64,000 nt of DNA from a virus. Location: the IMG/VR virus record IMGVR_UViG_3300005841_000936, positions 17,560-81,559 of that record; one strand, 5' to 3'. Every line of letters starts with the position of its first letter. The first letter of the stretch is position 1. Positions 1 through 64,000 of the stretch are shown here, in pieces. The position numbers and the translations under genes are program-made. Under the pieces are notes generated by a model. The model did not search any database, had not been told where the DNA came from, and saw only the letters and a program-made list of their open reading frames with translations.

Positions 1-237
1 ACAAAGCACATCGGCCGGGCGCAGATCCTTCGCGGTCCAGTCGGTGATCATCTCAAAGCCTTCACGCTCATAACAAATGCTAATGAGATCGAGCTGGTCT
101 GAGCTCCAATTGGTGGGGCGTGCGTAGTCGGTGATCTCGATACCGAAATTCTGCTGAAAGAAATCTCGCAGCAAAGTCAGGCAATCGGACACGCCCCACA
201 CAAATGGGCGATCGAGCAGATTGTCGTAAACGATCAT
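1..237 (-). CDS. NlpC/P60-family tail endopeptidase, partial (window edge)
   Basis: The first 79 codons are visible and the rest lies beyond base 1. The N-terminus reads MIVYDNLLDRPFVWGVSDC and then LTLLRDFF. The WGVSDC stretch carries the cysteine expected to be the nucleophile of NlpC/P60 peptidases, as in the C-terminal domain of lambda tail protein K. These enzymes cut peptidoglycan peptides at the tail tip during DNA entry. The ATG overlaps the TGA of the gpL-like gene in an ATGA junction, matching the L-K order of lambdoid tails. The catalytic His is not in view. The family call is fairly sure; activity is inferred. Confidence 0.75.
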   Translation of the reverse strand, partial: MIVYDNLLDRPFVWGVSDCLTLLRDFFQQNFGIEITDYARPTNWSSDQLDLISICYEREGFEMITDWTAKDLRPADVLC

Positions 238-731
238 CCGATCATCACCGCGGGGAATGCGGGCGGATAATACTGGGACAGCGGCAATGTGAAGGCGGTG
301 TTGTCGGAGGCCGTCGACAGGGACAGGGTGATGATGCTGCTGTTATAGTTCTCCGGCCGGCGAACGCGGTAGAAGGTGCGCTCGCTGATCGCCAAGTTGG
401 CGATTATGTTCGAGAGCAGAACCCGATAATGCGTGATGATAGCACCGTCGAGATAGCCATCATGCACCAACGGCTTGAAGAATGAGAGGTCCGTGTTCTC
501 CTGACCGACAACCAGCCGTGGCTGGCTAGAGCCGCCATCCGACGATCGCTTCAGTCCTGTAAAGGAAAGTGGAAGGCCGGTGTAATCATCACCTCGCCAG
601 GTGATGTCATTGTCGGCCTTGAAGTAAATTGTGCCGCTGCCGTCGTTCGGTACCAGCTGGAACAGGTCGATCTCTGCGTCGGCCGTAAGCTTGTGGGCTT
701 CGGCGATATGCTGAGATGGGATGTTGGGCAC
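234..731 (-). CDS. Minor tail protein, lambda gpL-like
   Basis: This 165-residue protein has the pattern of phage minor tail protein L. It has an early EIDLFQLVPNDG segment, then a FKAD/W-x-GDDYTGLPLSF block, then QPRLVVGQENTDLSFF and a LDGAIITHYRVLL block. In the family it sits at the tail tip and can carry a metal cluster; four conserved cysteines are not seen here, so that part is not supported. The start codon is GTG. It is followed by the NlpC/P60 gene with a 4-base overlap and preceded by a terminator, so it begins its own transcription unit or is reached by read-through. Confidence 0.7.
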   Translation of the reverse strand: MPNIPSQHIAEAHKLTADAEIDLFQLVPNDGSGTIYFKADNDITWRGDDYTGLPLSFTGLKRSSDGGSSQPRLVVGQENTDLSFFKPLVHDGYLDGAIITHYRVLLSNIIANLAISERTFYRVRRPENYNSSIITLSLSTASDNTAFTLPLSQYYPPAFPAVMIG

Positions 732-802
732 CGCAGTGGTTTAAGTCCCACCTCGAGCGACGGTCGATGTTCGGCTGTGAATTAGCAGGGGTGGTGGAGG
801 GG

Positions 803-828
803 ACAAAAAGAAAGGGGCCGAAGCCCCC
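803..828 (-). terminator. Rho-independent terminator after the tail tube gene
   Basis: Read on the minus strand, GGGGC-TTCG-GCCCC forms a stable tetraloop hairpin followed by TTTCTTTTTG. It lies just downstream of the tail tube stop codon and before the gpL-like gene, so it would lower tail-tip expression relative to the abundant tube protein. Confidence 0.8.
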
Positions 829-860
829 TTCCCCTCTATGGATGCCAGAGGAAGGCAATA

Positions 861-1700
861 TCAGCCGGCATAAACCTTGCCGACAACCGTGGTGCCGATC
901 TCAGCCAGTCGTCCGGTGGCCTCGGAAGTCGTGAGAAGCGCGGGACGCATTTCCCAAGGCATCGAGCCATATTCGGTTTCGGTGAACGACAGATTGAAGC
1001 CCTTCACGATCGAGACCTTGGGCGCAATGAAGACAACCGGACGGTCGAAGTTCGCAAGCGTTCCGACAATCTTAACCGAGAACAGATCGTTGACGTTCGA
1101 ACCAACGCCCACCTCGTTGACTACCCAGACGCGCGAGCCAATCGGAAAGCTCATGCCGGCCGGGATTGCGTACGGCGCTGCAATCGGCACGGTGAAGGTA
1201 CCGGTCGACAAGGTAGCAATGGCGGAAGCTCGGGTTGGGAAGACGTAGACCGTCTCATCACCCACGCGCTGGATGAGGAGTGTCGCGCCGGCCGGGATAT
1301 CCGCTGCAAGCGTCAGATCCGAAGCAGAGTCACCCGGAATAGGATCTGAGATAAGCGTGAGAGAAACTGCAGCGGCCGCGGCGTTCGCGGTCAAAACACC
1401 GCGCTTCACCTGGATAGCGGTACCGTTGACCGACAGGGCGCGCATCATGTTCTGCGCCGTGAATTCCTTGATCGACGCAGTGATGCTCGCCTGCACGTTG
1501 GTACGCTTGGTGTCGACCACCGTCTGCGTGATGCCGTTGAGAAGATCGATGTTGGAAGAATCGAGCGTGACCGCGATCTCGTTGGCCATGCCGACAGAGT
1601 GGGCTGCGGGGGTAAGATCGAAAGGAGACGTACCGCCGAACGGCGCCATCATCAGTGTGGCGCTCGAGAGCATAAATGCATTCTTTTGGACCTGCGCCAA
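861..1700 (-). CDS. Major tail tube protein
   Basis: This 279-residue protein starts MAQVQKNAFMLSSATLMMAPFG and has the alternating beta-strand, Ala/Thr/Val-rich character of siphophage tail tube proteins. Features include LTPAAHSVGMANEIAVTLDS near the start, a central insert of about residues 110-200 resembling an extra beta domain, and LTTSEATGRLAEIGTTVVGK near the end. It would polymerise around the tape measure protein to form the tail tube. A strong terminator follows. The tail chaperone genes, normally directly downstream on the same strand, are here upstream and on the opposite strand. The call comes from overall pattern and context. Confidence 0.65.
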   Translation of the reverse strand: MAQVQKNAFMLSSATLMMAPFGGTSPFDLTPAAHSVGMANEIAVTLDSSNIDLLNGITQTVVDTKRTNVQASITASIKEFTAQNMMRALSVNGTAIQVKRGVLTANAAAAAVSLTLISDPIPGDSASDLTLAADIPAGATLLIQRVGDETVYVFPTRASAIATLSTGTFTVPIAAPYAIPAGMSFPIGSRVWVVNEVGVGSNVNDLFSVKIVGTLANFDRPVVFIAPKVSIVKGFNLSFTETEYGSMPWEMRPALLTTSEATGRLAEIGTTVVGKVYAG

Positions 1701-1794
1701 AATGGCCTCCTATCAACGGATCAAAACTGGTTGATCCTCTCTGAGAGCCTGCGAAGGTTCACTCAACGATGGAGCAGCGAACCGCGGTCAACCG

Positions 1795-2478
1795 CTAGAA
1801 TACTGACGGCGGCGCGAGACGGGCTCCTTTCTTGACATTATCGAGCCACCAGAGCGGCTGTAGGTTAGTGTAATGGCAAGCACGCAGAAATTGTTCTCGA
1901 TCGGACAGATCAAAAAGCGCTAACGGAATTTTATGATCTATATGCCAACCATGCCGACCATAATTCTCCCACGTCATCCCGGGGAGGAACTGATCTTCCA
2001 GATGATCTCTTAAATCTTTATAGTTGCATCCGAGGTCTCGTACCGCTGAACCCGCCCTATTGGAGTCTCGGCTCACGGCTTGACTGAGCCTACTTCGAAG
2101 AACTGCTATAACCCTAACGAGGGGATCCTGCCTTTTCTGTTTCCCTCTAATTCGGCGAACAGCATTTACTTTTTCACTGTTATTCCTTCGGTAGTTTGTT
2201 GCAGCTACTATTCTATCGCTACGTGTTCTCTGATAATAACTTGCCCTGAAAGCACTAACCTTTTATGGGTTCTTAGCATTGTACCTGTTAGTTTTCTCGA
2301 CCGCCTTACGCTTTCGCCAGATAGTTTTCTCCTCGTCCGATAAATGCTTCGGACAATGATTAGAAACGGTGAGACCAGCCTTCATCCTCCGGTTGACCTC
2401 GCGCTTACGAGCTCGTTCGGCAACGATCTTCGCCTGTTCCTCGGCAGGCAAATGAGAGATGTCGCGCTTAGCTGCCAT
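1795..2478 (-). pseudogene. HNH homing-type endonuclease interrupted by one in-frame stop
   Basis: One minus-strand reading frame of 228 codons covers the gene, with a single TAA at 2265-2263 after NRYNAKNP. The N-terminal 71 codons are basic (RKREVNRRMKAGL). Beyond the stop the frame continues with YYQRTRSDRIVAATNYRR-type repeats. The C-terminal part carries the HNH signature: GMTWENYGRHGWHIDHKIPLA, then YTNLQPLWWLDN, with the HIDH histidines and the Asn of YTNLQ. A GTG at 2076 could restart a 93-residue C-terminal piece holding the whole catalytic motif. The stretch is visibly more AT-rich than its neighbours, as expected for an acquired element. Confidence 0.8.
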
Positions 2479-2530
2479 TCGATCTTCCTAACCCGACGTG
2501 ATCACGATGTGAATCCCCTGTCGGATGGAA

Positions 2531-2550
2531 CTGACTGAGTATCTTTGACA
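2531..2550 (+). promoter_or_regulatory. Degenerate copy of the GTNACYNRGTNAC palindrome next to a TTGACA box
   Basis: CTGACTGAGTATC matches 11 of 13 positions of the operator consensus found in the early region. TTGACA, a perfect -35 hexamer, follows at 2545-2550. No clear -10 box is at the right spacing. It lies 72 bases before the plus-strand tail chaperone operon, the only structural genes transcribed in the early direction here apart from the 3970-4821 gene. Confidence 0.3.
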
Positions 2551-2621
2551 ATTCACAGGCCACCATCGACCCCCACTGATCAGGGACCGTAAGAAGAGAT
2601 CACCACTCTCAACCGGAGCCC

Positions 2622-2840
2622 ATGATGGTCAACCCCAAACAAAAGTATCGCAGCTTCACGATCCGCGTCCCGACTGACCTCTATCTGAAGATCGCGAATG
2701 AGGCACAGAACGACGGCGTTTATTTGAACCAGAAAGCCAACCAGCTTATTCGGCTCGGCCTTGGTGAGCACATTTCCCTCGACGCCGCGCTGCGCGCAAT
2801 GTTGATGGAGAAGGTTTCGCAGCCGGAGGTGGTGGAATGA
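2622..2840 (+). CDS. Small protein with Arc/CopG-like ribbon-helix-helix pattern
   Basis: This is a 72-residue protein. The segment YRSFTIRVPTDLYLKIANEA followed by NDGVYLNQKANQLIRLGLGE resembles an Arc-type ribbon-helix-helix fold: one beta-strand of alternating residues, then two helices. It starts with ATG ATG after GGAG and overlaps the next gene by four bases (ATGA). Its place directly before the chaperone pair suggests either a local DNA-binding regulator or a small structural protein. The fold is inferred from pattern only. Confidence 0.5.
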   Translation: MMVNPKQKYRSFTIRVPTDLYLKIANEAQNDGVYLNQKANQLIRLGLGEHISLDAALRAMLMEKVSQPEVVE

Positions 2841-3238
2841 TCACTCGGCCACCCCTCACACACACTGTTCAGTTGGAAGAGGGACAGAGCAAGGTCATCA
2901 AGATGACCTATGGTCTATTCAATGACATGCAGCGGGTGACTCCGGACCCGACGGCTATTCTGACTGTTGTTCAGGAAGACGCCTGGACACGCGATTACCT
3001 CGTGCGTCGAGCTCTGACCGATAAGAAGGGTGCGGTCACCGATGAGGACCAGCTGATCCAGATTGAGGATGCCGGTGTCGAGGATCCCGAAGAGGTTGCA
3101 AAGCTTCTTGAGTGGATTACCGGACATCTTCTATTTTTTTTCGGAACCTCGGCGCGAGGGCTAAAACGCCTCAGCGAGGAGTTCAAAATCGACGAAAGCT
3201 CCCCCACGGAGCCCTCGACGAGTGGTTCTCAGAGCTAA
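2837..3238 (+). CDS. Tail assembly chaperone, short form (lambda gpG-like)
   Basis: This 133-residue acidic, helical protein includes GLFNDMQRVTPDPTAILTVV and EDAGVEDPEEVAKLLEWITGHLL. It has the size and position relative to a frameshift site expected of siphophage tail chaperones, which bind the tape measure protein and help recruit tube subunits. The zero-frame product ends after FKIDESSPTEPSTSGSQS. A slippery TTTTTTC lies about 100 residues in, and a second open frame continues to 3513. The tape measure gene is 2.3 kb away on the other strand, which is unusual. Confidence 0.65.
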   Translation: MITRPPLTHTVQLEEGQSKVIKMTYGLFNDMQRVTPDPTAILTVVQEDAWTRDYLVRRALTDKKGAVTDEDQLIQIEDAGVEDPEEVAKLLEWITGHLLFFFGTSARGLKRLSEEFKIDESSPTEPSTSGSQS

Positions 3239-3513
3239 CGCTCGAGGACGCCTTCTGCTGGGCGTTCGATTGCTGCGAGGGTGACCTCGACGAACTCTAC
3301 TGGCGCTATTCGTTTTATGAGCTGGTCAAAAAGATCGAGCTCAAGATGGGCGAGTCCGTGACTATGATCCTTTGCCAGCACAATAGCCTGGCGATGATCG
3401 TCGGCGCTGCTCTTGGTGGTAGCGATGAGAAGGACGCTGTCCCTGATCTTCAGAACGCACCCACGTTTGAGGCAGCACTGGCTCAGATGAATGCAGCGCT
3501 TCGTATGACCTAA
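2837..3513 (+). CDS. Tail assembly chaperone, -1 frameshift fusion (lambda gpG-T-like)
   Basis: Slipping back one base at the TTTTTTC at 3136-3142 joins the first about 102 codons to a second frame that begins RNLGARAKTPQRG. That frame continues through LDEWFSELTLEDAFCWAFDC, WRYSFYELVKKIELKMG and ends AQMNAALRMT at 3513. The second frame has no good start of its own near the junction, while its protein is well formed beyond it, as expected for the T domain. The fusion would be about 225 residues. The stop overlaps the convergent minus-strand gene in CTAA. Frameshifting is inferred from sequence, not shown. Confidence 0.7.
3136..3142 (+). promoter_or_regulatory. Slippery heptamer TTTTTTC for programmed -1 frameshift
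   Basis: In the zero frame the site reads T-TTT-TTC within a run of eight T (3134-3141). It fits the X-XXY-YYZ rule exactly, and both tRNAs re-pair after a -1 slip. The alternative frame is open for more than 120 codons downstream. Confidence 0.75.
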
Positions 3514-3950
3514 GTGCCAGTCCGATAGAGCTCGACACCAATCGTTCGATAGTTGCGCAGTTGTGTCTGGCCCATCGGCATAACATGAAAAGCACTGGTG
3601 CAAAGCTCACTCAACGTGTCTCCGCTATCAGGGTCTCGCAGAAGAATTTTCTGTCCCTCCCCTAGAGTTGAATGAACGATATCAATAACATCCGCTTCCC
3701 GCAAAAGGTTCGCATCTTCATATGTTGATATCGTCAGCCCAAATCGAATTTCCCACAGGCCCTGGTTCTCATTGAAAGAAAAGCCGTCGACGCCAATCAA
3801 AGTCTCAGCCGGCCATTTGTTCTCGTCAGCCCTGGACTCGAAGCCCCAATACTGAATATCCTGATCGCCTGTGGTGATCCGGATTTCCTCTATCATATCG
3901 CCGACAGCACGGACAACGCTCTTGTAAATGGTGCTATACAGTTTCGACAT
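3510..3950 (-). CDS. Hypothetical tail protein (tail terminator candidate)
   Basis: This 146-residue protein begins MSKLYSTIYKSVVRAVGDM; this ATG is preferred over upstream starts because those run into the divergent 3970 gene. It contains IRITTGDQDIQYWGFESRAD and an ordered beta pattern (LWEIRFGLTISTYED). Size and neighbourhood fit a tail terminator or head-tail connector, but no family motif is certain. Its stop overlaps the stop of the chaperone gene. Its start is 19 bases from the divergent gene at 3970, so both share one short promoter region. Confidence 0.55.
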   Translation of the reverse strand: MSKLYSTIYKSVVRAVGDMIEEIRITTGDQDIQYWGFESRADENKWPAETLIGVDGFSFNENQGLWEIRFGLTISTYEDANLLREADVIDIVHSTLGEGQKILLRDPDSGDTLSELCTSAFHVMPMGQTQLRNYRTIGVELYRTGT

Positions 3951-3969
3951 GTCAAAACGGTGATCGACA

Positions 3970-4821
3970 GTGGCAAGAAAAGCTAGGCTTCGACTACGGT
4001 TTACGCTCAACCATAAGACTGGAGAGCGGTCAGCGACGAAGCTCAAGGCCGTTGCTGCCGTGCTCGTTCGCGAGATCGCCATCGACTACGCAGAGGCCAC
4101 CTGGAAGCAGATCGTCCAGAAGATCAGCACAAAGATCACGGTCGACGTGCAGCGCGAGATAACCGCTATGGCGCAGGCGTACAAATCGTCCGTAATCGGA
4201 ATCTCCGGGAAAAACAGCGGGCCCTACGGTCGCATCAGCTTCGCCGCTGAGAAGGCCGAAGGTACGGAGGGCCGTGCGTCTTTCACACCTGGCGGGCACT
4301 GGGCTGCTCGCAGTGCAAGCTATCTTAAGCGAAAGCGACGTGAGGTCGGTCACGACCGATGGTTCGAACATGATGGGCTACTCAAATCGACAATGGGCAA
4401 GAGTGATACCTGGATCAAAGCCTTCGGGCCAATCCGAGTATCGGTAATCAAACGATCGGGTGTTGAGGCACAGGATGCTGGAACGAAGCGACTGAAAACG
4501 GGCATCAGTAATCAGGGGCTCTCCGTGAGGATTGGTGTGGCCACCGTCCGTGTGGACGTGTTCGGTAACCTAACGCCCGCCATGCTCCCCGCCTTGCGCA
4601 GTGGCAACATCGAGGACGTAGCACCCGACGGTCGAACAACCGGATTGATCGGGCGCTTCCCAAGGGATATCGCTCTCGGTTTGGGTGCCGGCCGGCAGGT
4701 GCCCTATCGTCACACGATTGAACCTTTCCTCGGCTTCCTCATGACCAGGTCAATGCCGAACGCAGTGCTGCGCCGGATCCAGGTGGGGTTGGACGAGGAT
4801 ATTCGACCAAGCATTGCCTAG
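3970..4821 (+). CDS. Hypothetical structural protein, plus-strand gene inside the tail block
   Basis: This 283-residue basic protein has a GTG start. It has helical N-terminal residues (TWKQIVQKISTKITVDVQRE), a GSP-like middle with SFTPGGHWAARSASYLKRKR, and a C-terminal RQVPYRHTIEPFLGFLMTRS. Length and basic charge are compatible with a tail completion or minor tail protein. Coding is credible because the frame is long, has sensible composition, and meets the minus-strand neighbour exactly at a shared CTAG stop. No recognised family was identified. Confidence 0.6.
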   Translation: MARKARLRLRFTLNHKTGERSATKLKAVAAVLVREIAIDYAEATWKQIVQKISTKITVDVQREITAMAQAYKSSVIGISGKNSGPYGRISFAAEKAEGTEGRASFTPGGHWAARSASYLKRKRREVGHDRWFEHDGLLKSTMGKSDTWIKAFGPIRVSVIKRSGVEAQDAGTKRLKTGISNQGLSVRIGVATVRVDVFGNLTPAMLPALRSGNIEDVAPDGRTTGLIGRFPRDIALGLGAGRQVPYRHTIEPFLGFLMTRSMPNAVLRRIQVGLDEDIRPSIA

Positions 4822-5375
4822 TTCAGGACACCAATGTACAAACCGAGCATCCGCTCCGAACGAATGACTTTGCGACCGTTCAACGTATCATCAGCCTTGA
4901 CTGGCTGCCCAGTGATGAAGCGAGATTGCTCGAACGAAGCATGAGCTTTGTAGTCGGGCGCTTCGCGATCGAGCGGTTCAATCGTAACCCATATGTCACC
5001 AATCTTAGGCAGAGGTCCACCGACATCACGTTCGACTAGCGCCACCGCGTCGACCATCTTCGTACGGCGACTCCATTCAACCTTGTCGGTCGCGACGAAC
5101 AAGCGAAACGATTGCCAGAGCGTTCCCTGACGTTGCTCACTAGGACCATTGTCACCAACGACGTACATGACCCCAGCTGGGGATCGAAGCACCATGCCCA
5201 CCTTACAAGGAGTGATCGCAGGCGTACGCAGCACATGACGAGAGAACACGAAGGCGTAGACAGGAATCTGCTTCTGATCGGTCTCTGACAGTATGCCGCT
5301 CACGATGCCAGAGCCACCCTCAACCACCGTGAGCGGCACCTCGTAACGACGACCAATCTTTTTGAGACTTGCCAT
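4818..5375 (-). CDS. Hypothetical minor tail or neck protein
   Basis: This protein is about 185 residues. ATG at 5375 is preferred; a TTG two codons earlier overlaps the upstream stop. It is beta-rich (YEVPLTVVEGGSGIVSGIL, GVMYVVGDNGPSEQRQGTLW, FRLFVATDKVEWSRRTKMVD). It follows the gpM-like gene in the same operon, which argues for a tail-tip or neck role. The end, MLGLYIGVLN, shares a CTAG stop overlap with the convergent plus-strand gene. The family was not recognised. Confidence 0.55.
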   Translation of the reverse strand: MASLKKIGRRYEVPLTVVEGGSGIVSGILSETDQKQIPVYAFVFSRHVLRTPAITPCKVGMVLRSPAGVMYVVGDNGPSEQRQGTLWQSFRLFVATDKVEWSRRTKMVDAVALVERDVGGPLPKIGDIWVTIEPLDREAPDYKAHASFEQSRFITGQPVKADDTLNGRKVIRSERMLGLYIGVLN

Positions 5376-5377
5376 CG

Positions 5378-5773
5378 TCAATATCCCGGGTTGCTATTGA
5401 TGAGCATAATCTCGAAAGCCTCGATCAGCCCACTTGAATTAACAAGCGCCTTGGGCACGGCCACGGCGGTTTTGAATTTAACGGACAAGGCACCGAGATG
5501 CGGGTGCGTCCAACTGAATTCATCCCAAGTGCCGTGCGCCTGATAAAAAAGTTCAAACCGCCGCGCGTTGAACGTCAGATTGGTCGTTGAGTCGTACAGA
5601 CCATTCGACTGCAGATACCACGTCAGCCCATGCAGCGTGACTTTGAACGACTGCTGAAAAGGTACCTTTGGCTTTGACGAGAACTGCCATCCATTCATGC
5701 TCATGCCCGCAACCGGTTCCGGCGGGAGTGTTTCAGCCACAAGCCTGTTCGGGCAAAAATCGAATACAGCCAT
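5378..5773 (-). CDS. Minor tail protein, gpM-like
   Basis: This 131-residue protein begins directly after the tape measure gene (one base between), the place of lambda gpM. Sequence features fit that family: NGWQFSSKPKVPFQQSFKVTL, a RRFELFYQAHGTWDEFSWTH core with HPHLGALSVKF, and a short C-terminal beta segment. It would cap or stabilise the distal tail. The call relies on position plus general pattern. Confidence 0.55.
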   Translation of the reverse strand: MAVFDFCPNRLVAETLPPEPVAGMSMNGWQFSSKPKVPFQQSFKVTLHGLTWYLQSNGLYDSTTNLTFNARRFELFYQAHGTWDEFSWTHPHLGALSVKFKTAVAVPKALVNSSGLIEAFEIMLINSNPGY

Positions 5774-5774
5774 A

Positions 5775-8700
5775 TCAGCCCCCCTGTGCTACGTGACGGA
5801 TAAGCTTCTTTGTCTCGCCGCCGGAGAGGATGTCGTTCGCGACCGCGACTATAACATCGTTCGGTCCCATCGTCGGGCGCTGCCCTTCCTGGACAACGTA
5901 CACATTGGTCTCCTGACGCGCCGGAGGCGCGATAACCGCATTGCCTCCCAACCCCTGCAGAGCCCGAGCACCTTGATCGTTTAGCTTCTGCATGAATTCC
6001 GGACCAACAGAATCCACAGCCCATTTCCTCTGAACGAATTCTCCCTTCGCAATCTTGGCATGCACGCTGTCACGGTTCGGCACGCCATTACGGATGTAAC
6101 GACCACTGATAGCCGTCACCATGCCGCCCTTGAGGAATGGCGCATGCGAACCCGCCGCGGCAGCAGATCCCGCACCGCCCCCGCCCGGTGCCGTTGCGCC
6201 GCCAATCGCACCAAGGATCAGATTGAAAATCCCCTTGGCAAGCGCCTGAGCAGCGAGCTCCTCGAAGTACTTGACCATGCCTTTGACGAAGTCACCAAAC
6301 GCGCCCAGCACGGTTCGCGAGCCAGACATAATGTCCGTGAAGAACGTGGTGATACCTTGATGCGCAGTCGTTAGCGCCGGCGTCATGTTCTGCAGGATGT
6401 CTTGCGTGAACGAGCGGTTGAGGCCACTGGCTTCTTTGTATGCTTCGATCGCCTGGGTTAGACCAACGCTGAAGGTTGTCGGCAGAAGTGACCCCTCCCC
6501 CAGGGCAGCATCAAGATTGTTCTTCTGCTCGGTCAACTTTGCAATGCTGATGGCAAGCTCATTGACCTTCGCTGTGGCCGTCTCGGTTTGACCACCAGAG
6601 TCCGCTGCCCGCTGCAAATCTGCTTTTGCTCGAACCAGAAGCGCTTGCTGCTTTACAATTTGCACGCCGAGATCTGCGGAGGTTTCTTTGTCCAGATTTT
6701 CCTGAGCCTGCCCGACACGACGCTCAGATAGCTGCTGTACGAAATCTGGGACCTTGCCAGAATTCGAAGCATATCCCAGACCTGACAATCGCCCCTGAGC
6801 GATTGACAATCGTCCCTGCGCCGGACGGAGGCTCTCATCGAACTCACGCTGAATCTGATCCATCTGACGATCGATGTTCTTCAGGATGCCGTCGAAGATG
6901 GCGTCGTTAAAGTCCTTCGTACGCTGCCTGATCTTCTCCTCAATCTCAGCATGCCGCTCGGCAACCGTATCTATCGAAGCGCCCTCGTTCGCGAGCTCGC
7001 CGTCGGTGACCTCACGAAGCTTATCAGCCCACACATCCAAAGCCGCTTTCGCGGCCTTGGTGCCGGCATCAAACACCGCTTCAGAAGTAGAGTATTTCAG
7101 ATCGTCAAGGTTGTCCCTAAGAGCCGCGTCAGCCGTCGCCAGACCAAGCTTGTCAGTCTTGACCTGTGAGCGTCCATCAGCATCTGCGGCGTTGGGGTCA
7201 TGCCCCGCGGCAAAACGTTGACCGACCGGTGTGCTGGTGTGAAAGTGAGGGCCTGTCCCCTGACGCTGACCCTTACCAGTCTCGTAGATGACGGTGATCT
7301 TTGAATAGCCCTGCGCCCGTAGTGCATTCTGAATGCGTAGAGCTTCCCGTTTACCAGCCTCGGCGGTTTCCGCTTTGAATGGGAAATCCTGCCCGTTGCC
7401 ACCTGGCTGACTGTGGGGGCTGTGGGCTGCATCGAGATTGGTCTTTCCTGCGGCGAAGAGCCCATTCTGAGTGCGCGCATCTCGAGAACCACTCCCCGCC
7501 TTCAGATAAGGGGCAACGATCTTGAACCCATCTATAATGGCCTGCCGGGTGATCAGCGGCTGGTTGGCGTCACGATTCGCTTCTCGCTCGGCTTTCTCCC
7601 GTGCTCGCCGTGCCTGATCAGTTTCCGCCGAAGAGGCTTCGACAGATTGCCGGAAACTCTTTACATCAAGAAGAGCGGCACTGAGGAAACGCTTGCTCGT
7701 ATCAGACGTGGCAAGCGGGATCCGATCCTTTGCAATCTTCTCGATCTCATCGAGTATCTTTGTCACCTGGCTGCGGATCGAGGCCTTGTTTACGTCAGTC
7801 GCAGAGGACAACTTGTCGAGCAGAGGCTGCACCTGATCAAACTTCGCTGAGAATTGCTTCCCAATATCCGAGTTGCGAGCACCAGCGTCCTGCTCTTGAA
7901 TGCGAGAAATGCGCTCCGTGCTCGTCGCCTGCGTGACCACACCCTGAGCAAGAATGAGCTTCCGAAGCTGTTGGGCGTTTTCAACGCTCAGTTTCTCAAT
8001 GCGATCAGCGGCATCTCGAAGAAGTGCGATATTGCGCGGATCACCAAGATTGCCGAGGGCTTTGGTTTCATTGCCCAGCAATGAATTCATCAACCAGTCG
8101 TTGCCTCGAACACCCCGAAGCTGCGAATTTACAGTCTTTTGTGCGTCAACCCGTTGCGACGCCGCCTTCACACCCTGCTCGATGTAGCCCTGCCGAAGGG
8201 TCTGGTTCTCCTCATTGCGCAGTTGCTGCATCGCGCTGACAAGATCCAGCACCTCCCCCTTCGTATTGAGCAGGTACTTGGCCAAACCTTGAAAGCGGTC
8301 GGAAAGAGAAACGGTCTCTGCGGCAAGCAACGTGCTCCGACCAGCCAGCGTATCCTGCTGGGTGAGGAGCCGAGTAATCTCCTTATCGAGGCCTCCGATC
8401 TTATCCTGCTGTGCTTGGATCTTTTCAGAAACTTCAGCACTAGCTGTGGCAAGGCGCTCTGACTCAGCAGTTGTACCGCGAAGCTTATCTGCTAAGGTAT
8501 TAAACAAGCTCACCAAGCCAAGAGCTTCTGGAGCAACCTGAACTAAACTACTCTTCAGCGTCTGACCGAAGCTTCCACTTTCAACACTGTCGGAAGCAAA
8601 CCTGACCAGCTCTTTCAGAACGACCGTTACTCTGCTGACCTCTTCCGAAAGGTTGTCACCGATAATATTCTTGAACCGCTGCCATTGAGCGGAGAGGCTG

Positions 8701-10313
8701 TCCATTGCGCGTTCATTGGCCTTGGCGGCGGCGCCGGACGTAGCAAACGACAACTGCAATTCATCCATCACGTCGACGTTATTTTTTGCGACGAGATAGA
8801 AGGCCGCAGCCCTCGTTTCCAAGCCGGCGTAAGCCTGCCCTGCCCCGAAGCCCGCTTGCTTCAGAGTGTCGAGCACCGCAGGTAGACCGCGCACGCTAAC
8901 ATCTACATCGCCAGAGGTTAGCTTCAACAGCTTGAGCTGCTCAGTGAGCTTCTCACTCGGAGCCTGAAGATCAACGAGGAACTGACGAAAGCCAGTGCCG
9001 ATCGTCGACCCACTCTTGATACCAGCCTGCGCAACGGCGCCGACCGTGGCGAGCAATTGCTCGAGCGTAATGTTCTGCTCGTAGGCCGTGGCCCCAACAT
9101 ATTGGATCGCCTGGCCGGTCTGTTGAATGGTGAGCTTGGTTCGATTGAGTGCCGATGTCATAAGATCGGCAACGCGACCGGTCTCTGTAGCCTGAAGCTG
9201 AAAGGAGCCTAGGGCCGACGTAACGAGCTGCACCGCTTCATCTGGCGTCGATCCGGACGCTGTCGCCAACGACGTCACAGCACCAAGAACCTGCTTCATC
9301 TGGCCAGCCGACACGCCAGCCTGCGCGAGAGTCTCTGAGATCTTGATTAGATCGACGATCGCGAAACGCGAGGAACTCCCCACCTCTAGGATCGACTTCT
9401 TCAGACTGATCATCTGCGTGTCAGTTGAATTCGAAATGGCTTGGAGCCGAGCCATTTCGTCTTCAAATTCGATCGCAAATTTTGCGCCGTCACGAAGCAC
9501 ATTGATGGCACCGAATAGCGCCGCACCAGCTCCACCATAAGCAGCAGTGCGCGCAAACACAGTTCCCAGCCCGCCTGATGGCAGGATACTAGACCCCTTC
9601 GAACCGGCTCCCCGAGCACGCTCAGCCGCGGCGAGCTCACGGACCTCGATTGTGGCCCGGGCGACCGCATCTCGATACGCCAGCATATCCGCGGTGATCT
9701 TCTTGGAGCTCGACTTCGGGTCTGTGAGGGTGGTGAAGAGCTGATTGGAAGCAGCGTTCACCGAAGACTTCGTCCCCGAAATATTAAGACCGCCAACCCG
9801 CGCCCGTCCCTCGATCTCCTTCATCTTCCGCTCGAGCGAATTGAGATCCTTAATCGCTTCTTCCGTCTCGAGAGCCTTGCGGACAGAAGCACGAGAGCCC
9901 GTTCCGTTTGGACCACCCGTTAGAGCTATCCGCCTATTGAGCTGATTGAGGCGAGCGCCAAGCGCTTCGACGCTCGTGCTGGCCTCGTCGAGTGAAGCCT
10001 TGTATTCAATCGCGCTGCGCTTGGACTTCGCCAAGGCCTGCTGATTGTTGAGGTTGGTAACGCTGCCCGGCGTGTTCTTCGCAATTGCCTTCTCCGCCGA
10101 GCTGAGAAGAGACTCCCGTTTGACGAACCCAGACAGCGAGGCTTGAAGCTGACGATCGAATTTCTTGGCACTTTCCTCGGCGTCTTTCCCGAGCTGCTTT
10201 ACCTCTTTGGCAATTTTGGCAACGCGCGCATCGACCGCGTCGAACGCGGCCTTCATCCCGCCGCCTTCGGCTACAAGATCAATATCGACATCTTGGGTTT
10301 TGTTGCCGGCCAT
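5775..10313 (-). CDS. Tape measure protein with embedded M15-like peptidase domain
   Basis: This 1512-residue protein is the longest in the window. Residues 20-170 are coiled coil. A TP901-type core follows at about 255-470 (GAALFGAINVLRDGAKFAIEF, LAQAGVSAGQMKQVLGAVTS, AVAQAGIKSGSTIGTGFRQF). A second coiled coil occupies about 1170-1290, and a hydrophobic Gly/Ala-rich stretch lies near 1390-1430. At about 955-1040 an insert reads DAAHSPHSQPGGNGQDFPF and later GTGPHFHTSTP, which resembles the SxH...D and HxH zinc ligands of M15 peptidases. Such domains help tails cross peptidoglycan. At roughly 1.5 angstroms per residue the tail would be about 225 nm long (inference). Confidence 0.85.
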   Translation of the reverse strand: MAGNKTQDVDIDLVAEGGGMKAAFDAVDARVAKIAKEVKQLGKDAEESAKKFDRQLQASLSGFVKRESLLSSAEKAIAKNTPGSVTNLNNQQALAKSKRSAIEYKASLDEASTSVEALGARLNQLNRRIALTGGPNGTGSRASVRKALETEEAIKDLNSLERKMKEIEGRARVGGLNISGTKSSVNAASNQLFTTLTDPKSSSKKITADMLAYRDAVARATIEVRELAAAERARGAGSKGSSILPSGGLGTVFARTAAYGGAGAALFGAINVLRDGAKFAIEFEDEMARLQAISNSTDTQMISLKKSILEVGSSSRFAIVDLIKISETLAQAGVSAGQMKQVLGAVTSLATASGSTPDEAVQLVTSALGSFQLQATETGRVADLMTSALNRTKLTIQQTGQAIQYVGATAYEQNITLEQLLATVGAVAQAGIKSGSTIGTGFRQFLVDLQAPSEKLTEQLKLLKLTSGDVDVSVRGLPAVLDTLKQAGFGAGQAYAGLETRAAAFYLVAKNNVDVMDELQLSFATSGAAAKANERAMDSLSAQWQRFKNIIGDNLSEEVSRVTVVLKELVRFASDSVESGSFGQTLKSSLVQVAPEALGLVSLFNTLADKLRGTTAESERLATASAEVSEKIQAQQDKIGGLDKEITRLLTQQDTLAGRSTLLAAETVSLSDRFQGLAKYLLNTKGEVLDLVSAMQQLRNEENQTLRQGYIEQGVKAASQRVDAQKTVNSQLRGVRGNDWLMNSLLGNETKALGNLGDPRNIALLRDAADRIEKLSVENAQQLRKLILAQGVVTQATSTERISRIQEQDAGARNSDIGKQFSAKFDQVQPLLDKLSSATDVNKASIRSQVTKILDEIEKIAKDRIPLATSDTSKRFLSAALLDVKSFRQSVEASSAETDQARRAREKAEREANRDANQPLITRQAIIDGFKIVAPYLKAGSGSRDARTQNGLFAAGKTNLDAAHSPHSQPGGNGQDFPFKAETAEAGKREALRIQNALRAQGYSKITVIYETGKGQRQGTGPHFHTSTPVGQRFAAGHDPNAADADGRSQVKTDKLGLATADAALRDNLDDLKYSTSEAVFDAGTKAAKAALDVWADKLREVTDGELANEGASIDTVAERHAEIEEKIRQRTKDFNDAIFDGILKNIDRQMDQIQREFDESLRPAQGRLSIAQGRLSGLGYASNSGKVPDFVQQLSERRVGQAQENLDKETSADLGVQIVKQQALLVRAKADLQRAADSGGQTETATAKVNELAISIAKLTEQKNNLDAALGEGSLLPTTFSVGLTQAIEAYKEASGLNRSFTQDILQNMTPALTTAHQGITTFFTDIMSGSRTVLGAFGDFVKGMVKYFEELAAQALAKGIFNLILGAIGGATAPGGGGAGSAAAAGSHAPFLKGGMVTAISGRYIRNGVPNRDSVHAKIAKGEFVQRKWAVDSVGPEFMQKLNDQGARALQGLGGNAVIAPPARQETNVYVVQEGQRPTMGPNDVIVAVANDILSGGETKKLIRHVAQGG

Positions 10314-10369
10314 CAGATCTGATGGCTACGGCGTTCACCGCGGTGATTTTAGGAGAAAGTGGTGAACCG

Positions 10370-10657
10370 CTATTTCTCGTCAGGAGGGTGTGTCGCCCAG
10401 CTGGCCACATGATCTGGCGCGGGGCACTTATTTGCGATGATCAAAGTTACTATTCGATCAGCTTTCAGAGCAAAGTCCCGATCGTCGTCCTTCAATTTCT
10501 TCTCATATTCCGGAAGAAATTTCGCGGTCTCTAGGTTATGATTATGAACCCACGCCCATAATCTCTCATTCTCCACAAAATCAGCCGTCAGTTTAACGCA
10601 GACGGGTCTTTCGGTTGAGGTGGATAGGAGGGCGGCAGCAAGAAGGATGGCTATCAT
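10370..10657 (-). CDS. Small protein with N-terminal hydrophobic segment
   Basis: This 95-residue protein opens MIAILLAAALLSTSTERP, a short signal-peptide-like or anchor segment. A charged helical body follows (FLPEYEKKLKDDDRDFALKA) with three cysteines in total. It sits between the connector-type gene and the tape measure gene. Rz-like spanins have a similar plan but normally lie with endolysins, so function is open. It may be an exported small protein. Confidence 0.5.
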   Translation of the reverse strand: MIAILLAAALLSTSTERPVCVKLTADFVENERLWAWVHNHNLETAKFLPEYEKKLKDDDRDFALKADRIVTLIIANKCPAPDHVASWATHPPDEK

Positions 10658-10672
10658 CCTGCCCCTGTACCG

Positions 10673-11377
10673 CTATGTGGCCTCACCGACAACAGGGTCT
10701 CCGCGGACAACGGCTACAAAGATCGCCCCGTAACTGAGCATGCCATCGGAAGTGGGGTCGACAATCAGTTGACCATCACTGACCATTTGCTCGAGCTGAG
10801 CACGGAGAGCATCCCAATCGACAGCGGCTCGCTCGAATTGATCCGTGCCCGAAGCTTCCTTCTTCGTGATACGCACAGGCAAAGTGGCCAGCAGCCGCAA
10901 AGCAGCGTATGCTTCGATCGCATCAGCAAGCACCATCTGGGTGTAACCGTCACTGGTCTGAAGCCCAGCCAAAGCCGTGGCCCCTACCCTGCTTCGAAAG
11001 GCTCCGTAAGCTGAGATCAGGTTGATGTCGTCATCGCTCAGCTCATGTGGTTCTAGACCGAGCTTTCTCCGGACCCCTTCAGGACTCACTCCAAAAGGAA
11101 GAAATCCCTCAAGACGATATCGAAAGTATCCGGTCACTGCCTCGCCATTGACGAGGTAATTCCATCGAAGCTCCCGCGGGCCAACGACCTCATCATCACT
11201 GAGACTATTGTCAGAATCCAAAACAGTAATGAGTGCGTGCGTGGCACCGTCAACAGGCGTTACGAGTCCACCTGCAACCGGCGTGTTTGCGGCGTCGAGT
11301 ATCGACCAGACAATATCACCGTCGGGAAACCCGGTCGTAAACTCTACCAGGTGGGTGAGCGTGTCACCGTCACGCAT
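10673..11377 (-). CDS. Head-tail connector or neck protein candidate
   Basis: This 234-residue protein has a beta-rich N-terminal half (HLVEFTTGFPDGDIVWSILD, NYLVNGEAVTGYFRYRLEG) and a helical C-terminal half (RRKLGLEPHELSDDDINLIS, MVLADAIEAYAALRLLATLP). The helical part resembles gp6-type head-tail adaptors. It is placed after the capsid gene and before the tape measure gene, where connector proteins are encoded. Its start overlaps the upstream gene by one base. No signature motif was found. Confidence 0.45.
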   Translation of the reverse strand: MRDGDTLTHLVEFTTGFPDGDIVWSILDAANTPVAGGLVTPVDGATHALITVLDSDNSLSDDEVVGPRELRWNYLVNGEAVTGYFRYRLEGFLPFGVSPEGVRRKLGLEPHELSDDDINLISAYGAFRSRVGATALAGLQTSDGYTQMVLADAIEAYAALRLLATLPVRITKKEASGTDQFERAAVDWDALRAQLEQMVSDGQLIVDPTSDGMLSYGAIFVAVVRGDPVVGEAT

Positions 11378-11838
11378 TACTTCCGCTTCTTGCTTCCGCC
11401 GGGCTTGCCGTCGCCATCATGGTCGAAGGCTGCAAGAGCTGCCGCATCTTCTGCGTCCTTGGCCTCCTGCGCGAGGCGATCGGCCTCTTCGGCCGCTTGC
11501 TCTTCAGCGAGACGGTCGGCTTCTGCGGCGGCATCGGCCTCTGCCTGAAGCTCCACACGACGTGCTTCGGCATTCGCCTCTTGCTCTGCAACCTGACGAG
11601 CCCGTTCGGCTTCAGCTTCAGCTGCCTCACGTTCAGCCTCAGCGAGCTCTTCTTCGGTCGGCTCTGGTTCACCGTCGATCTCTTCGAGGATCTCGACCTG
11701 ACCAATATCAACGCGATCTTGGAGGAAGGCCGTCAACGGCACAGGCTCGGAGGTGGGACCATCCGAAGGAATCTCTTTTCCGCTCTGCGGATCGAGGAGC
11801 ATGAACTCCCCAGTTGTTTCTGCGATGACCATTTTCAT
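11377..11838 (-). CDS. Ala/Glu-rich coiled-coil phage protein
   Basis: This is a 153-residue protein. ATG at 11838 is chosen because GGAGAG sits five bases before it; the upstream TTG overlaps that ribosome site. The N-terminus MKMVIAETTGEFMLLDPQSG is ordered. Residues about 55-135 form one long acidic helix of repeated AEAE, ARR and ADRLAEE units. The tail DHDGDGKPGGSKKRK carries an EF-hand-like DxDxDG. It lies directly downstream of the major capsid gene. Function is unknown; a structural accessory role is likely. Confidence 0.55.
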   Translation of the reverse strand: MKMVIAETTGEFMLLDPQSGKEIPSDGPTSEPVPLTAFLQDRVDIGQVEILEEIDGEPEPTEEELAEAEREAAEAEAERARQVAEQEANAEARRVELQAEADAAAEADRLAEEQAAEEADRLAQEAKDAEDAAALAAFDHDGDGKPGGSKKRK

Positions 11839-11881
11839 AGGGCTCTCCAAGGTAAAGGGGAGGCACTGCCTCCCCTTCCTA

Positions 11882-13078
11882 TTAGACGAGGTTCAGAATC
11901 GACCGAGTGTCGCCGAACACCAGGCGGTAGCCGTGGTTCTTCGTGCGGACGTAACGGACCTTCTGGTTCTCGATTGCGCGAACCGACTCTTCGATCTCGG
12001 AGCCGTTCTCGACCAGCTCTTCGACGGTCTCATTCTTGATGAAACCGATGAGCTTGTTCGCCGGCGCTGTCGAGGACACCGCAAAGCGAACATTGAAGTC
12101 AAAACGCGGGTTATCGATCGCGGTCTGGACACCGGCCGCAGCCAGAACTTCCTGCTGGGTCTTGCCCGTGTTGGCGACCGGAGTTGCGAACATGCGAATC
12201 CACTCGAAGTACATGTCGAAGTTGCCCACGACAGTGTCCACCGGAGTGCCCGCCTGAGCGCGCTGGACCAGCCACTTCAGGAAGATTTCCCAGTTCATCC
12301 GACCGGCGACAATCGTCGGCGCACCCGGCATCAGACCTGCAAGGGTCGTCGCAGTCACCACCGGGGCAGCCGCCGAAACGCCATCACCGTTGATCAGAAG
12401 CGACGTCACAATGGCCGTCTGACCGATCGCGACTTCACGCTGCATGCGCGCAGCGTAAGGGGTCACGACATCCAGGCTCGCCCGGCGCTCGAACTCATAG
12501 GTGAATTCGAAGCCACCACCGAACTTGTGGAACTTCACGCTCTTCTCAGAGGTGCGCAGCGAGCGGATCGGAATACGAGCGCCTTCGGCGATGATACCGG
12601 TCTGCTGGTAGTCATCCGCCTTATCATCAATGACCGTGGTGATCATCTCAATGCCATTCACGGTACGGGACTGAGCCAGCATCGGGGTGACATCTTCGAT
12701 CTGATCCTGGCGATACTTCCACTGGACCACATCATCGATCACCTGCGGGAACAGGGCGCGCGTGCCGGGGCTCGACATGAACGTCTCGGCCGCGGCCTGC
12801 AGGACGATGCCGTGCTGGAAGTCGTCACGGATCGGAAGGTTGAGGAAAGCAAGCGCAGCCTCATAACCGTTCAGGTCCGAGCCGGCGAACTGACCCTTGG
12901 AAGGATCAATAGCCAGTCGAAGATAATCGCCCATGTTGAGTTGCAGCGCCTTGGCGTGCTGCACCATGTTCTGCCCAGCACGGAGACTGTCTTGTCCGTT
13001 TTCCGCGAGCAGATCCGCAAGCAGAACCTCTGCGGGTTGGCGATTGCGGGAGAGTTCGAGGATGTTGACGGGCTTCAT
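11882..13078 (-). CDS. Major capsid protein
   Basis: This 398-residue protein is preceded by a decoration-type gene and a protease-scaffold gene, the canonical head order. HK97-fold features are suggested by an N-terminal helical delta-like segment (residues 1-60), a spine-helix region, and an RIPIRSLRTSEKSVKFHKFG to FEFTYEFERRASLDVVTPYA central part. The later domain reads AGRMNWEIFLKWLVQRAQAG and SSTAPANKLIGFIKNETVEE, similar to capsid proteins of large siphophages. It builds the icosahedral shell. Confidence comes from context plus pattern. Confidence 0.75.
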   Translation of the reverse strand: MKPVNILELSRNRQPAEVLLADLLAENGQDSLRAGQNMVQHAKALQLNMGDYLRLAIDPSKGQFAGSDLNGYEAALAFLNLPIRDDFQHGIVLQAAAETFMSSPGTRALFPQVIDDVVQWKYRQDQIEDVTPMLAQSRTVNGIEMITTVIDDKADDYQQTGIIAEGARIPIRSLRTSEKSVKFHKFGGGFEFTYEFERRASLDVVTPYAARMQREVAIGQTAIVTSLLINGDGVSAAAPVVTATTLAGLMPGAPTIVAGRMNWEIFLKWLVQRAQAGTPVDTVVGNFDMYFEWIRMFATPVANTGKTQQEVLAAAGVQTAIDNPRFDFNVRFAVSSTAPANKLIGFIKNETVEELVENGSEIEESVRAIENQKVRYVRTKNHGYRLVFGDTRSILNLV

Positions 13079-13096
13079 GTCTTTGCCTTCCTGGAC

Positions 13097-13501
13097 TTAG
13101 AGGTATTCGACGACGACAAAGTCGGTACCGACCTCGACGCAACGGTTATGCTTGGGCTCGGTCTGGGTCGTGCCCAGTTTGACTTCACCGGCCACGGCCG
13201 ACCCGGTCACGACCGCACCAAGGACGATCGAGTGACCGATCGCGGCAGGGAGCTTTTCTTTGAAGCGGCGCTGAACGGCGCCAACCTTGCCCATGCCCTG
13301 CTGAGTGCGATCTTCGTATGACCACAGTCGGCCAAGAACGACATCGTTGTCCGCAGTCAGCTTGAACTTGTTAGGCCCGCTGGTGTCGATCGTCAGCGCC
13401 TTACCTACGTCGGCCTCAACGATTGCAGCATTGAGATTGTAGGTGAAGATGTGGCTGTCGATCGGAAAACCGTAAGAGACAACCGAATTGGGGAATGCCA
13501 T
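13097..13501 (-). CDS. Capsid decoration or stabilisation protein candidate
   Basis: This 134-residue beta-rich protein (ADVGKALTIDTSGPNKFKLT, GHSIVLGAVVTGSAVAGEVK) lies between the protease-scaffold and the major capsid gene, like lambda gpD. It is short, has no predicted export signal and few charged helices. The role follows from position; the fold could not be confirmed. Confidence 0.55.
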   Translation of the reverse strand: MAFPNSVVSYGFPIDSHIFTYNLNAAIVEADVGKALTIDTSGPNKFKLTADNDVVLGRLWSYEDRTQQGMGKVGAVQRRFKEKLPAAIGHSIVLGAVVTGSAVAGEVKLGTTQTEPKHNRCVEVGTDFVVVEYL

Positions 13502-13522
13502 GATCTATTCCTTCGCGGCGGG

Positions 13523-14683
13523 TTAGCGGGTGGAGACTTTGAAGGCAGAGAGCGCGACGGCGCTCGGCTTTGCATCGTCGGTGGCGGGAGCAGCGGTGGT
13601 GACACCGCCAACAGGGAGGATCGCGGTCAGACCAGCGGTCTTCGCATCGATCGCGGCGGTGAGCTCGGCGACAGTCTTCGGGAGCTCAGCGGGAACTTCC
13701 GTACCCGTTGCCGTATGAAGCTTGGTCAGCACGCTCGAGAGATAAACGATCGCGGCATCGGCCTCGTCCGTCTTGTTGCTCTTGTTTGCATCAACAAGCG
13801 CCTGGTTCGCAGTGTTCAGCTCAGCGGTAAGCTCACTCACCCGAGTCTCGGCGGCAGTGACTTTCGCAGCCGATGCTTCGAGAGCCGCAGCATGCGCAGT
13901 GGCCGCAGCCTCGAGAACACCAACCTTCGTGCCTGCGGCAATTAGGTCAGCGGTCAGTTTGTTGGTGTCGATCGTCACAATGTTCTCTCCTCGGGAAGCC
14001 TGGACGACCAGGCCATCAATCTCGAAACCCCGAGCAGCGAGACGCTGCGCGGAAGCAGGAGCGAGCTTTGATCCGGATCGACCGATAATTTTAGGACCGT
14101 CTGCTGCACCGCGGGCAACCAGACTTACCTCGATCAGCTGAGAAAGGCCGACCATGCGGAGATGAACACCGTCGCTGCCGATCTCGTGACCGTTGGAGCA
14201 TGTGCGAGAATACAGGTTTTCAGAAGTGGCCTCTTCGCCAAGGTAGTCGAACTCACACTCGGAGCAGAGATACTGGGTAGGCAAGAACGAGATCGACACC
14301 TCGTCAAGCGAGCCCGCATCGATCTTGGTCGCAAGCTTCTCCTCGGTAGGATCCAAGTAGAAGAGAGTGCGAAGTTCAACGTCCCCCTCTTCGTCATAAT
14401 TGACTGCACCGTGAAAAATTCGACCATGTGGTTGGTCGTCGCCAAAAACGTGATTAGAAATCAGTGGGACGTGACCACCGTTGTTAATACGATCACCGAT
14501 CTGCTGAAGAGTCAGGGGCGAAGCCACGGCCCCTTCCCAAATTGTACCGTTCTTCCCAATCAGGGGCTTGCTATTGAGCGTGATCGCCTCAAAAACGGCA
14601 AAGCCATCGCTGACTTCGACATCGGCGCCAACAGCACCTTTAATCATCGCGATCAGTTGTGGGGTAAGTTCAAGCCGCTTCAT
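13523..14683 (-). CDS. Prohead protease fused to scaffold domain
   Basis: This is a 386-residue protein. Residues 1-210 look like a herpesvirus/HK97-type prohead protease, with His in GGHVPLISNHVFGDDQPHGR and Ser in GSLDEVSISFLP as candidate catalytic residues. Between them and the end of the domain is a Cys/His cluster (CSEC, TCSNGHEIG) that could bind zinc. Residues 240-320 form an Ala/Glu/Thr-rich coiled coil (AALEASAAKVTAAETRVSEL) typical of scaffolds, followed by a flexible tail. One polypeptide therefore supplies both scaffold and maturation protease. It is directly upstream of the decoration and capsid genes. Confidence 0.7.
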   Translation of the reverse strand: MKRLELTPQLIAMIKGAVGADVEVSDGFAVFEAITLNSKPLIGKNGTIWEGAVASPLTLQQIGDRINNGGHVPLISNHVFGDDQPHGRIFHGAVNYDEEGDVELRTLFYLDPTEEKLATKIDAGSLDEVSISFLPTQYLCSECEFDYLGEEATSENLYSRTCSNGHEIGSDGVHLRMVGLSQLIEVSLVARGAADGPKIIGRSGSKLAPASAQRLAARGFEIDGLVVQASRGENIVTIDTNKLTADLIAAGTKVGVLEAAATAHAAALEASAAKVTAAETRVSELTAELNTANQALVDANKSNKTDEADAAIVYLSSVLTKLHTATGTEVPAELPKTVAELTAAIDAKTAGLTAILPVGGVTTAAPATDDAKPSAVALSAFKVSTR

Positions 14684-14740
14684 AAAGTCGAAGTAGGCGG
14701 CGAGACTCTTAGGATGCGAGGGAGGACCGGATCACCGGGG

Positions 14741-15385
14741 TCAACCAGGGATAGTACCCACCCTGAAGTCGATCATTGGCATCGCAGCTGTCCCCGCGGC
14801 GAAAGTCGCACTGGTCAGATCCGGCCAAGTGCCGTAAGTCTGCGTGACATTAAGACACGTCAGGCCACCCGACGCTGAAGGGTTGATGTCGGCATGCGTC
14901 GCTGAGCCTATAAGACCCGCCACACCTTTGGCGCCTGCGTTGATGCCTTGGAAAACAGCCGTTGCCGTGTCCTGGTTAAGGGCACCCCAATAGACACCGG
15001 CAGGAAGCACAACCGTCGTATCAATCGGCGCGACGTCGACCAAGGCCACTGCTGTCGTTGAACCCGCGGCGGTGGAGATGAGCGCGTTCCCTGTCGGCAT
15101 TCGGGTAATCGGGTCGGCGGCATAGACAGCGAGCTGGAAATGCTGACCGCTGTGCAACGTGTTGACCCTGACTCCCATCATGTCAATCGTGATCGGTTCA
15201 ACAATAATGAACGGATATAGCTTGATGAGATTTACAGCCAATGCGGTGCCCGCTGCTGCTTGTGTGTTAGGGCTCGTGCTGTACCAGCGCCCCGCGACAT
15301 AGCCAGGGTGGATGAGATTGAACAAGCTGTTCAACTTACCGCGAACAACAGCCTTGGTGTTGCCTATAACGATGGCTTGGCTCAT
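14741..15385 (-). CDS. Hypothetical virion appendage protein
   Basis: This 214-residue protein starts MSQAIVIGNTKAVV; this ATG is chosen for its GAGGGAT ribosome site. It is rich in Ala, Thr and Gly with beta character (FQLAVYAADPITRMPTGNAL, VLPAGVYWGALNQDTATAVF), resembling fibre-associated or baseplate proteins. It lies at the end of the receptor-binding block, next to the SGNH protein. No enzymatic motif is visible. Confidence 0.5.
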   Translation of the reverse strand: MSQAIVIGNTKAVVRGKLNSLFNLIHPGYVAGRWYSTSPNTQAAAGTALAVNLIKLYPFIIVEPITIDMMGVRVNTLHSGQHFQLAVYAADPITRMPTGNALISTAAGSTTAVALVDVAPIDTTVVLPAGVYWGALNQDTATAVFQGINAGAKGVAGLIGSATHADINPSASGGLTCLNVTQTYGTWPDLTSATFAAGTAAMPMIDFRVGTIPG

Positions 15386-15395
15386 GACATATCCC

Positions 15396-16925
15396 TCACA
15401 AAAATGCAGCTTCGATAGCGGCCTTGTCGAGTTCCGCCTGGATTGCTTGGCCAACACTATTCAAATGGACGCTGTCGGCATTGAAGTATGTAGTGTTCGT
15501 CGGATCCATCAGGCGAGCATCACTGGCCCGATCAGAGACAACGTAACCGTGTGCTGCGGCGCCATCGCGAACGAGCTGGTTATATTTAAGAAGCGCGGTC
15601 AATTTCCAATTGGTGGTTGTGTCGAATGCCAGCCGGCCGAACACCGTCGGGACGACAACACCGTGGAAACCATTTGCCAGTCCCCAAGCAACGAACGGAA
15701 GGGTAGTGGCATTGTAAAAGGCTTCGACCGTAGTCTCAGCATTGCCGGCACTGGTGTAGGTCGCAGCATAGATGTCATTTGATCCACCCGCGATCACCAA
15801 GACATTAGGCACACCAGGCCTGATCGACAGCAGCTCAACATTAGTGCGCGCACCATATTCCGTGACCATCTGCTGACCTCCGCGCCCGCAATTCACAACC
15901 GATGTATTTGGCGCAAAATCTTGCATGCTCGGAACGGTTCGGTTGTATGTTGCGCCCGTGCCGGTGACCAGGCTATCACCCCCATAAACAACATTGCGCG
16001 TGACAGTGGCAACTCGGACAGGAAACACGGTTGCAGCCCAAGCATCCATCGCCGCGATGTCGGCATCACTCGGCGCCGACGAAAAGATGACCGTGGACCA
16101 GTTGGAGTGGAGCGATGAACCCTCCGTCGCACCGTATGTAATCGCAGCGGCGGCGCGGGCTGTTAGAGTTGTCTTGACACCATTTACAAATACAGCTTCA
16201 CTCGCAACCTTACCCACATAAGCAAGGCCTTGAACCTCGTCAGTCGGTAGCACGTTCGTGAACTGACGAGAAAGGCCAGTGGCCTCCGTGACAATGCACC
16301 GGGTCTCGGCAAGAGACACCCCTGCCCCGGTGCCTGCTGCATCCAGAAAGGTGAAGAATGGATCGATTGAATTCGCCAGGCGCATTGTGTTGACCTGGTG
16401 AACGCCAAAGTTAGTGCGATCGAGACCAGCGATTGCTGGAATCTCCATATACTTCTTCTCAACGCGATCCGGATAAAAATCATGCAGCATCGGGCGGAAT
16501 GCGCCTACAGCTCCTAGCGGATTAAAAGCCGGGCGACGTGCCGCGGTAGCCTGCACCTCGTGCCGACGATTACCGCTCTGATCATAGCGAATATCGATGG
16601 TCGCGGTGGATGCTCCGATCCAAACATCAATCACCGCATAATCCGGCCACTGCTTCCCCGTCTGAGGATAGACGTCAAGCGTTGCGCTGTCAGAAGCTCG
16701 CACCAGGCGGAATAGTGGGCCATCGTAGGTGCCAACAATCAATGCCATCCCGTAGACCGCGGCTTTGGAGGCGGACGTATAAGGGAGAAATGTAGCGGGG
16801 CCTTCCCAGACACCGATGTCATCCCAGACACCGATGTCATCCCAGACATCAGATTCCACCAAACCGCGTGTGGCTTTCGTACGCTGTTTGGCAAGCGCCG
16901 AAGGTGTCTGCGGCCCGAGCCGCAT
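15396..16925 (-). CDS. Tail fibre/spike protein with SGNH (GDSL-type) hydrolase domain
   Basis: This is a 509-residue protein; the start at 16925 is one base after the upstream TAA. Residues about 40-120 resemble an arabinofuranosidase-B-like lectin fold (AVYGMALIVGTYDGPLFRLV, then IDIRYDQSGNRR). The middle is a ConA-like jelly roll. The C-terminal part shows the SGNH blocks: VVYGGDSLVTGTG (block I), IAGGSNDIYAATY (block III, GxND) and NADSVHLNSVGQ (block V, DxxH). Such domains deacetylate or de-esterify bacterial surface polysaccharides, so this is a likely receptor-modifying fibre. Confidence 0.75.
   Translation of the reverse strand: MRLGPQTPSALAKQRTKATRGLVESDVWDDIGVWDDIGVWEGPATFLPYTSASKAAVYGMALIVGTYDGPLFRLVRASDSATLDVYPQTGKQWPDYAVIDVWIGASTATIDIRYDQSGNRRHEVQATAARRPAFNPLGAVGAFRPMLHDFYPDRVEKKYMEIPAIAGLDRTNFGVHQVNTMRLANSIDPFFTFLDAAGTGAGVSLAETRCIVTEATGLSRQFTNVLPTDEVQGLAYVGKVASEAVFVNGVKTTLTARAAAAITYGATEGSSLHSNWSTVIFSSAPSDADIAAMDAWAATVFPVRVATVTRNVVYGGDSLVTGTGATYNRTVPSMQDFAPNTSVVNCGRGGQQMVTEYGARTNVELLSIRPGVPNVLVIAGGSNDIYAATYTSAGNAETTVEAFYNATTLPFVAWGLANGFHGVVVPTVFGRLAFDTTTNWKLTALLKYNQLVRDGAAAHGYVVSDRASDARLMDPTNTTYFNADSVHLNSVGQAIQAELDKAAIEAAFL
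16805..16848 (-). repeat. Tandem 18-bp repeat in the SGNH fibre gene
   Basis: The unit cccagacaccgatgtcat occurs twice in a row (16805-16822, 16823-16840) and a third partial copy starts at 16841. In protein it gives DVWDDIGVWDDIGVWEG near the N-terminus. It could expand or contract by slippage, changing linker length. Confidence 0.8.
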
Positions 16926-16926
16926 T

Positions 16927-17268
16927 TTAACGTACCTTAAGCGGGGTGCATCGAACGGTGGCAGAAGCCCCCAGCGAGAGCGCCTTAACAGCCACACCGG
17001 CTGTCACAGGAATAACTTCAGGCTGGTTTGCGAAGATTTTGATGGCTGTGCCGTTGTCAACCGCCGCAGCACCGATCGTGTTCACCACAATATCGATGTC
17101 AGTCGATATACGTGCATACTTGCAACCCGCCGGTGGGGTGAGCACCGTTGTGTTGGTGGTTACAGCAGTTTTCGTGCCGTTGACGTGGTCGAAAATAGGA
17201 TCCTGGTCGGCCGGAGCGATGCCCGCGGTCGGCAGGGGATTTGCTGTGCTGATATCTTCGATACGCAT
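16927..17268 (-). CDS. Small hypothetical fibre-block protein
   Basis: This 113-residue beta-rich protein has MRIEDISTANPLPTAGIAPA, VLTPPAGCKYARISTDIDIV and AGVAVKALSLGASATVRCTP. It lies between the beta-helix spike and the SGNH fibre, one base from the latter. The sequence suggests a single beta-sandwich, perhaps an adaptor or attachment module. The family is unknown. Confidence 0.5.
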   Translation of the reverse strand: MRIEDISTANPLPTAGIAPADQDPIFDHVNGTKTAVTTNTTVLTPPAGCKYARISTDIDIVVNTIGAAAVDNGTAIKIFANQPEVIPVTAGVAVKALSLGASATVRCTPLKVR

Positions 17269-17332
17269 AGAGTGTCCTATGCGCGTCGCGACTTGCTATG
17301 CGAGGCTCGTCCTCATCACCGCCGTCAACCGG

Positions 17333-19594
17333 CTAAATGTGACCACCATCATCATAGATCGCCGCCGTGGCGCTATTACCTCCACCTGCCAGGACAACCT
17401 GCTTGCCGGTATTGTTGGCCGTCGAGTAGTCTAGGAACACTCTCTTGCCGCCTGTGCCTGCTCCGCGCTTGTCCTCGAATTTCCAAGGCATGGCACACTC
17501 GAAGTCTGAAACTTTGGCTTCCGTAAACGTGCCCGCCGCAGAAGTTACCTTGAGCAGTGAGAGAGTGCAGCCAGGGGTGAAATCATTCAGAATGCGAACA
17601 CCCTTAAGGTGGAAACCCTTAAGGTTACAGTCCGGTGCATTCTGATCGGCATTACTCGGGTCAACGGTAGCCACGGTGTTGCCGATCGTGAAGCCGTTAA
17701 GCGCCGCGGCGCCCCCATTCGGGATCCAATTGTTGATCGTCAATCCATCGACGACAAAGCCATCCCAATCACTTCCGTGAGCCATCAGCTCCGGGGCGCG
17801 GAAATTGTTCAGGATATTGTTCGCAATCCGGAGGACCCGGCCGCGCGCGGCCGACGGGTTTGTCTTCGCGAAACGCTGCGTCAGGCCCTCGAAATAGTTG
17901 TCACAGATATTCACGTAATCGTTCTGGATCCACACGCCTGTGCTATTGGCGAACACGCCAGTGTAGATCGTATTCAAGATAAAGTTGTCCGAAATGATCG
18001 AAGCGTAAGATGAACCAGGGCCACCAGAATATCCGCCGTCAAAATTAAGGAAGTAACCGCGCGATTGAGGCGTAAGATCGCCGTTGTCTCCCATCCAGCC
18101 AAGGGAACCCCCGCCCTTGGTGCAAATCATAGCCTGATTACCGGCGCAATGTTGAACGCGATTACCCTGAATGCTCAGGCGTCCAGCCTTACCATAGATT
18201 GGTTCGATATTGCCGACCGATGCACCGCTCTCCTTGTAAGCCGCGGTGATCTGGACACCAACGCCGGGAGGGGTCGCGAAGCACAGCATGAACTGCTTGG
18301 TGTTGTAATCAATCCAGCAGGCATAGTCGTGGCCAGTGAGGGCTACGGCAGTTCCCGTCGCGCTCGCGGCCAGCGACAAAGTGACTGTGTCGGCAGTATG
18401 ATCAATGGCCGTCACGTACGCATTCGCAGGAATGCCGGTGCCAGTCACGGACGCGCCAACATAAAGGGCATGGGTGTCAACGACGCCCGTTAGAACAGCC
18501 GACGATGCCGTTGTGTTGGCGGTGAAGGCCACCGCCGACAGCTGGTCAAGCAAACCTGTACCTTGGATCAGCTGAACGCCTGGTCGATACCATGCGTGGT
18601 CCGCGTCATCGGCAACTACGCCAGTGCCTGTGACAGTGAGACTGTCAAGCAGAGGCAAATATGTCAGCGAGCCAGTAAATACCGTCGTCTCACCGTCACC
18701 GGTGACGATAACCTCGGAGCGAGCGGTACCGTAATGCTGAAGCACTTTCTCGACAAAGTTGTCGTGGATCGATGCCGACTTCGCATTAACCTCAATGCCA
18801 TAGTTTCCGACCGAGCCTGGGTTGGACAAAGGCCGAACATTGCGAACATCGTTGTCATGGATATCAAGATGACCGAGCATATCAGGCCGCTGCCCGTTAC
18901 CAGGGTTAGCTACATAGCCCCACACGATCCCGCCGAAACCGCCTCGGATACCCGCAAGGCCGCAATCGATATCGTTGCCGCTGATCTGTGCGTAATTCCA
19001 ACGCGCTGCTTGAGCGCGGCACAAGCCACCACGATTTCGAACGACATTGTTCTTGAGAATGACCCGCTTCATGATTTTGTCGTAGGTCGGGTTCGCGGTT
19101 GAAGCGGCAAATCCACATTCCCAATTGGTCATGCGGCAGTTCTCGATCACAATGCGATCGACATCCTCTTCCATGAGGCTGGTGTAAACGAGATATTTTC
19201 CGTTAGTGGCGATGCCCGGCAGACCAAAATTCTCAAAGTGAATTCCTGAAGCGTACAAGGAACCACTGCGAGCATTGAGACAGGCATTGGCCGGGACAGT
19301 GGCGTTGGAAAACAGCAATCGAGTCTTACCAGGAACACCCGTGATAACGACGGGGGCTGAGAGCAGCGCGGTCATGGCGACGAGCGACCGGATATCGTAG
19401 TCGTAAGGTCCAAAATGAACATAGCCACCGCTGGTCAGCAATGCCTGCCACGCCGCCGTGTTGGTCACTACATCCGCCGGATTAGCCAGGCCGGCCGTGA
19501 AACCGGCCGCTTCCGCTGTCTCGACCAGCAGCAGATTCACCGCGGCGCGCAGTTCACCGTATTGATGGTCTTCAGCAACGAGGGGATTCGACAT
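17333..19594 (-). CDS. Tailspike-like protein with right-handed beta-helix
   Basis: This 753-residue protein has an N-terminal region of about 100 residues likely for attachment, then a long ladder of Asn/Gly/Val-rich coils (VIENCRMTNWECGF, VILKNNVVRNRGG, AQISGNDIDCGLAG, LDIHDNDVRNVRP, ASIHDNFVEKVLQ). This is the pattern of pectate-lyase-type beta-helices in tailspikes. Residues 290-420 interrupt the helix with Thr/Val repeats. Such proteins bind and often depolymerise surface polysaccharide; the active-site acids cannot be assigned by eye. It sits among three other appendage genes between portal and prohead protease. Confidence 0.7.
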   Translation of the reverse strand: MSNPLVAEDHQYGELRAAVNLLLVETAEAAGFTAGLANPADVVTNTAAWQALLTSGGYVHFGPYDYDIRSLVAMTALLSAPVVITGVPGKTRLLFSNATVPANACLNARSGSLYASGIHFENFGLPGIATNGKYLVYTSLMEEDVDRIVIENCRMTNWECGFAASTANPTYDKIMKRVILKNNVVRNRGGLCRAQAARWNYAQISGNDIDCGLAGIRGGFGGIVWGYVANPGNGQRPDMLGHLDIHDNDVRNVRPLSNPGSVGNYGIEVNAKSASIHDNFVEKVLQHYGTARSEVIVTGDGETTVFTGSLTYLPLLDSLTVTGTGVVADDADHAWYRPGVQLIQGTGLLDQLSAVAFTANTTASSAVLTGVVDTHALYVGASVTGTGIPANAYVTAIDHTADTVTLSLAASATGTAVALTGHDYACWIDYNTKQFMLCFATPPGVGVQITAAYKESGASVGNIEPIYGKAGRLSIQGNRVQHCAGNQAMICTKGGGSLGWMGDNGDLTPQSRGYFLNFDGGYSGGPGSSYASIISDNFILNTIYTGVFANSTGVWIQNDYVNICDNYFEGLTQRFAKTNPSAARGRVLRIANNILNNFRAPELMAHGSDWDGFVVDGLTINNWIPNGGAAALNGFTIGNTVATVDPSNADQNAPDCNLKGFHLKGVRILNDFTPGCTLSLLKVTSAAGTFTEAKVSDFECAMPWKFEDKRGAGTGGKRVFLDYSTANNTGKQVVLAGGGNSATAAIYDDGGHI

Positions 19595-19605
19595 TCAGCG
19601 GTCCT

Positions 19606-21240
19606 TTAAGGCATCACGGCAATGTCAGGGATGACCGTCGCATCGGCTATGTTGCCAGTGTAATCGGCTCCACCACCACCACCCGGGGCCGTGACGGGGG
19701 CATTGTTCAAAACGAGAAGAATGTTGTCGTGCTCCTGGGTCGTCAGCGAGCCCTTGATGAAGATCACCAAGGACACGTCACCGATCCATCGCTGCAATGG
19801 GTTGCCACTGCTAAGGTTGTCGGCGCCAATCCGGATCCGATCGCCGGCCGTGTTAGTGACGAGCGTCGTGACAACCGGAGGCATTGCCGTGCCGTCATAT
19901 TCGCCTTCGATCGAAGTGATGCCTGAAACTGCGGGAGGCCAATGGCCCATGACCACATGCTTGCCAGCGTAAACCGAAGTGGCGTGAACTGGTCCACCCG
20001 AGCTGCGGGCCTGAAAACGTGACACGCCACTCAGATTGACCTTCTGCAGCGCCCGATTGCTGGCGTTGGTTGATCCACCATAGGTTGCAAGCGCACGCGG
20101 TGCGGTGTCGACAGCGTCGAAGCTGGCCAGCGCGAAAATATATCCTTCCTCAGCGCCGAGCGCGAATTCCGACGTGATAGTCGCGATGCGCGAGAAATAT
20201 TCAGTGCCGGTGAAGCGCACGGCGGCGTGACCATTAAGGTCGTCGAGCACAACAAGCGGAGATCCAATAGCGGTAAGAACAACGCCATGAATCGAATCCG
20301 TCCAAGTGGAGGCAACACCACTGCCGTTGCGAACCAGGAGATCAGTGTCGTTAGCGTCGAACAGGACCATTCGCGAACCGAGGTCATCGATCAGATCCTC
20401 GATCGTGTAATCGGAAACTGGAGGCTGAACGTTGAAGGTGTACGCCTTCTGCGCCGTGTCACCAAGCGCGTCAGTGGCGTGGATGATCCAGTTATAGATT
20501 TGCGCCGAAGTTGTCGTTCCCGACACACGGCCCGTTTCCGGGTCAAAGGTCGTGCCAGCCGGGATGGTGCCAGTGAGGCTGAAAACATAAGGGGCAGTGC
20601 CGCCTTGAACCTGGGGGACGAAAGAATAAATTCCGCCCACTATTGTCGACACCGGCGGGACACCGCCCATGACCAAAGGTTCGGCCAGCACGGGTTGGTA
20701 GGCAACACGCATCCGCAGGATCAGCGACAGGCGCGTGATACTGACCTCACTAGTCACATTGAAACGAAGAATGTCTCCCCGAGATAGCAGCGTGTCCCAA
20801 CCGGTCAGATCATACGAAATGGCTTTGTCGTCCGCGGCGATGCTAGGCGGAGGGGCAGTGCCTGTAATCGAGTTCTCGGCAGTTGGCGGATAGTTGGTAA
20901 AATCCGTCTTCCAGATGCTCACGATCGCCGAACCAACTGTGTTTCCCAGCAAGGTCCAGCCAGTCAGCTCACCGTCAAAAGCAATCTCGACATCAGTCTG
21001 CACACCCGAAGTAAGCGGCACGGTAATGTTGCGGATCTCATCGACCCAGGTAGAGTCACCGTCAGTGGCAGACTGCTTCACCAGAAGCTGACCTTGATCG
21101 CCTCCCGCCATACCGGGGCCGGGATCGCCTTTGAAACCCCGCGGCCCTGTCAGCCCACCGCGCTGCAGTTCCACCGGTCGGCGCTCTGCTCGGGTCAACG
21201 CCACAGTCGTGGCCGGCCTTTGTAAGACGACGGTTGTCAC
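19606..21240 (-). CDS. Tail fibre/adhesin with collagen-like, Ig-like and ConA-like segments
   Basis: This is a 544-residue protein. It has a short collagen-like stretch GPRGFKGDPGPG near residue 32, and a beta domain over about 70-170. A putative Ig (He_PIG-type) module over about 190-270 includes GTTFDPETGRVSGTTTSAQ and ATDALGDTAQKAYTFNV. A LamG/ConA-like domain follows over about 285-510 (VLFDANDTDLLVRNGSG to RIRIGADNLSSGNPLQRWIG). The modular build is typical of phage adhesins that bind glycans. It overlaps the upstream 108-residue gene by four bases. Confidence 0.7.
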   Translation of the reverse strand: MTTVVLQRPATTVALTRAERRPVELQRGGLTGPRGFKGDPGPGMAGGDQGQLLVKQSATDGDSTWVDEIRNITVPLTSGVQTDVEIAFDGELTGWTLLGNTVGSAIVSIWKTDFTNYPPTAENSITGTAPPPSIAADDKAISYDLTGWDTLLSRGDILRFNVTSEVSITRLSLILRMRVAYQPVLAEPLVMGGVPPVSTIVGGIYSFVPQVQGGTAPYVFSLTGTIPAGTTFDPETGRVSGTTTSAQIYNWIIHATDALGDTAQKAYTFNVQPPVSDYTIEDLIDDLGSRMVLFDANDTDLLVRNGSGVASTWTDSIHGVVLTAIGSPLVVLDDLNGHAAVRFTGTEYFSRIATITSEFALGAEEGYIFALASFDAVDTAPRALATYGGSTNASNRALQKVNLSGVSRFQARSSGGPVHATSVYAGKHVVMGHWPPAVSGITSIEGEYDGTAMPPVVTTLVTNTAGDRIRIGADNLSSGNPLQRWIGDVSLVIFIKGSLTTQEHDNILLVLNNAPVTAPGGGGGADYTGNIADATVIPDIAVMP

Positions 21241-21563
21241 CAGCCCCTCTTCCGAATGGTGCCTTCCCAGCGATCATCCTTTTTGCCACCCGTTTCATCC
21301 ATCACGAGGAATGGTGTGGGAGTGGTCGACGAGAGATTGGCGACGTCGTTGATCGTCAAGACCAGCATAAGTCCGGTCGCGTTATTCGGGTCGGCCACCA
21401 GAGCTTTTCTCAAGCCAGGCATCTCGAAAAACCAGGTGTCGCCTGAGATATCGACGACGGTCCCGGCCATATCCTTGTCAACAACCGAAATCGTCAGACC
21501 GGTGCGGCTGTGAACATAGATGTTGCCGAGGACATCGACGTCAGGAGGATTGTTCTGGCTCAC
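21237..21563 (-). CDS. Small hypothetical protein following portal
   Basis: This 108-residue protein starts MSQNNPPDVDVLGNIYVH and is beta-rich (GLTISVVDKDMAGTVVDISG, DTWFFEMPGLRKALV). It resembles small phage proteins that accompany fibre genes, and may be a stability or attachment module. It is translationally coupled: four-base overlaps on both sides, with portal upstream and the fibre downstream. Confidence 0.5.
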   Translation of the reverse strand: MSQNNPPDVDVLGNIYVHSRTGLTISVVDKDMAGTVVDISGDTWFFEMPGLRKALVADPNNATGLMLVLTINDVANLSSTTPTPFLVMDETGGKKDDRWEGTIRKRGW

Positions 21564-23029
21564 TTGCTACCAGCCTTCGTACGGTTGCTCTTCGCCGATT
21601 TCCCGCCAGGGGAAGTCAACGACCGACCGTTGGTGTCCTGGTTCGGTGAAACACTGCTGACATCGACCCCAGCCGCGCCTGCGTCAGGCACCAGGAAGTT
21701 CGTGCCTGACAACTCCTCAGCACCTGCGGCGGGCGGGCGCCCGTACATTTCCATATGATATTCCACATCCGTGATCAGGCCGAGTGAAAGGTCCTGCTTC
21801 AGGCGCGCGGCCTTCATCGTGAAGTGGGGCTCGAGCTCGAGAGTTGGTCGAAGTTCGACTGGGCGGAACCGAGCTTCAACGCGCCCTTGATATCCAGCGA
21901 GGCGCGTGGCGAGGGTCAGGACCTGGGTATAAAGATTCGCAACGCCACGGTTCAGTGCGTCCGCAGACATCGCAAATAGGCGAGCTTCTGTGCCGGCAGT
22001 GCCCCCGGTGTCGGACTTACCCACGACCGCCGGCATCACCTTCAGCGCTGACTGGTTCTGTGCATCGAGTACATCAATGATCTGCTGAATTTCCATGCCC
22101 GCGCCCGGGTTCTTGTCATTGATGATCTTAGCTTCAACCGAGGAGCTGTGGACGAAGGCCTGATCCGACCGAATATTTGCCATCGCTGAGGCGATATTAC
22201 CAACCTCGGTCTCGACATGGGCCCGAAGCTTGGCCGGATCCGATCGAGTGGTGCTCGGTGCGTTGGCGGCAAGCACCTCCTCGAGGATCGAAACATCCAT
22301 GCGCGGATATCCCACCACACGCATGATCCGGTACAACTCGTTGATCACCTCCTGACGCGCGGCGATCGCGTTGATCGCCGCTACGAACGGCGAGTAGGTG
22401 TACATATCCGTCGGGTTCTGATGGTAGTTCGACGTGAAAAATGTCGGCACGTTGAGATCGATCTCAACGTTCGAACCGGCCGGCTTCTGGGCAGGAAGAT
22501 ACACGCCCGGAGCCGTCTCCTTCCAGATTAGCGTCGAAGTGTCGATCAGCCGAAGTTCGAACGGGGTATAAGTCTTGTCGAGAACCAGCTCGGCACCGAT
22601 CGTACCACGCAGTAGGGCCATATAACGACAGTTCGTGCTCAATGCGTCGAGCGTCGGCTTGTTCGAATAACCGAGCGTATAATCATTGGTCGTAGTGATC
22701 TGCTCGAGAAGACTCTGTGCCAGGCCAATGCCCTCAACATCGATCTGCCGATCGGGGCCGTAGGCGTAGATGTCGAGCTTCGCAGAACCTGCAATCGTCA
22801 AATATGAATGAACCGCGGCGGACACATCTGGATCGTGGTTGACCAGATCATTGAGAAGCGTTCGGCTGTCGCCCGACTGTCGGCTTGAATAAATGTCCGT
22901 GAGATGCTGCCGATAAAGCGGCGCACGCAGGATTGGCTGCTTCGGGACGTAAGTAGGGGTGCTCGCCCGCCCGCCCTTTTGCTGCTTTCCCTTCGGTAGC
23001 AGGATCGTGAGTGGATTACCAAGCGCCAT
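21560..23029 (-). CDS. Portal protein
   Basis: This 489-residue protein fits a portal (DUF935/SPP1-like class). It includes DLVNHDPDVSAAVHSYLTIA, RYMALLRGTIGAELVLDKTY, PFELRLIDTSTLIWKETAPG, a long helical stem segment around residues 270-340, and a Pro/Ser/Lys-rich C-terminal tail. The portal dodecamer forms the DNA channel at one capsid vertex and docks TerL. It begins in a TAATG overlap with the end of terL, so the two are translationally coupled. Confidence 0.75.
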   Translation of the reverse strand: MALGNPLTILLPKGKQQKGGRASTPTYVPKQPILRAPLYRQHLTDIYSSRQSGDSRTLLNDLVNHDPDVSAAVHSYLTIAGSAKLDIYAYGPDRQIDVEGIGLAQSLLEQITTTNDYTLGYSNKPTLDALSTNCRYMALLRGTIGAELVLDKTYTPFELRLIDTSTLIWKETAPGVYLPAQKPAGSNVEIDLNVPTFFTSNYHQNPTDMYTYSPFVAAINAIAARQEVINELYRIMRVVGYPRMDVSILEEVLAANAPSTTRSDPAKLRAHVETEVGNIASAMANIRSDQAFVHSSSVEAKIINDKNPGAGMEIQQIIDVLDAQNQSALKVMPAVVGKSDTGGTAGTEARLFAMSADALNRGVANLYTQVLTLATRLAGYQGRVEARFRPVELRPTLELEPHFTMKAARLKQDLSLGLITDVEYHMEMYGRPPAAGAEELSGTNFLVPDAGAAGVDVSSVSPNQDTNGRSLTSPGGKSAKSNRTKAGSK

Positions 23030-24744
23030 TAGCCGAGCCTCGAGAGGCGGCTGCTGTCACCCATTAAACTAGAGCCCGTCTGACCGAAGGTAGTTGTAAC
23101 GATCAAGCTTGAGGTTGCGACGAGGCCTGACTGGGTATGAAACATGTGATCGCATACTCGCCTGGCTAAGAGCGACAGAGCCATCGCGTGGAAGAAGTGA
23201 TCGTTGCCGCTGGTCTTTTTCCATTCGGCCTCGACGTCTGGGCGCTCATCACGCACCATGTCGCTCAAATGGGTGATCACTGTCTCCTTCAGACCACTAT
23301 AACCACTGATCACCACCTTCCGCCGGCTGATCATCGAGTGCAGTCGATCGAGGATGAGTGTGTTGTTCGCCGAATAGTGCGTCAGCAGGCCCAACTCATC
23401 CTTGTGCGGAAGCAAAGCGTTGGCACCGCGGTACTGGATCGGCATAATCAGATACTGAGTGGCGTCACGAAGCGCATCGACCGTCGGCGTGAAGGGAAAG
23501 CGATCCGATGCGCCCTGCACGATGTTATAGATCTTGCGCAGTTCGTTGATCCGGGTCTCGAGCTGCGAGACAGGAAAGTTCTCGAACAGCACGAAGACCG
23601 GCTGGCCTTCGGCATCATCCCGGCTAAGCGTCAACCAGCAGGTAAAACCAATATCCACGCCCAGGAAGACTGGCGTGTCCTTGGCAACGTTGGGGATTTC
23701 TCCGCCCCGCATGCAGGCTTCGATGTCACCGCGCTGCACCTGCGCCGATGTCGCCGTGTAGGCCTCTCCGAGCACAGTGTTGTGGAAACCGCGTGGGAAA
23801 CTCTGCTCGAGATATTTAGCAAGCTGCGTAAAGATGTATGACGGGCTCAGTCGGCCGGTGCTAAACGGGCGTACCTGATAACCGCGAAAGTTCTGCCGGC
23901 CAGGGTATGTGGCTACCCACTCGCGCGTCTCAGCATCCTGCAGGTGCAGTCGCTTCTGACACCGCTCGCACCGAACATAGCTGTCGTGGATCGGCATCAA
24001 CGCGATCTGCTCGGCCGTCAGATCCGAGAAGTCCGAGAGCTCCGTATCAAAACCGTCAAGATAGATGAACTTGGGGGTGAAGCGCGGAATCTGCCAATGG
24101 TTGCAGCTCACACACCGAGCCAGGTATTCGCGCTGATCGGTGAGCGCGTAGCTCTTGTCGATGCCGAGCCCAACAAACGTCGGCGTGGAAAATTTCTGCG
24201 TCACCCGCATGTCGGAATTCTGCAAACGGGATTGGTAGAGACCAATCATATCCACGGGGCTAAGATCGAGCTCATCATGAAACAGAAAATCGGCCGGTGT
24301 GGAGGTTGCGTCACCCTCGGTACAGCCCGTGATGTAGAGGAAACTGTCTCTGATCTGGACCGTATCGCGCCGGCGCACCGGTGATATCTCCGTGTCCGGA
24401 TTAAAGATTTCGTCGGCCTCCAGGATTGGCTTAATCCGGGTGTTATAAACTCGAGTGAACATCTTCTCGTTGGGGAGCGTGAAGATGCCGGAGATATTGT
24501 TGCCACGAGCCGTGATCGCGAGCGCCTTGCGGATCTGAACCTCGGTCAGGCCCACCTGAGAGCATTTCTTGACCGACATGTCCGGGTGCATGTCGTCAGC
24601 GATGGCCTTCTGAAAATGATAATCGAGGAAATTAAAAGGGCGCTTCTTGATCGTGGTGTTGGCCATGATCCAACTGCCCATCGGCTGGGCACTGGATCCG
24701 GTCCCGAACCGTACCTTCACCGTATTGTAGAGTTCGTCGAACAT
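23029..24744 (-). CDS. terL: Terminase large subunit (GpA-like)
   Basis: This is a 571-residue protein if started at MFDELYNTVKVRFGTG (24744); an ATG at 24861 would add 39 residues of poor composition and has no ribosome site. The ATPase half contains KKCSQVGLTEVQIRKALAIT and a Walker B-like FLFHDELD. Two CxxC pairs (CVSCNHW, CERCQKR) form a zinc ribbon as in GpA-type terminases. The nuclease half begins FLGVDIGFTCWLTLS, with conserved acids. It packages DNA into proheads. Its start region faces the early plus-strand genes across a short divergent control region. Confidence 0.85.
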   Translation of the reverse strand: MFDELYNTVKVRFGTGSSAQPMGSWIMANTTIKKRPFNFLDYHFQKAIADDMHPDMSVKKCSQVGLTEVQIRKALAITARGNNISGIFTLPNEKMFTRVYNTRIKPILEADEIFNPDTEISPVRRRDTVQIRDSFLYITGCTEGDATSTPADFLFHDELDLSPVDMIGLYQSRLQNSDMRVTQKFSTPTFVGLGIDKSYALTDQREYLARCVSCNHWQIPRFTPKFIYLDGFDTELSDFSDLTAEQIALMPIHDSYVRCERCQKRLHLQDAETREWVATYPGRQNFRGYQVRPFSTGRLSPSYIFTQLAKYLEQSFPRGFHNTVLGEAYTATSAQVQRGDIEACMRGGEIPNVAKDTPVFLGVDIGFTCWLTLSRDDAEGQPVFVLFENFPVSQLETRINELRKIYNIVQGASDRFPFTPTVDALRDATQYLIMPIQYRGANALLPHKDELGLLTHYSANNTLILDRLHSMISRRKVVISGYSGLKETVITHLSDMVRDERPDVEAEWKKTSGNDHFFHAMALSLLARRVCDHMFHTQSGLVATSSLIVTTTFGQTGSSLMGDSSRLSRLG

Positions 24745-24808
24745 CGACGATTGTCTGGGCAGCAAGTGAATCTCGAAACAAGGAAAGAATAGCGGTGGTG
24801 GCCTCCAA

Positions 24809-24821
24809 GTTACCTGGTAAG
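24809..24821. promoter_or_regulatory. Operator-like palindrome copy 1 (one mismatch)
   Basis: GTTACCTGGTAAG differs from the consensus GTNACYNRGTNAC only at the last base. It lies in the divergent gap between terL (minus) and the first early gene (plus), the expected place for a switch between late and early transcription. Confidence 0.6.
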
Positions 24822-24839
24822 ATTCTGTTTTTGAGTGGT

Positions 24840-24856
24840 TCCGGATTTTTTCCGGA
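24840..24856. repeat. Repeated TCCGGA box in the divergent region
   Basis: TCCGGA, itself a palindrome, occurs twice separated by TTTTT. Together they form an inverted repeat between the operator copy and the early gene start at 24870. Similar TTCCGG/CCCGGA words with T runs recur at 28125, 44105 and 50240. Confidence 0.4.
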
Positions 24857-24869
24857 CTCATAGGAGGGC

Positions 24870-25403
24870 ATGCAAAATTACCCGACGCTCAGAATTGCCC
24901 AGCTTCAGAGCCTAATCTCGCTGAAGCAGTCGATCGAAGCCGACCCGCTTATGCTTCGAAAGACCGACTGTCCCTACGACAACGACTTGATCGATGTGCT
25001 CGAGGAGCTGTTCAAGACGAAGGTCATAAAGGAACGGGTCGAGGTCCCTGTCGAGGTGATTCACACCCCGCGTGCCCCGGCGGGTCGGAAGAAAAAGGCG
25101 GGTGAACTCACCGATAGCGATGCCGAGGAGGTCGAGACCCAGGCGCTGGAGCTGTTGGTGGAGCTGAAGAAGCTCGGAAAGAGCGCAGGCTCGGAAGAAA
25201 GCACCCTGGAGACCAGCGAAAAGCTGAACATTATCAAGGTGCAGACCACCCTGATGGAAAAGCTCATTAACATTCGCGAGCGCTTCTCCAACGTCAAGAA
25301 GATGTCCCAGTTTCAGGAAACGGTGATCAAGATCCTCGACGATCTGATCGGTGAGGATGGCCGGGCCGAGTTCCTGCGCCGGCTGGAGCCGTACCGGACA
25401 TGA
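24870..25403 (+). CDS. Hypothetical early protein (small terminase candidate)
   Basis: This 177-residue mostly helical protein begins MQNYPTLRIAQLQSLISLKQ, has a basic linker (RAPAGRKKKAGE) and a helical C-terminal half (EKLNIIKVQTTLMEKLINIR, FQETVIKILDDLIGEDG). AGGAGG is only two bases before the ATG, an unusually short spacing. Its place opposite terL and its helical build make a small terminase subunit or helicase loader possible, but no DNA-binding motif is certain. It overlaps the next gene in ATGA. Confidence 0.5.
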   Translation: MQNYPTLRIAQLQSLISLKQSIEADPLMLRKTDCPYDNDLIDVLEELFKTKVIKERVEVPVEVIHTPRAPAGRKKKAGELTDSDAEEVETQALELLVELKKLGKSAGSEESTLETSEKLNIIKVQTTLMEKLINIRERFSNVKKMSQFQETVIKILDDLIGEDGRAEFLRRLEPYRT

Positions 25404-25633
25404 ATGTGCCATTACTCAACCGGGAGGAAATGCTCGTTTATCAAGCGGCGCTGCTGGCGATCAGCACGGTTGTGGCGCGTGTCCAAGACTCGATCCATGC
25501 CCTGCTGGCCCGAGGATATACGATCGATGACCTGGCGCTCTCCCAAGGCATCAATCAGGGCGTCGATGAGATGAAGCACGAGATGGCGCTGAGCCTGATC
25601 CCGCATTTGGTCAATCTTGGAAGGCCCAATTAA
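25400..25633 (+). CDS. Small helical hypothetical protein
   Basis: This 77-residue protein is almost entirely helical (MLVYQAALLAISTVVARVQD, LALSQGINQGVDEMKHEMAL). It is coupled to the gene before it by ATGA and ends directly before the primase-helicase start. It may be a partner of replication or packaging proteins; no family was recognised. Confidence 0.5.
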   Translation: MNVPLLNREEMLVYQAALLAISTVVARVQDSIHALLARGYTIDDLALSQGINQGVDEMKHEMALSLIPHLVNLGRPN

Positions 25634-28066
25634 ATGAACATATTCCGCGACAACGCACCGCTGTATTGGGCAGCGGGCATTCCAGCCATGCCACTCAAGC
25701 AGAGGCAGAAGGCCCCGATCCTCGCCGAGTGGACGACATATGGCACAACCATGCCATCTGCTGCGATCCGAGACCATTGGCTCGAGACCTATCCCCGATC
25801 GAACATCGGTCTACCGTTCGGACCCGCATCGGGTTTGTGCGCGATCGACATCGATACGGTTGATCCAGAAATTGTCGCGGCGATCGAGGATTGCCTGCCG
25901 GCTTCGCCTTGGAAACGCATCGGCGCCAAGGGCTGCGCGCTGATTTTCAAGTGGCAGGGCCAGCGGAACTTCAAAATCAGGGACGACAGTGGCATGCTGT
26001 GCGAGTTCCTTGGCCTCGGTAACCAGCTCGTACTGCCGCCATCGATCCATCCAGACACTGGTCAACCGTACGTCTCGGACACAAACCTCTGGGAGGTAAT
26101 GGACAAGATCCAGCCGCTCGGGGTCGATATTGAGGACCGGTTACGGGCGGCACTGGGGGTGAAGGGCTATTCGCTCGCCCACGACGGCCGCTCGAAGCCG
26201 CTCGATGTGGTGCCAGCCGGCGAGCGGGACATACAGCTGGTGCGCCACGCCGGGTACCTTGCCCGGGTCGTGCTCGGCATCGATAAGAACACCAAGTTCT
26301 CGCTCGGCGAAGCACTCGCCCAGATGCACACATGGGTTGTCGACTTCACCGCGTCGGCCGCGGGTGATGACATGGACCCGCAAAAGGGCCTGGCCAAACT
26401 GCTCGAGTTCCTGCTGCGTGATATTGAAGGCGGTCGGACGCTGCCCGAAGGCTGGGATGCTGGCCTGACCGAAGAGCACTTTGCTCACCCGACGATCGCC
26501 GCGATCCGTGACAAGAACCAGGCCGAGCGGTGGACCTTCGCTCGGGCCAAGGACTGGATCTCGGGACAAATCGCGCAGAAGCCAGACGATGATAATTGGG
26601 CGCTCGACCGGATCGCCGAGATTATTGAGAAAGTCGCGGCCGACGAAAACTTCCTCGATCACCATTTTGACGCACTGGTCCCTGCCCTACAGCGCGCGTC
26701 GGGCAGTATCAAACTGTCCAAGCCTGCGCTCGCCAAGATGTTCAAAGGCGCGCGGCAGGGTGAGATTGAAATGGCCGCAGATCACGACGCAATCGCCCGA
26801 CAGGTCGTGGAGGAGATGGACCGCGGCGGCGAGCTGCGCCACGCGATGGGTTCCTTCTGGCAGTGGAACGGCTCTTGCTACGGTGAGATCGACGATAAGG
26901 TCGTTTACGACCACATCTCGACCCGCGTGAAGGGCAACGTACTGTCGAAGCGCCATTCCGATTATCAGGCACTGGTCAAGGTTGTCGCTAACATGGTCCA
27001 GAAGCCGCTCGATGAATGTGGCGAGATCGGGATCAACTTCGCCAACGGGTTTCTGGATGCAGACCTTGTGCTTCACGAGCACGCGCCCAAGTACGGCAAG
27101 ACCTTCACGATGCCCTTCAACTACGTTCCGGCCCGCAGGCACGAGGCGCATAAGTGGCTCGCCTATCTCGAGACCAGCTGGGGGGACGATCCGGATTACG
27201 ACGACAAGGTCAAGGCGCTGCAGGAGGCGTTCGCCGCGACCATGTTCGGAGTAGCCCCCTCGTTTCAGAGGGTAATCTTGCTCCACGGGAAATCCGGATC
27301 AGGCAAGACCCAGGCGCTCGAGGTCCTTCAGGCAATGATGCCTCCAACCGCCGTATGTTCAATGCCGCCTGACCTTTGGAGTCAACGTTTTGCGATGACG
27401 GGCATGGTCGGAAAGACGCTCAACGTGTGCGGCGAGCTTCCGGAAGATTCCATGATCTCGGGCGAAGTCTTCAAGAAGGTGGTGGAAGGTGCCCAGATTC
27501 CCACCGAGCATAAGGGCCAGGACGGGTTTGAGTTCAAGCCCTTCGCGGCCCACTGGTTTGCGTCCAATCACTTGCCGCGATCACGCGACACTTCGATCGG
27601 GTTTATCCGGCGCTGGCTCATTCTCGATTACAATCGCGTGGTTCCTCCCGAGGAGCGTCAGATCAATTTTCATCGGGTCCTGATCGACGAAGAACGCGAG
27701 GCAATAGCGGCATGGGCTGTCGAAGGGTTCAAGCGCTTGCGCGAGCAGAAGGATTATACTCTACCCGCGTCGCACAAGCTTCGATCCAACCAGATCCGTC
27801 GATCGAACAACTCTGTGGCCGCATTTCTGCAGACTTCCGAGCGAGTTCGCCCCGCCGAGGGCGGTCAAGCGGACGCGCGTGAGGTATTCGACCAGTATCT
27901 GTTCTATCAGAAGGACGTTTCACGCGGTAATGGCGTATCGTATGAGAGGTTTCTGCAGATGATGCCCGATCTCGATTATCCTGTGGAAGAATACATGGAC
28001 GAAATTGGTGTCAACAGGTCCAAAATAATGGGCCTACATCTAAGATTAGCCCCCTTAAATAAGTAG
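25634..28066 (+). CDS. Bifunctional primase-polymerase/SF3-type helicase
   Basis: This is an 810-residue protein. The N-terminal prim-pol domain (about 1-180) has GLCAIDIDTVD with the catalytic DxD near residue 70, and LVLPPSIHPDTGQPYV with the conserved His. The C-terminal part is a D5/P4-type helicase, with Walker A HGKSGSGKT near residue 552, Walker B-type NVCGELPED, a sensor-like FASNHLP, and arginines in IGFIRRWLILDY. It would prime and unwind DNA at the phage origin. It lies about 26 kb from the polymerase cluster and is followed by a strong terminator. Confidence 0.88.
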   Translation: MNIFRDNAPLYWAAGIPAMPLKQRQKAPILAEWTTYGTTMPSAAIRDHWLETYPRSNIGLPFGPASGLCAIDIDTVDPEIVAAIEDCLPASPWKRIGAKGCALIFKWQGQRNFKIRDDSGMLCEFLGLGNQLVLPPSIHPDTGQPYVSDTNLWEVMDKIQPLGVDIEDRLRAALGVKGYSLAHDGRSKPLDVVPAGERDIQLVRHAGYLARVVLGIDKNTKFSLGEALAQMHTWVVDFTASAAGDDMDPQKGLAKLLEFLLRDIEGGRTLPEGWDAGLTEEHFAHPTIAAIRDKNQAERWTFARAKDWISGQIAQKPDDDNWALDRIAEIIEKVAADENFLDHHFDALVPALQRASGSIKLSKPALAKMFKGARQGEIEMAADHDAIARQVVEEMDRGGELRHAMGSFWQWNGSCYGEIDDKVVYDHISTRVKGNVLSKRHSDYQALVKVVANMVQKPLDECGEIGINFANGFLDADLVLHEHAPKYGKTFTMPFNYVPARRHEAHKWLAYLETSWGDDPDYDDKVKALQEAFAATMFGVAPSFQRVILLHGKSGSGKTQALEVLQAMMPPTAVCSMPPDLWSQRFAMTGMVGKTLNVCGELPEDSMISGEVFKKVVEGAQIPTEHKGQDGFEFKPFAAHWFASNHLPRSRDTSIGFIRRWLILDYNRVVPPEERQINFHRVLIDEEREAIAAWAVEGFKRLREQKDYTLPASHKLRSNQIRRSNNSVAAFLQTSERVRPAEGGQADAREVFDQYLFYQKDVSRGNGVSYERFLQMMPDLDYPVEEYMDEIGVNRSKIMGLHLRLAPLNK

Positions 28067-28070
28067 ATTT

Positions 28071-28096
28071 AGGCCCGTTTACGGGCCTTTTTCTTG
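28071..28096 (+). terminator. Rho-independent terminator after the primase-helicase
   Basis: AGGCCCG-TTTA-CGGGCCT followed by TTTTTCTTG forms a textbook terminator. It starts a few bases after the primase-helicase stop and ends the first early transcription unit. Confidence 0.9.
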
Positions 28097-28097
28097 T

Positions 28098-28134
28098 GTG
28101 AATTAGCCAAAAATCGAAATTTTCCCCGGAGTTT
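28098..28134 (+). repeat. Dispersed element GTGAATTAGCCAAA...CCCCGGA, copy 1
   Basis: The segment begins GTGAATTAGCCAAA, continues with GAAATTTTCCCCGGA and ends in GTTT. Almost the same order of words occurs at 44075-44113. Both copies precede an early gene block, so a promoter or RNA-level element is possible. Confidence 0.5.
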
Positions 28135-28413
28135 GGGGGCATGATCGCCCATAAAAGGGCAAAAAACCGTGTAAAAACAACGTGCTACCCTTCCAACGTC
28201 AGACAGTGACCCCTCCTACCAGTGGTGTAGACCAGTGTTGTGGAGGGAAGCAGAGCACGAGTGCCGCTTCTCCCGCGCTTACCGCAGCTGACACCTCCCC
28301 TTCGGGGGAGGGAACCTTGTGCCCCAGCAATGGAGCCAGGGAGCGGGAACCCGCGTCTATCGGGCCATAGACAACAGATTGGGACTAGTCCCAAAGTTTG
28401 AGGAACATAAGAC
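28135..28413 (+). other. Gene-free GC-rich region with four hairpins (possible structured RNA)
   Basis: Together with 28067-28134 this is a gap of about 350 bases with no credible gene. Visible structure: CCTCCCC-TTCG-GGGGAGG (28294-28311), GCGGG-AA-CCCGC (28343-28354), GTCTAT-CGGGCC-ATAGAC (28355-28372) and the 16-base palindrome at 28379-28394. The stem-rich order, the UUCG tetraloop and the absence of reading frames suggest a leader RNA or small RNA for the gene at 28414. No known RNA family was recognised. Confidence 0.4.
28379..28394. promoter_or_regulatory. Palindrome TTGGGACTAGTCCCAA, copy 1 of 3
   Basis: This is a perfect 16-base palindrome 19 bases before the ATG at 28414. The same arms recur at 29078-29093 and 29287-29302. 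Its position between leader and gene start fits an operator or an RNA hairpin controlling translation. Confidence 0.55.
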
Positions 28414-29061
28414 ATGACATTCGATAAAGAAACATATGCGGGAAAGGTCAGCAAATTCATTGCTGATTGCCGCTCTTTGGTTCGTTCGGGCGAAGGCTTC
28501 AGCCGTGACACTCTCGCCGCTCTCCTGAACAATGACATGACCATTGGTACGGTTGACGCCATGCTGGTGGCCAAATTCAAACCGCGCCTTCCAAGCGGCA
28601 AGGTCGGCACGTCCCGCTCAAGCCTTCGCAATGCCGACGGCGGTGAAGCTGCAAAGAAAGCGGTTGATCGTATCGAAAAGGCATTCGATGCGTGCAACAG
28701 CGATGTTGAGGCGATCGCCACTGCATTCCGTCCATTGGCTGTTGCCTTTGCTACCAATGCCGAGGGTTCGGTTAAGAGCATGTCCGCCTTGCTGGCACAG
28801 CTGAAAACAATCGAAACCAACCATGCGGAAAGCCTTGTTCCGGCTGAGGATACGGATGGGGAAGGCACTGAGGAACAGGATGCGCCTGTCATTGAACAGG
28901 AGGCACCTCTTGCCACCATGGCCAATAGACTGCGCTTGGCCATAAGCGAGGCCGATAGTGCCACCATAGCAGAGGCGCACGATGCGCTTGTCGCTCTGCA
29001 ACAGGCACTCAGCGGCACCGTCGCCTATGTCGCGGCGGAACAGGAAGCAATCGCCGCCTGA
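28414..29061 (+). CDS. Hypothetical early protein, acidic and helical
   Basis: This is a 215-residue protein. The N-terminal half is basic and ordered (KFIADCRSLVRSGEGFSRDT, MLVAKFKPRLPSGKVGTSRS) and might bind nucleic acid. The second half is acidic and Ala-rich (EDTDGEGTEEQDAPVIEQEA, then ISEADSATIAEAHDALVALQ). The gene is flanked by palindromes of the TTGGGAC family on both sides, which suggests a tightly controlled, independently expressed unit. No family was recognised. Confidence 0.55.
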   Translation: MTFDKETYAGKVSKFIADCRSLVRSGEGFSRDTLAALLNNDMTIGTVDAMLVAKFKPRLPSGKVGTSRSSLRNADGGEAAKKAVDRIEKAFDACNSDVEAIATAFRPLAVAFATNAEGSVKSMSALLAQLKTIETNHAESLVPAEDTDGEGTEEQDAPVIEQEAPLATMANRLRLAISEADSATIAEAHDALVALQQALSGTVAYVAAEQEAIAA

Positions 29062-29070
29062 ACCCTGCCC

Positions 29071-29100
29071 CGGCGGATTGGGACCAGTCCCAATCCGCCG
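29071..29100 (+). terminator. Perfect 30-base inverted repeat containing TTGGGAC palindrome copy 2
   Basis: CGGCGGATTGGGAC and its exact complement are separated by CA, just after the stop of the 28414 gene. The hairpin is strong and followed by GTTCCTTTCCC, which is only a weak T tract. It embeds the same TTGGGAC/GTCCCAA arms as copies 1 and 3. It may be a terminator, an operator, or both. Confidence 0.55.
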
Positions 29101-29135
29101 GTTCCTTTCCCTTACCGCCGCAAAGGTTCGTCGCC

Positions 29136-29564
29136 ATGGCCCGTCGCAAGTCCCGCTCGATCCACGCCCGGATTGATACCAACGCAGCGCAGTTCGAGCG
29201 CGCAGGAAATCCTTGGATTTCGCCGCGTGATCAGCTCGAAATGCAATGCGAGCCCGCATCTCCCGCGCCCAAGCGCAAGCCAAAAATTGGGACTGGTCCC
29301 AAACCCGGAATTTACCGAGAGAGCGAGGCGGTCAAACTTCGCCGACAGCAGCTGCAGAATTTGCACGGTGTCCTGGCCCTCATGGGTGGCACGCGCACGG
29401 TGCAGGCCAAAGAGCCGGCCAGATATAAACCCATCCAGTTTGTCGAGGCTATGTCGCGCGAGGAAGCCGATCCGTGGAGTGATGAAAACATCAAATCCAC
29501 CCGTGATCGCCTTGCGATGGACTTCGCCAAGGCCCGCGCTGAAGCGAATCACGTCCGAAAATAG
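29136..29564 (+). CDS. Basic hypothetical protein
   Basis: This 142-residue protein is rich in Arg/Lys (MARRKSRSIHARIDTNAAQF, SPAPKRKPKIGTGPKPGIY, EAVKLRRQQLQNLHGVLALM), compatible with nucleic acid binding. Codons 51-56 overlap copy 3 of the TTGGGAC palindrome. It ends near a GC-rich hairpin and operator copy 2. No known domain was recognised. Confidence 0.5.
   Translation: MARRKSRSIHARIDTNAAQFERAGNPWISPRDQLEMQCEPASPAPKRKPKIGTGPKPGIYRESEAVKLRRQQLQNLHGVLALMGGTRTVQAKEPARYKPIQFVEAMSREEADPWSDENIKSTRDRLAMDFAKARAEANHVRK
29287..29302. repeat. Palindrome TTGGGAC-TG-GTCCCAA, copy 3 of 3, inside a coding region
   Basis: The arms are identical to copies 1 and 2 with a TG centre. Its presence inside a gene, in frame as IGTGP, argues that the DNA or RNA motif is kept for its own sake. 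Confidence 0.5.
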
Positions 29565-29585
29565 CTGAATAATCACAATGACTTG

Positions 29586-29609
29586 GCCTCGCTGCGATCA
29601 GCAGCGGGG
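29586..29609 (+). terminator. Possible terminator hairpin before operator copy 2
   Basis: CCTCGCTGC-GATCA-GCAGCGGGG forms a 9-bp stem with one G-T pair just after the 29136 gene. It is followed by TCTCTAGTC rather than a clean T run, so termination is uncertain. Confidence 0.4.
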
Positions 29610-29624
29610 TCTCTAGTCATGCAT

Positions 29625-29637
29625 GTGACCAGGTAAC
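29625..29637. promoter_or_regulatory. Operator-like palindrome copy 2
   Basis: GTGACCAGGTAAC is an exact match to GTNACYNRGTNAC. It is followed by AACTTC-like sequence and, 28 bases later, by the ATG of the next gene, with AAAGGA as ribosome site. Confidence 0.65.
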
Positions 29638-29664
29638 TTCTCGATCCTGAAAGGACAGCCCACC

Positions 29665-29853
29665 ATGAATTGGTTAGAGCTCATGAATGCCGCCCAGGAA
29701 GATATTGCGGCAAAGTTTCCAGTAACGCGAAGATACTTCGCACAAGGTTTCAAGGTTTCGCCGCGTTTCCACGCCGACAACATTGTCGGGTTGGAGACAC
29801 TTAACCAAATCATTCGCCTAGACTTGCTTACCGGCGATTTCGTTTGTCAATAG
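29665..29853 (+). CDS. Small hypothetical protein
   Basis: This 62-residue protein begins MNWLELMNAAQEDIAAKFPV. It is the first gene downstream of operator copy 2, with AAAGGA spaced for initiation. It has mixed alpha/beta composition and no motif. Confidence 0.5.
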   Translation: MNWLELMNAAQEDIAAKFPVTRRYFAQGFKVSPRFHADNIVGLETLNQIIRLDLLTGDFVCQ

Positions 29854-29866
29854 AAGGACTTTTGAA

Positions 29867-30127
29867 ATGACTGAGTTCATTGGACATAACCAATTGCTTG
29901 CTGCGGCTGTGCATCAGGCCCACACTGCGCTTCGTTACGGTCGCAACCGTGACGAGCATGCCCAGGTCGCGGCCCAGAACCGCATGTGCGACACGATCGA
30001 GCGTGCGCAGTATCCGAACCTGCTCTTGCGCCACCTCGTGCAGCAGGTCGGCCGCGGCAAGGCGATGGTGCTCGGCGTCGAGCGGCCGATCATCAATCTG
30101 GCTCTGAGCGAGATCTCTCAGTCATGA
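29867..30127 (+). CDS. Small hypothetical helical protein
   Basis: This 86-residue, His- and Gln-rich helical protein reads NQLLAAAVHQAHTALRYGRN, then CDTIERAQYPNLLLRHLVQQ. It is preceded by AAGGA and coupled to the next gene by ATGA. The family is unknown. Confidence 0.5.
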   Translation: MTEFIGHNQLLAAAVHQAHTALRYGRNRDEHAQVAAQNRMCDTIERAQYPNLLLRHLVQQVGRGKAMVLGVERPIINLALSEISQS

Positions 30128-30237
30128 GCCGCTACGAGCGCAGACGCAACGATGGTCCCATCCGCGGCATGGCCTTCGGCATTCCGTTTGGCATTGTCAT
30201 CTGGTTAATCACCATCTGGATGGTGGCCCGGCCCTGA
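30124..30237 (+). CDS. 37-residue single-span membrane protein
   Basis: MSRYERRRNDGPIRGMAFGI leads into a hydrophobic span ending IWLITIWMVARP. The Arg-rich N-terminus would face the cytoplasm. The gene is coupled at both ends (ATGA at its start, TGATG at its stop), which supports translation despite its size. Small phage membrane proteins can act in lysis or exclusion; no role is assigned. Confidence 0.55.
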   Translation: MSRYERRRNDGPIRGMAFGIPFGIVIWLITIWMVARP

Positions 30238-30734
30238 TGTTGTACGATTGCGGCATCACGAGCCCTGAGCCGGATCAGGACCCGAAATTCCACCGGCTGC
30301 ATAGGCTGCGGCCGGCGGAGATCGGATCCCAGCTCAAGCACGAGCTGTGCATCCTTGTTCAGACGCCCGGCATTCCGATTGAATGGTTGTATTTCGTGTT
30401 TGCGTGGTCCGACCGCACCCGGCGGTTTGTCCGCGACTGGTCGGACACCGCGGATCATTCGGCCGAGGCTAAAGCAAACGCCGCAAGTATTACGAATGAT
30501 GATGCGTGGCGGATGATCAGGGTCATGCACAAGCCTGAAACCTTCGCCGGAGCCGTGCCATTTGCGGTTTCATTGGCCCTTCAGGCTGATCCGAGGATCG
30601 ATCGGGAGCTGGCCGAGGACATCGGAATTCCGGTGCAAAAGGCCCTTGGATGGCGATTTCGCAAGGTTTTTCATCCACTTACGGGTGAGAGGCTGATGCC
30701 GAGGAAGGGCCAGGCTCGGCTGTTTTCGGGGTGA
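30237..30734 (+). CDS. Hypothetical early protein
   Basis: This 165-residue protein has a HRLHRLRPAEIGSQLKHELC segment and a Trp/Arg-rich core (FVFAWSDRTRRFVRDWSDTA). The end KVFHPLTGERLMPRKGQARL is basic. It closes the 29.6-30.7 kb operon before the large control region. No family was recognised. Confidence 0.5.
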   Translation: MLYDCGITSPEPDQDPKFHRLHRLRPAEIGSQLKHELCILVQTPGIPIEWLYFVFAWSDRTRRFVRDWSDTADHSAEAKANAASITNDDAWRMIRVMHKPETFAGAVPFAVSLALQADPRIDRELAEDIGIPVQKALGWRFRKVFHPLTGERLMPRKGQARLFSG

Positions 30735-30759
30735 GTTCTTATATAGCCAATTTTTTCGA

Positions 30760-30772
30760 GTTACCTGGTCAC
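30760..30772. promoter_or_regulatory. Operator-like palindrome copy 3
   Basis: GTTACCTGGTCAC matches GTNACYNRGTNAC exactly. It follows TATAGCCAATTTTTTCGA and lies upstream of the candidate promoter at 30843-30872. Confidence 0.65.
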
Positions 30773-30842
30773 TTGATATCAGTTTCATTTTGCCACTGGT
30801 GTATTTTGCCGAGAATTGGGAATTTCTCCCAACTATTAGTGG

Positions 30843-30872
30843 TTCAAAATAAGTAATATTCCTCTTTATAAT
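30843..30872 (+). promoter_or_regulatory. Candidate promoter (TTCAAA, 18 bases, TATAAT)
   Basis: A perfect -10 hexamer TATAAT at 30867-30872 is preceded at 18 bases by TTCAAA, four of six to the -35 consensus. It is flanked by operator copies on both sides. No transcript start is known. Confidence 0.4.
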
Positions 30873-30940
30873 TCATCCGTCTTTAGAAGAAGAAGAAGAA
30901 AAATTATATATAGGGGTAATTACACTGTTCATTACTAGAA

Positions 30941-30953
30941 GTTACCAAGTAAC
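30941..30953. promoter_or_regulatory. Operator-like palindrome copy 4
   Basis: GTTACCAAGTAAC matches exactly, and the flanks extend the symmetry to GAAGTTAC...GTAACTTC. It is about 70 bases downstream of the TATAAT box, so bound protein would block elongation or early transcription. Confidence 0.65.
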
Positions 30954-31006
30954 TTCATTTTCTGAAGCATGAAAGGAGTTGGCCCAAAATAGAGGGCTGA
31001 CACCAA

Positions 31007-31019
31007 GTTACCTGGTAAC
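31007..31019. promoter_or_regulatory. Operator-like palindrome copy 5
   Basis: GTTACCTGGTAAC is the most symmetrical copy; with flanks it reads AAGTTACC-T-GGTAACT. It lies 79 bases before the start at 31098. Confidence 0.7.
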
Positions 31020-31097
31020 TCCAAAAAATTCAGTAAGAAACAAATCGTCCCAAAATTAAGGACGATCCCGAGCCTACGAACCTGATTGGAAATTTAC

Positions 31098-31514
31098 ATG
31101 AGCAGCCTAATCCGCCGCATCACGATCCGCGCCATGGAGAAAGCCAGCGTCCCGAAAATCATCGTGGGCAAAGACTCCGAAGGAGATCCAATCTTTGCGT
31201 GGCCACTGACGCTCGCAAAGATCAATCAGCCCATCCGATCAAAGCGGAAACCCGTCAAGCGTGATCACCGTATCCTGGCCAACAGGATTAAGCCGCGCGT
31301 GGACGTGACCGCTTCGGTCAAACCGAAGCGTGATCCACGCCCAAAGCCTGTCGCAGGCCCGGTCGGAGACCCTCGCCCAAAATATCACGGCCAGTACGTC
31401 GGGATGACTGGCACCCATGTGTCTCACAATCACGCCCGTGAAATCCTTCGCAGAACCACCGCACCAGGATCCGAGGCACGTCGGGGAAATATTACCCCCT
31501 CAGCCCTCGCCTAA
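31098..31514 (+). CDS. Basic hypothetical protein, first gene of the 31-36 kb operon
   Basis: This 138-residue protein starts MSSLIRRITIRAMEKASVPK; ATG at 31098 is preferred to a TTG four codons earlier. It is rich in Lys, Arg and Pro (KRKPVKRDHRILANRIKPRV, KRDPRPKPVAGP) and probably binds nucleic acid or is partly disordered. It is the first gene after the three-operator region. The family is unknown. Confidence 0.5.
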   Translation: MSSLIRRITIRAMEKASVPKIIVGKDSEGDPIFAWPLTLAKINQPIRSKRKPVKRDHRILANRIKPRVDVTASVKPKRDPRPKPVAGPVGDPRPKYHGQYVGMTGTHVSHNHAREILRRTTAPGSEARRGNITPSALA

Positions 31515-31573
31515 GCCCCGCTCAGCAGAAAAACGACCCCTGCCCGCTACCTACCTACCCGAGAGGCTTAAAA

Positions 31574-31903
31574 ATGACAATTCACCTCGACCTCCGCACC
31601 GACCTCGCCAAGGTCCGCGCCAACATCAACCTCAAGGATATGGGCCGGTGCCTGTACGCCTCACCCTGCGCGATCGGTGCCATGATCGACCACCCTGCCG
31701 ATCGTGAGCGTCTTGATCATGTTAAGGATCAACACGGCGCCGCTCAGGTCAACATTGTCACGCTGATCAGTCAGGGCGAAATCTCCGCCCCGACTGATCA
31801 GCACGCAGAGCTGAAGATGCTCCAAGAGTATTTCGACTCAAGCGGTGAAGCAGAAGAGTTTGAGCAATATCTCACCGAGCTCGAGCAGAAGTACGCGAAA
31901 TGA
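31574..31903 (+). CDS. Hypothetical protein, paralogue A
   Basis: This 109-residue protein has MTIHLDLRTDLAKVRANINL, GRCLYASPCAIGAMIDHP and a C-terminal YLTELEQKYAK. The gene at 33510 encodes a clear paralogue with the same order (LDLTRDLAKVRGN, GRCRYTAPCAIGAMM, TLTELEAKYN). The conserved Cys-x3/4-Cys with AIGAM suggests a small folded domain. The duplication happened within the same operon. Function is unknown. Confidence 0.6.
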   Translation: MTIHLDLRTDLAKVRANINLKDMGRCLYASPCAIGAMIDHPADRERLDHVKDQHGAAQVNIVTLISQGEISAPTDQHAELKMLQEYFDSSGEAEEFEQYLTELEQKYAK

Positions 31904-32061
31904 CGCTCGCCCACTTCTACCTCGTCGCCTCCACGATCCTGATCACATGGGTCTCGATGATCTGGTCCAGTAGGACCACGCTCAACACCGTGTGCAAGCT
32001 GATCACAGCCGGCATCGCCTTCTGCGGCGCCGTTCTCGTGGCCAAGGAGTTTTTCCTATGA
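31900..32061 (+). CDS. 53-residue membrane protein with two spans
   Basis: MTLAHFYLVASTILITWVSM and LITAGIAFCGAVLVAKEFFL are two hydrophobic spans joined by a short polar loop. ATGA couplings at both ends support translation. This could be a small holin-like or accessory membrane protein, but holins usually lie by lysis genes. Confidence 0.55.
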   Translation: MTLAHFYLVASTILITWVSMIWSSRTTLNTVCKLITAGIAFCGAVLVAKEFFL

Positions 32062-32126
32062 ACGTCTTCGACCAGGCCGGAGTCATCGCCAAACTCAGGG
32101 AACTAGCCGATGCCTATCAACAGTGA
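32058..32126 (+). CDS. Possible 22-residue leader peptide
   Basis: The frame reads MNVFDQAGVIAKLRELADAYQQ. It is coupled to the gene before it (ATGA) and overlaps the 32110 start. It is too short to be sure; it may only serve to deliver ribosomes to the next gene. Confidence 0.25.
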   Translation: MNVFDQAGVIAKLRELADAYQQ

Positions 32127-32682
32127 GCCCTTGGCATACCTGACCAAGTATTCTGGACGAATTGATCATCTTAGCTTTTTAAAACCAGTGCCCAGCGCGT
32201 CTGAGAGGGAAATCATCCCACTCTACGCCCGGGCCAACCCCCACTGCGGCTTCAGCTGCAACGGCGTGTACGTCGAAGGTGATAAATCCTCGATCGATAC
32301 CGTGAAACGCTGGATGCACGACGCCACCGCCCGGCTTCCCTATTTCGAGAAGCTGCTGAACGACAAGCTGACCGATGACGAGATCCTGACCCGAGCGCGT
32401 GAGGCCGCAGCTTTGGTCTATCCAGCCGCAGCCCCAAGCATCCGCAACGGCGAGTGGGACACAGGCAACATGATGATTATCGCAATCAACGCCTTGACCC
32501 ACATCAATCAGCCCCTGCCCGACCCCGACCTGATCGAGGCCCGTGCGCTGGTTGCCGGCCGATATCCGGAAGGATCCATCAGCGCTGGCAGGACTGTCCG
32601 TGGCGATGACGATGACAGCCAAGCCGTCCAGAACGCCTTGAAGGCTATCCGACGAGGCCGTGAATTGGAGCGATCCAAGTGA
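32110..32682 (+). CDS. Hypothetical phage protein
   Basis: This is a 190-residue protein. The opening EPLAYLTKYSGRIDHLSFLK, with ...IIPLYARAN, is a layout often seen in phage proteins of unknown role. The C-terminal half is helical (LTDDEILTRAREAAALVYPA). It is part of the tightly overlapping operon. No catalytic motif was seen. Confidence 0.5.
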   Translation: MPINSEPLAYLTKYSGRIDHLSFLKPVPSASEREIIPLYARANPHCGFSCNGVYVEGDKSSIDTVKRWMHDATARLPYFEKLLNDKLTDDEILTRAREAAALVYPAAAPSIRNGEWDTGNMMIIAINALTHINQPLPDPDLIEARALVAGRYPEGSISAGRTVRGDDDDSQAVQNALKAIRRGRELERSK

Positions 32683-32903
32683 AAGTATTCGTCATCATGG
32701 GAAATGATTTCCCAGCAGCTGTAGTGGCCAACCAGGCCGCGGCCGATGCCCTGATCGCTAAACGCGAGAAAGAGGAACGCGAGGAACTGATCCGCCACCA
32801 CGGCGAGAAACTGGGCAAGCTCTACGGACCGCGCATTCACTGGCGCTCGTACGAATTCGAGCTCCAGTCCGCCACTACCCCTGCCCCGACGGAATGGCGA
32901 TGA
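32679..32903 (+). CDS. Small hypothetical protein
   Basis: This is a 74-residue protein. MKVFVIMGNDFPAAVVANQA is followed by a charged helix (IAKREKEEREELIRHHGEKL). The gene starts in a four-base overlap with its neighbour. The sequence resembles small phage proteins with a beta strand plus coiled helix; no function is known. Confidence 0.45.
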   Translation: MKVFVIMGNDFPAAVVANQAAADALIAKREKEEREELIRHHGEKLGKLYGPRIHWRSYEFELQSATTPAPTEWR

Positions 32904-33520
32904 AATACGTCCGCCTCGTCGCCACCGACGATCAATATGACACTGAGCTCGGCTTGGTCCTCAAGGGCACCCCAATCACCGACGATCTGATGGCCGATCG
33001 CAATGGTCAAATGATCGCCCACGACCTGGTCGAGCACCAGAACGGTCCCGCCAACATTGGCACCGTCTGGGACGAGATGCAGGCTCTGGGCGGGATCTGG
33101 CACACTCGAGGTCGACATGGTGACTTCACCTCCGGCTATTGGAGCCCTCACCAGACGATCGCGCACGACCTGGCCCGCATGTACGAGGAAGATGATTGCA
33201 TGGATGTGCCTGCGCTTCATACGTGCCCGCACGAATGCGATGAGGATTTTGAGCACATCATCTCCCTCGCCCGACCCATAATAATGCGCGAAGCTTATGA
33301 CGAGGAAGACGCCGATCCTGATCGGATTGACGCATTCTTACAACCTGTAATTGGCCACATGAGAACAGGCTACCGCAAGGCCACCAAACGCTTCGGCCAC
33401 GATTACGAGTCAAACAACCTCTACCACGCCATCAAGCGTGCGTGGACCACCCCAGAATATGCCGGTCAGGAATTTATCCTCGCTTACGGCAATGGACAGG
33501 CCAACATCTATGCCAATTGA
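32900..33520 (+). CDS. Hypothetical acidic protein
   Basis: This is a 206-residue protein with start at 32900 (or two codons earlier at 32894). The N-terminus MKYVRLVATDDQYDTELGLV is ordered. A His/Cys-rich middle includes HTRGRHGDFTSGYWSPHQ and ALHTCPHECDEDF, which could bind metal. It ends with YAGQEFILAYGNGQ. The family was not recognised. Confidence 0.5.
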   Translation: MKYVRLVATDDQYDTELGLVLKGTPITDDLMADRNGQMIAHDLVEHQNGPANIGTVWDEMQALGGIWHTRGRHGDFTSGYWSPHQTIAHDLARMYEEDDCMDVPALHTCPHECDEDFEHIISLARPIIMREAYDEEDADPDRIDAFLQPVIGHMRTGYRKATKRFGHDYESNNLYHAIKRAWTTPEYAGQEFILAYGNGQANIYAN

Positions 33521-33839
33521 ACTCGACCTCACCCGCGACCTTGCCAAGGTCCGCGGCAACACCGGACCTCTCGGCCGATGCCGATACACCGCCCCGTGCG
33601 CGATCGGCGCGATGATGAGCGCTGACGATCGTGATGATATCTTGCGACAAGGAACGCTTGTCGATGCCACGAGAATCCGATCCCTGCTGAGCGCAGGCAA
33701 GGTCGTCGCCCCAGCCGAGCAACATGCCGATCTCATCGCCCTGCAATTCGCCTTCTATAAGGCCGACTTCTTCCCTGAAGATTTCGAACGAACGCTCACC
33801 GAGCTCGAGGCAAAGTACAATGTCGTTCACGCAGCGTGA
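33510..33839 (+). CDS. Hypothetical protein, paralogue B
   Basis: This is a 109-residue protein of the same length as paralogue A at 31574. It shares LDL-x-RDLAKVR, the GRC-x-Y-x-x-PCAIGAM block and the final TELE-x-KY. The start at 33510 is inside the end of the preceding gene (11-base overlap). Sequence divergence between copies suggests an old duplication rather than an assembly effect. Confidence 0.6.
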   Translation: MPIELDLTRDLAKVRGNTGPLGRCRYTAPCAIGAMMSADDRDDILRQGTLVDATRIRSLLSAGKVVAPAEQHADLIALQFAFYKADFFPEDFERTLTELEAKYNVVHAA

Positions 33840-34038
33840 ATTCGATCGGTTCGTAACCGAAGCAAGATCCTCGATTGAACGAGCAAGAGCCGCGGCAGCC
33901 ACCTTCTGGTGGAACCGCGGTAAAACGAACGGATACCAGTGCGGGAAACGTGACGCTGAGGTGATCCTCGCCGGCCAAGCCGACACCTCATCCGACGTAC
34001 AATCTGCTCTCATTGCTCTGGAGAAATTCAGTGTTTGA
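33820..34038 (+). CDS. Small hypothetical helical protein
   Basis: This 72-residue protein starts MSFTQREFDRFVTEARSSIE and overlaps paralogue B by 20 bases. It is helical and basic in the middle (WWNRGKTNGYQCGKRDAEVI). No family was recognised. Confidence 0.45.
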   Translation: MSFTQREFDRFVTEARSSIERARAAAATFWWNRGKTNGYQCGKRDAEVILAGQADTSSDVQSALIALEKFSV

Positions 34039-34219
34039 CCCCCACTTCAACGCCGACCTGCGCCACACGGAGAACATCCTCCGCCGCCAGGGCCGGCATA
34101 GTCTCGCCAACGCTGCACATCGCCTCCGCGGCGAAACCCTGGACACGCGCAGTCCGCTCGATGACATCATCGCCAATATTCAGGCCGATCAGCTGCGCAT
34201 GATGGCATTCACGCGATGA
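34031..34219 (+). CDS. Small hypothetical protein (GTG start)
   Basis: This 62-residue protein begins VFDPHFNADLRHTENILRRQ with GTG at 34031, overlapping the stop of the gene before it. The helical body contains GRHSLANAAHRLRGETLDTR. It ends in ATGA with the next gene. Confidence 0.45.
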   Translation: MFDPHFNADLRHTENILRRQGRHSLANAAHRLRGETLDTRSPLDDIIANIQADQLRMMAFTR

Positions 34220-34356
34220 CCGTCCGAGCCAACCATTGGTCCCGTGTGTACGCCGTAGCAGTGGCCACCTTTAAATCTGCCACCGCGGCCAAAATTGCGG
34301 ATGATGCCCTCGTCGAATTTGACAAGCGCTTCTTTCCATCTGGAGAGCCGAGATGA
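34216..34356 (+). CDS. 46-residue hypothetical protein
   Basis: MTVRANHWSRVYAVAVATFK leads to a short helical segment and FDKRFFPSGEPR. The frame is coupled at both ends with four-base overlaps, which supports it being a gene. The family is unknown. Confidence 0.45.
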   Translation: MTVRANHWSRVYAVAVATFKSATAAKIADDALVEFDKRFFPSGEPR

Positions 34357-34463
34357 AAATCCATCATGTCGTCCACCATGAACACCTCGCCTACGTCCTG
34401 CGCACCCGCAAGGTCCTGGGCATCGATGACTCATCCTTCCGCGTCGAAAGGAAGCCAAAGTGA
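34353..34463 (+). CDS. 36-residue hypothetical protein
   Basis: MKIHHVVHHEHLAYVLRTRK is His-rich; the end is DDSSFRVERKPK. It starts within the stop of the gene before it and shares its stop with the GTG of the next. This is coupling evidence only. Confidence 0.4.
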   Translation: MKIHHVVHHEHLAYVLRTRKVLGIDDSSFRVERKPK

Positions 34464-35209
34464 GTAAGCTGGTCGAAACTGTAGCGCGGGCGATTGATCC
34501 CGATGCGTGGGCAAGGCGTGATGCCGATGCCGCCAGACGCGAGGAATGCTACCGCAACCTCAGCCATGGCTGGGAAGGCACAACCCTCGAAGAATGGGTC
34601 GAGCGATCGGTTCAGCCGTCGCTGGCAACCGCCCGAGCAGCCCTCACCGCCATCCAATCGGAGGGGAGTGGGGTAGTGGAACCCATCCCGATGATCCTGT
34701 TCTGCCCGGTATGCCGTTTGCAGCATATCGACAAAGCCGACGAGCCCCCGCGCCTCGCCAATGGGGATGTCGCTCACGGATGTGAACTGTGTGACGGTGA
34801 CGATGAGTGCACCTGCCCCGGTTGGAAGCCCCGCTGGTGGATAAACCCGCCGCATCGCTCGCATCTCTGTCATGGCTGTGGGTGCATCTGGCGTCCTGCT
34901 GACGTGCCGACCAACGGCGTTGCGAGCATTGAGACGGCAGGGAAGGCTGACACGTTCGACCTTTCTGCCAAGCCCATCCCATCCCAGCTTTGCGAGCGGT
35001 TGCGTGGGTTGCTGGAGAAGGCGAACCTAGATCATCCTCACCTTCATCCGAAGAACCCCGAGAACGACATCAACGACGTCATTGTTCGTGATGGCCGGTG
35101 GGTAGCCAACTTCAGCACCAATGAAGCGGCGGAACTGTTCGTCGAAGCGATTGCCGTCCTACCCACCCTTCTCGATGCACCTTCGCCGCAGAGGGGAACA
35201 TCAGAATGA
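34460..35209 (+). CDS. Hypothetical phage protein with zinc-ribbon segment
   Basis: This is a 249-residue protein with a GTG start. The helical N-terminus includes MSKLVETVARAIDPDAWARR and LATARAALTAIQSE, a common phage opening. The middle has CPVC, CELC, CTCP and LCHGCGCIW motifs around NPPHRSH, giving at least four Cys pairs that could hold zinc. The C-terminal part is alpha/beta. It may regulate or chelate, but no enzyme motif is seen. Confidence 0.55.
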   Translation: MSKLVETVARAIDPDAWARRDADAARREECYRNLSHGWEGTTLEEWVERSVQPSLATARAALTAIQSEGSGVVEPIPMILFCPVCRLQHIDKADEPPRLANGDVAHGCELCDGDDECTCPGWKPRWWINPPHRSHLCHGCGCIWRPADVPTNGVASIETAGKADTFDLSAKPIPSQLCERLRGLLEKANLDHPHLHPKNPENDINDVIVRDGRWVANFSTNEAAELFVEAIAVLPTLLDAPSPQRGTSE

Positions 35210-35370
35210 AAGACGAAATCAAGTTCGATGAAGATGACGGTCGCCCTGTTCGCCGTATAACGATTCAACTTTCTGGCCGCAGCGATGAAGAAATCGCTGA
35301 TGACATGGAAAAACTGTTTTCGGCGATGGAAGAGGACGGCGTAGAGTTCGTCCCCACTCCCAATGAGTGA
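35206..35370 (+). CDS. 54-residue acidic protein
   Basis: MKDEIKFDEDDGRPVRRITI is followed by an acidic helix (SDEEIADDMEKLFSAMEEDG). It overlaps the neighbours at both ends. A small acidic phage protein of this kind could inhibit a host factor or act as a DNA mimic; that is speculation. Confidence 0.45.
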   Translation: MKDEIKFDEDDGRPVRRITIQLSGRSDEEIADDMEKLFSAMEEDGVEFVPTPNE

Positions 35371-35716
35371 GTTGCTGCCCTGTCCCCATTGCGGCGGAAA
35401 GTGGGCTCTAGGCCAAGAGCCACATGACAACGCCTCGGTGGCGAGCATGTGGTATCTCTATCACAAAAATCCTCGCTGTCGGATGGACCACCCGACTTAT
35501 CATTTTGCATCCAGAGATGAGCTAATCGCCGCCTGGAATACCCGCACCCAATCCCCCGAAGCGATACGGGCTGCGGCTTTGGAAGAAGCTGTTGCGAAGC
35601 GGATGCGCGATGAGGACGGCAGTTCGTATACGTCCGGGTTCAACAATGGCTTGCAGGCCGCGCTTGTCGCAATCCGCGCACTTATCCAGCCATCGTCGGA
35701 AAGGATTGGGGAGTGA
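35363..35716 (+). CDS. Lar-like restriction alleviation protein
   Basis: This is a 117-residue protein. The N-terminus MSELLPCPHCGGKWALGQEP, then NPRCRMDHPT, and SRDELIAAWNTRTQS match the Lar family pattern: CPxCGG, a second Cys element and an AWNTR ending. Lar-type proteins modulate type I restriction in favour of the phage; many family members are untested. The second metal-binding pair is imperfect (one Cys, one His). The C-terminal helical half is extra. Confidence 0.65.
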   Translation: MSELLPCPHCGGKWALGQEPHDNASVASMWYLYHKNPRCRMDHPTYHFASRDELIAAWNTRTQSPEAIRAAALEEAVAKRMRDEDGSSYTSGFNNGLQAALVAIRALIQPSSERIGE

Positions 35717-35952
35717 GCGAGGAGTTTGTTCGCGCCGGACAGGCTCGCGTCTGTCACGTCCAGCACCGCTGCGATGCTGGTGTCGGCACAGTCTATTACG
35801 TCGTTCTGGCGGACGGGTATCTGCTCGATTGCGGGCACGAACCGATCGCGAAGGCCCGCGCTGAAACCCTCGTGGAGTTCATCAACTCGCGAGGGGCAGA
35901 AGCCTTCAATTCGCAAGCACTAATTCACCGTCCACAAAGGCCCCAGCCATGA
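35713..35952 (+). CDS. Small hypothetical protein (GTG start)
   Basis: This 79-residue protein is beta-rich (ARVCHVQHRCDAGVGTVYYV, LADGYLLDCGHEPIAKARAE) with three Cys. It is coupled to the Lar-like gene. The order resembles small phage proteins of unknown role. Confidence 0.45.
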   Translation: MSEEFVRAGQARVCHVQHRCDAGVGTVYYVVLADGYLLDCGHEPIAKARAETLVEFINSRGAEAFNSQALIHRPQRPQP

Positions 35953-35996
35953 CCGATCATCAGGCACGTGAACTGCGAATCTGGCGAGTATCATAA
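35949..35996 (+). CDS. Possible 15-residue peptide
   Basis: The frame reads MTDHQARELRIWRVS between two genes, with ATGA coupling at its start and the next ATG one base after its stop. It is too short to be trusted as a protein gene. Confidence 0.2.
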   Translation: MTDHQARELRIWRVS

Positions 35997-36146
35997 ATGT
36001 ACCAAGTCCTAATCCAGGGCCAACCTGTCTACCGTACCTCCGAATGGGTCGAAGCCGCCGACTACTGCCTCGCCCATAACCTGGCCATCTGGCTGCATAA
36101 GACGATTTTCGTCATCCTGCCGTTTGCAAAGATAAAATCAGTTTGA
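35997..36146 (+). CDS. 49-residue hypothetical protein
   Basis: MYQVLIQGQPVYRTSEWVEA continues with DYCLAHNLAIWLHKTIFVIL, a pattern seen in small phage proteins. It ends the 31-36 kb operon; the stop codon region is the first arm of an inverted repeat. Confidence 0.45.
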   Translation: MYQVLIQGQPVYRTSEWVEAADYCLAHNLAIWLHKTIFVILPFAKIKSV

Positions 36147-36318
36147 TGGAAGCTGGTTCGGAACTCCGGACCTGATCAAAATGCGCGCAGAGTGTCGTCC
36201 AAAGGGAATGCGGGCGGCTCTTATCATCCGATTGTTCTCACTAACTTGGAACTTCCCGGATCCCACCGCGCCAGCTTCCATCATGTGACTGAGTAACTCG
36301 CCTCGCTGAGGCTTCCAT
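36142..36318 (+). repeat. Three related 10-13 base arms around operator copy 6
   Basis: TGATGGAAGCTGG (36144-36156) pairs perfectly with CCAGCTTCCATCA (36271-36283). The same first arm, read TTTGATGGAAGC (36142-36153), also pairs perfectly with GCTTCCATCAAA (36309-36320). The two downstream arms therefore compete, and operator copy 6 lies between them. This layout allows two mutually exclusive RNA folds before the gene at 36348. Confidence 0.6.
36285..36297. promoter_or_regulatory. Operator-like palindrome copy 6
   Basis: GTGACTGAGTAAC is an exact match. It is followed by CCTC-GCT-GAGG and then, 50 bases after the motif, the ATG at 36348. It carries stop codons in all three forward frames. 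Confidence 0.65.
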
Positions 36319-36347
36319 CAAATCGATCAAAATGAAAGGTTCACATC

Positions 36348-36779
36348 ATGAACCGAACCAATCTCCTGCGCCTCGCGCAATACCTCGACACGTTGCCGAC
36401 CGACTACAGTCATTTTGACATGAAGTTTTATGTTCAGAATGGCGGCATTCAAGGCGGCTTCGATCCGATAAACATCAGTCATCTCAGTGACTGCGGCACG
36501 GTTGCGTGCGCTGTTGGCCACGCCCCTTCAATTCCCGGGCTTGAAGCCGCCCCTCGGGAGAGGTGGGACGGGTACGTCTCGCGAGTATTCGGCATCCGTA
36601 CCGAAGAGTATGATGAAGAATTCCTCTTTATGTTCGGTAGTGGCTGGGCTGACGTGGACAACACACCGGCCGGCGCTGCCAAGCGCATTCGTTATTTCCT
36701 AAATCACGGTGTTCCAGACGATTTCGACTGTGATGATTCCGATCTCACACCTTTCGTGGAGCTTTACGCAAATGCATAA
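36348..36779 (+). CDS. Hypothetical protein, tandem paralogue 1
   Basis: This is a 143-residue protein. It shares with the next gene the start NLLRLAQYLDTLPTDYSHFD, the core CGTVACAVGHAP, a Trp/Tyr region, FMFGSGWADVDNTPAGAAKR and the end YANA. The CGT-x-ACAVGHAP block is the best-conserved part and may hold an active or binding site. The pair is probably a recent duplication. It is the first gene after operator copy 6. Confidence 0.6.
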   Translation: MNRTNLLRLAQYLDTLPTDYSHFDMKFYVQNGGIQGGFDPINISHLSDCGTVACAVGHAPSIPGLEAAPRERWDGYVSRVFGIRTEEYDEEFLFMFGSGWADVDNTPAGAAKRIRYFLNHGVPDDFDCDDSDLTPFVELYANA

Positions 36780-37194
36780 AGAAAACCTACTCAAACTCGC
36801 CGAGTATCTCGACAAGATACCGACCGACTACAAGCACTTCGGCATGGAATGTTTCATGGTGAACGACGAAGGTTGCAGCATCGAAGTCGATGAGGTGACC
36901 AAAGCGTCATATCAGCATTGTGGCACCGCCGCTTGTGCTGTCGGACATGCCCCGCTTGTTAAGGGATTGGAAATTCGCCCGACGGACTGCGATTGGAATG
37001 ACTATTGCGAGCGTATTTTCGCCATCGATCCATTTAGCTCGAAATTCGAATGGATGTTCGGCGGCTCTTGGCATCATTCTGATGACACACCCGCCGGCGC
37101 CGCCAAGCGCATTCGTCACTTGATCGCCAAAGGCGTTCCCGCTGGTTTTACCCGCCCTGATCCTTGCTGGATCGAGGTGTACGCCAATGCTTGA
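36772..37194 (+). CDS. Hypothetical protein, tandem paralogue 2
   Basis: This 140-residue protein begins MHKENLLKLAEYLDKIPTDY, with CGTAACAVGHAP and WHHSDDTPAGAAKRIRHLI. Start 36772 lies inside the end of paralogue 1. Identity is spread along the whole length, but loops differ, so the two copies have had time to diverge. Function is unknown. Confidence 0.6.
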   Translation: MHKENLLKLAEYLDKIPTDYKHFGMECFMVNDEGCSIEVDEVTKASYQHCGTAACAVGHAPLVKGLEIRPTDCDWNDYCERIFAIDPFSSKFEWMFGGSWHHSDDTPAGAAKRIRHLIAKGVPAGFTRPDPCWIEVYANA

Positions 37195-37489
37195 TATTGC
37201 CAGCGCACTGCGCGCCAAGCAGGTCCTGTCGTTCGAATACGATGGGAAACAAAGAATTGTTGAGCCCCACGCCTACGGCCGGAACTCGAAGGGTGACTAC
37301 ATCCTCCGTGGTTACCAGGTCGACGGTGAGAGCAGTACGAGCGCGCGTGCTTGGAAGCTGTTCAGCGTCGCCAAGATCGAGGACCTCGAGATCGCCAACG
37401 ATCTGGAGTCCGAAGCCCCGCGCGAAGGCTACAAAATGGGTGACCGGCAGATGGCTGAGATCCTGGCTGAGCTGGAGGAGGCTGCGTGA
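37187..37489 (+). CDS. Stand-alone WYL-like domain protein
   Basis: This is a 100-residue protein. ALRAKQVLSFEYDGKQRIVE, with PHAYGRNSKGDYILRGYQVD and AWKLFSVAKIEDLEI, follows the WYL pattern: a strand, a basic PxxYG turn, and a final FxLxxI strand. WYL domains bind ligands or nucleic acids and regulate defence and phage genes, usually fused to an HTH; here none is attached. The C-terminal 25 residues are helical. Confidence 0.6.
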   Translation: MLDIASALRAKQVLSFEYDGKQRIVEPHAYGRNSKGDYILRGYQVDGESSTSARAWKLFSVAKIEDLEIANDLESEAPREGYKMGDRQMAEILAELEEAA

Positions 37490-37734
37490 CTGAAAAGGAA
37501 CATATGGATGATCTTCGTGCTGCTCGTGGTCTGCCTCCGCAGACGCGGGAGAATTTGATGGAAAGCGTGGCAGCTGCACGTTGCTACATTGATCGTGCAT
37601 CAGGCACGACAAATGTCAGCTCTCAAAAAGAGCTCGAGCTTCGGGCCTTCATGTCGATCTTCCATCCAGATCATGAGCTCACAAACGCTGCACCTTGCGA
37701 ATTCAGGAACCGGTTCGGTTGTGACCAAGACTGA
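37486..37734 (+). CDS. Small hypothetical protein (GTG start)
   Basis: This 82-residue helical protein reads MTEKEHMDDLRAARGLPPQT, then ENLMESVAAARCYIDRASG. It is coupled to the WYL gene (GTGA). No motif was seen. Confidence 0.45.
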   Translation: MTEKEHMDDLRAARGLPPQTRENLMESVAAARCYIDRASGTTNVSSQKELELRAFMSIFHPDHELTNAAPCEFRNRFGCDQD

Positions 37735-37912
37735 AGCCCTCGCCGCAGCCTTAGCCGCCGGCGCTGACCTGAAGGACATCCAACAGGAAAGTCGCCTCTG
37801 CAAGCGCATGTCAAAAGTCGTTTTGAAGAACATGATCAAGGCCCTCCAGCTCCACCCTTGGAACAACACCAAGGCCGATTGGACGCGCCTTGCGGGAGCT
37901 ATGCATGCCTAG
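37721..37912 (+). CDS. Small hypothetical helical protein
   Basis: This protein is 63 residues from GTG 37721: VTKTEALAAALAAGADLKDI, then CKRMSKVVLKNMIKALQLHP. An ATG at 37673 would extend it but would overlap the previous gene by 62 bases. It is helical and basic and may bind nucleic acid. Confidence 0.45.
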   Translation: MTKTEALAAALAAGADLKDIQQESRLCKRMSKVVLKNMIKALQLHPWNNTKADWTRLAGAMHA

Positions 37913-38204
37913 GTATCACATAGACGTTTGGCAGGACGAGAGCATCTGGTCCTGGGCGGGCCTCGCCAACAGCGAGGAAGAAGCTGAGGAGTTCGCTCGC
38001 CGCCAACTCAACGAAGACTGGGAGCAGGAGTACGAGACGTGGGACGATCTCGCCTCCGACATGAACGGTACAGCCCTGCTCTACGCAGACAAGCCGGGCA
38101 TCGAAGCGCTGATTGCTGAGGTCAAAAATCTCCTTACTCACAGCCACCGCCCGGCGCTCGAGAAAGCTCTTCAGGCCGCTGAGTCTGAACTCAATAAACT
38201 CTGA
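37905..38204 (+). CDS. Hypothetical acidic protein
   Basis: This is a 99-residue protein. MPRYHIDVWQDESIWSWAGL is followed by acidic helical sequence (SEEEAEEFARRQLNEDWEQE), and it ends with a helical HSHRPALEKALQAAESELNK. The start codon lies four bases after an in-frame ATG of the previous gene. No family is known. Confidence 0.5.
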   Translation: MPRYHIDVWQDESIWSWAGLANSEEEAEEFARRQLNEDWEQEYETWDDLASDMNGTALLYADKPGIEALIAEVKNLLTHSHRPALEKALQAAESELNKL

Positions 38205-38551
38205 TGAAACCGCGCAACCCCTTCGCCACCCGCTCCCACCCGACGCGCGTGATCCCCAACAAGAAGCGTGATGTCCTGCCTGATGTTGGGATCACGCGCC
38301 GTCTAAAAGGTGTGCAAATGACACTTAGCCCTTGGCAACAAGCCGTCGCCAAAACCTACGGCAACGGAGACTTTGCCCATATCACCAGCGTCGATGAAGC
38401 GCGTGAGGTGGGCGATACCCTATTCCTCTTCCTGATGATTGAACTCGACGAGAAGGAAGGCTGCGACAGTGCGCCCGAGGCTGGGATTCGACTGAACAAT
38501 GCTCTTGGAGACGTCGAACTCGCGCTCCGGGCGGTGGAGGGTTTGCTATGA
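38204..38551 (+). CDS. Hypothetical protein
   Basis: This is a 115-residue protein. The first 35 residues are basic (RSHPTRVIPNKKRDVLPDVG); the remainder, from MTLSPWQQAVAKTYGNGDFA, is a compact helical segment that could be translated on its own from the internal ATG at 38318. It overlaps its neighbours by one and four bases. Confidence 0.45.
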   Translation: MKPRNPFATRSHPTRVIPNKKRDVLPDVGITRRLKGVQMTLSPWQQAVAKTYGNGDFAHITSVDEAREVGDTLFLFLMIELDEKEGCDSAPEAGIRLNNALGDVELALRAVEGLL

Positions 38552-38814
38552 TCGAAATCCAACACATGCTCGTGCTGTCCACGGCACACCTCACCGACAA
38601 TACATGCAATACATTTCTGCCGAGTTACGAGGGTCCGGTCTGGCAGAAGAGTGAGTACGGTTATTTCGTCTACGTCCAGGATGATGATCTTTACGGTGAT
38701 CTTCCCCAGGATCTGATCGACTGTTTTGAATTTGCCCGACAGTACCAGTGCGGCTGGATCATGTTCGACCGCGACGGTCCGACTGTTTCGACTTTGTCGG
38801 AGTATGAGTGGTGA
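38548..38814 (+). CDS. Small hypothetical protein
   Basis: This 88-residue protein reads MIEIQHMLVLSTAHLTDNTC, then YFVYVQDDDLYGDLPQDLID. It resembles phage proteins with a C-terminal CGWIMFDRDGP turn. It is coupled at both ends. The role is unknown. Confidence 0.45.
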   Translation: MIEIQHMLVLSTAHLTDNTCNTFLPSYEGPVWQKSEYGYFVYVQDDDLYGDLPQDLIDCFEFARQYQCGWIMFDRDGPTVSTLSEYEW

Positions 38815-39311
38815 TCTTCTACGACGCCGCCGGCACTCTTGTCGCCACCCAGGCCGAGGCCAAGAACCTCGATAAGAATTTCACGAAAATCGACATCCCG
38901 ACCGACAAGGAAGGGCTCCTGACATGGATCAACCATGAACGATGGAGGCTCACGCCTTACGGTCAGCCGAATGAACTAGAACCTTATGGGGAGGCTGGTC
39001 GGGACCAGTTGGCTGTGGAGGGTTCGAGTCCCTCCCCTCCCCAACCATTCCTCGGCCAGACCATGGTCGATGAAGGTGGTGCCGCAGAAATGGCGCAGGC
39101 CCTGAGCGAGACTTCGATCGAGGACCAAATCCTCACCCTCGACGGAGCCGAGTTCGGCCGCGTGCTCACGGCCACGCTGGATCGCCTGGGCGAGCTCAAG
39201 ACCGAGGGCTGGGACATGGTCCGAGCCTTCGCCAAGATGCACAAATCTCGAGGCAACCTCGAGCGTGCGATTGGATATTTATTTTTGGAGGCCAAGCCTC
39301 ATGAGGAATGA
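38808..39311 (+). CDS. Hypothetical protein, apparent fusion across a tRNA-like element
   Basis: This is a 167-residue frame with a GTG start. Residues 1-60 look like one small protein (VIFYDAAGTLVATQAEAKNL, INHERWRLTPYGQPNELEPY). Residues 61-79 (YGEAGRDQLAVEGSSPSPPQ) come from a tRNA-like DNA segment. From the ATG at 39063 a separate helical protein follows (MVDEGGAAEMAQALSETSIE, GRVLTATLDRLGELKTEGWD). The frame may be two ancestral genes joined by loss of stop codons, with the element between them. Confidence 0.5.
   Translation: MVIFYDAAGTLVATQAEAKNLDKNFTKIDIPTDKEGLLTWINHERWRLTPYGQPNELEPYGEAGRDQLAVEGSSPSPPQPFLGQTMVDEGGAAEMAQALSETSIEDQILTLDGAEFGRVLTATLDRLGELKTEGWDMVRAFAKMHKSRGNLERAIGYLFLEAKPHEE
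38988..39043 (+). ncRNA. tRNA-like fold lacking an anticodon arm, embedded in a reading frame
   Basis: GGGGAGG (38988-38994) pairs fully with CCTCCCC (39036-39042), followed by A. Inside lie CTGGTC-GG-GACCAG (38995-39008) and a canonical T-arm, GAGGG-TTCGAGT-CCCTC (39018-39034), with the conserved TTCGA loop. At 56 bases it is too short for a normal tRNA; one arm is missing. It may be the decayed remnant of a tRNA gene or attachment site, or a tRNA mimic. Confidence 0.5.
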
Positions 39312-40041
39312 CGCCCCACTCCGCGTCCTGGTCGCGTGTGAATTCTCCGGCAGCGTGCGGAACGCCTTCGCCCGTGCCGGGCACGATGCTTGGTCCTGTG
39401 ATCTGATCCCATCCGAGGACGATAGCCCGCAGCACATCGTCGGCGACGTCCGTGACGTGCTCAAGGGCAATTGGGACATGCTGATCGTTGCCCACCCTCC
39501 CTGCACCCGCCTCTGCAACAGCGGTGTACGTTGGCTGGATGAGCCGCCGACCAAGCTCAATCCCGAGCATCACACTCCGTACGAATGTGCAGTCTACCTA
39601 GACATGAGCCGGGACGAACGCCTCGCCTTCATGTGGCGCAAGCTCGATGAGGGTGCCGCGCTGTTTAGCGACCTGTGGAACGTGTCTCACATCCCGTACG
39701 TCGCGATCGAGAACCCGGTGATGCACAAGCATGCCAAGGGCAAGATCCGCGGCTACCAGGAATTCACCCAGAGCGTGCAACCGTGGCAGTTCGGCGACTG
39801 GGAAACCAAGCGCACCTGCCTCTGGCTCAAACGCCTTCAACCACTGAAACCGGCCTATGAAACGATCGAGCATGCTCGCATCGGTCTAGGCCTGCCAGAG
39901 GGCGCCAAGCCCTCCAATCGTGTTCACTCCGCCTCACCCGGCCCCAACCGCGGCAAGGAGCGCTCGCGCTTCTTCGACGGCATCGCTGACGCGATGGCTG
40001 TGCAGTGGGGCAGCGCAATCAAGGAAGCAATTTATGGGTAA
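39301..40041 (+). CDS. Cytosine-C5-methyltransferase-like protein
   Basis: This 246-residue protein starts MRNDAPLRVLVACEFSGSVR, a motif-I-like SAM-binding opening. VAHPPCTRLCNSG has the PPC motif with the catalytic Cys, and VAIENPVMHKHA corresponds to the EN motif. A full target-recognition domain is lacking; only about 80 residues follow (WETKRTCLWLKRLQPLKPAY, ending in a helix). Phages often carry such short forms, perhaps for DNA modification against restriction. Activity is uncertain because of the missing domain. Confidence 0.6.
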   Translation: MRNDAPLRVLVACEFSGSVRNAFARAGHDAWSCDLIPSEDDSPQHIVGDVRDVLKGNWDMLIVAHPPCTRLCNSGVRWLDEPPTKLNPEHHTPYECAVYLDMSRDERLAFMWRKLDEGAALFSDLWNVSHIPYVAIENPVMHKHAKGKIRGYQEFTQSVQPWQFGDWETKRTCLWLKRLQPLKPAYETIEHARIGLGLPEGAKPSNRVHSASPGPNRGKERSRFFDGIADAMAVQWGSAIKEAIYG

Positions 40042-40306
40042 GCTCATCGCACCCAACGGCGCCGAGATCATTGGCACGCTCGAGCGCCTGGTTGGTCGCG
40101 CCGATCTCGACGGGGCCCTTCGACTGCCTGACGGAACGTTTGAAATCGCCTACGCTGGTCACACCAAAGTCTTCTGGGACGATCAGGTCACGGTCACCCG
40201 CGAAGGCCAGCGCGTCTTCCTCGACGAGGACGGCAACGAGTATCTCGAGCGTGAACTCACCTTGGTTGACGACATTCCCGACGACGATGATGAGGCCGAG
40301 GCGTAA
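40034..40306 (+). CDS. Small acidic hypothetical protein
   Basis: This is a 90-residue protein. MGKLIAPNGAEIIGTLERLV is followed by a beta-rich segment (GTFEIAYAGHTKVFWDDQVT) and an acidic end (DDIPDDDDEAEA). It follows the methyltransferase-like gene by a short overlap. The role is unknown. Confidence 0.5.
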   Translation: MGKLIAPNGAEIIGTLERLVGRADLDGALRLPDGTFEIAYAGHTKVFWDDQVTVTREGQRVFLDEDGNEYLERELTLVDDIPDDDDEAEA

Positions 40307-40308
40307 CC

Positions 40309-40500
40309 ATGCATGTTGCCATGGCTCAGAGCCCTAAATTTCGATCGGTCAGAAGCCGCTATCTTTTTGCGATGCAGCATTATGGATATCTCGGGTGCAT
40401 TCTCGACCCGGATTTCGACAACGACAATGAAGAGCCGATCACGGCCGAGCCGCTCGATTGGTGCCAGTCTCATACTGAGCCTGCCCCGCATACTGACTGA
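40309..40500 (+). CDS. Small hypothetical protein
   Basis: This 63-residue protein reads MHVAMAQSPKFRSVRSRYLF, then LDPDFDNDNEEPITAEPLDW. Its TGA stop is part of operator copy 7. No motif was seen. Confidence 0.4.
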   Translation: MHVAMAQSPKFRSVRSRYLFAMQHYGYLGCILDPDFDNDNEEPITAEPLDWCQSHTEPAPHTD

Positions 40501-40505
40501 GTAAC
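40493..40505. promoter_or_regulatory. Operator-like palindrome copy 7 (one mismatch)
   Basis: CTGACTGAGTAAC differs only in the first base and overlaps the stop of the gene before it. It is followed by GGGC-CAAC-GCCC and CCTAAA-CTGA-TTTAGG (40532-40547), then by the rIIA start at 40555. Confidence 0.6.
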
Positions 40506-40554
40506 TCGGGCCAACGCCCAAGCAACTTCCCCTAAACTGATTTAGGTCAATCAC

Positions 40555-42705
40555 ATGCAACTCGCGCAAGAAACGCGGGCAGTAGCCCGTGCTGGCGTCC
40601 TCGAGACTGCCAGAGCCACCATCAAAGCCACGCCGAAGATATTCAACTTCTTCGCTGACTCCACTTACGCCAACAAGCCCGTCGCGATCTGCCGCGAGCT
40701 CGTTGCCAACGCCCAGGACGGGCACACCGCCGCTGGCAAGAGCCACATTCCTGTCGAGGTCTGGCTTCCGACCGTGCTGGATCCAACTTTCCGGGTCCGT
40801 GATCAGGGCATCGGCATGAGCCACGAGTTCATGATGACCCGGTTCATGGCTTATACCGACGGCTCGACCAAGGACAGCGACAATAGCCAGATTGGTGGCT
40901 TCGGTATCGGCTCAAAGAGCCCGTTCGCCTACGTCGATCAGTTCACGATCGTCTCCACGCATGATGGAGTGCGCTCGGTCTACTCGGTGTTCAAGGATGA
41001 AGACGGCATCCCTTCGATCGCTCTGCTCGATCAGGCCAGCACCGATCTTCATAACGGTGTCGAGGTCAGTTTTCCGGTCCAGGAGGACGACTTCCTGACG
41101 TTCGAGAACGCAGCCTTCGAAAGCCTCAAATATTTCGACCCACTGCCGATTATTAAAAATTCGATCGCGGGAGCATTCAAGCTTCCCGATTATGTGAGCC
41201 GCGGCAAAGGCTGGGCGATGCGCCTGCAGTCTGGTCCACTGGCAGTGATCATGGGCGGCATTCGTTATCCCGTTGCCACCGCCAACCTCACGCACAAGTT
41301 CGACTATGATAGCCCGGCGCGCAAGCTCCTGGAATATGGTCTCGATCTGATCCTTCCGATCGGGACCTGCTCAGTCGCGTTGAGCCGTGAAGCTCTGTCT
41401 TATGACGACAAGACAATCGTCGCGCTGAAGGATGCGTGCGACCTCGTGATCGAGGAAGTGGCGGCATCGTTCAGCACGATGTTCGATCACTTCGACACGC
41501 TCTGGGAAGCGCGCAGTGCGCTCTCAGCCGAGACAGCTGACCAATATTCAGCGCGTGGAAAGTTCCTGCTCGAGCATGCTCAGTATCGGGGCCAGCCGTT
41601 TGACGTAAAGGTCATGCCAGCGCATTTGGGCACAACCCAAGGGTGGGACGGGAAACCCGTCAAGATCTTCGGCTTCCAGACCTGGACCATTGACAGCCTG
41701 GCGCAGCGTCTCGGTCGGCGCAGCAGCAATCGCCCGCCCTGCCCTGCTGCAAAATGGGATGACGTGGCAGCGACGCGAGGATTTGATCCCTCGAACGTTG
41801 AAGCCCTCATCATTGACGATCTGCCGCAAGAGGCCAAGTATCGCTCCATCCGTCGGATCAAGGATTTTGTTGACGAATCAGACAACGGAAAGAGCATCAT
41901 CGTTGTTCGACCGAACGAGGCCCGGAACCTAACCGTCGAGCAGATCGTCACCGCATTCGAGAACCCGCCGGCGGACATTGTGGTCCTGACCTCGACGCTT
42001 CCGGAGCCGGAGAAAGCTGTTCGAACACCAACGAACAAGCTTCGGCCTCGAGTTCGGATGTTCACCTACGAAGGGCGATCGAACGGCCAGTATAATAGTT
42101 ATACCGAAGTCGGCAATATCACTCCCGGCAAATACGGCCGGCGTGGGGTAGACGAGATTCCGTACATCAACCAACCGCTCGAAGGTATCTTCGTTGCGAT
42201 GGAGAAGTTTGATCTCCCGTATGGCCTATATGATAAGATGCGGGTTGGCCTCGTGGCATGGAGCGAGCTCTATTTCGTCAACCGCAACGATGCCAAAAAA
42301 CTGGATAAATCCAGGTGGCGTAACTTCTTCGACGTGTTCGAAGACCGCCGTAAAGCAGCTGTCGCAGAATATCCTGAGTTGCCGCAGCGTCTGGCTGTTT
42401 CTAACAGCTCTCAGTTCCAGGATCTGTTTAATTATTTTCGGAGCCATGCTCATCAATTGAGCCTGACACCGGCACAGCAGAAGTCCCCGTTTGGCCGCAT
42501 CCTCAACCTTTACCTCACCTATGTCGAACCACTCACTCATGAACAGCTCAAGCTGGCCAAATTTGTCGAGGCCAAATTGCCGGGCCGTGTGAAGCCCGAT
42601 GAGCTCTTGAATGCTTTCAAAACCAAGCAGTGGAAGGCCGCGCGCCTTCTCGAACTCACCACCAATGGATCAGATATTCCACTGATCCTGGAGAATCTGT
42701 CATGA
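40555..42705 (+). CDS. rIIA: RIIA-like GHKL ATPase
   Basis: This is a 716-residue protein. The GHKL signature is clear: N-box RELVANAQDGHTAAG near residue 47, G1 VRDQGIGM near 83 and G2 GGFGIGSKSPFAY near 112, as in T4 RIIA, MutL and HSP90. In T4, RIIA and RIIB protect infected cells from exclusion and lysis by a resident prophage. The next gene is an RIIB-like protein with four-base overlap, giving the standard pair. This is the first gene after operator copy 7. Confidence 0.85.
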   Translation: MQLAQETRAVARAGVLETARATIKATPKIFNFFADSTYANKPVAICRELVANAQDGHTAAGKSHIPVEVWLPTVLDPTFRVRDQGIGMSHEFMMTRFMAYTDGSTKDSDNSQIGGFGIGSKSPFAYVDQFTIVSTHDGVRSVYSVFKDEDGIPSIALLDQASTDLHNGVEVSFPVQEDDFLTFENAAFESLKYFDPLPIIKNSIAGAFKLPDYVSRGKGWAMRLQSGPLAVIMGGIRYPVATANLTHKFDYDSPARKLLEYGLDLILPIGTCSVALSREALSYDDKTIVALKDACDLVIEEVAASFSTMFDHFDTLWEARSALSAETADQYSARGKFLLEHAQYRGQPFDVKVMPAHLGTTQGWDGKPVKIFGFQTWTIDSLAQRLGRRSSNRPPCPAAKWDDVAATRGFDPSNVEALIIDDLPQEAKYRSIRRIKDFVDESDNGKSIIVVRPNEARNLTVEQIVTAFENPPADIVVLTSTLPEPEKAVRTPTNKLRPRVRMFTYEGRSNGQYNSYTEVGNITPGKYGRRGVDEIPYINQPLEGIFVAMEKFDLPYGLYDKMRVGLVAWSELYFVNRNDAKKLDKSRWRNFFDVFEDRRKAAVAEYPELPQRLAVSNSSQFQDLFNYFRSHAHQLSLTPAQQKSPFGRILNLYLTYVEPLTHEQLKLAKFVEAKLPGRVKPDELLNAFKTKQWKAARLLELTTNGSDIPLILENLS

Positions 42706-43844
42706 TTGCACACATACTCACGGACACCAGCCTCACCATCATCGGTGCGGACAGCATCCCCAAGAACATTCCCAGCTCCCATCCAAACTGGGATAAAATT
42801 CTCACCGCGTTGAATGACAACGAGGGCTACGACGTTCTCACGCCGCTGTTCGACCTGCCGGGCGCCGTCATCGCCTACATGGGAAGCGCAGTCAGTGTCG
42901 TTGATGACGTGCTGTTTTTCAAGGATCGGCCGCTCGACAATCTGCTGAGCCGGCGCATCCTGCAGTTCATGAACGCCGGCCAGGATGGTCTCGTTCAACC
43001 GCTGATTGAGTTCCTCACCAAGGTCATGGAGAACCCCAGCTATCGCGCTGTCCAGGGCCTGTTCGAATGGGTCGAGAAGTCGGGCCTGCCAATCGCACCG
43101 GATGGCGACATCATGGCGTATAAGATCGTCAACGCCAACTTCCACGACTACCACACCGGAACTTTCGATCACACGCCGGGCATGATCGTCGAGGAAGATC
43201 GCAACCAATGTGATGAGGACCCAGACCGGACCTGCAGCAAAGGCCTCCACTTTTGCTCGGCTGCATACCTGCCGCATTACTATAACAATGCCGATCGTCG
43301 TGTCGTCGCCGTGAAGATTTCGCCTGCGGACGTCGTCGCCTTCCCGCGCGATTACGATACGGCCAAAGGTCGGACCTGCCGGCTCGAGGTTGTCGCCGAG
43401 ATCGACCGCGAGAAGACCGCGGAGTTCTTTGGTGATGGGTTGGTCTACACGCCAGTCGTTGAAGAAAATGAGTCCGAAGGTCTCGGCGAGATCAAGGTCG
43501 GGGATCGGTTTCGAACCCGCGAGGGTCACATTGTCGAGGTTAATGAAATCGACCATGATGATGTGCCGTATCCGGTTTATACCGACTGCGGGGCCTATAC
43601 GACACACGGCCGATTTTACACCGGTCATGAAGACGGTCGCGACCTAGTCGAACGTATCGACAGCCCCACCTTTACCGTCGGCCAGGTCTTCAAGACCCGC
43701 GGTGGCAACGAAGTAACCGTAGAAGCGGTCTTCCCCGAGGACAGTGACGGTTACGTTGTCCGGATGACGGACGACACCCGTCGTACCGCCAAAGGGGGAT
43801 TCTTTCCCGGTGGTCCGGAAGATGGCGACGATCTGATCCTGTGA
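42702..43844 (+). CDS. rIIB: RIIB-like protein
   Basis: This is a 380-residue protein. The N-terminal half matches the RIIB-like pattern: YDVLTPLFDLPGAVIAYMGS, LLSRRILQFMNAGQDGLVQP, GDIMAYKIVNANFHDYHTGT and KGLHFCSAAYLPHYYNNADR. The C-terminal part has two related small beta modules (IKVGDRFRTREGHIVEVNEI and FTVGQVFKTRGGNEVTVEAV), apparently a tandem duplication. It is coupled to rIIA. In T4 the two work together at the membrane; here the partner relation is inferred. Confidence 0.8.
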   Translation: MIAHILTDTSLTIIGADSIPKNIPSSHPNWDKILTALNDNEGYDVLTPLFDLPGAVIAYMGSAVSVVDDVLFFKDRPLDNLLSRRILQFMNAGQDGLVQPLIEFLTKVMENPSYRAVQGLFEWVEKSGLPIAPDGDIMAYKIVNANFHDYHTGTFDHTPGMIVEEDRNQCDEDPDRTCSKGLHFCSAAYLPHYYNNADRRVVAVKISPADVVAFPRDYDTAKGRTCRLEVVAEIDREKTAEFFGDGLVYTPVVEENESEGLGEIKVGDRFRTREGHIVEVNEIDHDDVPYPVYTDCGAYTTHGRFYTGHEDGRDLVERIDSPTFTVGQVFKTRGGNEVTVEAVFPEDSDGYVVRMTDDTRRTAKGGFFPGGPEDGDDLIL

Positions 43845-44083
43845 AGCAAATTCTCCATGTGGCTCAGTGTGCCATCGCTTCCAATAGGAAGCACGGCACC
43901 AACGAGCCACCGATCATCGTGCGAGACTATCGTGGGTCCGAAAGGGCCCATGAGGTCGAGCTCGTCGTGCGTGGGGAGGTAGTCGGCAAGTTCGTCTACC
44001 GTCCCGACGACCCCTTGCCCTGCGGTGCTCGACTTTGGCTTGAGAGCCAATCCGACACGCTTGAAATGCGGGCTGTGAATTAG
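43841..44083 (+). CDS. Small hypothetical protein (GTG start)
   Basis: This 80-residue protein reads MKQILHVAQCAIASNRKHGT, then VIVRDYRGSERAHEVELVVR (approximate region). It is beta-rich. Its last codons GTG AAT TAG are the first bases of the repeated element at 44075. Confidence 0.45.
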   Translation: MKQILHVAQCAIASNRKHGTNEPPIIVRDYRGSERAHEVELVVRGEVVGKFVYRPDDPLPCGARLWLESQSDTLEMRAVN

Positions 44084-44113
44084 CCAAATCCCAGAAATTT
44101 TTCCCGGAAATTT
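44075..44113 (+). repeat. Dispersed element GTGAATTAGCCAAA...TCCCGGA, copy 2
   Basis: GTGAATTAGCCAAA, then GAAATTTTTCCCGGA and ATTT match copy 1 at 28098 in order and spacing to within one or two bases. It ends three bases before the ligase ATG, so here it includes the translation start region. Confidence 0.5.
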
Positions 44114-44116
44114 AGA

Positions 44117-45190
44117 ATGAAACATCGCGAAATTTATAAGCGTGACAGCAAGGGCAGGACCCGCGTGTGGTCCGTTGACCAGGACGGTGACGCTTACCGG
44201 ACCCGTGCTGGCATCCTTGGCGGCAACTTGGTCATAAGCGGGTGGACAACCTGCATTGGCAAGCAAGGCCGCACTGACGAGGAACAGGCCACGTTCGAAG
44301 TCGAGGCCGCTTACAAGCACAAGCTCACTCGTGAATATCATGAGGGTTTGGAAGATATCCAATCCGGCGCCCACTTCTTCAAGCCGATGCTGGCCCAGAA
44401 GTTCGAGGGCTTCCCGGGGCGATGCTACGCACAGCCGAAGCTCGATGGCATCAGGTGCATCGCCACCGCGGCGGGCCTGTTCTCCCGCGAGGGCAAGCCG
44501 ATCACCGCGGTGCCGCATATTCACGCGGCGCTCGACCCGATCTTCACGGAGCATCCAGGGATCGTGCTCGACGGCGAGCTATACAATCACGAGTTCCGTG
44601 AGGACTTTGGTGAGATCAGTTCGATTGTGCGGAAGAAGGATCCTACCATCGAGCAGCTCGAGCGCGCTGAGGCCGTGATGCAGTACCATGTCTATGATCT
44701 TCCCTCGATAGGCGACAACCCATTCTGTACTCGCACGGAAGAACTATCGCGACTGCTTGCCGAGCTCGACTGCGCCTGGATCATCCCGGTGCAGACGGTT
44801 CATGTTGGCAGCGCCGAGCTGCTCGATGAACTCTACGGCCAGTGGATCGAGGCCGGCTGGGAAGGACAGATGGTTCGCCTCGACGCACCCTACGAGCAGA
44901 AGCGCAGCAAGACCTTGCTGAAGCGAAAGGAATTCTTAGATGCAGAGTTCGAATGTGTCGCGATCGAAGAGGGCAACGGCAATTGGGCGGGCGTCGCGAA
45001 GCGCGTCAGCTGCCGTCTTCCTGATGGTCGCATTTTCGGAGCAGGGATCAAAGGCGATCGCCGCCGCGCCGCGGAGCTCCTGAACGAGAAGCACAACGTC
45101 GTCACCGTGAAGTATTTTCAGCTTTCACCTGACGGTGTGCCCCGGTTCCCGGTGGTGACTAAGTTTCACGGTGCGGAGCGGACGCTGTGA
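44117..45190 (+). CDS. ATP-dependent DNA ligase with N-terminal WGR-like segment
   Basis: This is a 357-residue protein. The nucleotidyl-transfer domain has motif I QPKLDGIR with the lysine at about residue 108, motif III LFSREGKP, motif IIIa IVLDGELYN, motif IV EGQMVRLD and motif V TLLKRKEF. Residues 1-80 (MKHREIYKRDSKGRTRVWSV, ILGGNLVISGWTTCIGKQGR) resemble a WGR/DNA-binding module. The C-terminal OB fold follows. It would seal nicks in phage DNA. The neighbouring genes are unrelated small proteins. Confidence 0.88.
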   Translation: MKHREIYKRDSKGRTRVWSVDQDGDAYRTRAGILGGNLVISGWTTCIGKQGRTDEEQATFEVEAAYKHKLTREYHEGLEDIQSGAHFFKPMLAQKFEGFPGRCYAQPKLDGIRCIATAAGLFSREGKPITAVPHIHAALDPIFTEHPGIVLDGELYNHEFREDFGEISSIVRKKDPTIEQLERAEAVMQYHVYDLPSIGDNPFCTRTEELSRLLAELDCAWIIPVQTVHVGSAELLDELYGQWIEAGWEGQMVRLDAPYEQKRSKTLLKRKEFLDAEFECVAIEEGNGNWAGVAKRVSCRLPDGRIFGAGIKGDRRRAAELLNEKHNVVTVKYFQLSPDGVPRFPVVTKFHGAERTL

Positions 45191-45441
45191 TTATCTGGTG
45201 CCTCTTCAGCATCGCCAACGACTATGACCAGCCGCGTAATAATCTCGTGACGTGGTGGCAGAAGAAGCCCTCGCTCGAGGCGTTGGCGAAGACCCTCTGC
45301 CATAAGCTTGGCACTGATGACGCGACCACCGTTGCGGTTGTCCATGTTTGGTCTGGCAAGGAAGCCCGCATCGGGGACACCGATTACCGCCTCGAAGATG
45401 TGGCGGAATGTCGGAACCTCGATGAAGAAAGAACTCCGTGA
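45187..45441 (+). CDS. Small hypothetical protein (GTG start)
   Basis: This 84-residue protein reads MIIWCLFSIANDYDQPRNNL, then EALAKTLCHKLGTDDATTVA. It is coupled to the ligase stop (GTGA). It resembles small phage alpha/beta proteins; the role is unknown. Confidence 0.5.
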   Translation: MIIWCLFSIANDYDQPRNNLVTWWQKKPSLEALAKTLCHKLGTDDATTVAVVHVWSGKEARIGDTDYRLEDVAECRNLDEERTP

Positions 45442-45703
45442 TCAACTTCTCCATGCTGCGGGCGGCGCAACGCCAGTTGGTTTGGCATTCATCTTCGGTC
45501 CGGTCACATTCATCCAGGCAGTCATCATCTCACTGGCCCCGGGCATTGCTCGGGAGGTGACCGAGTGGATGCTCGCTCCTCCAGGTCACGGTCACCCGTG
45601 GAGCCGTGGTAGTCTGATCGACTACACCGGCTGGGTCGGCGGCGGCGTTGCCATGTTCACCGCTGTGGTGGCGGTGTCTGCGCTGGTCCTTCATTTCTCT
45701 TGA
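45422..45703 (+). CDS. Small membrane protein
   Basis: This is a 93-residue protein. Two hydrophobic spans are visible: FIFGPVTFIQAVIISLAP and WVGGGVAMFTAVVAVSALVL. They are separated by a polar loop (EWMLAPPGHGHPWSRGS). The ATG at 45422 overlaps the preceding gene. No lysis gene is nearby; it may be a phage-encoded membrane modifier. Confidence 0.5.
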   Translation: MKKELRDQLLHAAGGATPVGLAFIFGPVTFIQAVIISLAPGIAREVTEWMLAPPGHGHPWSRGSLIDYTGWVGGGVAMFTAVVAVSALVLHFS

Positions 45704-45718
45704 GATCATTACAACAGG

Positions 45719-45973
45719 ATGTTCGACAAAACCCCAGCGCCAGCCGCATTCGCCCCCTCCGAGTATAAAATCGCGGAGGCCCATAAGGATGATGACGGCA
45801 ACGTCACGCATATCGTCCTTCAACTCGACGATGGTCGAATGGTCGGCGCCGCCGTAGCCAAAGACCTTCAGATCAAGGCGAAGGACATTCTCAAATCGTC
45901 CGTCGCCGTGGTGAAGGACGATGGCGAAAAGGATGGCGTGCCAGTCAACCCGATCGTGACCAGCGTCCTGTGA
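45719..45973 (+). CDS. Small hypothetical protein
   Basis: This 84-residue protein is beta/helix mixed (EAHKDDDGNVTHIVLQLDDG, AVAKDLQIKAKDILKSSVAV). It has a short spacer to the membrane protein gene and overlaps the next gene by a GTGA. No motif was seen. Confidence 0.45.
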   Translation: MFDKTPAPAAFAPSEYKIAEAHKDDDGNVTHIVLQLDDGRMVGAAVAKDLQIKAKDILKSSVAVVKDDGEKDGVPVNPIVTSVL

Positions 45974-46215
45974 TAAAAATCTTTCTGGCCCTCTCGCTGC
46001 TCGCCACTCCGGCAGCAGCGGAGGCGCCAGCCTTTAATGCCAGCGACGCCATCTCAGTTTGCCGCAACATGCTCGCTGGAAATAACGATGCACTAGCACT
46101 CGTCGATCCTGTGAACCTTCCTGTCATCGGTAACGTCTGCACCGGCTATTTCGCCGGCATCCAGGATTACATCGCGCTCCGCGAATACGCCGAGCAGAAG
46201 CGAAACTCCATCTAG
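45970..46215 (+). CDS. Exported protein with Rap1a/Tai-like core
   Basis: This is an 81-residue protein. MIKIFLALSLLATPAAAEAP is a clean signal peptide with an AAA-EA-type cleavage site. The mature part has a CRNMLAGNND and CTGYFAGIQDYIALR pattern, with two Cys and GYFxGxxD reminiscent of Rap1a/Tai periplasmic immunity proteins. Family members neutralise peptidoglycan amidase effectors. The similarity is short, so the call is tentative. Confidence 0.45.
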   Translation: MIKIFLALSLLATPAAAEAPAFNASDAISVCRNMLAGNNDALALVDPVNLPVIGNVCTGYFAGIQDYIALREYAEQKRNSI

Positions 46216-46225
46216 GAATTCCCTA

Positions 46226-47020
46226 ATGTCTGTACTGACACAGCTCCGCGCTCGCGCGGGGATCCGATCCCTATTGTCTGACGTAAATTCCAACCCGAAG
46301 GTCGCGAAGAACGACAAGCTTGGCGTTTCGACCGCGGTAATGCATCTGGCACCAGGCAACATGTCTGGCCATGAGGTTTGCCCGAAGCGCAGTGCCGGTT
46401 GCAGCGCGGCGTGCCTGCACTTTGCTGGCTCCCCGCTGTATCAAAGTGGGAAAACAACAGCGCGAATCGCACGCACTCAACTATTGTTCCGTGACCGGAA
46501 CCTATTCATGAATATCCTGGTGCTTGAAATCGCAGCCCATCGGAGAGCTGCCGAGCGTAAGGGGATGGATGCGGCTGTGCGTCTGAACGGTACCAGTGAC
46601 ATCGTCTGGGAGCGCAAGAAATTTATTTTGTATCCTGAAGTCGCTGATTTCCTTGGGAAAACCATCGATAGGAATGCCCAAACGATAAATAGGGTATTTC
46701 CTAGCGTGCAGTTTTATGACTATACCAAGATCCCCAATCGGAGTCCCGGAGATAATTATGACTTAACGTTCTCACTGTCGGAACAAAACATGAACGACAC
46801 CATGTCCGAGTTCCGAAGTGGACGCAACATTGCTGCCGTCTTTTTCAACCAGGTTCCAGCCACGTTTCTGGGCCTGACGGTTATCGATGGCGATGAGCAT
46901 GACTACCGACCCGCGGACCCCCGCGGTGTTGTGGTCGGGCTCAAAGCGAAAGGTGTGCCGGCGAAGAATGATCGGAGTGGTTTCGTTACGTCCAGTGTCG
47001 AGCTGGCAGTCGCTGCATGA
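46226..47020 (+). CDS. GP88-like phage protein
   Basis: This is a 264-residue protein. A GVSTAVMHLAPGNMSGHEVC start leads to a cysteine cluster (CPKRSAGCSAACLHF, Cys at about 52, 59, 63). Later segments (HRRAAERKGMDAAVRLNGTS, PSVQFYDYTKIPNR, NIAAVFFNQVP, VVGLKAKGVPA) match the order seen in the GP88 family of actinophages and others. The Cys cluster and TIM-barrel-like pattern suggest a metal-dependent enzyme, but no activity has been assigned to the family to my knowledge. Confidence 0.6.
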   Translation: MSVLTQLRARAGIRSLLSDVNSNPKVAKNDKLGVSTAVMHLAPGNMSGHEVCPKRSAGCSAACLHFAGSPLYQSGKTTARIARTQLLFRDRNLFMNILVLEIAAHRRAAERKGMDAAVRLNGTSDIVWERKKFILYPEVADFLGKTIDRNAQTINRVFPSVQFYDYTKIPNRSPGDNYDLTFSLSEQNMNDTMSEFRSGRNIAAVFFNQVPATFLGLTVIDGDEHDYRPADPRGVVVGLKAKGVPAKNDRSGFVTSSVELAVAA

Positions 47021-47334
47021 AGGATCATCTTCGTGCCAGCCTTGATGTCTGGCCGAAGATTGTGCGGGTGGTTGGTACGCCTGATGCGATCGGACTTGCC
47101 CTGCTCGAGGCCTATCTCGGTGATGATCCCTGGATGACAGTGGTCGAGGTGTCCGCGCGAACGACTGTTGGTCAGGACACTGTGCGGCGGAGATTACAGG
47201 ACTTGGTGACGATCAGTCGTGTTCGAACTCGCGCAGAAGGGAGGCTGAAATTTTATTGTCTCGAAGATCGAATTGCTCAGAGACTTGTTGATATTTTACA
47301 AGAGCTTGGCAGCAAATTGCAAAATGCAATTTAA
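47017..47334 (+). CDS. Winged-helix DNA-binding protein, candidate operator regulator
   Basis: This is a 105-residue protein. LALLEAYLGDDPWMTVVEVS, RTTVGQDTVRRRLQDLVTIS and RVRTRAEGRLKFYCLE form helix-turn-helix plus wing, as in MarR/ArsR-type regulators. The final helix (RIAQRLVDILQELGSKLQNA) could dimerise. It lies about 90 bases before the 35-base palindrome at 47422 that holds operator copy 8. This makes it one of four candidates for binding the GTNACYNRGTNAC sites, perhaps with autoregulation. Specificity is inference. Confidence 0.6.
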   Translation: MKDHLRASLDVWPKIVRVVGTPDAIGLALLEAYLGDDPWMTVVEVSARTTVGQDTVRRRLQDLVTISRVRTRAEGRLKFYCLEDRIAQRLVDILQELGSKLQNAI

Positions 47335-47398
47335 CATAGGTTGCGTTTTAGGACGGGGCCCGTAGACGGTTAACGGGGGTGCCTAGGGCGTTGATAAA

Positions 47399-47415
47399 TC
47401 ATCCATTTTGGATGA
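47399..47415 (+). repeat. TCATCCA-TTT-TGGATGA inverted repeat
   Basis: This is a 7-bp perfect inverted repeat seven bases upstream of the 35-base palindrome. TTGATA lies just before it and might serve as a -35 box. It has no T tail and is not a terminator. Confidence 0.4.
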
Positions 47416-47421
47416 AATTCG

Positions 47422-47456
47422 ATACCGACAAGTGACTTAGTAACTTGTCGGTATCA
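47422..47456. promoter_or_regulatory. 35-base palindrome centred on operator copy 8
   Basis: Arms GATACCGACAAGT and ACTTGTCGGTATC are perfectly complementary. The central 13-mer GTGACTTAGTAAC (47433-47445) matches the operator consensus exactly, so symmetry extends more than ten bases beyond it. This is the only copy with such long arms. It lies between the winged-helix gene and the next gene, the expected place of an autoregulatory site. Confidence 0.7.
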
Positions 47457-47542
47457 GGCAGATTGCGGCGAAACCCTGGGTTAAGAGGGATGGAAGAAAC
47501 CGCGTCATATCATTAGGGTGCGTCACGTTTGAGAGGCGCAAC

Positions 47543-47785
47543 ATGATGAAGGACGAAATGATAATAACACTTTTGGATCATCTGCTTCGGTCATGGCTGC
47601 AGCAGTTTACGACCCAAGAAATTGGGTCTGACGTTGACAAAATACGGCTCCTGAATGCCGTTCGTCGAGAGGTAGATGTGGAACCTACCCCTCTTGTCCG
47701 CCAAGTTTATGAAGAGGTATTTTTAAGGGATGTGTGGACTGGAACCGACCCCCAGGGGAGATCAACGGGCGAAGCTACTCACTGA
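47543..47785 (+). CDS. Small hypothetical helical protein
   Basis: This is an 80-residue protein: MMKDEMIITLLDHLLRSWLQ, then GSDVDKIRLLNAVRREVDVE. It is acidic and helical. It is the first gene after the 35-base palindrome; GAGAGG lies about six bases before ATG ATG. Confidence 0.45.
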   Translation: MMKDEMIITLLDHLLRSWLQQFTTQEIGSDVDKIRLLNAVRREVDVEPTPLVRQVYEEVFLRDVWTGTDPQGRSTGEATH

Positions 47786-48203
47786 GCGGGACAACCGCTT
47801 GGCCGAGTTCATGAGACAGCAGCGACCTATCGCTGCTATAGCAGAGCTAGAAGGGTTGGAGGCGGACTACTGTCGTAAGCGGTGCCGGGTCGTGGCGGCA
47901 GAGCGTGGCATCGTCTACAAACCACCACGTCCAAGACCGGAAGACAAGGCCGAGAATATGTATGGCCTTTCTGACGAGAGTAAAGCGTTCCGGGTGGGGC
48001 TCGGAGAAATCCTCTACAAGCATAGGGAAAGCGGTCAGCATCAGCTGGATGTAGCTCGGGACATAGGGCTCATCCAGGCTGCGCAGGTGCGTGCCACTCA
48101 ACGACCTTTCAACCACAACTGGACGATCAGCCAGATCGAGCGGCTCGCCGTCGCGGTTGGTCGCCCATTCAAGGAGGTGCTGCTCGAATGTGCGAGCAAG
48201 TAA
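47730..48203 (+). CDS. HTH protein with Cro/CI-like C-terminal half
   Basis: This is a 157-residue protein. The C-terminal half (KAFRVGLGEILYKHRESGQH, QLDVARDIGLIQAAQVRATQ, WTISQIERLAVAVGRPFKEV) matches the five-helix XRE/Cro order. The N-terminal half (NRLAEFMRQQRPIAAIAELE, GLEADYCRKRCRVVAAERG) looks like a second HTH. It is therefore a candidate phage repressor. It lies beside the palindromic operator copy 8 and after the winged-helix gene. The start overlaps the gene before it by 56 bases, so a later start is possible. Confidence 0.5.
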   Translation: MCGLEPTPRGDQRAKLLTERDNRLAEFMRQQRPIAAIAELEGLEADYCRKRCRVVAAERGIVYKPPRPRPEDKAENMYGLSDESKAFRVGLGEILYKHRESGQHQLDVARDIGLIQAAQVRATQRPFNHNWTISQIERLAVAVGRPFKEVLLECASK

Positions 48204-48379
48204 AACAATATTTCGAGCTGGTAAGCCGGTTCCGGCAGCACGACGGTGGCTTGGTCCATACGAAGGTGCTCGAGGAGCTCGGTCAACTCTACTGTCGGAC
48301 GAGTTCGCCTCGCCTTCGCATCGCGATCGACAACTTCCTTGGGTCGCAACTGGACCGCGGCATGAAGGTGCCGTCATAA
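48188..48379 (+). CDS. Small hypothetical protein
   Basis: This is a 63-residue protein: MCEQVKQYFELVSRFRQHDG, then HTKVLEELGQLYCRTSSPRL. It is coupled to the HTH gene by a 16-base overlap. It is helical with no motif, possibly a small partner of the HTH protein. Confidence 0.4.
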   Translation: MCEQVKQYFELVSRFRQHDGGLVHTKVLEELGQLYCRTSSPRLRIAIDNFLGSQLDRGMKVPS

Positions 48380-48388
48380 CCACCCCAA

Positions 48389-48401
48389 CCCACTAGGTAA
48401 C
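48389..48401. promoter_or_regulatory. Operator-like palindrome copy 9 (two mismatches)
   Basis: CCCACTAGGTAAC keeps the right half-site and the centre but has lost the first two bases. It lies 10 bases after the stop of the 48188 gene and before the ribonucleotide reductase leader. Confidence 0.4.
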
Positions 48402-48446
48402 ATGCCTCGGAGGCTTGGACGCGCCGACTCCGAGGCGCTTACTGAA

Positions 48447-48473
48447 GAAGGTTCCCGCTCACGGAGAACCTTC
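48447..48473 (+). promoter_or_regulatory. Hairpin over the ribonucleotide reductase start
   Basis: GAAGGTTC and GAACCTTC form an 8-bp stem with an 11-base loop that holds the ribosome site GGAG. The ATG at 48475 is one base after the stem. Folding would hinder initiation, so translation may be controlled. No cobalamin riboswitch is visible upstream. Confidence 0.5.
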
Positions 48474-48474
48474 C

Positions 48475-50166
48475 ATGCACGTAGTCCAGCCCGCGCTTTC
48501 GGTCGCGGCAGAAAGCCCCTTCCGCTCGCAGTTCAGCGAGAATATTTTCAACTATAAATACAAGCACGAGCGCTGTGAGACGTGGGACCAGATGGCCGAC
48601 ACGCTGGTCGTCGATGTCTGCACCCAGTTCATGAACCTGGGCGATATGACGCAACTGGCTCAGTACATTGCCGACATGAAGTTCATCCCCGGCGGGCGCT
48701 ATCTCTATTATGCTGGTCGGAAAAAGCGCTTCTACAACAACTGTTATCTCCTGCGCTCGGAGGAGGACACGCGACAGGATTGGGCGAACCTTTCATGGAA
48801 GTCGGAGTCCGCACTGATGACCGGCGGCGGGATCGGCAACGACTATTCTGTTTACCGCGGCGAAGGCTCGCCGCTCGGATCCACCGGCGGTGTCGCCTCT
48901 GGCCCTATTTCGAAGATGGAAATGATCAACGAGATCGGCCGGCGCGTGATGCAGGGTGGCTCGAGGCGCAGCGCAATTTACGCCTCCCTCTCCGCCGAGC
49001 ATCCCGATGCTGAGAAGCTGCTCTTTACCAAGGATTGGGAACGTTATCCGGTACCGGGCACCGATCTCACGCTTGCCGATCTGAAGCGCAAGGACTTCAA
49101 CTGGCCCGCGCCGCTCGACATGACCAACATCAGTCTCAACTATGGCGACATCTGGCTCTCTCACTACCAGTCGACTGGCGATGTCGGTCACGTCTTCCGC
49201 ACCAACGTGCGTCAAGCATTGAAGTCGGCCGAGCCCGGCTTCTCCTTCAACTTCGGCAAGCATGCCAACGAGACGCTGCGCAACGCCTGCACCGAGGTCA
49301 CCAGCGAGGATGACAGCGACGTCTGCAACCTGGGTTCCCTGAACCTGGGCCGGATCAGCGATCTGGCTGAGCTGACTGACGTGATCAGGCTTGCCACCAT
49401 GTTCCTGATGTGCGGCACGCTGCGGGCTGAGCTGCCGTATGAGAAAGTGGCGCAAGTCCGGCTGAAGAACCGGCGCCTGGGCCTTGGCCTGATGGGCGTT
49501 CACGAGTGGCTCATTCAACGAGGATATAAATATGACGTCGTCCCCGAACTGCACGCATGGCTCGCGATCTACCGCGAGGAGAGCGATCGCATCTCGGAAC
49601 AATTTGCTGACCAGCTCAGCATCTCTCGCCCTGTCGCGAACCGTGCCATTGCCCCAACCGGAACCATCGGCATTCTTGCTGGCACCACCACTGGGATCGA
49701 ACCCCTTTTCGCCGTCGCTTATAAGCGTCGGTTCTTGAAGAACGGGACCGAGTGGCACTATCAATACGTCGTGGACGGTACGGCGCAGGAGATGATCCGG
49801 CGTTACGACACCGATCCCGACAGCATTGAGAGTGCGACTGATCTGTCCACCGACCCTGAGCGTCGCATCAAATTTCAGGCTGACGTGCAGGACTATGTCG
49901 ACATGGCGATCAGCTCGACCATCAACCTGCCCTCGTGGGGCAGCGATCACAACAACGAGGACAAGGTCGATGACTTCGCCGCGATCCTCGCGCGTTATGC
50001 TCATCGGCTTCGTGGGTTCACTGCATATCCGGACGGTGCGCGCGGCGGGCAGCCCCTTACCTCGGTCCCCTATCGCGAAGCGATGCAGCATCAGGGCGAA
50101 GAGTTCGTCGAGCAGAACCACGACGTCTGCGAATTGAGCGGCAAAGGCGGCTCTTGTGGCGTGTGA
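48475..50166 (+). CDS. nrdJ: Adenosylcobalamin-dependent (class II) ribonucleotide reductase
   Basis: This is a 563-residue protein. It has NNCYLL with the first redox Cys near residue 90, GGGIGNDYS, RNACTEV with the thiyl-radical Cys and Glu, VCNLGSLNLG with the partner Cys, and GTTTGIEPLFA. A C-terminal Cys pair in CELSGKGGSCGV could accept electrons. No small subunit (nrdB) or NrdD-type glycyl loop is present, and length and motifs fit a monomeric class II enzyme. It converts NTPs or NDPs to deoxy forms for phage DNA. The start is at 48475, with a TTG further upstream rejected. Confidence 0.8.
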   Translation: MHVVQPALSVAAESPFRSQFSENIFNYKYKHERCETWDQMADTLVVDVCTQFMNLGDMTQLAQYIADMKFIPGGRYLYYAGRKKRFYNNCYLLRSEEDTRQDWANLSWKSESALMTGGGIGNDYSVYRGEGSPLGSTGGVASGPISKMEMINEIGRRVMQGGSRRSAIYASLSAEHPDAEKLLFTKDWERYPVPGTDLTLADLKRKDFNWPAPLDMTNISLNYGDIWLSHYQSTGDVGHVFRTNVRQALKSAEPGFSFNFGKHANETLRNACTEVTSEDDSDVCNLGSLNLGRISDLAELTDVIRLATMFLMCGTLRAELPYEKVAQVRLKNRRLGLGLMGVHEWLIQRGYKYDVVPELHAWLAIYREESDRISEQFADQLSISRPVANRAIAPTGTIGILAGTTTGIEPLFAVAYKRRFLKNGTEWHYQYVVDGTAQEMIRRYDTDPDSIESATDLSTDPERRIKFQADVQDYVDMAISSTINLPSWGSDHNNEDKVDDFAAILARYAHRLRGFTAYPDGARGGQPLTSVPYREAMQHQGEEFVEQNHDVCELSGKGGSCGV

Positions 50167-50175
50167 CTAAGTAAC
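50163..50175. promoter_or_regulatory. Operator-like palindrome copy 10
   Basis: GTGACTAAGTAAC is an exact match overlapping the TGA of the ribonucleotide reductase gene. It contains stops in all three forward frames and is followed by CTTC. A terminator is 24 bases downstream. Confidence 0.65.
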
Positions 50176-50198
50176 TTCCTCCGCAATGCAAGACTATC

Positions 50199-50234
50199 GA
50201 GCCCCGCCGGGCGTACTGGCGGGGCTCTATTTTT
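50199..50234 (+). terminator. Rho-independent terminator after ribonucleotide reductase
   Basis: GAGCCCCGCC and GGCGGGGCTC form a 10-bp stem with a 9-base loop, followed by TATTTTTG. This is a strong terminator closing the ribonucleotide reductase unit. Confidence 0.9.
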
Positions 50235-50285
50235 GTGAAATTTTTCCGGGGAATTGTTCCGGATTCTACATGAGGTCGAAAAGTT

Positions 50286-50541
50286 ATGACGGTGGTCACA
50301 CCCTTGGTCCCAATGTCAGCTGGCATCAGTCTGATGAGTGGGGCCATGTTTGATTACATGAACCCCGGCGCCACCGAGGTGGCGATCGATGATATCGCCC
50401 ATGCTCTGTCGAACATCTGTCGTTTCGCAGGGCGCACGAGAGCTCGGTACCGACCTTGCCACGATCGCCGCGGAGAACGCAGCCAAGCTTGCCGACCGCA
50501 AGGCCCGTGGCGTGCTGGGTGGATCAGGTGACAACCGATGA
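50286..50541 (+). pseudogene. Chimeric remnant: HD-hydrolase start joined out of frame to a MazG-like end
   Basis: From ATG 50286 the frame encodes GISLMSGAMFDYMNPGATEV and IDDIAHALSNICRFAGRT, the N-terminal half of a YfbR-like HD phosphohydrolase, but the HD catalytic part is missing. One frame over, from about 50430, the sequence reads ARELGTDLATIAAENAAKLA and DRKARGVLGGSGDNR, which looks like the C-terminus of a MazG-type pyrophosphohydrolase. The likely cause is a deletion joining two neighbouring nucleotide-metabolism genes with loss of frame. It ends in ATGA with the next gene. Confidence 0.55.
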
Positions 50542-50759
50542 ATGTGTTTCTCGCGACAACTGCTGTTGACGATAATGGCAGCGGGAAAACCTACCCGGTA
50601 ATTGTACGCGTAGATGCCATCGACGTTGTAATGGCTCTACCTGACGACGTCATATCCGGAGCACACTCGATAATCACGATCAGGCATCGTGAGTACCCCC
50701 TTCACTGCGAAGATACGTTCGAGAAGATAATTGAGAAGCTTCGTGAGGTGCCGCAATGA
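50538..50759 (+). CDS. Small hypothetical protein
   Basis: This 73-residue protein is beta-rich: MNVFLATTAVDDNGSGKTYP, VIVRVDAIDVVMALPDDVIS. It is coupled at its start and end by ATGA. No motif was seen. Confidence 0.5.
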   Translation: MNVFLATTAVDDNGSGKTYPVIVRVDAIDVVMALPDDVISGAHSIITIRHREYPLHCEDTFEKIIEKLREVPQ

Positions 50760-50950
50760 TCTGGAAGGTTGCTCTCGCCCTCTACCTGTTCATCGGGTTG
50801 ATGATTGGCCTGACGCTCGCGTGGGCGGTGCCCGCCACCAACATCTTCGGTGTCATTTATTTGACGTTGATCTGGCCGGTGTGGGTGTCTCAGGAGCTCA
50901 CGGGAATCCACCCTCCCGTGCCAATGTGGATGTTCACCTTTGACACCTGA
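50756..50950 (+). CDS. Small membrane protein with two spans
   Basis: This is a 64-residue protein: WKVALALYLFIGLMIGLTLA and NIFGVIYLTLIWPVWVSQEL are hydrophobic spans. It overlaps both neighbours. Function is unknown. Confidence 0.55.
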   Translation: MIWKVALALYLFIGLMIGLTLAWAVPATNIFGVIYLTLIWPVWVSQELTGIHPPVPMWMFTFDT

Positions 50951-51206
50951 CCTAATCAACGGCCTGTTCGAGGCCAGTGGCGCCTGCGCTGTCGGCCTCA
51001 GTGTCCTTCGCATAATGAAGGACCGGCGCTACTCCGGCATGCATCCTTTCATGACCGTGTTCTTCCAGACCTGGGGTCTGTGGAACCTCTATTATTATCC
51101 GTCGATCAACCAGCCTTGGTCGACTGCGGGCGGGGTCCTCCTCGCCCTCGCCAACACCCTTTATCTCTCTCAGATGTGGAGATTTCGACATGGCCCACGG
51201 CCCTGA
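50940..51206 (+). CDS. Small membrane protein (TTG start)
   Basis: This is an 88-residue protein. The middle and end are hydrophobic and aromatic (MTVFFQTWGLWNLYYYPSIN, GGVLLALANTLYLSQMWRF). The TTG at 50940 overlaps the stop of the previous gene; no better start is near. It could pair with the two-span protein before it. Confidence 0.5.
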   Translation: MTPDLINGLFEASGACAVGLSVLRIMKDRRYSGMHPFMTVFFQTWGLWNLYYYPSINQPWSTAGGVLLALANTLYLSQMWRFRHGPRP

Positions 51207-51363
51207 AGTGAAGACTAGCGACGAGCTGACGTTCCTCCGATACTTTTATCGCAATGTGGATGGTGCACTCGGTCCAGGTTCGGACGACGTCTATTATGCC
51301 ATCAAACGGAACTATGTTGCAGACACTGGCAATCGCATTCCGCGGGATTATCGCGATGAATAA
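51190..51363 (+). CDS. 57-residue hypothetical protein
   Basis: MAHGPEVKTSDELTFLRYFY continues DVYYAIKRNYVADTGNRIPR and ends DYRDE. It starts inside the end of the preceding gene and overlaps the ATG of the following gene by eight bases. The polar, mixed composition and tight packing support a real gene. Confidence 0.5.
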   Translation: MAHGPEVKTSDELTFLRYFYRNVDGALGPGSDDVYYAIKRNYVADTGNRIPRDYRDE

Positions 51364-51901
51364 CGGCCCTGAACTCTGGGACGCGATCTTAGCTGAGATG
51401 CAGCCAGGTGCTATTATCGCCGGCGGAGCCGTGCGCGACTATTTCCTGGGCGTTGAGCCGAAGGATATCGACGTGTTCATGGGCGACAAACCAACGCCGG
51501 AGGCAAGTGTGCTTTCAGGCTGCTGGGATCTGAGCCAGTTAAGCTGCGCATATGACGCCCGCTCCGGTCTGGGCCGCATCGACAACACCTACGAGCGTAT
51601 CGAGGAATACGCTGCGGTGACCGGCATCGTTCTGGTGAGCACCGGTACCTTGTTCGATCACCGTGTCGACGCCATCGTCATGGACAATTTCGATCCAACC
51701 ACATTGGTCGAAGGCTTCGACTTTGGCATTACCCGGTGCTGGTACGACGGCGAGATCCATGACACGCCTGAAGCTCGAAACGATCGCTATTACGGCACCG
51801 TCACCATGCTGCTTGACAGTCGCAAAGAACGCAGCCTGGCTCGGTTTGATCGTTTCAATAAGCGGACGGGCGGTGGCTGGAAGCTGGTGTTTGGGACGTG
51901 A
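51356..51901 (+). CDS. Nucleotidyltransferase-like protein
   Basis: This is a 181-residue protein. IIAGGAVRDYFLGVEPKDID with VFMGDKP resembles the GGxxRD...DxD active-site start of the pol-beta-type nucleotidyltransferase superfamily, as in CCA-adding enzymes. The remainder, including DFGITRCWYDGEIHDTPEAR, is typical of short phage homologues. It may modify tRNA ends or nucleotides. ATG 51356 is chosen because an upstream frame start at 51254 overlaps another gene. Confidence 0.6.
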   Translation: MNNGPELWDAILAEMQPGAIIAGGAVRDYFLGVEPKDIDVFMGDKPTPEASVLSGCWDLSQLSCAYDARSGLGRIDNTYERIEEYAAVTGIVLVSTGTLFDHRVDAIVMDNFDPTTLVEGFDFGITRCWYDGEIHDTPEARNDRYYGTVTMLLDSRKERSLARFDRFNKRTGGGWKLVFGT

Positions 51902-53367
51902 ACGCACCCACCCTCCGACCTTACCAGGTCGAGGATCTCGCCTTTCATATAGCCAATCCCAAATCCCTAAACACCAGTGATCCCGGCACCGGAAAAACCC
52001 CGACTGTCTGCGTGCTGGCATGGTATCACTGGGCTCGGCGCCAGAAGAAGACAGTGTGGGCCATGCCGCTGTCGCTGCGTGACAAGAATAAGGAGGAACT
52101 GCTCCGCTTCACCGGCTTCAAGTCGGAGGACGTGGTGATCCTCACCAGTGATCACGCCGCGCTGACGGAGGACTGGACCGGTCCAACATTCACGCGGAAT
52201 AAGCGGGTGCGCAGACCGACCGGTCGTATCGGTCCGGACGGTGAGCCTGAGACTAAGATGGTCGACGAGCCTATCGTCGCCAAGGACCTGATTGCCGCGG
52301 CGAAAGAAGCCAAGGTTTTCATCGTCACGTTCGCATTCTTATCCAGCCACTGGAGGCGTCTGCTCGCCACGATCCCCGACATCGATCTCTTCCTGGTGGA
52401 TGAGCTTCACCTTGGGTACGGCGGGCCTGCGTCCGCGCAGACTGAAAGCTTTTATTTCGTCAATCGGCACGTCAATAATTTCTGTGGCATGACCGGCACG
52501 TTGATCGACGGTCGGCTCGACTCCGCCTTCCCTGCCATCCATGTGATCGAACCCCGGTATTACGGCGGCTATGGTGGTTTCCTCGACGAGCATTCTCTCT
52601 GGACCAACAACTATGGCAAGGTTGAGGTCTGGAAGGGCGAGGAGAAACTGAAGCAGATCCTGGCCCGGCACTCGGTCCAGCACACTTTCACCGAGGTGTA
52701 CGGCGACGAGCCAGTTCACTTTGAAACTGTCACCGGGCCCATGGGTCCGATCCAGCGTGAGGAATACGACAAGTTTCACGAGCAAGCGATGCTCGAGCTG
52801 GAAGACGGACGCATTCTTGATGGCTCGATGCCTGGCGTTGCGCTGATCCGCGCGACGCAGATCATGGGCCATCCTGAAACCTATCTCCTGGCCAAGGGCG
52901 AGATCCTTTGGAAGGACAAGAAGCTGATGGAGTACGCGACGGAGGGCCGGCCGATGCTGGTCTTCTCCGCTGCGGTCGCCGAACAGGAACGTTGCCAGCG
53001 TGTCCTGCAGGACCAGGGCCTGCGCGCTGGCCTGATCAACAATACAGTATCCGGACCAAAGCGGTCCGCGATCGATGCAGCTTTCCGTGCAGGAGAGCTC
53101 GACGCAATCGTCGCCTCGGGACCAACGGCCGGTATCGGTTGGAATTGGGAACGAGCCGACCATGTCATCAACGTCTCAGTCGATTACAAAGACGTCAACT
53201 TTCTCCAGGCTTACCGCCGCGCCAGCCGCGGCACCAGGACTTCGGTCCTGCGTGTCACTACGCTGGAATATGAGAACTCCATCGACCGTCGCAAGTTCGA
53301 TATCCTCACCGCCAAGTCGGTGATCGCGAACAAGGTCGATCCTAACCGTAAAGTTCTTGCCTTCTAA
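51898..53367 (+). CDS. SF2 (SNF2-like) DNA helicase
   Basis: This is a 489-residue protein with a GTG start. Q-motif-like APTLRPYQVEDLAFHIANPK is followed by Walker A TSDPGTGKTPTV, Walker B LFLVDELHLGY, motif III GMTGTLIDGR, and the second RecA domain with motif V ASGPTAGIGWNWERA and motif VI QAYRRASRGTR. It may remodel or unwind DNA in replication or recombination. Its stop TAA lies inside operator copy 11. Confidence 0.8.
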   Translation: MNAPTLRPYQVEDLAFHIANPKSLNTSDPGTGKTPTVCVLAWYHWARRQKKTVWAMPLSLRDKNKEELLRFTGFKSEDVVILTSDHAALTEDWTGPTFTRNKRVRRPTGRIGPDGEPETKMVDEPIVAKDLIAAAKEAKVFIVTFAFLSSHWRRLLATIPDIDLFLVDELHLGYGGPASAQTESFYFVNRHVNNFCGMTGTLIDGRLDSAFPAIHVIEPRYYGGYGGFLDEHSLWTNNYGKVEVWKGEEKLKQILARHSVQHTFTEVYGDEPVHFETVTGPMGPIQREEYDKFHEQAMLELEDGRILDGSMPGVALIRATQIMGHPETYLLAKGEILWKDKKLMEYATEGRPMLVFSAAVAEQERCQRVLQDQGLRAGLINNTVSGPKRSAIDAAFRAGELDAIVASGPTAGIGWNWERADHVINVSVDYKDVNFLQAYRRASRGTRTSVLRVTTLEYENSIDRRKFDILTAKSVIANKVDPNRKVLAF

Positions 53368-53376
53368 CTAGGTAAC
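53364..53376. promoter_or_regulatory. Operator-like palindrome copy 11 (one mismatch)
   Basis: CTAACTAGGTAAC differs in the first base only and overlaps the helicase stop. A GC-rich imperfect hairpin (53384-53408) follows, then the next ATG at 53454. Confidence 0.6.
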
Positions 53377-53453
53377 TTCTCCCTCTTCCCGAGCAATCTG
53401 CTTCGGAAGGGCGCATATATTCGACTCTGCAACTTGAAATAGGAATCTTTAAT

Positions 53454-54131
53454 ATGGCAACTGCCCCCAACGCACTCGATGCGATCATGAGTGAAGCCGA
53501 AACTGCTGCTGCGAACTTCACGCCGCCTGTTCCGATCCCCGTTCAGGTACCTGTCGCCGCAAACAATAACCAAGCCCTCGCGAAACCCTCGATGGATAAC
53601 TTCCTCGATGGCGGCGGCATGGACGTCGATCAATACTTCCGGGTGAAGCCGGATGGCATTCGTATCGGTGACGATATGAAGGGTCTCGTCGATGAAATCA
53701 TCGGTGAGATTGACATGACGGAAGTCACGCCGATCTATTCCTCGCGGCATGAGAGCGGCGGCAACACGAAGTTCGTCAAGAGCTACGACGGTGCCACCAC
53801 CCCGAGCGGCGAGAATTTCCAGCAGCTCGTCGCCCAGTTGACCGCGACCAACCAGAAAAACTCGGGCATCTACCAGACGGTGGAGATTCCGGTGACGCTG
53901 GTGAACGATGTCGCCGACCCGAAGACCAAGCTCGTCTTCGAAGCCGGCACTCGCGTTGGTCTGACCCCGTCGGTGACAGGCTTCAAGTCTTACCAGAGCT
54001 TCGCGAAGAAGCTCCGGACTCAGGACCCGAGCCTACTTAGCCAGACGCTAGTGGTGAAGCTTACTCATCGCCAGCGGAAGAATAACGCGGGCAACGAATG
54101 GGGCGTGGTTGACTTCGAGCTCGCCGCCTGA
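53454..54131 (+). CDS. ssDNA-binding protein candidate
   Basis: This is a 225-residue protein. A flexible Pro/Ala/Asn-rich start is followed by a beta-rich region (RVKPDGIRIGDDMKGLVDEI, EIPVTLVNDVADPKTKLVFE, TRVGLTPSVTGFKSYQSFAK) and a basic C-terminus (VVKLTHRQRKNNAGNEWGVV). Placed directly before the DnaA-like, flap exonuclease and polymerase genes, it fits a phage ssDNA-binding protein, though the OB fold could not be confirmed. AGGAAT precedes the start; it is the first gene after copy 11. Confidence 0.45.
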   Translation: MATAPNALDAIMSEAETAAANFTPPVPIPVQVPVAANNNQALAKPSMDNFLDGGGMDVDQYFRVKPDGIRIGDDMKGLVDEIIGEIDMTEVTPIYSSRHESGGNTKFVKSYDGATTPSGENFQQLVAQLTATNQKNSGIYQTVEIPVTLVNDVADPKTKLVFEAGTRVGLTPSVTGFKSYQSFAKKLRTQDPSLLSQTLVVKLTHRQRKNNAGNEWGVVDFELAA

Positions 54132-54463
54132 TGCTCGCGGTGGATTCTGCCCAATCCACCAACGTGAGGCGCGAACCGATCGGTTCGCGCCTCATAAGCA
54201 TTGCTGAAAATTATTATGACCTGTCCCCCGGAACGCTGCGCAACAAGAAGCGCCGCAATGGCCGGGTGTCCCGCGCACGTTGGGCAGTCGCAACCGTTCT
54301 AACCGACGCTGTCGGTTGGAGCCAGCCTCGCATCGGCGGTCTTCTGAACGCCGACGCCTCCGCCATTCATTATGCCTATCGCCGATCGCAGCAACTGCTG
54401 CGGAGCGATCCCCTATTCTTCGACATCGTCAGGAAGCTGACGGAGGAAGTATCGCCGACATGA
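54131..54463 (+). CDS. DnaA domain IV-like DNA-binding protein
   Basis: This 110-residue protein contains YYDLSPGTLRNKKRRNGRVS, RARWAVATVLTDAVGWSQPR and IGGLLNADASAIHYAYRRSQ, which follow the order of the DnaA C-terminal HTH. That order is a basic start, a helix with R-x-x-A, and a recognition segment equivalent to the DnaA DHSTV signature (here DASAI). It could bind DnaA-box-like sites and start phage replication. No AAA+ part exists. It overlaps the gene before it by one base. Confidence 0.65.
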   Translation: MLAVDSAQSTNVRREPIGSRLISIAENYYDLSPGTLRNKKRRNGRVSRARWAVATVLTDAVGWSQPRIGGLLNADASAIHYAYRRSQQLLRSDPLFFDIVRKLTEEVSPT

Positions 54464-54636
54464 TCGATGAACAACTCGACGTTATTGTCCGCACCGGTCT
54501 CGCCGCTTTGGACGATCCCGACGTCCAGGTCCTGGGCTTACATAAGGATGATGCCCGCGTCCTCCTCCATGCCGCTCGCGTGGGTGGTCACGTCATGCCG
54601 GAGCTGGTTCGTGCTGCATCTATACGACGGAAATAA
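54460..54636 (+). CDS. 58-residue hypothetical protein
   Basis: MIDEQLDVIVRTGLAALDDP, then GLHKDDARVLLHAARVGGHV. It is helical and coupled by ATGA to the DnaA-like gene. It overlaps the flap exonuclease start by 26 bases. Confidence 0.45.
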   Translation: MIDEQLDVIVRTGLAALDDPDVQVLGLHKDDARVLLHAARVGGHVMPELVRAASIRRK

Positions 54637-55390
54637 TTGCCTCCTTCGTGCGCTCGATGCTGTTGGACACGAACGCATCGGTCTTCGCATGCGCTATGAG
54701 AACTGCAACAACGGAGAGCAGCACATTTATTGCTGGGACGGTCGCAATCACAACGCCCGTCGGCAAGATATTTACCCCGCATACAAGGCCAATCGTGTTC
54801 CGATGGGCGAGGATAGATTTGCCCAGATCGGTTTGTTTCGAGAAGCACTAAGCCATAGCTGCGCTGCACAGATCGAATGCGATGGCTGGGAAGCTGACGA
54901 TGTGATTGGTGCTCTCGTGCATCGGTTCGCCACTAAGCATGTGCCTGTCACGGTCTACACCAACGACCTCGATTATTGGCAGCTCATGGTCTACAAAAAT
55001 GTCACGATCAACGGCATTCAGATGAAGTCTGTGCCTGATTGTGAGCCACATCACATTCCGATCTACAAGGCCTTGGTCGGGGACAGCTCGGACAATATTA
55101 TTGGCATCCACGGTTTCGGCAAGAAGAGCTGGAATGCTCTCACTCTTCCGCAACGCAAGATGCTGCAGCGGGCGATTGAGAACGATGACGTTTCGATTAT
55201 CATTGGCATGCCGCTCCCCACTCGCGTGATGAATCTCCTCATGGACCCTGCCAACCGTGCCGCGGCGCGTGCGGCGCTTGCCGTCACACGCTTTATCCCC
55301 GTTCCCGACAATGAACTAAACGCCGGCATCAAGCCCGGCACGCTCAATCGTGAAGCGGCGAACCAACTTTTCAAAAGGTATTTTCTCTGA
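54611..55390 (+). CDS. 5'-3' flap exonuclease
   Basis: This protein is 259 residues from GTG 54611 (VLHLYDGNNCLLRALDAVG, giving the first metal ligand Asp at residue 6). The family blocks follow in order: IYCWDGRNHNARRQDIYPAY with KANR, CDGWEADDVIGALVHRF, VTVYTNDLDYWQLM and VGDSSDNIIGIHGFGKKS (H3TH). It removes RNA primers and flaps, a job done by the N-terminal domain of cellular Pol I. The polymerase gene follows, so the two activities are split. Confidence 0.85.
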   Translation: MLHLYDGNNCLLRALDAVGHERIGLRMRYENCNNGEQHIYCWDGRNHNARRQDIYPAYKANRVPMGEDRFAQIGLFREALSHSCAAQIECDGWEADDVIGALVHRFATKHVPVTVYTNDLDYWQLMVYKNVTINGIQMKSVPDCEPHHIPIYKALVGDSSDNIIGIHGFGKKSWNALTLPQRKMLQRAIENDDVSIIIGMPLPTRVMNLLMDPANRAAARAALAVTRFIPVPDNELNAGIKPGTLNREAANQLFKRYFL

Positions 55391-55623
55391 CTTTTCACCA
55401 ACAGCTTGATTCACTTGTTCGTAAGGAAGCCGCAGCTGGAACCTCGCTCGGTAAGATCATCACGCCGTTGCTGAACATGACCGCATCCACCCTGTGTAAC
55501 GTCGTCCAAGCGAATGGCTTGGACCTCAACGAGGAACTGCAGGGCGTTACTGAACAGCTCGAAGATCTCTGCGCGCACTACCGGAAGGCTTACCAAGATG
55601 CAGATCAATTCCGTCTTAATTGA
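55387..55623 (+). CDS. Small protein between exonuclease and polymerase (CTG or internal ATG start)
   Basis: The open frame runs from CTG 55387, in a CTGA overlap with the exonuclease stop, to TGA 55623: TFHQQLDSLVRKEAAAGTSL, then TASTLCNVVQANGLDLNEEL. No ATG or GTG exists near the start; an internal ATG at 55477 would give 48 residues. Composition is protein-like and helical. A rare CTG start is possible but unproven. Confidence 0.4.
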   Translation: MTFHQQLDSLVRKEAAAGTSLGKIITPLLNMTASTLCNVVQANGLDLNEELQGVTEQLEDLCAHYRKAYQDADQFRLN

Positions 55624-58276
55624 CACGCGCACTTCCGACGAGGTCTTCGCCCGCGCGTTGGCCGAGATCAGCGCTGCAAAAATTCTTGGTCTCGATTGCG
55701 AGACCCAGGATGAAGCCCGCCACGCCGGGCTGAATGCTTTCAATAACAAGAAGCGGCATGTGTTTGATCACCGCCGCACCACCATGACAGGATTTTCATT
55801 CTATGCGGACGGATCCGACACCGCCTGGTACGTCAACCTCGCCCATGCTGACGTTGACAATTGCCTTCCTCGTGATCGTGCTCTTGCTCTCCTTGGGGCT
55901 CGGTCTGTGGACTGCATCCTCATCGCCCACAACGCCCCCTTCGAACTGGTCATGTTCGAGGCCTGTCTCGGGCTGAAACTAACGAACGTCATCTGCACGC
56001 TGCAGATGGCGGTCACCCATCACGGGCCCGACGAATATCCACTTCAGAAGTTCTTCGACACGCCGCTGAGTGCCATCAAACCGCTGGCCAAAGGCATCCT
56101 TGAAGCCTTCGCGAGCTACGACTCCTCAACCAAGGGGCGTAGTCTCGGTAGCACTCAGCAGGACCTGCTCGGCAAGTTCATATCGAAGACGTCGAAGGCG
56201 GCGCACAGCTATAATGGTTTCGTCGGTGACATCGCGATTGGCTACAATCTCAAGAAGCTGACCAAGAGTGTGTTCGGCTATCAGATGACCACCTATGAGG
56301 AGGTCCTGAAGGCCCACGGTGCCAAGCATATGGGCGAGCTGACGGGCGAGCAGGTCGTGGCTTACGGCGCGGACGACGCCTTCTGGGCGGTGCAGCACTT
56401 CAAGCAAATGAAGGATGATCTCCTTCGCACCAACCCTGCGGTGCTGAAGACTTTCCTTACCCAGGAAAATCCGATGATCTACGTCTACGCCGAGTCATGG
56501 CGGGATGGACTTCGGCTAGACCTCGACGAGGTCTATGTGCGGCAGGCGCACGAGCGCAGGGAAATGGCCAAGGTGCTACGCCTCTTCAAGAAGCAGATCG
56601 TCGCCCTGCTTCCCTTCCCCGATGAACCCAGCGCCGAGCTGGTGAAGCGGCAGGCCGACTGGTACATTGGGTATCCGAAGGGTGATCTTACGCAGCCGCG
56701 CAACAATTACATCAAGAAGCGTCAGCAGATCACCGAGTGGGCCACATCGCCCGACAGTGACGACGATTTCACACAGTGCTTCCAGGCCTCGAACCCCATC
56801 GGAAACGCTTGGGCGATCGAGAAAGGCATGAAATTACCACCGAGCGGCGCAAAGCTGAACCTCGTCCATTATCATGGCATGCGGACGATCCTACATGATC
56901 TGATGGGCCTTCCGCTGGTGTGGATCGACGGCGCTGTCACGACCGACGCGGAAGCGCGCGGCAAGATGATGCTGAAGGCTGAGGCCGCGGAAGATGAGAA
57001 GATCATCGCGCTGCTCAAGTCCTTCCAAACGATGTCTGACATTGAGCAGCGCATGAAGCTGTATCTAACCCCATACACTCAGCTCATGGATCCGGAAACG
57101 AGCCGGGTCTACGCTCAGCTCTCGAGCATGCTCGCCAGCCGGCGCATGGCTATGCGTGATCCTAACGGCATGCAGCTTTCCAAACAGGGTGAGTCCACAT
57201 ATGTCCGTGGGTTCTTCCTTGGTGACACTGACGATCACGTTGTAGTTTCTGCCGACTGGAGCTCAGTCGAACTCGTAGAGATCGGGGACTTCAGCGGCGA
57301 TCCGGAGTTCGCCAAGGTCTTCGGGCAGATACCTTATGGTGATCTTCACTCCGGTGCCGCGGCCGACTGCTTGGCGGTAAAGACCTTGCCCGGTCTGACC
57401 GAGGAGGAATTCCGAGAGTTCAAGTTCGGCCGTAATCCGAACAATCGCCGTCTGCTCAACGTCTTCACCGGTGTCGAGATGGAGCCGAGGAAATATTACA
57501 GTCACACTCGCGGGACTCCAGTTGGCAAAGGTGCCAACTTCAACTACTGGTATAGCGGGTCGCTTTCCACAATTGCGGGAAACTTAGGTTGGACATCCGA
57601 CGAGATGTGGGAAGCGACCGACAGATATCGGACTCGCTTCGCTGTCGCCGAAGCTTGGCGCGTTGGAGTACAGAACGAAGCGATCAACAACGGCTTCGTC
57701 ACTCTTCCTGATCATCACCGCCGGGTTCGTGTTGAGGCCACTGGCATGTGGCACAACGCCATGATGCGTAAGTTCGCGGATATCTCCGCGGCGCCAGCTA
57801 TGATGGAGTACGCTGAGCTCGCCCTAAAGAGGATCCAGAGCCGAGCGAAAAATCAGATCGTCAACTCCCTGATCCAAGGTAGCTGTGCCACCCTGGCCAA
57901 GCGATCAATCCTGCGCTTGCGTGAGCTGGTGACCGAGGCCGGTATCGCCGACCAGGTTCGGTTCATGATGCCGATCCACGATGAGCTGGTTTATTCGGTC
58001 CATCGTGACGTTGTTATGATCTTCATCCCGTTGCTGCGTCAGGCAATGACGGAGCATAAGGACATCATCAAGACGCTGCCGTTGGCCTGCACAGTGGCAA
58101 TTGGAAAGACCTTTAAGCCATTCGACTTTAAGCGCCCTGCCCTTACCCAGATCGAACTGGATGAAGCCAGTCCGATCGAGGGCGTCATTCCGCAAGAGCT
58201 CGAAGGCCAGAAGCTGGACGATGATATGGTTCGGAGAGTCATTGCCTTCATCGCAGATGCGAAGGTTGCGGCCTGA
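55598..58276 (+). CDS. polA: Family A DNA polymerase with 3'-5' proofreading domain
   Basis: This is an 892-residue protein starting MQINSVLIDTRTSDEVFARA. The 3'-5' exonuclease domain has GLDCETQDE (D33/E35), IAHNAPFELVMFE and YGADDAFWAVQHF. The polymerase domain has motif A VSADWSSVELVEI near residue 552, motif B RRLLNVFTGV...KGANFNYWYSG near 643, and motif C MPIHDELVYSV near 793. All catalytic residues appear intact. There is no 5'-3' nuclease domain; that is the separate upstream gene. This is the main replicative polymerase of the phage. The stop is followed immediately by operator copy 12. Confidence 0.92.
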   Translation: MQINSVLIDTRTSDEVFARALAEISAAKILGLDCETQDEARHAGLNAFNNKKRHVFDHRRTTMTGFSFYADGSDTAWYVNLAHADVDNCLPRDRALALLGARSVDCILIAHNAPFELVMFEACLGLKLTNVICTLQMAVTHHGPDEYPLQKFFDTPLSAIKPLAKGILEAFASYDSSTKGRSLGSTQQDLLGKFISKTSKAAHSYNGFVGDIAIGYNLKKLTKSVFGYQMTTYEEVLKAHGAKHMGELTGEQVVAYGADDAFWAVQHFKQMKDDLLRTNPAVLKTFLTQENPMIYVYAESWRDGLRLDLDEVYVRQAHERREMAKVLRLFKKQIVALLPFPDEPSAELVKRQADWYIGYPKGDLTQPRNNYIKKRQQITEWATSPDSDDDFTQCFQASNPIGNAWAIEKGMKLPPSGAKLNLVHYHGMRTILHDLMGLPLVWIDGAVTTDAEARGKMMLKAEAAEDEKIIALLKSFQTMSDIEQRMKLYLTPYTQLMDPETSRVYAQLSSMLASRRMAMRDPNGMQLSKQGESTYVRGFFLGDTDDHVVVSADWSSVELVEIGDFSGDPEFAKVFGQIPYGDLHSGAAADCLAVKTLPGLTEEEFREFKFGRNPNNRRLLNVFTGVEMEPRKYYSHTRGTPVGKGANFNYWYSGSLSTIAGNLGWTSDEMWEATDRYRTRFAVAEAWRVGVQNEAINNGFVTLPDHHRRVRVEATGMWHNAMMRKFADISAAPAMMEYAELALKRIQSRAKNQIVNSLIQGSCATLAKRSILRLRELVTEAGIADQVRFMMPIHDELVYSVHRDVVMIFIPLLRQAMTEHKDIIKTLPLACTVAIGKTFKPFDFKRPALTQIELDEASPIEGVIPQELEGQKLDDDMVRRVIAFIADAKVAA

Positions 58277-58289
58277 GTTACTCAGTAAC
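58277..58289. promoter_or_regulatory. Operator-like palindrome copy 12
   Basis: GTTACTCAGTAAC is an exact match directly after the polymerase stop, with a partial second half-site GTAAC eight bases on. It is followed by the hairpin at 58329 and the next gene. Confidence 0.65.
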
Positions 58290-58328
58290 TCGTAACTCGA
58301 GCCTGTCATCCGCCGCCAACCAGTGCGA

Positions 58329-58344
58329 CTCCTCTCGCGAGGAG
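58329..58344 (+). promoter_or_regulatory. Hairpin that sequesters the ribosome site of the 58352 gene
   Basis: CTCCTC-TCGC-GAGGAG: the GAGGAG of the 3' arm is the ribosome site for ATG 58352, seven bases on. Folding would hide it, so expression may depend on coupled translation or on unfolding. Confidence 0.5.
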
Positions 58345-58351
58345 ATTTCAT

Positions 58352-58537
58352 ATGGATAAGCTCGCAGCGTTCATCTTCGTCTTACTTCTTGGCCTTGTCG
58401 GTCTCTATGGCGTCGGCACTTTTGTCGCGTGGGACCTCAACCCGGCTCATTGGGATCCTATCGGCCGAGCTTTGATAAGCATCCTTTCGGTGGGTTGGTT
58501 AGTGCTGCTCGGGTCTATCGCTGCAAATGAAAAATGA
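58352..58537 (+). CDS. Small membrane protein with two spans
   Basis: This is a 61-residue protein: KLAAFIFVLLLGLVGLYGVG and ALISILSVGWLVLLGSIAAN are hydrophobic. It overlaps the RecU-like gene. Placed among nucleases, its role is unclear. Confidence 0.55.
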   Translation: MDKLAAFIFVLLLGLVGLYGVGTFVAWDLNPAHWDPIGRALISILSVGWLVLLGSIAANEK

Positions 58538-58931
58538 CGGCAAATCTGCCGAGGCCGCGTTCCTTGCCCGGCTTGATAAGCCGGGTGTCGTTGTCGAGCG
58601 GTTCTGGGATCAGCGCGACCTCCGCGGTATCAATAACGGCCGGCCCGTCGGGGACTTCCCGAAGCCGGCCGACTTTCTCGTCACCGAAAATGGCCTGATG
58701 CATTACGCCGAGGTGAAGTCGAACGAGAACCCAACGCGGTTCTCGTTCGGTGACATTCGACCGAAGCAACGATCAACTGCGCTCAAGCAAGCCGCGGTTG
58801 GTGGCCCCTACTGGTTTTATATCTTCAGCTATGCGCTCGGACAGTGGTTCCGCATGGGCGCTGAACAGTTCGCTGCCGCGGTTACCGCTGGTCAAAAATC
58901 AATTAAGTATGAGGAGCTTACGCCGTGGTGA
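58527..58931 (+). CDS. RecU-like nuclease (Holliday junction resolvase fold)
   Basis: This is a 134-residue protein. PVGDFPKPADFLVTENG with HYAEVKSNENPTRFSF gives the D-(E)xK core of the PD-(D/E)xK superfamily, and the RPKQRSTALKQAAVGGPYWF end matches RecU/PrfA-like proteins. It would resolve branched DNA before packaging or nick host DNA. Size is smaller than cellular RecU. The stop TGA overlaps the start of the next gene. Confidence 0.6.
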   Translation: MKNDGKSAEAAFLARLDKPGVVVERFWDQRDLRGINNGRPVGDFPKPADFLVTENGLMHYAEVKSNENPTRFSFGDIRPKQRSTALKQAAVGGPYWFYIFSYALGQWFRMGAEQFAAAVTAGQKSIKYEELTPW

Positions 58932-59488
58932 TGACTGACATGATGGTGGACGTCGAGACCACTGGCACCAATCCTGAGTTCGCCGCGGTGATGCAAATTG
59001 CCGCGATCAAGTTCAACCACGGCACCGAGGAGATTGGCCCTACCTTTAATCGTGCTCTGGCATTGGCGCCGAACCGTTTCTGGGACGATGATACCAAGAG
59101 CTGGTGGATGCGTCAGAAGCGTTCGGTCTTCGACGGCATTGTCGCCCGCATGGAAGATCCGCGCGCCGTGACTGAAGCCTTTTATCGCTATGCTTTGGAG
59201 GACGCGCCGCCCGGCGGCTATCGCTTCTGGGCGAAGCCAACCAGTTTCGACTGGCCCATGATCGCCGGGTATATGCGTCAGTACGCCCTGCCCATGCCCT
59301 TCCACTACCGCCAGGCGCGTGACGTGAACACCTACATCGCCGCGTGCATGGACAACGGCGTTGAACATAAGGAGCTCGAGCACATCACTGCGCCCGGGGA
59401 CGCGCACAACGCCCTGCACGACTGCGTCCTGCAGCTGAAGAAGGTGTTCGCTGCTAAGAACAAACTGTGGGGTGAGGTGCTTCCATGA
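58931..59488 (+). CDS. 3'-5' exonuclease, DEDD family
   Basis: This is a 185-residue protein. MTDMMVDVETTGTNPEFAAV gives the first DxE, with QIAAIKFNHGTEEIG next; WAKPTSFDWPMIAGYM supplies the second Asp, and APGDAHNALHDCVLQLKKVF the HxxxD-type last motif. This order matches phage RNase T/DnaQ-like exonucleases. ATG 58931 is chosen in a TGATG junction; two upstream GTG codons are possible. It may act in DNA processing or RNA turnover. Confidence 0.78.
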   Translation: MTDMMVDVETTGTNPEFAAVMQIAAIKFNHGTEEIGPTFNRALALAPNRFWDDDTKSWWMRQKRSVFDGIVARMEDPRAVTEAFYRYALEDAPPGGYRFWAKPTSFDWPMIAGYMRQYALPMPFHYRQARDVNTYIAACMDNGVEHKELEHITAPGDAHNALHDCVLQLKKVFAAKNKLWGEVLP

Positions 59489-59844
59489 GAACATTTCAGC
59501 AAGAGATCAAAGAGTGGTGTCTCGCCTGCTTTGGTCCTGAGATCACTGCAGACAAGATCGAGCGTAATCATCGTTTCCTCGAAGAGGCGCTGGAGCTGGT
59601 CCAGTCGTGCGGTTGCACGATCAGTGAAGCCCATCAGCTTGTTGATTATGTGTTCAATCGACCAGTCGGGGATCCGTTTCAGGAGAGCGGTGGTGTCAGC
59701 GTGACGCACGCCGCCCTATGTAATGCCAACGGCATCGACATGGGTGACGCAGCGGTGTCTGAGGCCGTACGGATCTGGACGAAGGTCGACGCTATTCGTG
59801 AGAAACAGGCGAACAAGCCAAAGCACTCGCCGTTGCCGCAATGA
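59485..59844 (+). CDS. MazG-like nucleotide pyrophosphohydrolase family protein
   Basis: This is a 119-residue protein. RNHRFLEEALELVQSCGCTI carries the E-x-x-E pair of the MazG-like helix bundle; EAHQLVDYVFNRPVGDPFQE and GGVSVTHAALCNANGIDMGD complete the conserved phage form, which ends IREKQANKPKHSPLP. Such proteins may hydrolyse non-standard or alarmone nucleotides. The family is clear; the substrate is unknown. Confidence 0.65.
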   Translation: MRTFQQEIKEWCLACFGPEITADKIERNHRFLEEALELVQSCGCTISEAHQLVDYVFNRPVGDPFQESGGVSVTHAALCNANGIDMGDAAVSEAVRIWTKVDAIREKQANKPKHSPLPQ

Positions 59845-60095
59845 CCCGCCTCGACGAATTCGAGAGCTACGACCACGCCGTTTATCCGGGGCTCGCCCTG
59901 ACCCGGAACGATTACGGTTATACAACCGGTGCTTACGTTCACCCACTGGGCATTGTCCGAGTGGTTCGCTTCAGCACTGTGACATCACTTTATCTGGTGC
60001 GTGCTAAGAGAGAATATCAGCGCCGCTGGGAGCGGTATTGGGGTGATAAGACAATCTCTCGCCTCGCTCGAGAATTCCTAGAGGATATGGAATGA
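59841..60095 (+). CDS. Small hypothetical protein
   Basis: This is an 84-residue protein: MTRLDEFESYDHAVYPGLAL, then RVVRFSTVTSLYLVRAKREY. The C-terminus is basic and helical. It is coupled on both sides. No motif was seen. Confidence 0.5.
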   Translation: MTRLDEFESYDHAVYPGLALTRNDYGYTTGAYVHPLGIVRVVRFSTVTSLYLVRAKREYQRRWERYWGDKTISRLAREFLEDME

Positions 60096-61042
60096 ACTTC
60101 ACCCTGCAAGATGGCCGTGTCGTCCACCTGATCGGTGACCCGCACATGGGCAAGAAGTTCGAGAACGGCGTGCCGCTCGATCGCCGCGGTGATCGGGAGA
60201 AGCGACAGATGCTGCGTCTCCAGATCAATCTCAGCAAGGAATGCGATTTCAACGTCATGGTTGGTGATCTCTTCGATCACCCTCACGTCGGCTACAGCGT
60301 CGTGCTCGACGTAGCTAACGCCTACATCGATCAGGCGAGGGCCTATCCTGAGACCACCTTCATTGCGATGGCCGGCAACCACGACCTGCCCCGCAACCTG
60401 GGCGTGGTTGGTGCCTTCGACGTATTTGAGAAACTGGTTTCTCGAGAGCCGAACATTGAAGTGCTTCGACAACCGCTGAGCCTCGAGGGCGCATTGGTTT
60501 TCTTCCCCTGGGAGTGGAACAGGAGCGCAATCGATCAACTCGATGGTCTCGATAAGCACCCGAAACGAAGCGAGTTCGAAGCGGTCATTGGCCACTGGGA
60601 CCTGCAGAGCTATGGCGGTGACGACAGTCATATGGCGCCGACAAAGGCACTGAAGGAAGCCCTTAGTCCGAACATCACCATTTACTCAGGCCATTATCAT
60701 GTGCCGGGGACGTATGGAGACGTACATTGCACCGGTTCGATGGAACCCTACAGCCATGCCGAGGACCCGGACGGTGAGATTTACATCACCGTCACGCTAG
60801 ACGAGCTCGAAGGGATGGACGTTACAAATAAGTGCGTCCGTGTCCTTCTGGCAGAGGGTGAAGAGATGCCTGTCGGTTTGGATTGCCTGGCGCTCACCGC
60901 GAAACGCATTCAGCCAGAAGGGCTCGAGCAGGAAGTGAGTGGCGCAATGGCAGCGTTCGACTGGGCGTCGATCCTTGAGGACTGTCTCAAAGACACACCT
61001 TCGGAAGTCCGTCAGTTCATATCGGAGAGGCTCAATGCATAG
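60092..61042 (+). CDS. SbcD/Mre11-like metallophosphoesterase
   Basis: This is a 316-residue protein. The five metal-binding blocks are present: HLIGDPHMGKKF (DxH), VMVGDLFDHPHV, IAMAGNHDLPRN, AVIGHWD and YSGHYHVPGTYG. The order and spacing resemble the nuclease subunit of SbcCD (T4 gp47). The usual ATPase partner (gp46/SbcC) is not in the window. Extra C-terminal residues (about 240-316) replace the capping domain. A recombination or DNA-end processing role is likely. Confidence 0.82.
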   Translation: MNFTLQDGRVVHLIGDPHMGKKFENGVPLDRRGDREKRQMLRLQINLSKECDFNVMVGDLFDHPHVGYSVVLDVANAYIDQARAYPETTFIAMAGNHDLPRNLGVVGAFDVFEKLVSREPNIEVLRQPLSLEGALVFFPWEWNRSAIDQLDGLDKHPKRSEFEAVIGHWDLQSYGGDDSHMAPTKALKEALSPNITIYSGHYHVPGTYGDVHCTGSMEPYSHAEDPDGEIYITVTLDELEGMDVTNKCVRVLLAEGEEMPVGLDCLALTAKRIQPEGLEQEVSGAMAAFDWASILEDCLKDTPSEVRQFISERLNA

Positions 61043-61202
61043 GCATTGTCGCACCAAGTCGGAACCGGGGCACGAACGTGTTGCCATCAGTGCTCGTATC
61101 GATGAGAAGCTTTACGATGAACTGATGCGACGGACTGTCGTCAATCGGCGCAGCATCGCAGGTCAGTTAGAATCTGATCTTGCTGAACTCTACGGCATGT
61201 AA
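61035..61202 (+). CDS. Ribbon-helix-helix protein, candidate operator regulator
   Basis: This is a 55-residue protein. GHERVAISARIDEKLYDELM and RRTVVNRRSIAGQLESDLAE have the alternating beta strand and two helices of the Arc/CopG fold. Its stop codon TAA lies inside operator copy 13, so it is a plausible autoregulated DNA-binding protein. The upstream start overlaps the phosphoesterase gene by eight bases. Specificity is inference. Confidence 0.65.
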   Translation: MHRHCRTKSEPGHERVAISARIDEKLYDELMRRTVVNRRSIAGQLESDLAELYGM

Positions 61203-61211
61203 CTCAGTCAC
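61199..61211. promoter_or_regulatory. Operator-like palindrome copy 13
   Basis: GTAACTCAGTCAC is an exact match. It overlaps the stop of the ribbon-helix-helix gene and is followed by CCGAAGT-TGAG-ACTTCGG (61220-61237). Confidence 0.65.
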
Positions 61212-61258
61212 TTCTCGATCCGAAGTTGAGACTTCGGCCCAGCAAGAGTCAAACATAA

Positions 61259-61272
61259 CTCCAACTTTGGAG
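61259..61272 (+). promoter_or_regulatory. Hairpin holding the ribosome site of the 61279 gene
   Basis: CTCCAA-CT-TTGGAG: the GGAG of the 3' arm is the ribosome site for ATG 61279. It has the same design as at 58329. Confidence 0.45.
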
Positions 61273-61278
61273 ACCGTT

Positions 61279-61377
61279 ATGACTCTTACCAAGACCGAAA
61301 TTGCAATGGCTGTTGTGGTGATCCTCGTCACGTTGCTGCTTCTGTTCAGCTGCACGCCTGATGCGGTGCTCGTGTGA
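61279..61377 (+). CDS. 32-residue single-span membrane peptide
   Basis: MTLTKTEIAMAVVVILVTLL is followed by LLFSCTPDAVLV. It is one hydrophobic span with a short polar start. It sits after copy 13 and is coupled to the next gene (GTGA). It could be a small lipoprotein-like or toxin-like peptide; no evidence for function. Confidence 0.45.
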   Translation: MTLTKTEIAMAVVVILVTLLLLFSCTPDAVLV

Positions 61378-61640
61378 AGCACCCAAGCATGGGTGAGCTA
61401 TCTCTTCGACTGGCTGACCGGGCCCGCCAACATGGTGTCACGGCTGGGATCGTCTGTAGCAGGCGATCCCAGTCGCGTTACGTTCGCCTGAACGGGTCGG
61501 TTGTCATACGCCTATCGAACCATGTCCGGCTCGAGCCGTCGTGGCATCATTGCGATCTCGACGTTGTGATCAAGCACCCGAACTTCATTGAAGCTGAGAT
61601 GGCGAAGGCCATCGAGTTCATCGATCGGACGTACGGGTGA
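61374..61640 (+). CDS. Small hypothetical protein (GTG start)
   Basis: This is an 88-residue protein: ELSLRLADRARQHGVTAGIV, RSQSRYVRLNGSVVIRLSNH, then AEMAKAIEFIDRTYG. It has alpha/beta character, possibly nucleic-acid binding. It is coupled at both ends. Confidence 0.5.
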   Translation: MKHPSMGELSLRLADRARQHGVTAGIVCSRRSQSRYVRLNGSVVIRLSNHVRLEPSWHHCDLDVVIKHPNFIEAEMAKAIEFIDRTYG

Positions 61641-61837
61641 CAGCTCGAGCGCGCTTCAAGCAATCCGACGTCACCCGTATCTTTCAGGGCGCGGCCAAGG
61701 CAGGCGTGGAGCTGTCACGAATTGAGGTCTGTCCGCATACGGGACGCATCATGGCCTTTACAGGTCCACCAACAAGTGTCACCTCCAATGACCCTGAAGA
61801 GCCAAACGAATGGGACGACGTTCTCAATCTAGGTTAA
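61637..61837 (+). CDS. Small hypothetical protein upstream of integrase
   Basis: This is a 66-residue protein from GTG 61637: TARARFKQSDVTRIFQGAAK, GVELSRIEVCPHTGRIMAFT. The compact DVTR...A...G...R-x-E pattern is common for small proteins placed before phage integrases. It overlaps the integrase start by 28 bases. It might act as an excisionase-like partner, but this is unproven. Confidence 0.5.
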   Translation: MTARARFKQSDVTRIFQGAAKAGVELSRIEVCPHTGRIMAFTGPPTSVTSNDPEEPNEWDDVLNLG

Positions 61838-62964
61838 GCCTCCCGCCGAACGTGACAGCGTACATCGATCGTCACGGTAAGGCTCGATTTCGTTATCGAA
61901 AAACAGGACGACCGAGCTACGAATTTAAGGGCGACCCTGGCACCGCGAAGAATCCGAGCGCCGAGTACAGGGCGCTTGCTGCAGGCAAGAAGCCACAGAC
62001 ACCGGCCGCGCCGCCGGGCACGATCAGGGATCTGATCAACCGCTTCTATAGCACCTCAGCGTTCACTAACCCTGGTCCTGTTACTCATCAGAAAGTGAGG
62101 GCGCGGCTCGAGGCGTTCTGTGCGAAGCACGGTACTAAGCGTGTCACCACCATCCGCTTTAACCACGTCGAGGCGATACTTGCTGATACAGCGAAGCCAG
62201 GTGTTAATGCTGCCGGCAAGCGGATCGGAGGACCTAACGCCGCCAAGAGCCTGGAGAAGGATCTCGTCAAGGTCTTTGACTTGGCGGTGAAGCTGGAACT
62301 GATCAATACTAATCCGGTTCGCCTCGCCGACGGAGTGAAGGTGCCGAAGACTTCCGGGTATCACAGCTGGGAAGAGCATGAGATTGACCAGTTTCGTGCG
62401 AAGTTCCCGGTCGGCACGAAGGGTCGGCTCGCGATTGAGATCATTCTATGGACCCTGCAGCGTCGTGGCGACGCCTCACGCTTCGGCCCGAAGCACCGAC
62501 GCGGAGGAATGATCCACATCTTCATTGAGAAGAGCAAGAAGATGGCATGGCTCCCGGAGCCTCACCAGTTGACTGCTGCGATCGAGGCGATGCCAGCCGT
62601 AGGCCTGACGACGTTCATTGTTACCGAGTTCGGTAAGCCGTTCACCCCTGCGGGCTTCGGCAACTGGTTCCGTGATCGCTGTGATGAAGCCGGCCTACCA
62701 CACTGCTCGGCTCACGGATTGCGCAAGGCTACGGCTCGTCGTCTTGCCGAGCTCGGCGCCAGCCAGCAGCAGCTTAAGGCGGCGGGCAGTTGGGCCGGGG
62801 ATAAGGAAGTCACTACATATACCGCTGCAGCCGACCAGAAGCGACTAGCTGACCAAGCCATGACCGACCTCTCCGCACGGGAAAATCAGCTTGGCGAGGT
62901 TCGACAAATAGAACAGGCCCCCGAGGGAGATCAGGAGGTGTTTCAGGCAGGTTCGACAAAGTAA
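61810..62964 (+). CDS. int: Tyrosine recombinase (integrase)
   Basis: This is a 384-residue protein. The N-terminal arm-binding part includes DRHGKARFRYRKTGR. The core-binding helical domain runs from about residues 55 to 175. The catalytic domain has Arg in LWTLQRRGDASR near residue 218, HGLRKATARR (H302, R305), GSWAGDK and the nucleophilic Tyr in VTTYTAAAD near residue 337. It integrates and excises phage DNA, so the phage is, or was, temperate. The gene ends about 22 bases before a terminator at the phage/host junction. Confidence 0.9.
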   Translation: MGRRSQSRLSLPPNVTAYIDRHGKARFRYRKTGRPSYEFKGDPGTAKNPSAEYRALAAGKKPQTPAAPPGTIRDLINRFYSTSAFTNPGPVTHQKVRARLEAFCAKHGTKRVTTIRFNHVEAILADTAKPGVNAAGKRIGGPNAAKSLEKDLVKVFDLAVKLELINTNPVRLADGVKVPKTSGYHSWEEHEIDQFRAKFPVGTKGRLAIEIILWTLQRRGDASRFGPKHRRGGMIHIFIEKSKKMAWLPEPHQLTAAIEAMPAVGLTTFIVTEFGKPFTPAGFGNWFRDRCDEAGLPHCSAHGLRKATARRLAELGASQQQLKAAGSWAGDKEVTTYTAAADQKRLADQAMTDLSARENQLGEVRQIEQAPEGDQEVFQAGSTK

Positions 62965-62986
62965 GTGATTGAAATTACACGGTTGT

Positions 62987-63007
62987 GGCTCTCCGTCCCG
63001 GGGAGCC
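62987..63007 (+). terminator. Hairpin terminator after integrase
   Basis: GGCTCTCC-GTCCC-GGGGAGCC, 8 bp with one G-T pair, is followed by ATTTCTTG. The T tract is weak but the position just past the integrase stop is right. The prophage end probably lies close by. Confidence 0.6.
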
Positions 63008-63026
63008 ATTTCTTGCCAGTTTGCCC

Positions 63027-63200
63027 TTATTGAAGAGCGCTCTCGACGTCCGTCTTGGCGAAATCCATTCCAGCGTAGCGCAAGGGGCAGCCATGCTCCC
63101 GCGCGACCTCATAGGCGAAGCAGTCGCCGAAGTTCAGACCAGGAATGAACGCCCTTTCCCCCATTTTTGATCTGCATTGCCTCCCCCAAGCGAGTCATTC
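63027..63200 (-). pseudogene. vapC: Truncated vapC (PIN-domain toxin) remnant
   Basis: Read on the minus strand, the last 37 residues run PGLNFGDCFAYEVAREHGCP, then LRYAGMDFAKTDVESALQ. This is the well-conserved C-terminus of VapC RNases. Upstream, one frame over, GGKGVHS resembles the GKGRH segment that normally precedes LNFGDC, so a frameshift or junction breaks the gene there. The first two thirds of the toxin, including most PIN-domain acids, and the vapB antitoxin are absent. It lies between the integrase and the first intact host gene, and may mark the integration site. Confidence 0.65.
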
Positions 63201-63250
63201 ACCCGAGCCATTAATTAGATTATTGGATAGTCCAATTCTAGAGAGACCCG

Positions 63251-64000
63251 CTAAACTTCGCAGCCCTTCAGCATCTGCGCAGCCTCGTCGAACGCCTTCC
63301 AGACCCGGCTGGCGAGGCCTGCACCGACGCTGCAGCGGCGCACGCCCAGCGCCGCAAAAGCGCGAATGCTCTCGTCATAGTCACCGATCACTACATTGAC
63401 CGGCTTCGGCGAAACTGCCGCAACTAATTCCGCAACGGCGCCGCGATCGAGAATGAACGGCACGAACAGGCAATCTGCGCCGGCGTCAGCATAAGCGACT
63501 GCACGCTTTATGCTCTCGGCGACGGGCATTTCGGGAACCCGGAAATTCTCGTTGCGGCCGATCAGCATCACGCTCGGATCGGCAGCGTCTATCGCTTCAC
63601 GCGCGGCGGCGATGCGATCGACGGCAAGACCGCGGTCATACATATTGCTTCCGGACCAATCCTCGATCGATATGCCGGCAACGCCGGTATCGACGGCAAG
63701 CGCTACATTGCTCGCGACCGCCGCGGGATCGTCGGCAAAGCCATTCTCGAAGTCGGCATTGACCGGCAGATCGGTGCTCGCGACGAGCATCCTCAGATGC
63801 GCCAGCACCGCGTCACGGCCAAGCTCGCCATCGTCCTTGCCGGCCGCCCACGCTGCCCCCGCGCTCGTCGAGGCAATCGCCTTGAAGCCGAGCTTGGTGA
63901 GTCGGACGGAGCTCCCAGCGTCCCACGCATTGGGAATGATGAAAAAGCCGCTCTCATGCAGCCTGCGGAATGTGGCGCGCTTCTCGGACGTCGTCGGCAT
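63251..64000 (-). CDS. PEP mutase/isocitrate lyase family protein
   Basis: This 249-residue protein begins at the last base (ATG 64000). Family features: FIIPNAWDAGSSVRLTKLGF, PVNADFENGFADDPAAVASN with the acidic metal-site stretch, AGISIEDWSG, LIGRNENF and ADAGADCLFVPF. The isocitrate lyase KKCGH motif is absent, so it belongs to the PEP mutase/oxaloacetate hydrolase-like branch. It is a host metabolic gene of the flanking chromosome; the substrate is unknown. Upstream sequence, and thus the start, cannot be checked. Confidence 0.85.
   Translation of the reverse strand: MPTTSEKRATFRRLHESGFFIIPNAWDAGSSVRLTKLGFKAIASTSAGAAWAAGKDDGELGRDAVLAHLRMLVASTDLPVNADFENGFADDPAAVASNVALAVDTGVAGISIEDWSGSNMYDRGLAVDRIAAAREAIDAADPSVMLIGRNENFRVPEMPVAESIKRAVAYADAGADCLFVPFILDRGAVAELVAAVSPKPVNVVIGDYDESIRAFAALGVRRCSVGAGLASRVWKAFDEAAQMLKGCEV

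Follow-up and report, generated by a model that had tools for sequence, protein, structure and literature searches.

Hairpins that model the acceptor stem and T-stem/loop of a tRNA suffice as substrates of E. coli RNase P RNA (reviewed in PMC11143913), in Alphaproteobacteria a tRNA-Sec gene has been proposed to lie within the reading frame of selB (PMC8124441), and mascRNA/menRNA (RF01684) are RNAs that resemble tRNAs but have no standard anticodon arm. A further point of comparison is provided by the Sphingobium phage Lacusarx (KY629563.1), where an unannotated tRNA 3'-half lying 0.1 kb after a tyrosine recombinase (L003 5169-5226) is likely the attP of that phage. Here we characterize a 56-nt segment with a tRNA-like fold, located at 38988-39043 on the + strand of a 64,000-nt stretch of viral DNA ("the window"; G000:17560-81559, part of an 81.5-kb virus record), which an earlier note had suggested could be a decayed attachment site, a lost tRNA or a tRNA mimic. 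The segment appears today to be ordinary coding DNA, specifying a hypervariable linker, rich in Gly, Pro and Ser, in a small protein of the phage, and its tRNA look would derive mainly from a 24-nt core comprising a T-arm and 3' acceptor strand.

The virus record is a prophage of Sphingomonas type. Its integrase gene (61810-62964; family PF00589), as distant from the fold as the earlier note had stated, adjoins a junction at which there is no tRNA gene, and is followed in the window by a bacterial PEP-mutase-family gene, for which the plasmid collection offers a protein of Sphingomonas paeninsulae as best match (82%). Between these two genes, at 63027-63193, inspection by eye suggests what may be left of the C-terminus of a PIN domain (VapC-like), with no match in Pfam.

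The fold resides in the linker region of a small phage gene at 38808-39311 (+ strand; 167 aa from a GTG at 38808), whose reading frame does pass through it, as previously claimed. An alternative start at 38811 (166 aa) better fits the M-I/K-F/L-Y of relatives and makes the gene overlap its upstream neighbor by GTGA. The frame is a real gene, having homologs in Lacusarx and at 27 IMG/VR loci; its product corresponds to no family in Pfam or PHROGs. All homologs share a common N-terminal block (TQAxAK..PTDKxGL), followed by a variable linker and then by differing C-terminal ends; in the product of the window gene this conserved N-terminal domain reads TQAxAK..IDIPTDKxGL, and a C-terminal domain follows the linker. 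The element, encoding G-E-A-G-R-D-Q-L-A-V-E-G-S-S-P-S-P-P-Q, lies entirely within the hypervariable linker between the two domains, a region that in relatives is frequently rich in Pro, Ser and Glu. Codon usage within it ranks low (5.6th percentile for this phage) and is typical in both flanks, which favors a tRNA relic. Against a relic, the linker of the nearest homolog (L225) is of about the same length, so that no net insertion is visible, and because Pro/Ser-rich linkers occur at the same place in relatives, C-rich codons would be favored by themselves. Among the 27 homologous loci we found no comparable T-arm-like hairpin, no conservation of the fold and no covariation. Members of the gene family adjoin recombinases at L003 (Lacusarx), L230 and L237; this adjacency is not general, and was rejected as a trait of the family.

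Read 5' to 3', the segment is composed of GGGGAGG-CTGGTCGGGACCAG-TTGGCTGT-GGAGGG-TTCGAGT-CCCTCC-CCTCCCC-A. Its MFE structure contains exactly the helices of an outer 7-bp stem (GGGGAGG at 38988-38994, pairing with CCTCCCC at 39036-39042), of a 5-bp hairpin with a 4-nt loop (CTGGT-CGGG-ACCAG, 38995-39008), which abuts the outer stem and is not D-arm-like, and of a T-arm-like hairpin (GGAGGG-TTCGAGT-CCCTCC, 39017-39035), all on the + strand. The T-arm together with the 3' strand of the outer stem encodes S-S-P-S-P-P-Q; within it lies the 24-nt core GAGGGTTCGAGTCCCTCCCCTCCC (39018-39041). These features bear out several properties originally described, namely a perfect 7-bp acceptor-type stem, a size of 56 bases and the lack of an anticodon arm. 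The hairpin described as 6 bp long has only 5 bp, a sixth G.T pair requiring the last acceptor base, and of the T-arm described as canonical, the arm and its TTCGAGT loop are present but the stem is 6 bp long and the register is off. Because of this 6-bp T-stem, the outer stem pairs one base out of the canonical tRNA register. In canonical numbering the T-stem would be GAGGG/CCCTC and the 3' acceptor strand CCCTCCC, leaving an acceptor of GGGAGGC/CCCTCCC with six of seven pairs. Both the extra T-stem base and the position of CCA, 2 nt too far downstream (CCCTC-CCCTCCC-C-AACCA), argue against a relic; there are no U8/A9-like linker bases 5' of the hairpin and no D-arm.

An intact or pseudo tRNA was rejected for this position: the element was not called by ARAGORN, and a search of the whole 81.5-kb record with RF00005 gave no match at E<=10. 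When the fold is held against tRNA architecture, a T-arm is present with its register off by one base, D-arm and anticodon arm are missing, and U8, A14, G18G19 and a CCA at discriminator+1 are likewise lacking. No tRNA model of Rfam accepts the element. In a permissive Rfam scan the tRNA-Sec model (RF01852) scored 19.6 bits against a gathering score of 47, its alignment omitting the greater part of the D and anticodon region, and a human miRNA model scored higher on the same bases (22.7 bits). The only part of the window matched by a covariance model constructed from 20 phage tRNAs lacking the anticodon arm (R2) was the T-arm, at 39018-39034 (17.5 bits; E 0.001 per window, E-values from such short-calibrated models being rough), which favors a relic. 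A second model (R1) scored 20.4 bits on the element but does not serve as main evidence, since some of its training sequences, all of them left out of R2, had been gathered with the element's own T-arm pattern.

The fold energy of the segment is unremarkable (z = -1.23). We therein distinguished energy from arrangement by means of a descriptor specifying a T-arm with a TTCRANY loop plus a 7-bp acceptor and, optionally, a 5-bp hairpin, applied to dinucleotide shuffles of the window. T-arm and acceptor together arose in 8 of 3784 shuffles (about 0.002 expected per window), and the arrangement with the additional hairpin in none of the 3784; synonymous recoding of the gene produced the arrangement in 26 of 265,863 instances. 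Applied to real sequence (about 1.9 Mb), the descriptor matched, beyond the genes called by ARAGORN, only two places, both of them tRNA genes overlooked by that program. The arrangement is therefore rarer than chance for one window, though the descriptor was defined post hoc, after the element had been seen, and the finding was itself selected for its tRNA look. The element is more than an average coincidence.

Interrogation of 2.9 million viral contigs (IMG/VR) with the 23-nt pattern GAGGGTTCGANTCCCTCCCCTCC retrieved four places, all four of them in tRNA genes, a distribution that favors a relic. Two carry the identical 24 nt of the core, as the 3' ends of tRNA genes in L301 and L303; another belongs to the tRNA-Trp of G024, which is related to the prophage by its DNA polymerase. 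The bare 13-mer GGGTTCGANTCCC, for which about 0.01 occurrences are expected per window by chance, also counts toward a relic: in 1.18 Mb of viral loci it occurs outside tRNA or tRNA-half contexts essentially once, the single clear chance match being in the relative L293, and its reversed control gave 0 matches. In phage DNA, then, the motif comes close to being diagnostic of an origin from tRNA. Across a 903-kb survey of phage loci the stronger T-arm matches were all tRNA genes or tRNA 3'-half attachment sites, as were nearly all weaker matches down to 14 bits; the tRNA 3' halves of this survey, unlike the element, have CCA at its canonical place, and none of those read lay inside a conserved gene, points that speak against tRNA descent of the element. 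A scan of a genome collection for the 3' pattern returned, among the matches listed, Chloroflexi tRNA genes, nearly all of them tRNA-Ser. Related structures were encountered along the way. A tRNA 3'-half with CCA at L304 1570-1582 (G034:57069), in a phage with no tRNA gene by RF00005, is a likely attP; a Streptomyces plasmid (NZ_CP117710.1; L217 504-516) carries GGAGGGTTCGACTCCCTCCCCTCCCACCACCA, the 3' end of a tRNA for which ARAGORN calls no gene; and a relative contains the 5' half of a gene resembling tRNA-Leu(UAA), also not ARAGORN-called, at L212 1501-1575 (G001:22744-22818; RF00005, 32 bits).

Similarity to tRNAs is restricted to the 3' portion of the element. No similarity to phage tRNAs exists in its 5' 30 nt (p = 0.65 in the comparison with tRNA-Trp), which argues against a relic, and on this ground full-length descent from the tRNA-Trp of G024 was rejected. 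There is no second copy in the 81.5-kb record, nor any shared 12-mer; with a single copy there and the core found in IMG/VR only in tRNA genes, a repeat family or mobile mini-element was also rejected. Potential sources exist, in that tRNA arrays or tRNA-half attachment sites are present in related phages, four relatives including G024 carrying arrays, and this favors a relic. Counting against one, these arrays occupy a different gene position: in G024, G025 and G026 they are flanked by homologs of the genes at 44117 and 51898, which led us to discard the element as a syntenic remnant of them. One tRNA cluster of G031, situated 3.3-4.4 kb upstream of the homolog of the gene at 40555, is weakly suggestive.

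We tentatively interpret the element as a decayed tRNA 3'-end fragment that was absorbed into a tolerant linker and today codes for that linker only, an assessment in which we place just under even confidence. The core is identical to real tRNA 3' ends, it occupies a linker, and it is absent from homologs; most likely it would be a scrap of such an end, originating either from the core of a tRNA-type attachment site or from a tRNA gene carried in the phage lineage, and presumably captured by recombination into a linker tolerant of any in-frame sequence. Its 7-bp complement upstream may belong to this scrap as well or may have arisen by coincidence. Most likely no mechanism operates at the RNA level, and we propose no RNA function. 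The principal competitor, which we regard as nearly as likely, is pure coincidence, whereby codons for G-E-A...V-E-G-S-S-P-S-P-P happen to supply a G-rich run, a C-rich run and GGTTCGAGTCC that pair in tRNA fashion, with neither ancestry nor function. The ordinary fold energy is consistent with this, as are the human miRNA model that scores as well as the tRNA-Sec model, the silence of RF00005 across the record, the Pro/Ser linkers that are a habit of the family, the missing fold in homologs, and the chance 13-mer match without CCA in L293; moreover, selection by the finder across many windows leads one to expect 1-in-500 events. Coincidence accords poorly with the scarcity of T-arm plus acceptor in shuffled windows and of the arrangement among synonymous recodings, and with identical 24-mers that elsewhere in IMG/VR are always tRNA genes. 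Between descent from a tRNA scrap and chance the balance is close to even, with descent slightly ahead.

The attachment-site interpretation, in which an ancestor integrated in a host tRNA with the core as its 3' half and the site later became part of a gene, is a special case of the tRNA-fragment reading, so that our confidences in the two overlap; taken by itself we consider it unlikely. Arrangements at other loci count in its favor: in Lacusarx, which has a homolog of the gene, a tRNA 3'-half with CCA and the same kind of armless shape lies just 3' of the tyrosine recombinase, and at L230 61-1880 an integrase is succeeded 30 bases on by a member of the gene family and then, on the other strand, by a tRNA-Pro 3' half. 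The element itself is neither intergenic nor adjoined by an integrase, being within a reading frame 22.8 kb from the one present, whose own junction has no tRNA gene. Core identity to tRNAs ends ahead of CCA, no significant match emerged from the plasmid collection, in which a Sphingomonas megaplasmid is included, and no direct repeat representing the other provirus end was found in the 81.5-kb record. The original proposal of a decayed attachment site or lost tRNA finds support for the 3' 24 nt, which match real tRNA 3' ends in phages, and for nothing beyond them; of the two signs named at the outset as telling against it, a lack of any tRNA match is contradicted by the core, yet covariation and conservation are indeed wanting in the homologous loci. 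A working tRNA mimic or a site for RNase P is conceivable but lacks support. RNase P cutting at the 5' end of the stem, so that the message is trimmed or down-regulated, seems to us very improbable, and slightly more so the broader notion of an element lacking the anticodon arm, nested in phage coding sequence, to which RNase P or an enzyme of tRNA maturation would be drawn for mRNA processing or by way of a decoy. The E. coli model hairpins and the nested tRNA-Sec gene cited above provide precedents, and the helices form with probabilities of about 0.7-0.98 in isolation and with 50-, 100- and 400-base flanks. Against these stand the loss of the outer stem and hairpin in 20- and 200-base flanks, the offset register without a proper CCA, and the lack of conservation or covariation in any homolog; the instability in some flanks and the lack of conservation, together with weak Rfam scores, also speak against the mimic suggested earlier. 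Were the element functional, it would constitute a regulatory RNA nested in a gene. As a relic, it would offer another example of tRNA-end DNA recycled in prophages, in this instance as coding sequence in a tolerant linker, and it shows how little surviving tRNA suffices to draw notice.

Among the closest described systems are phage tRNA genes (the tRNA-Trp of G024 and the tRNAs in L301 and L303), with which the element shares 22-24 of the 3' 24 nt; it differs from them in having no D-arm, anticodon arm or 5' sequence similarity. The Lacusarx site resembles it in a GGTTCRANTCC T-arm, a 3' acceptor strand, a short 5' complement and the lack of an anticodon arm; that site, however, is intergenic, beside a recombinase and furnished with a canonical CCA, whereas the element is in frame, far from an integrase and has its CCA displaced. 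The tRNA-Sec of alphaproteobacterial selB is comparable as a tRNA-type fold in a reading frame, with degenerate remnants reported (PMC8124441), but is complete and conserved, while the 56-nt element is non-conserved and below the tRNA-Sec cut-off. Finally, mascRNA/menRNA are alike in overall shape (18.2 bits with RF01684), the element falling below the gathering score of 42.5 and those RNAs being eucaryotic.
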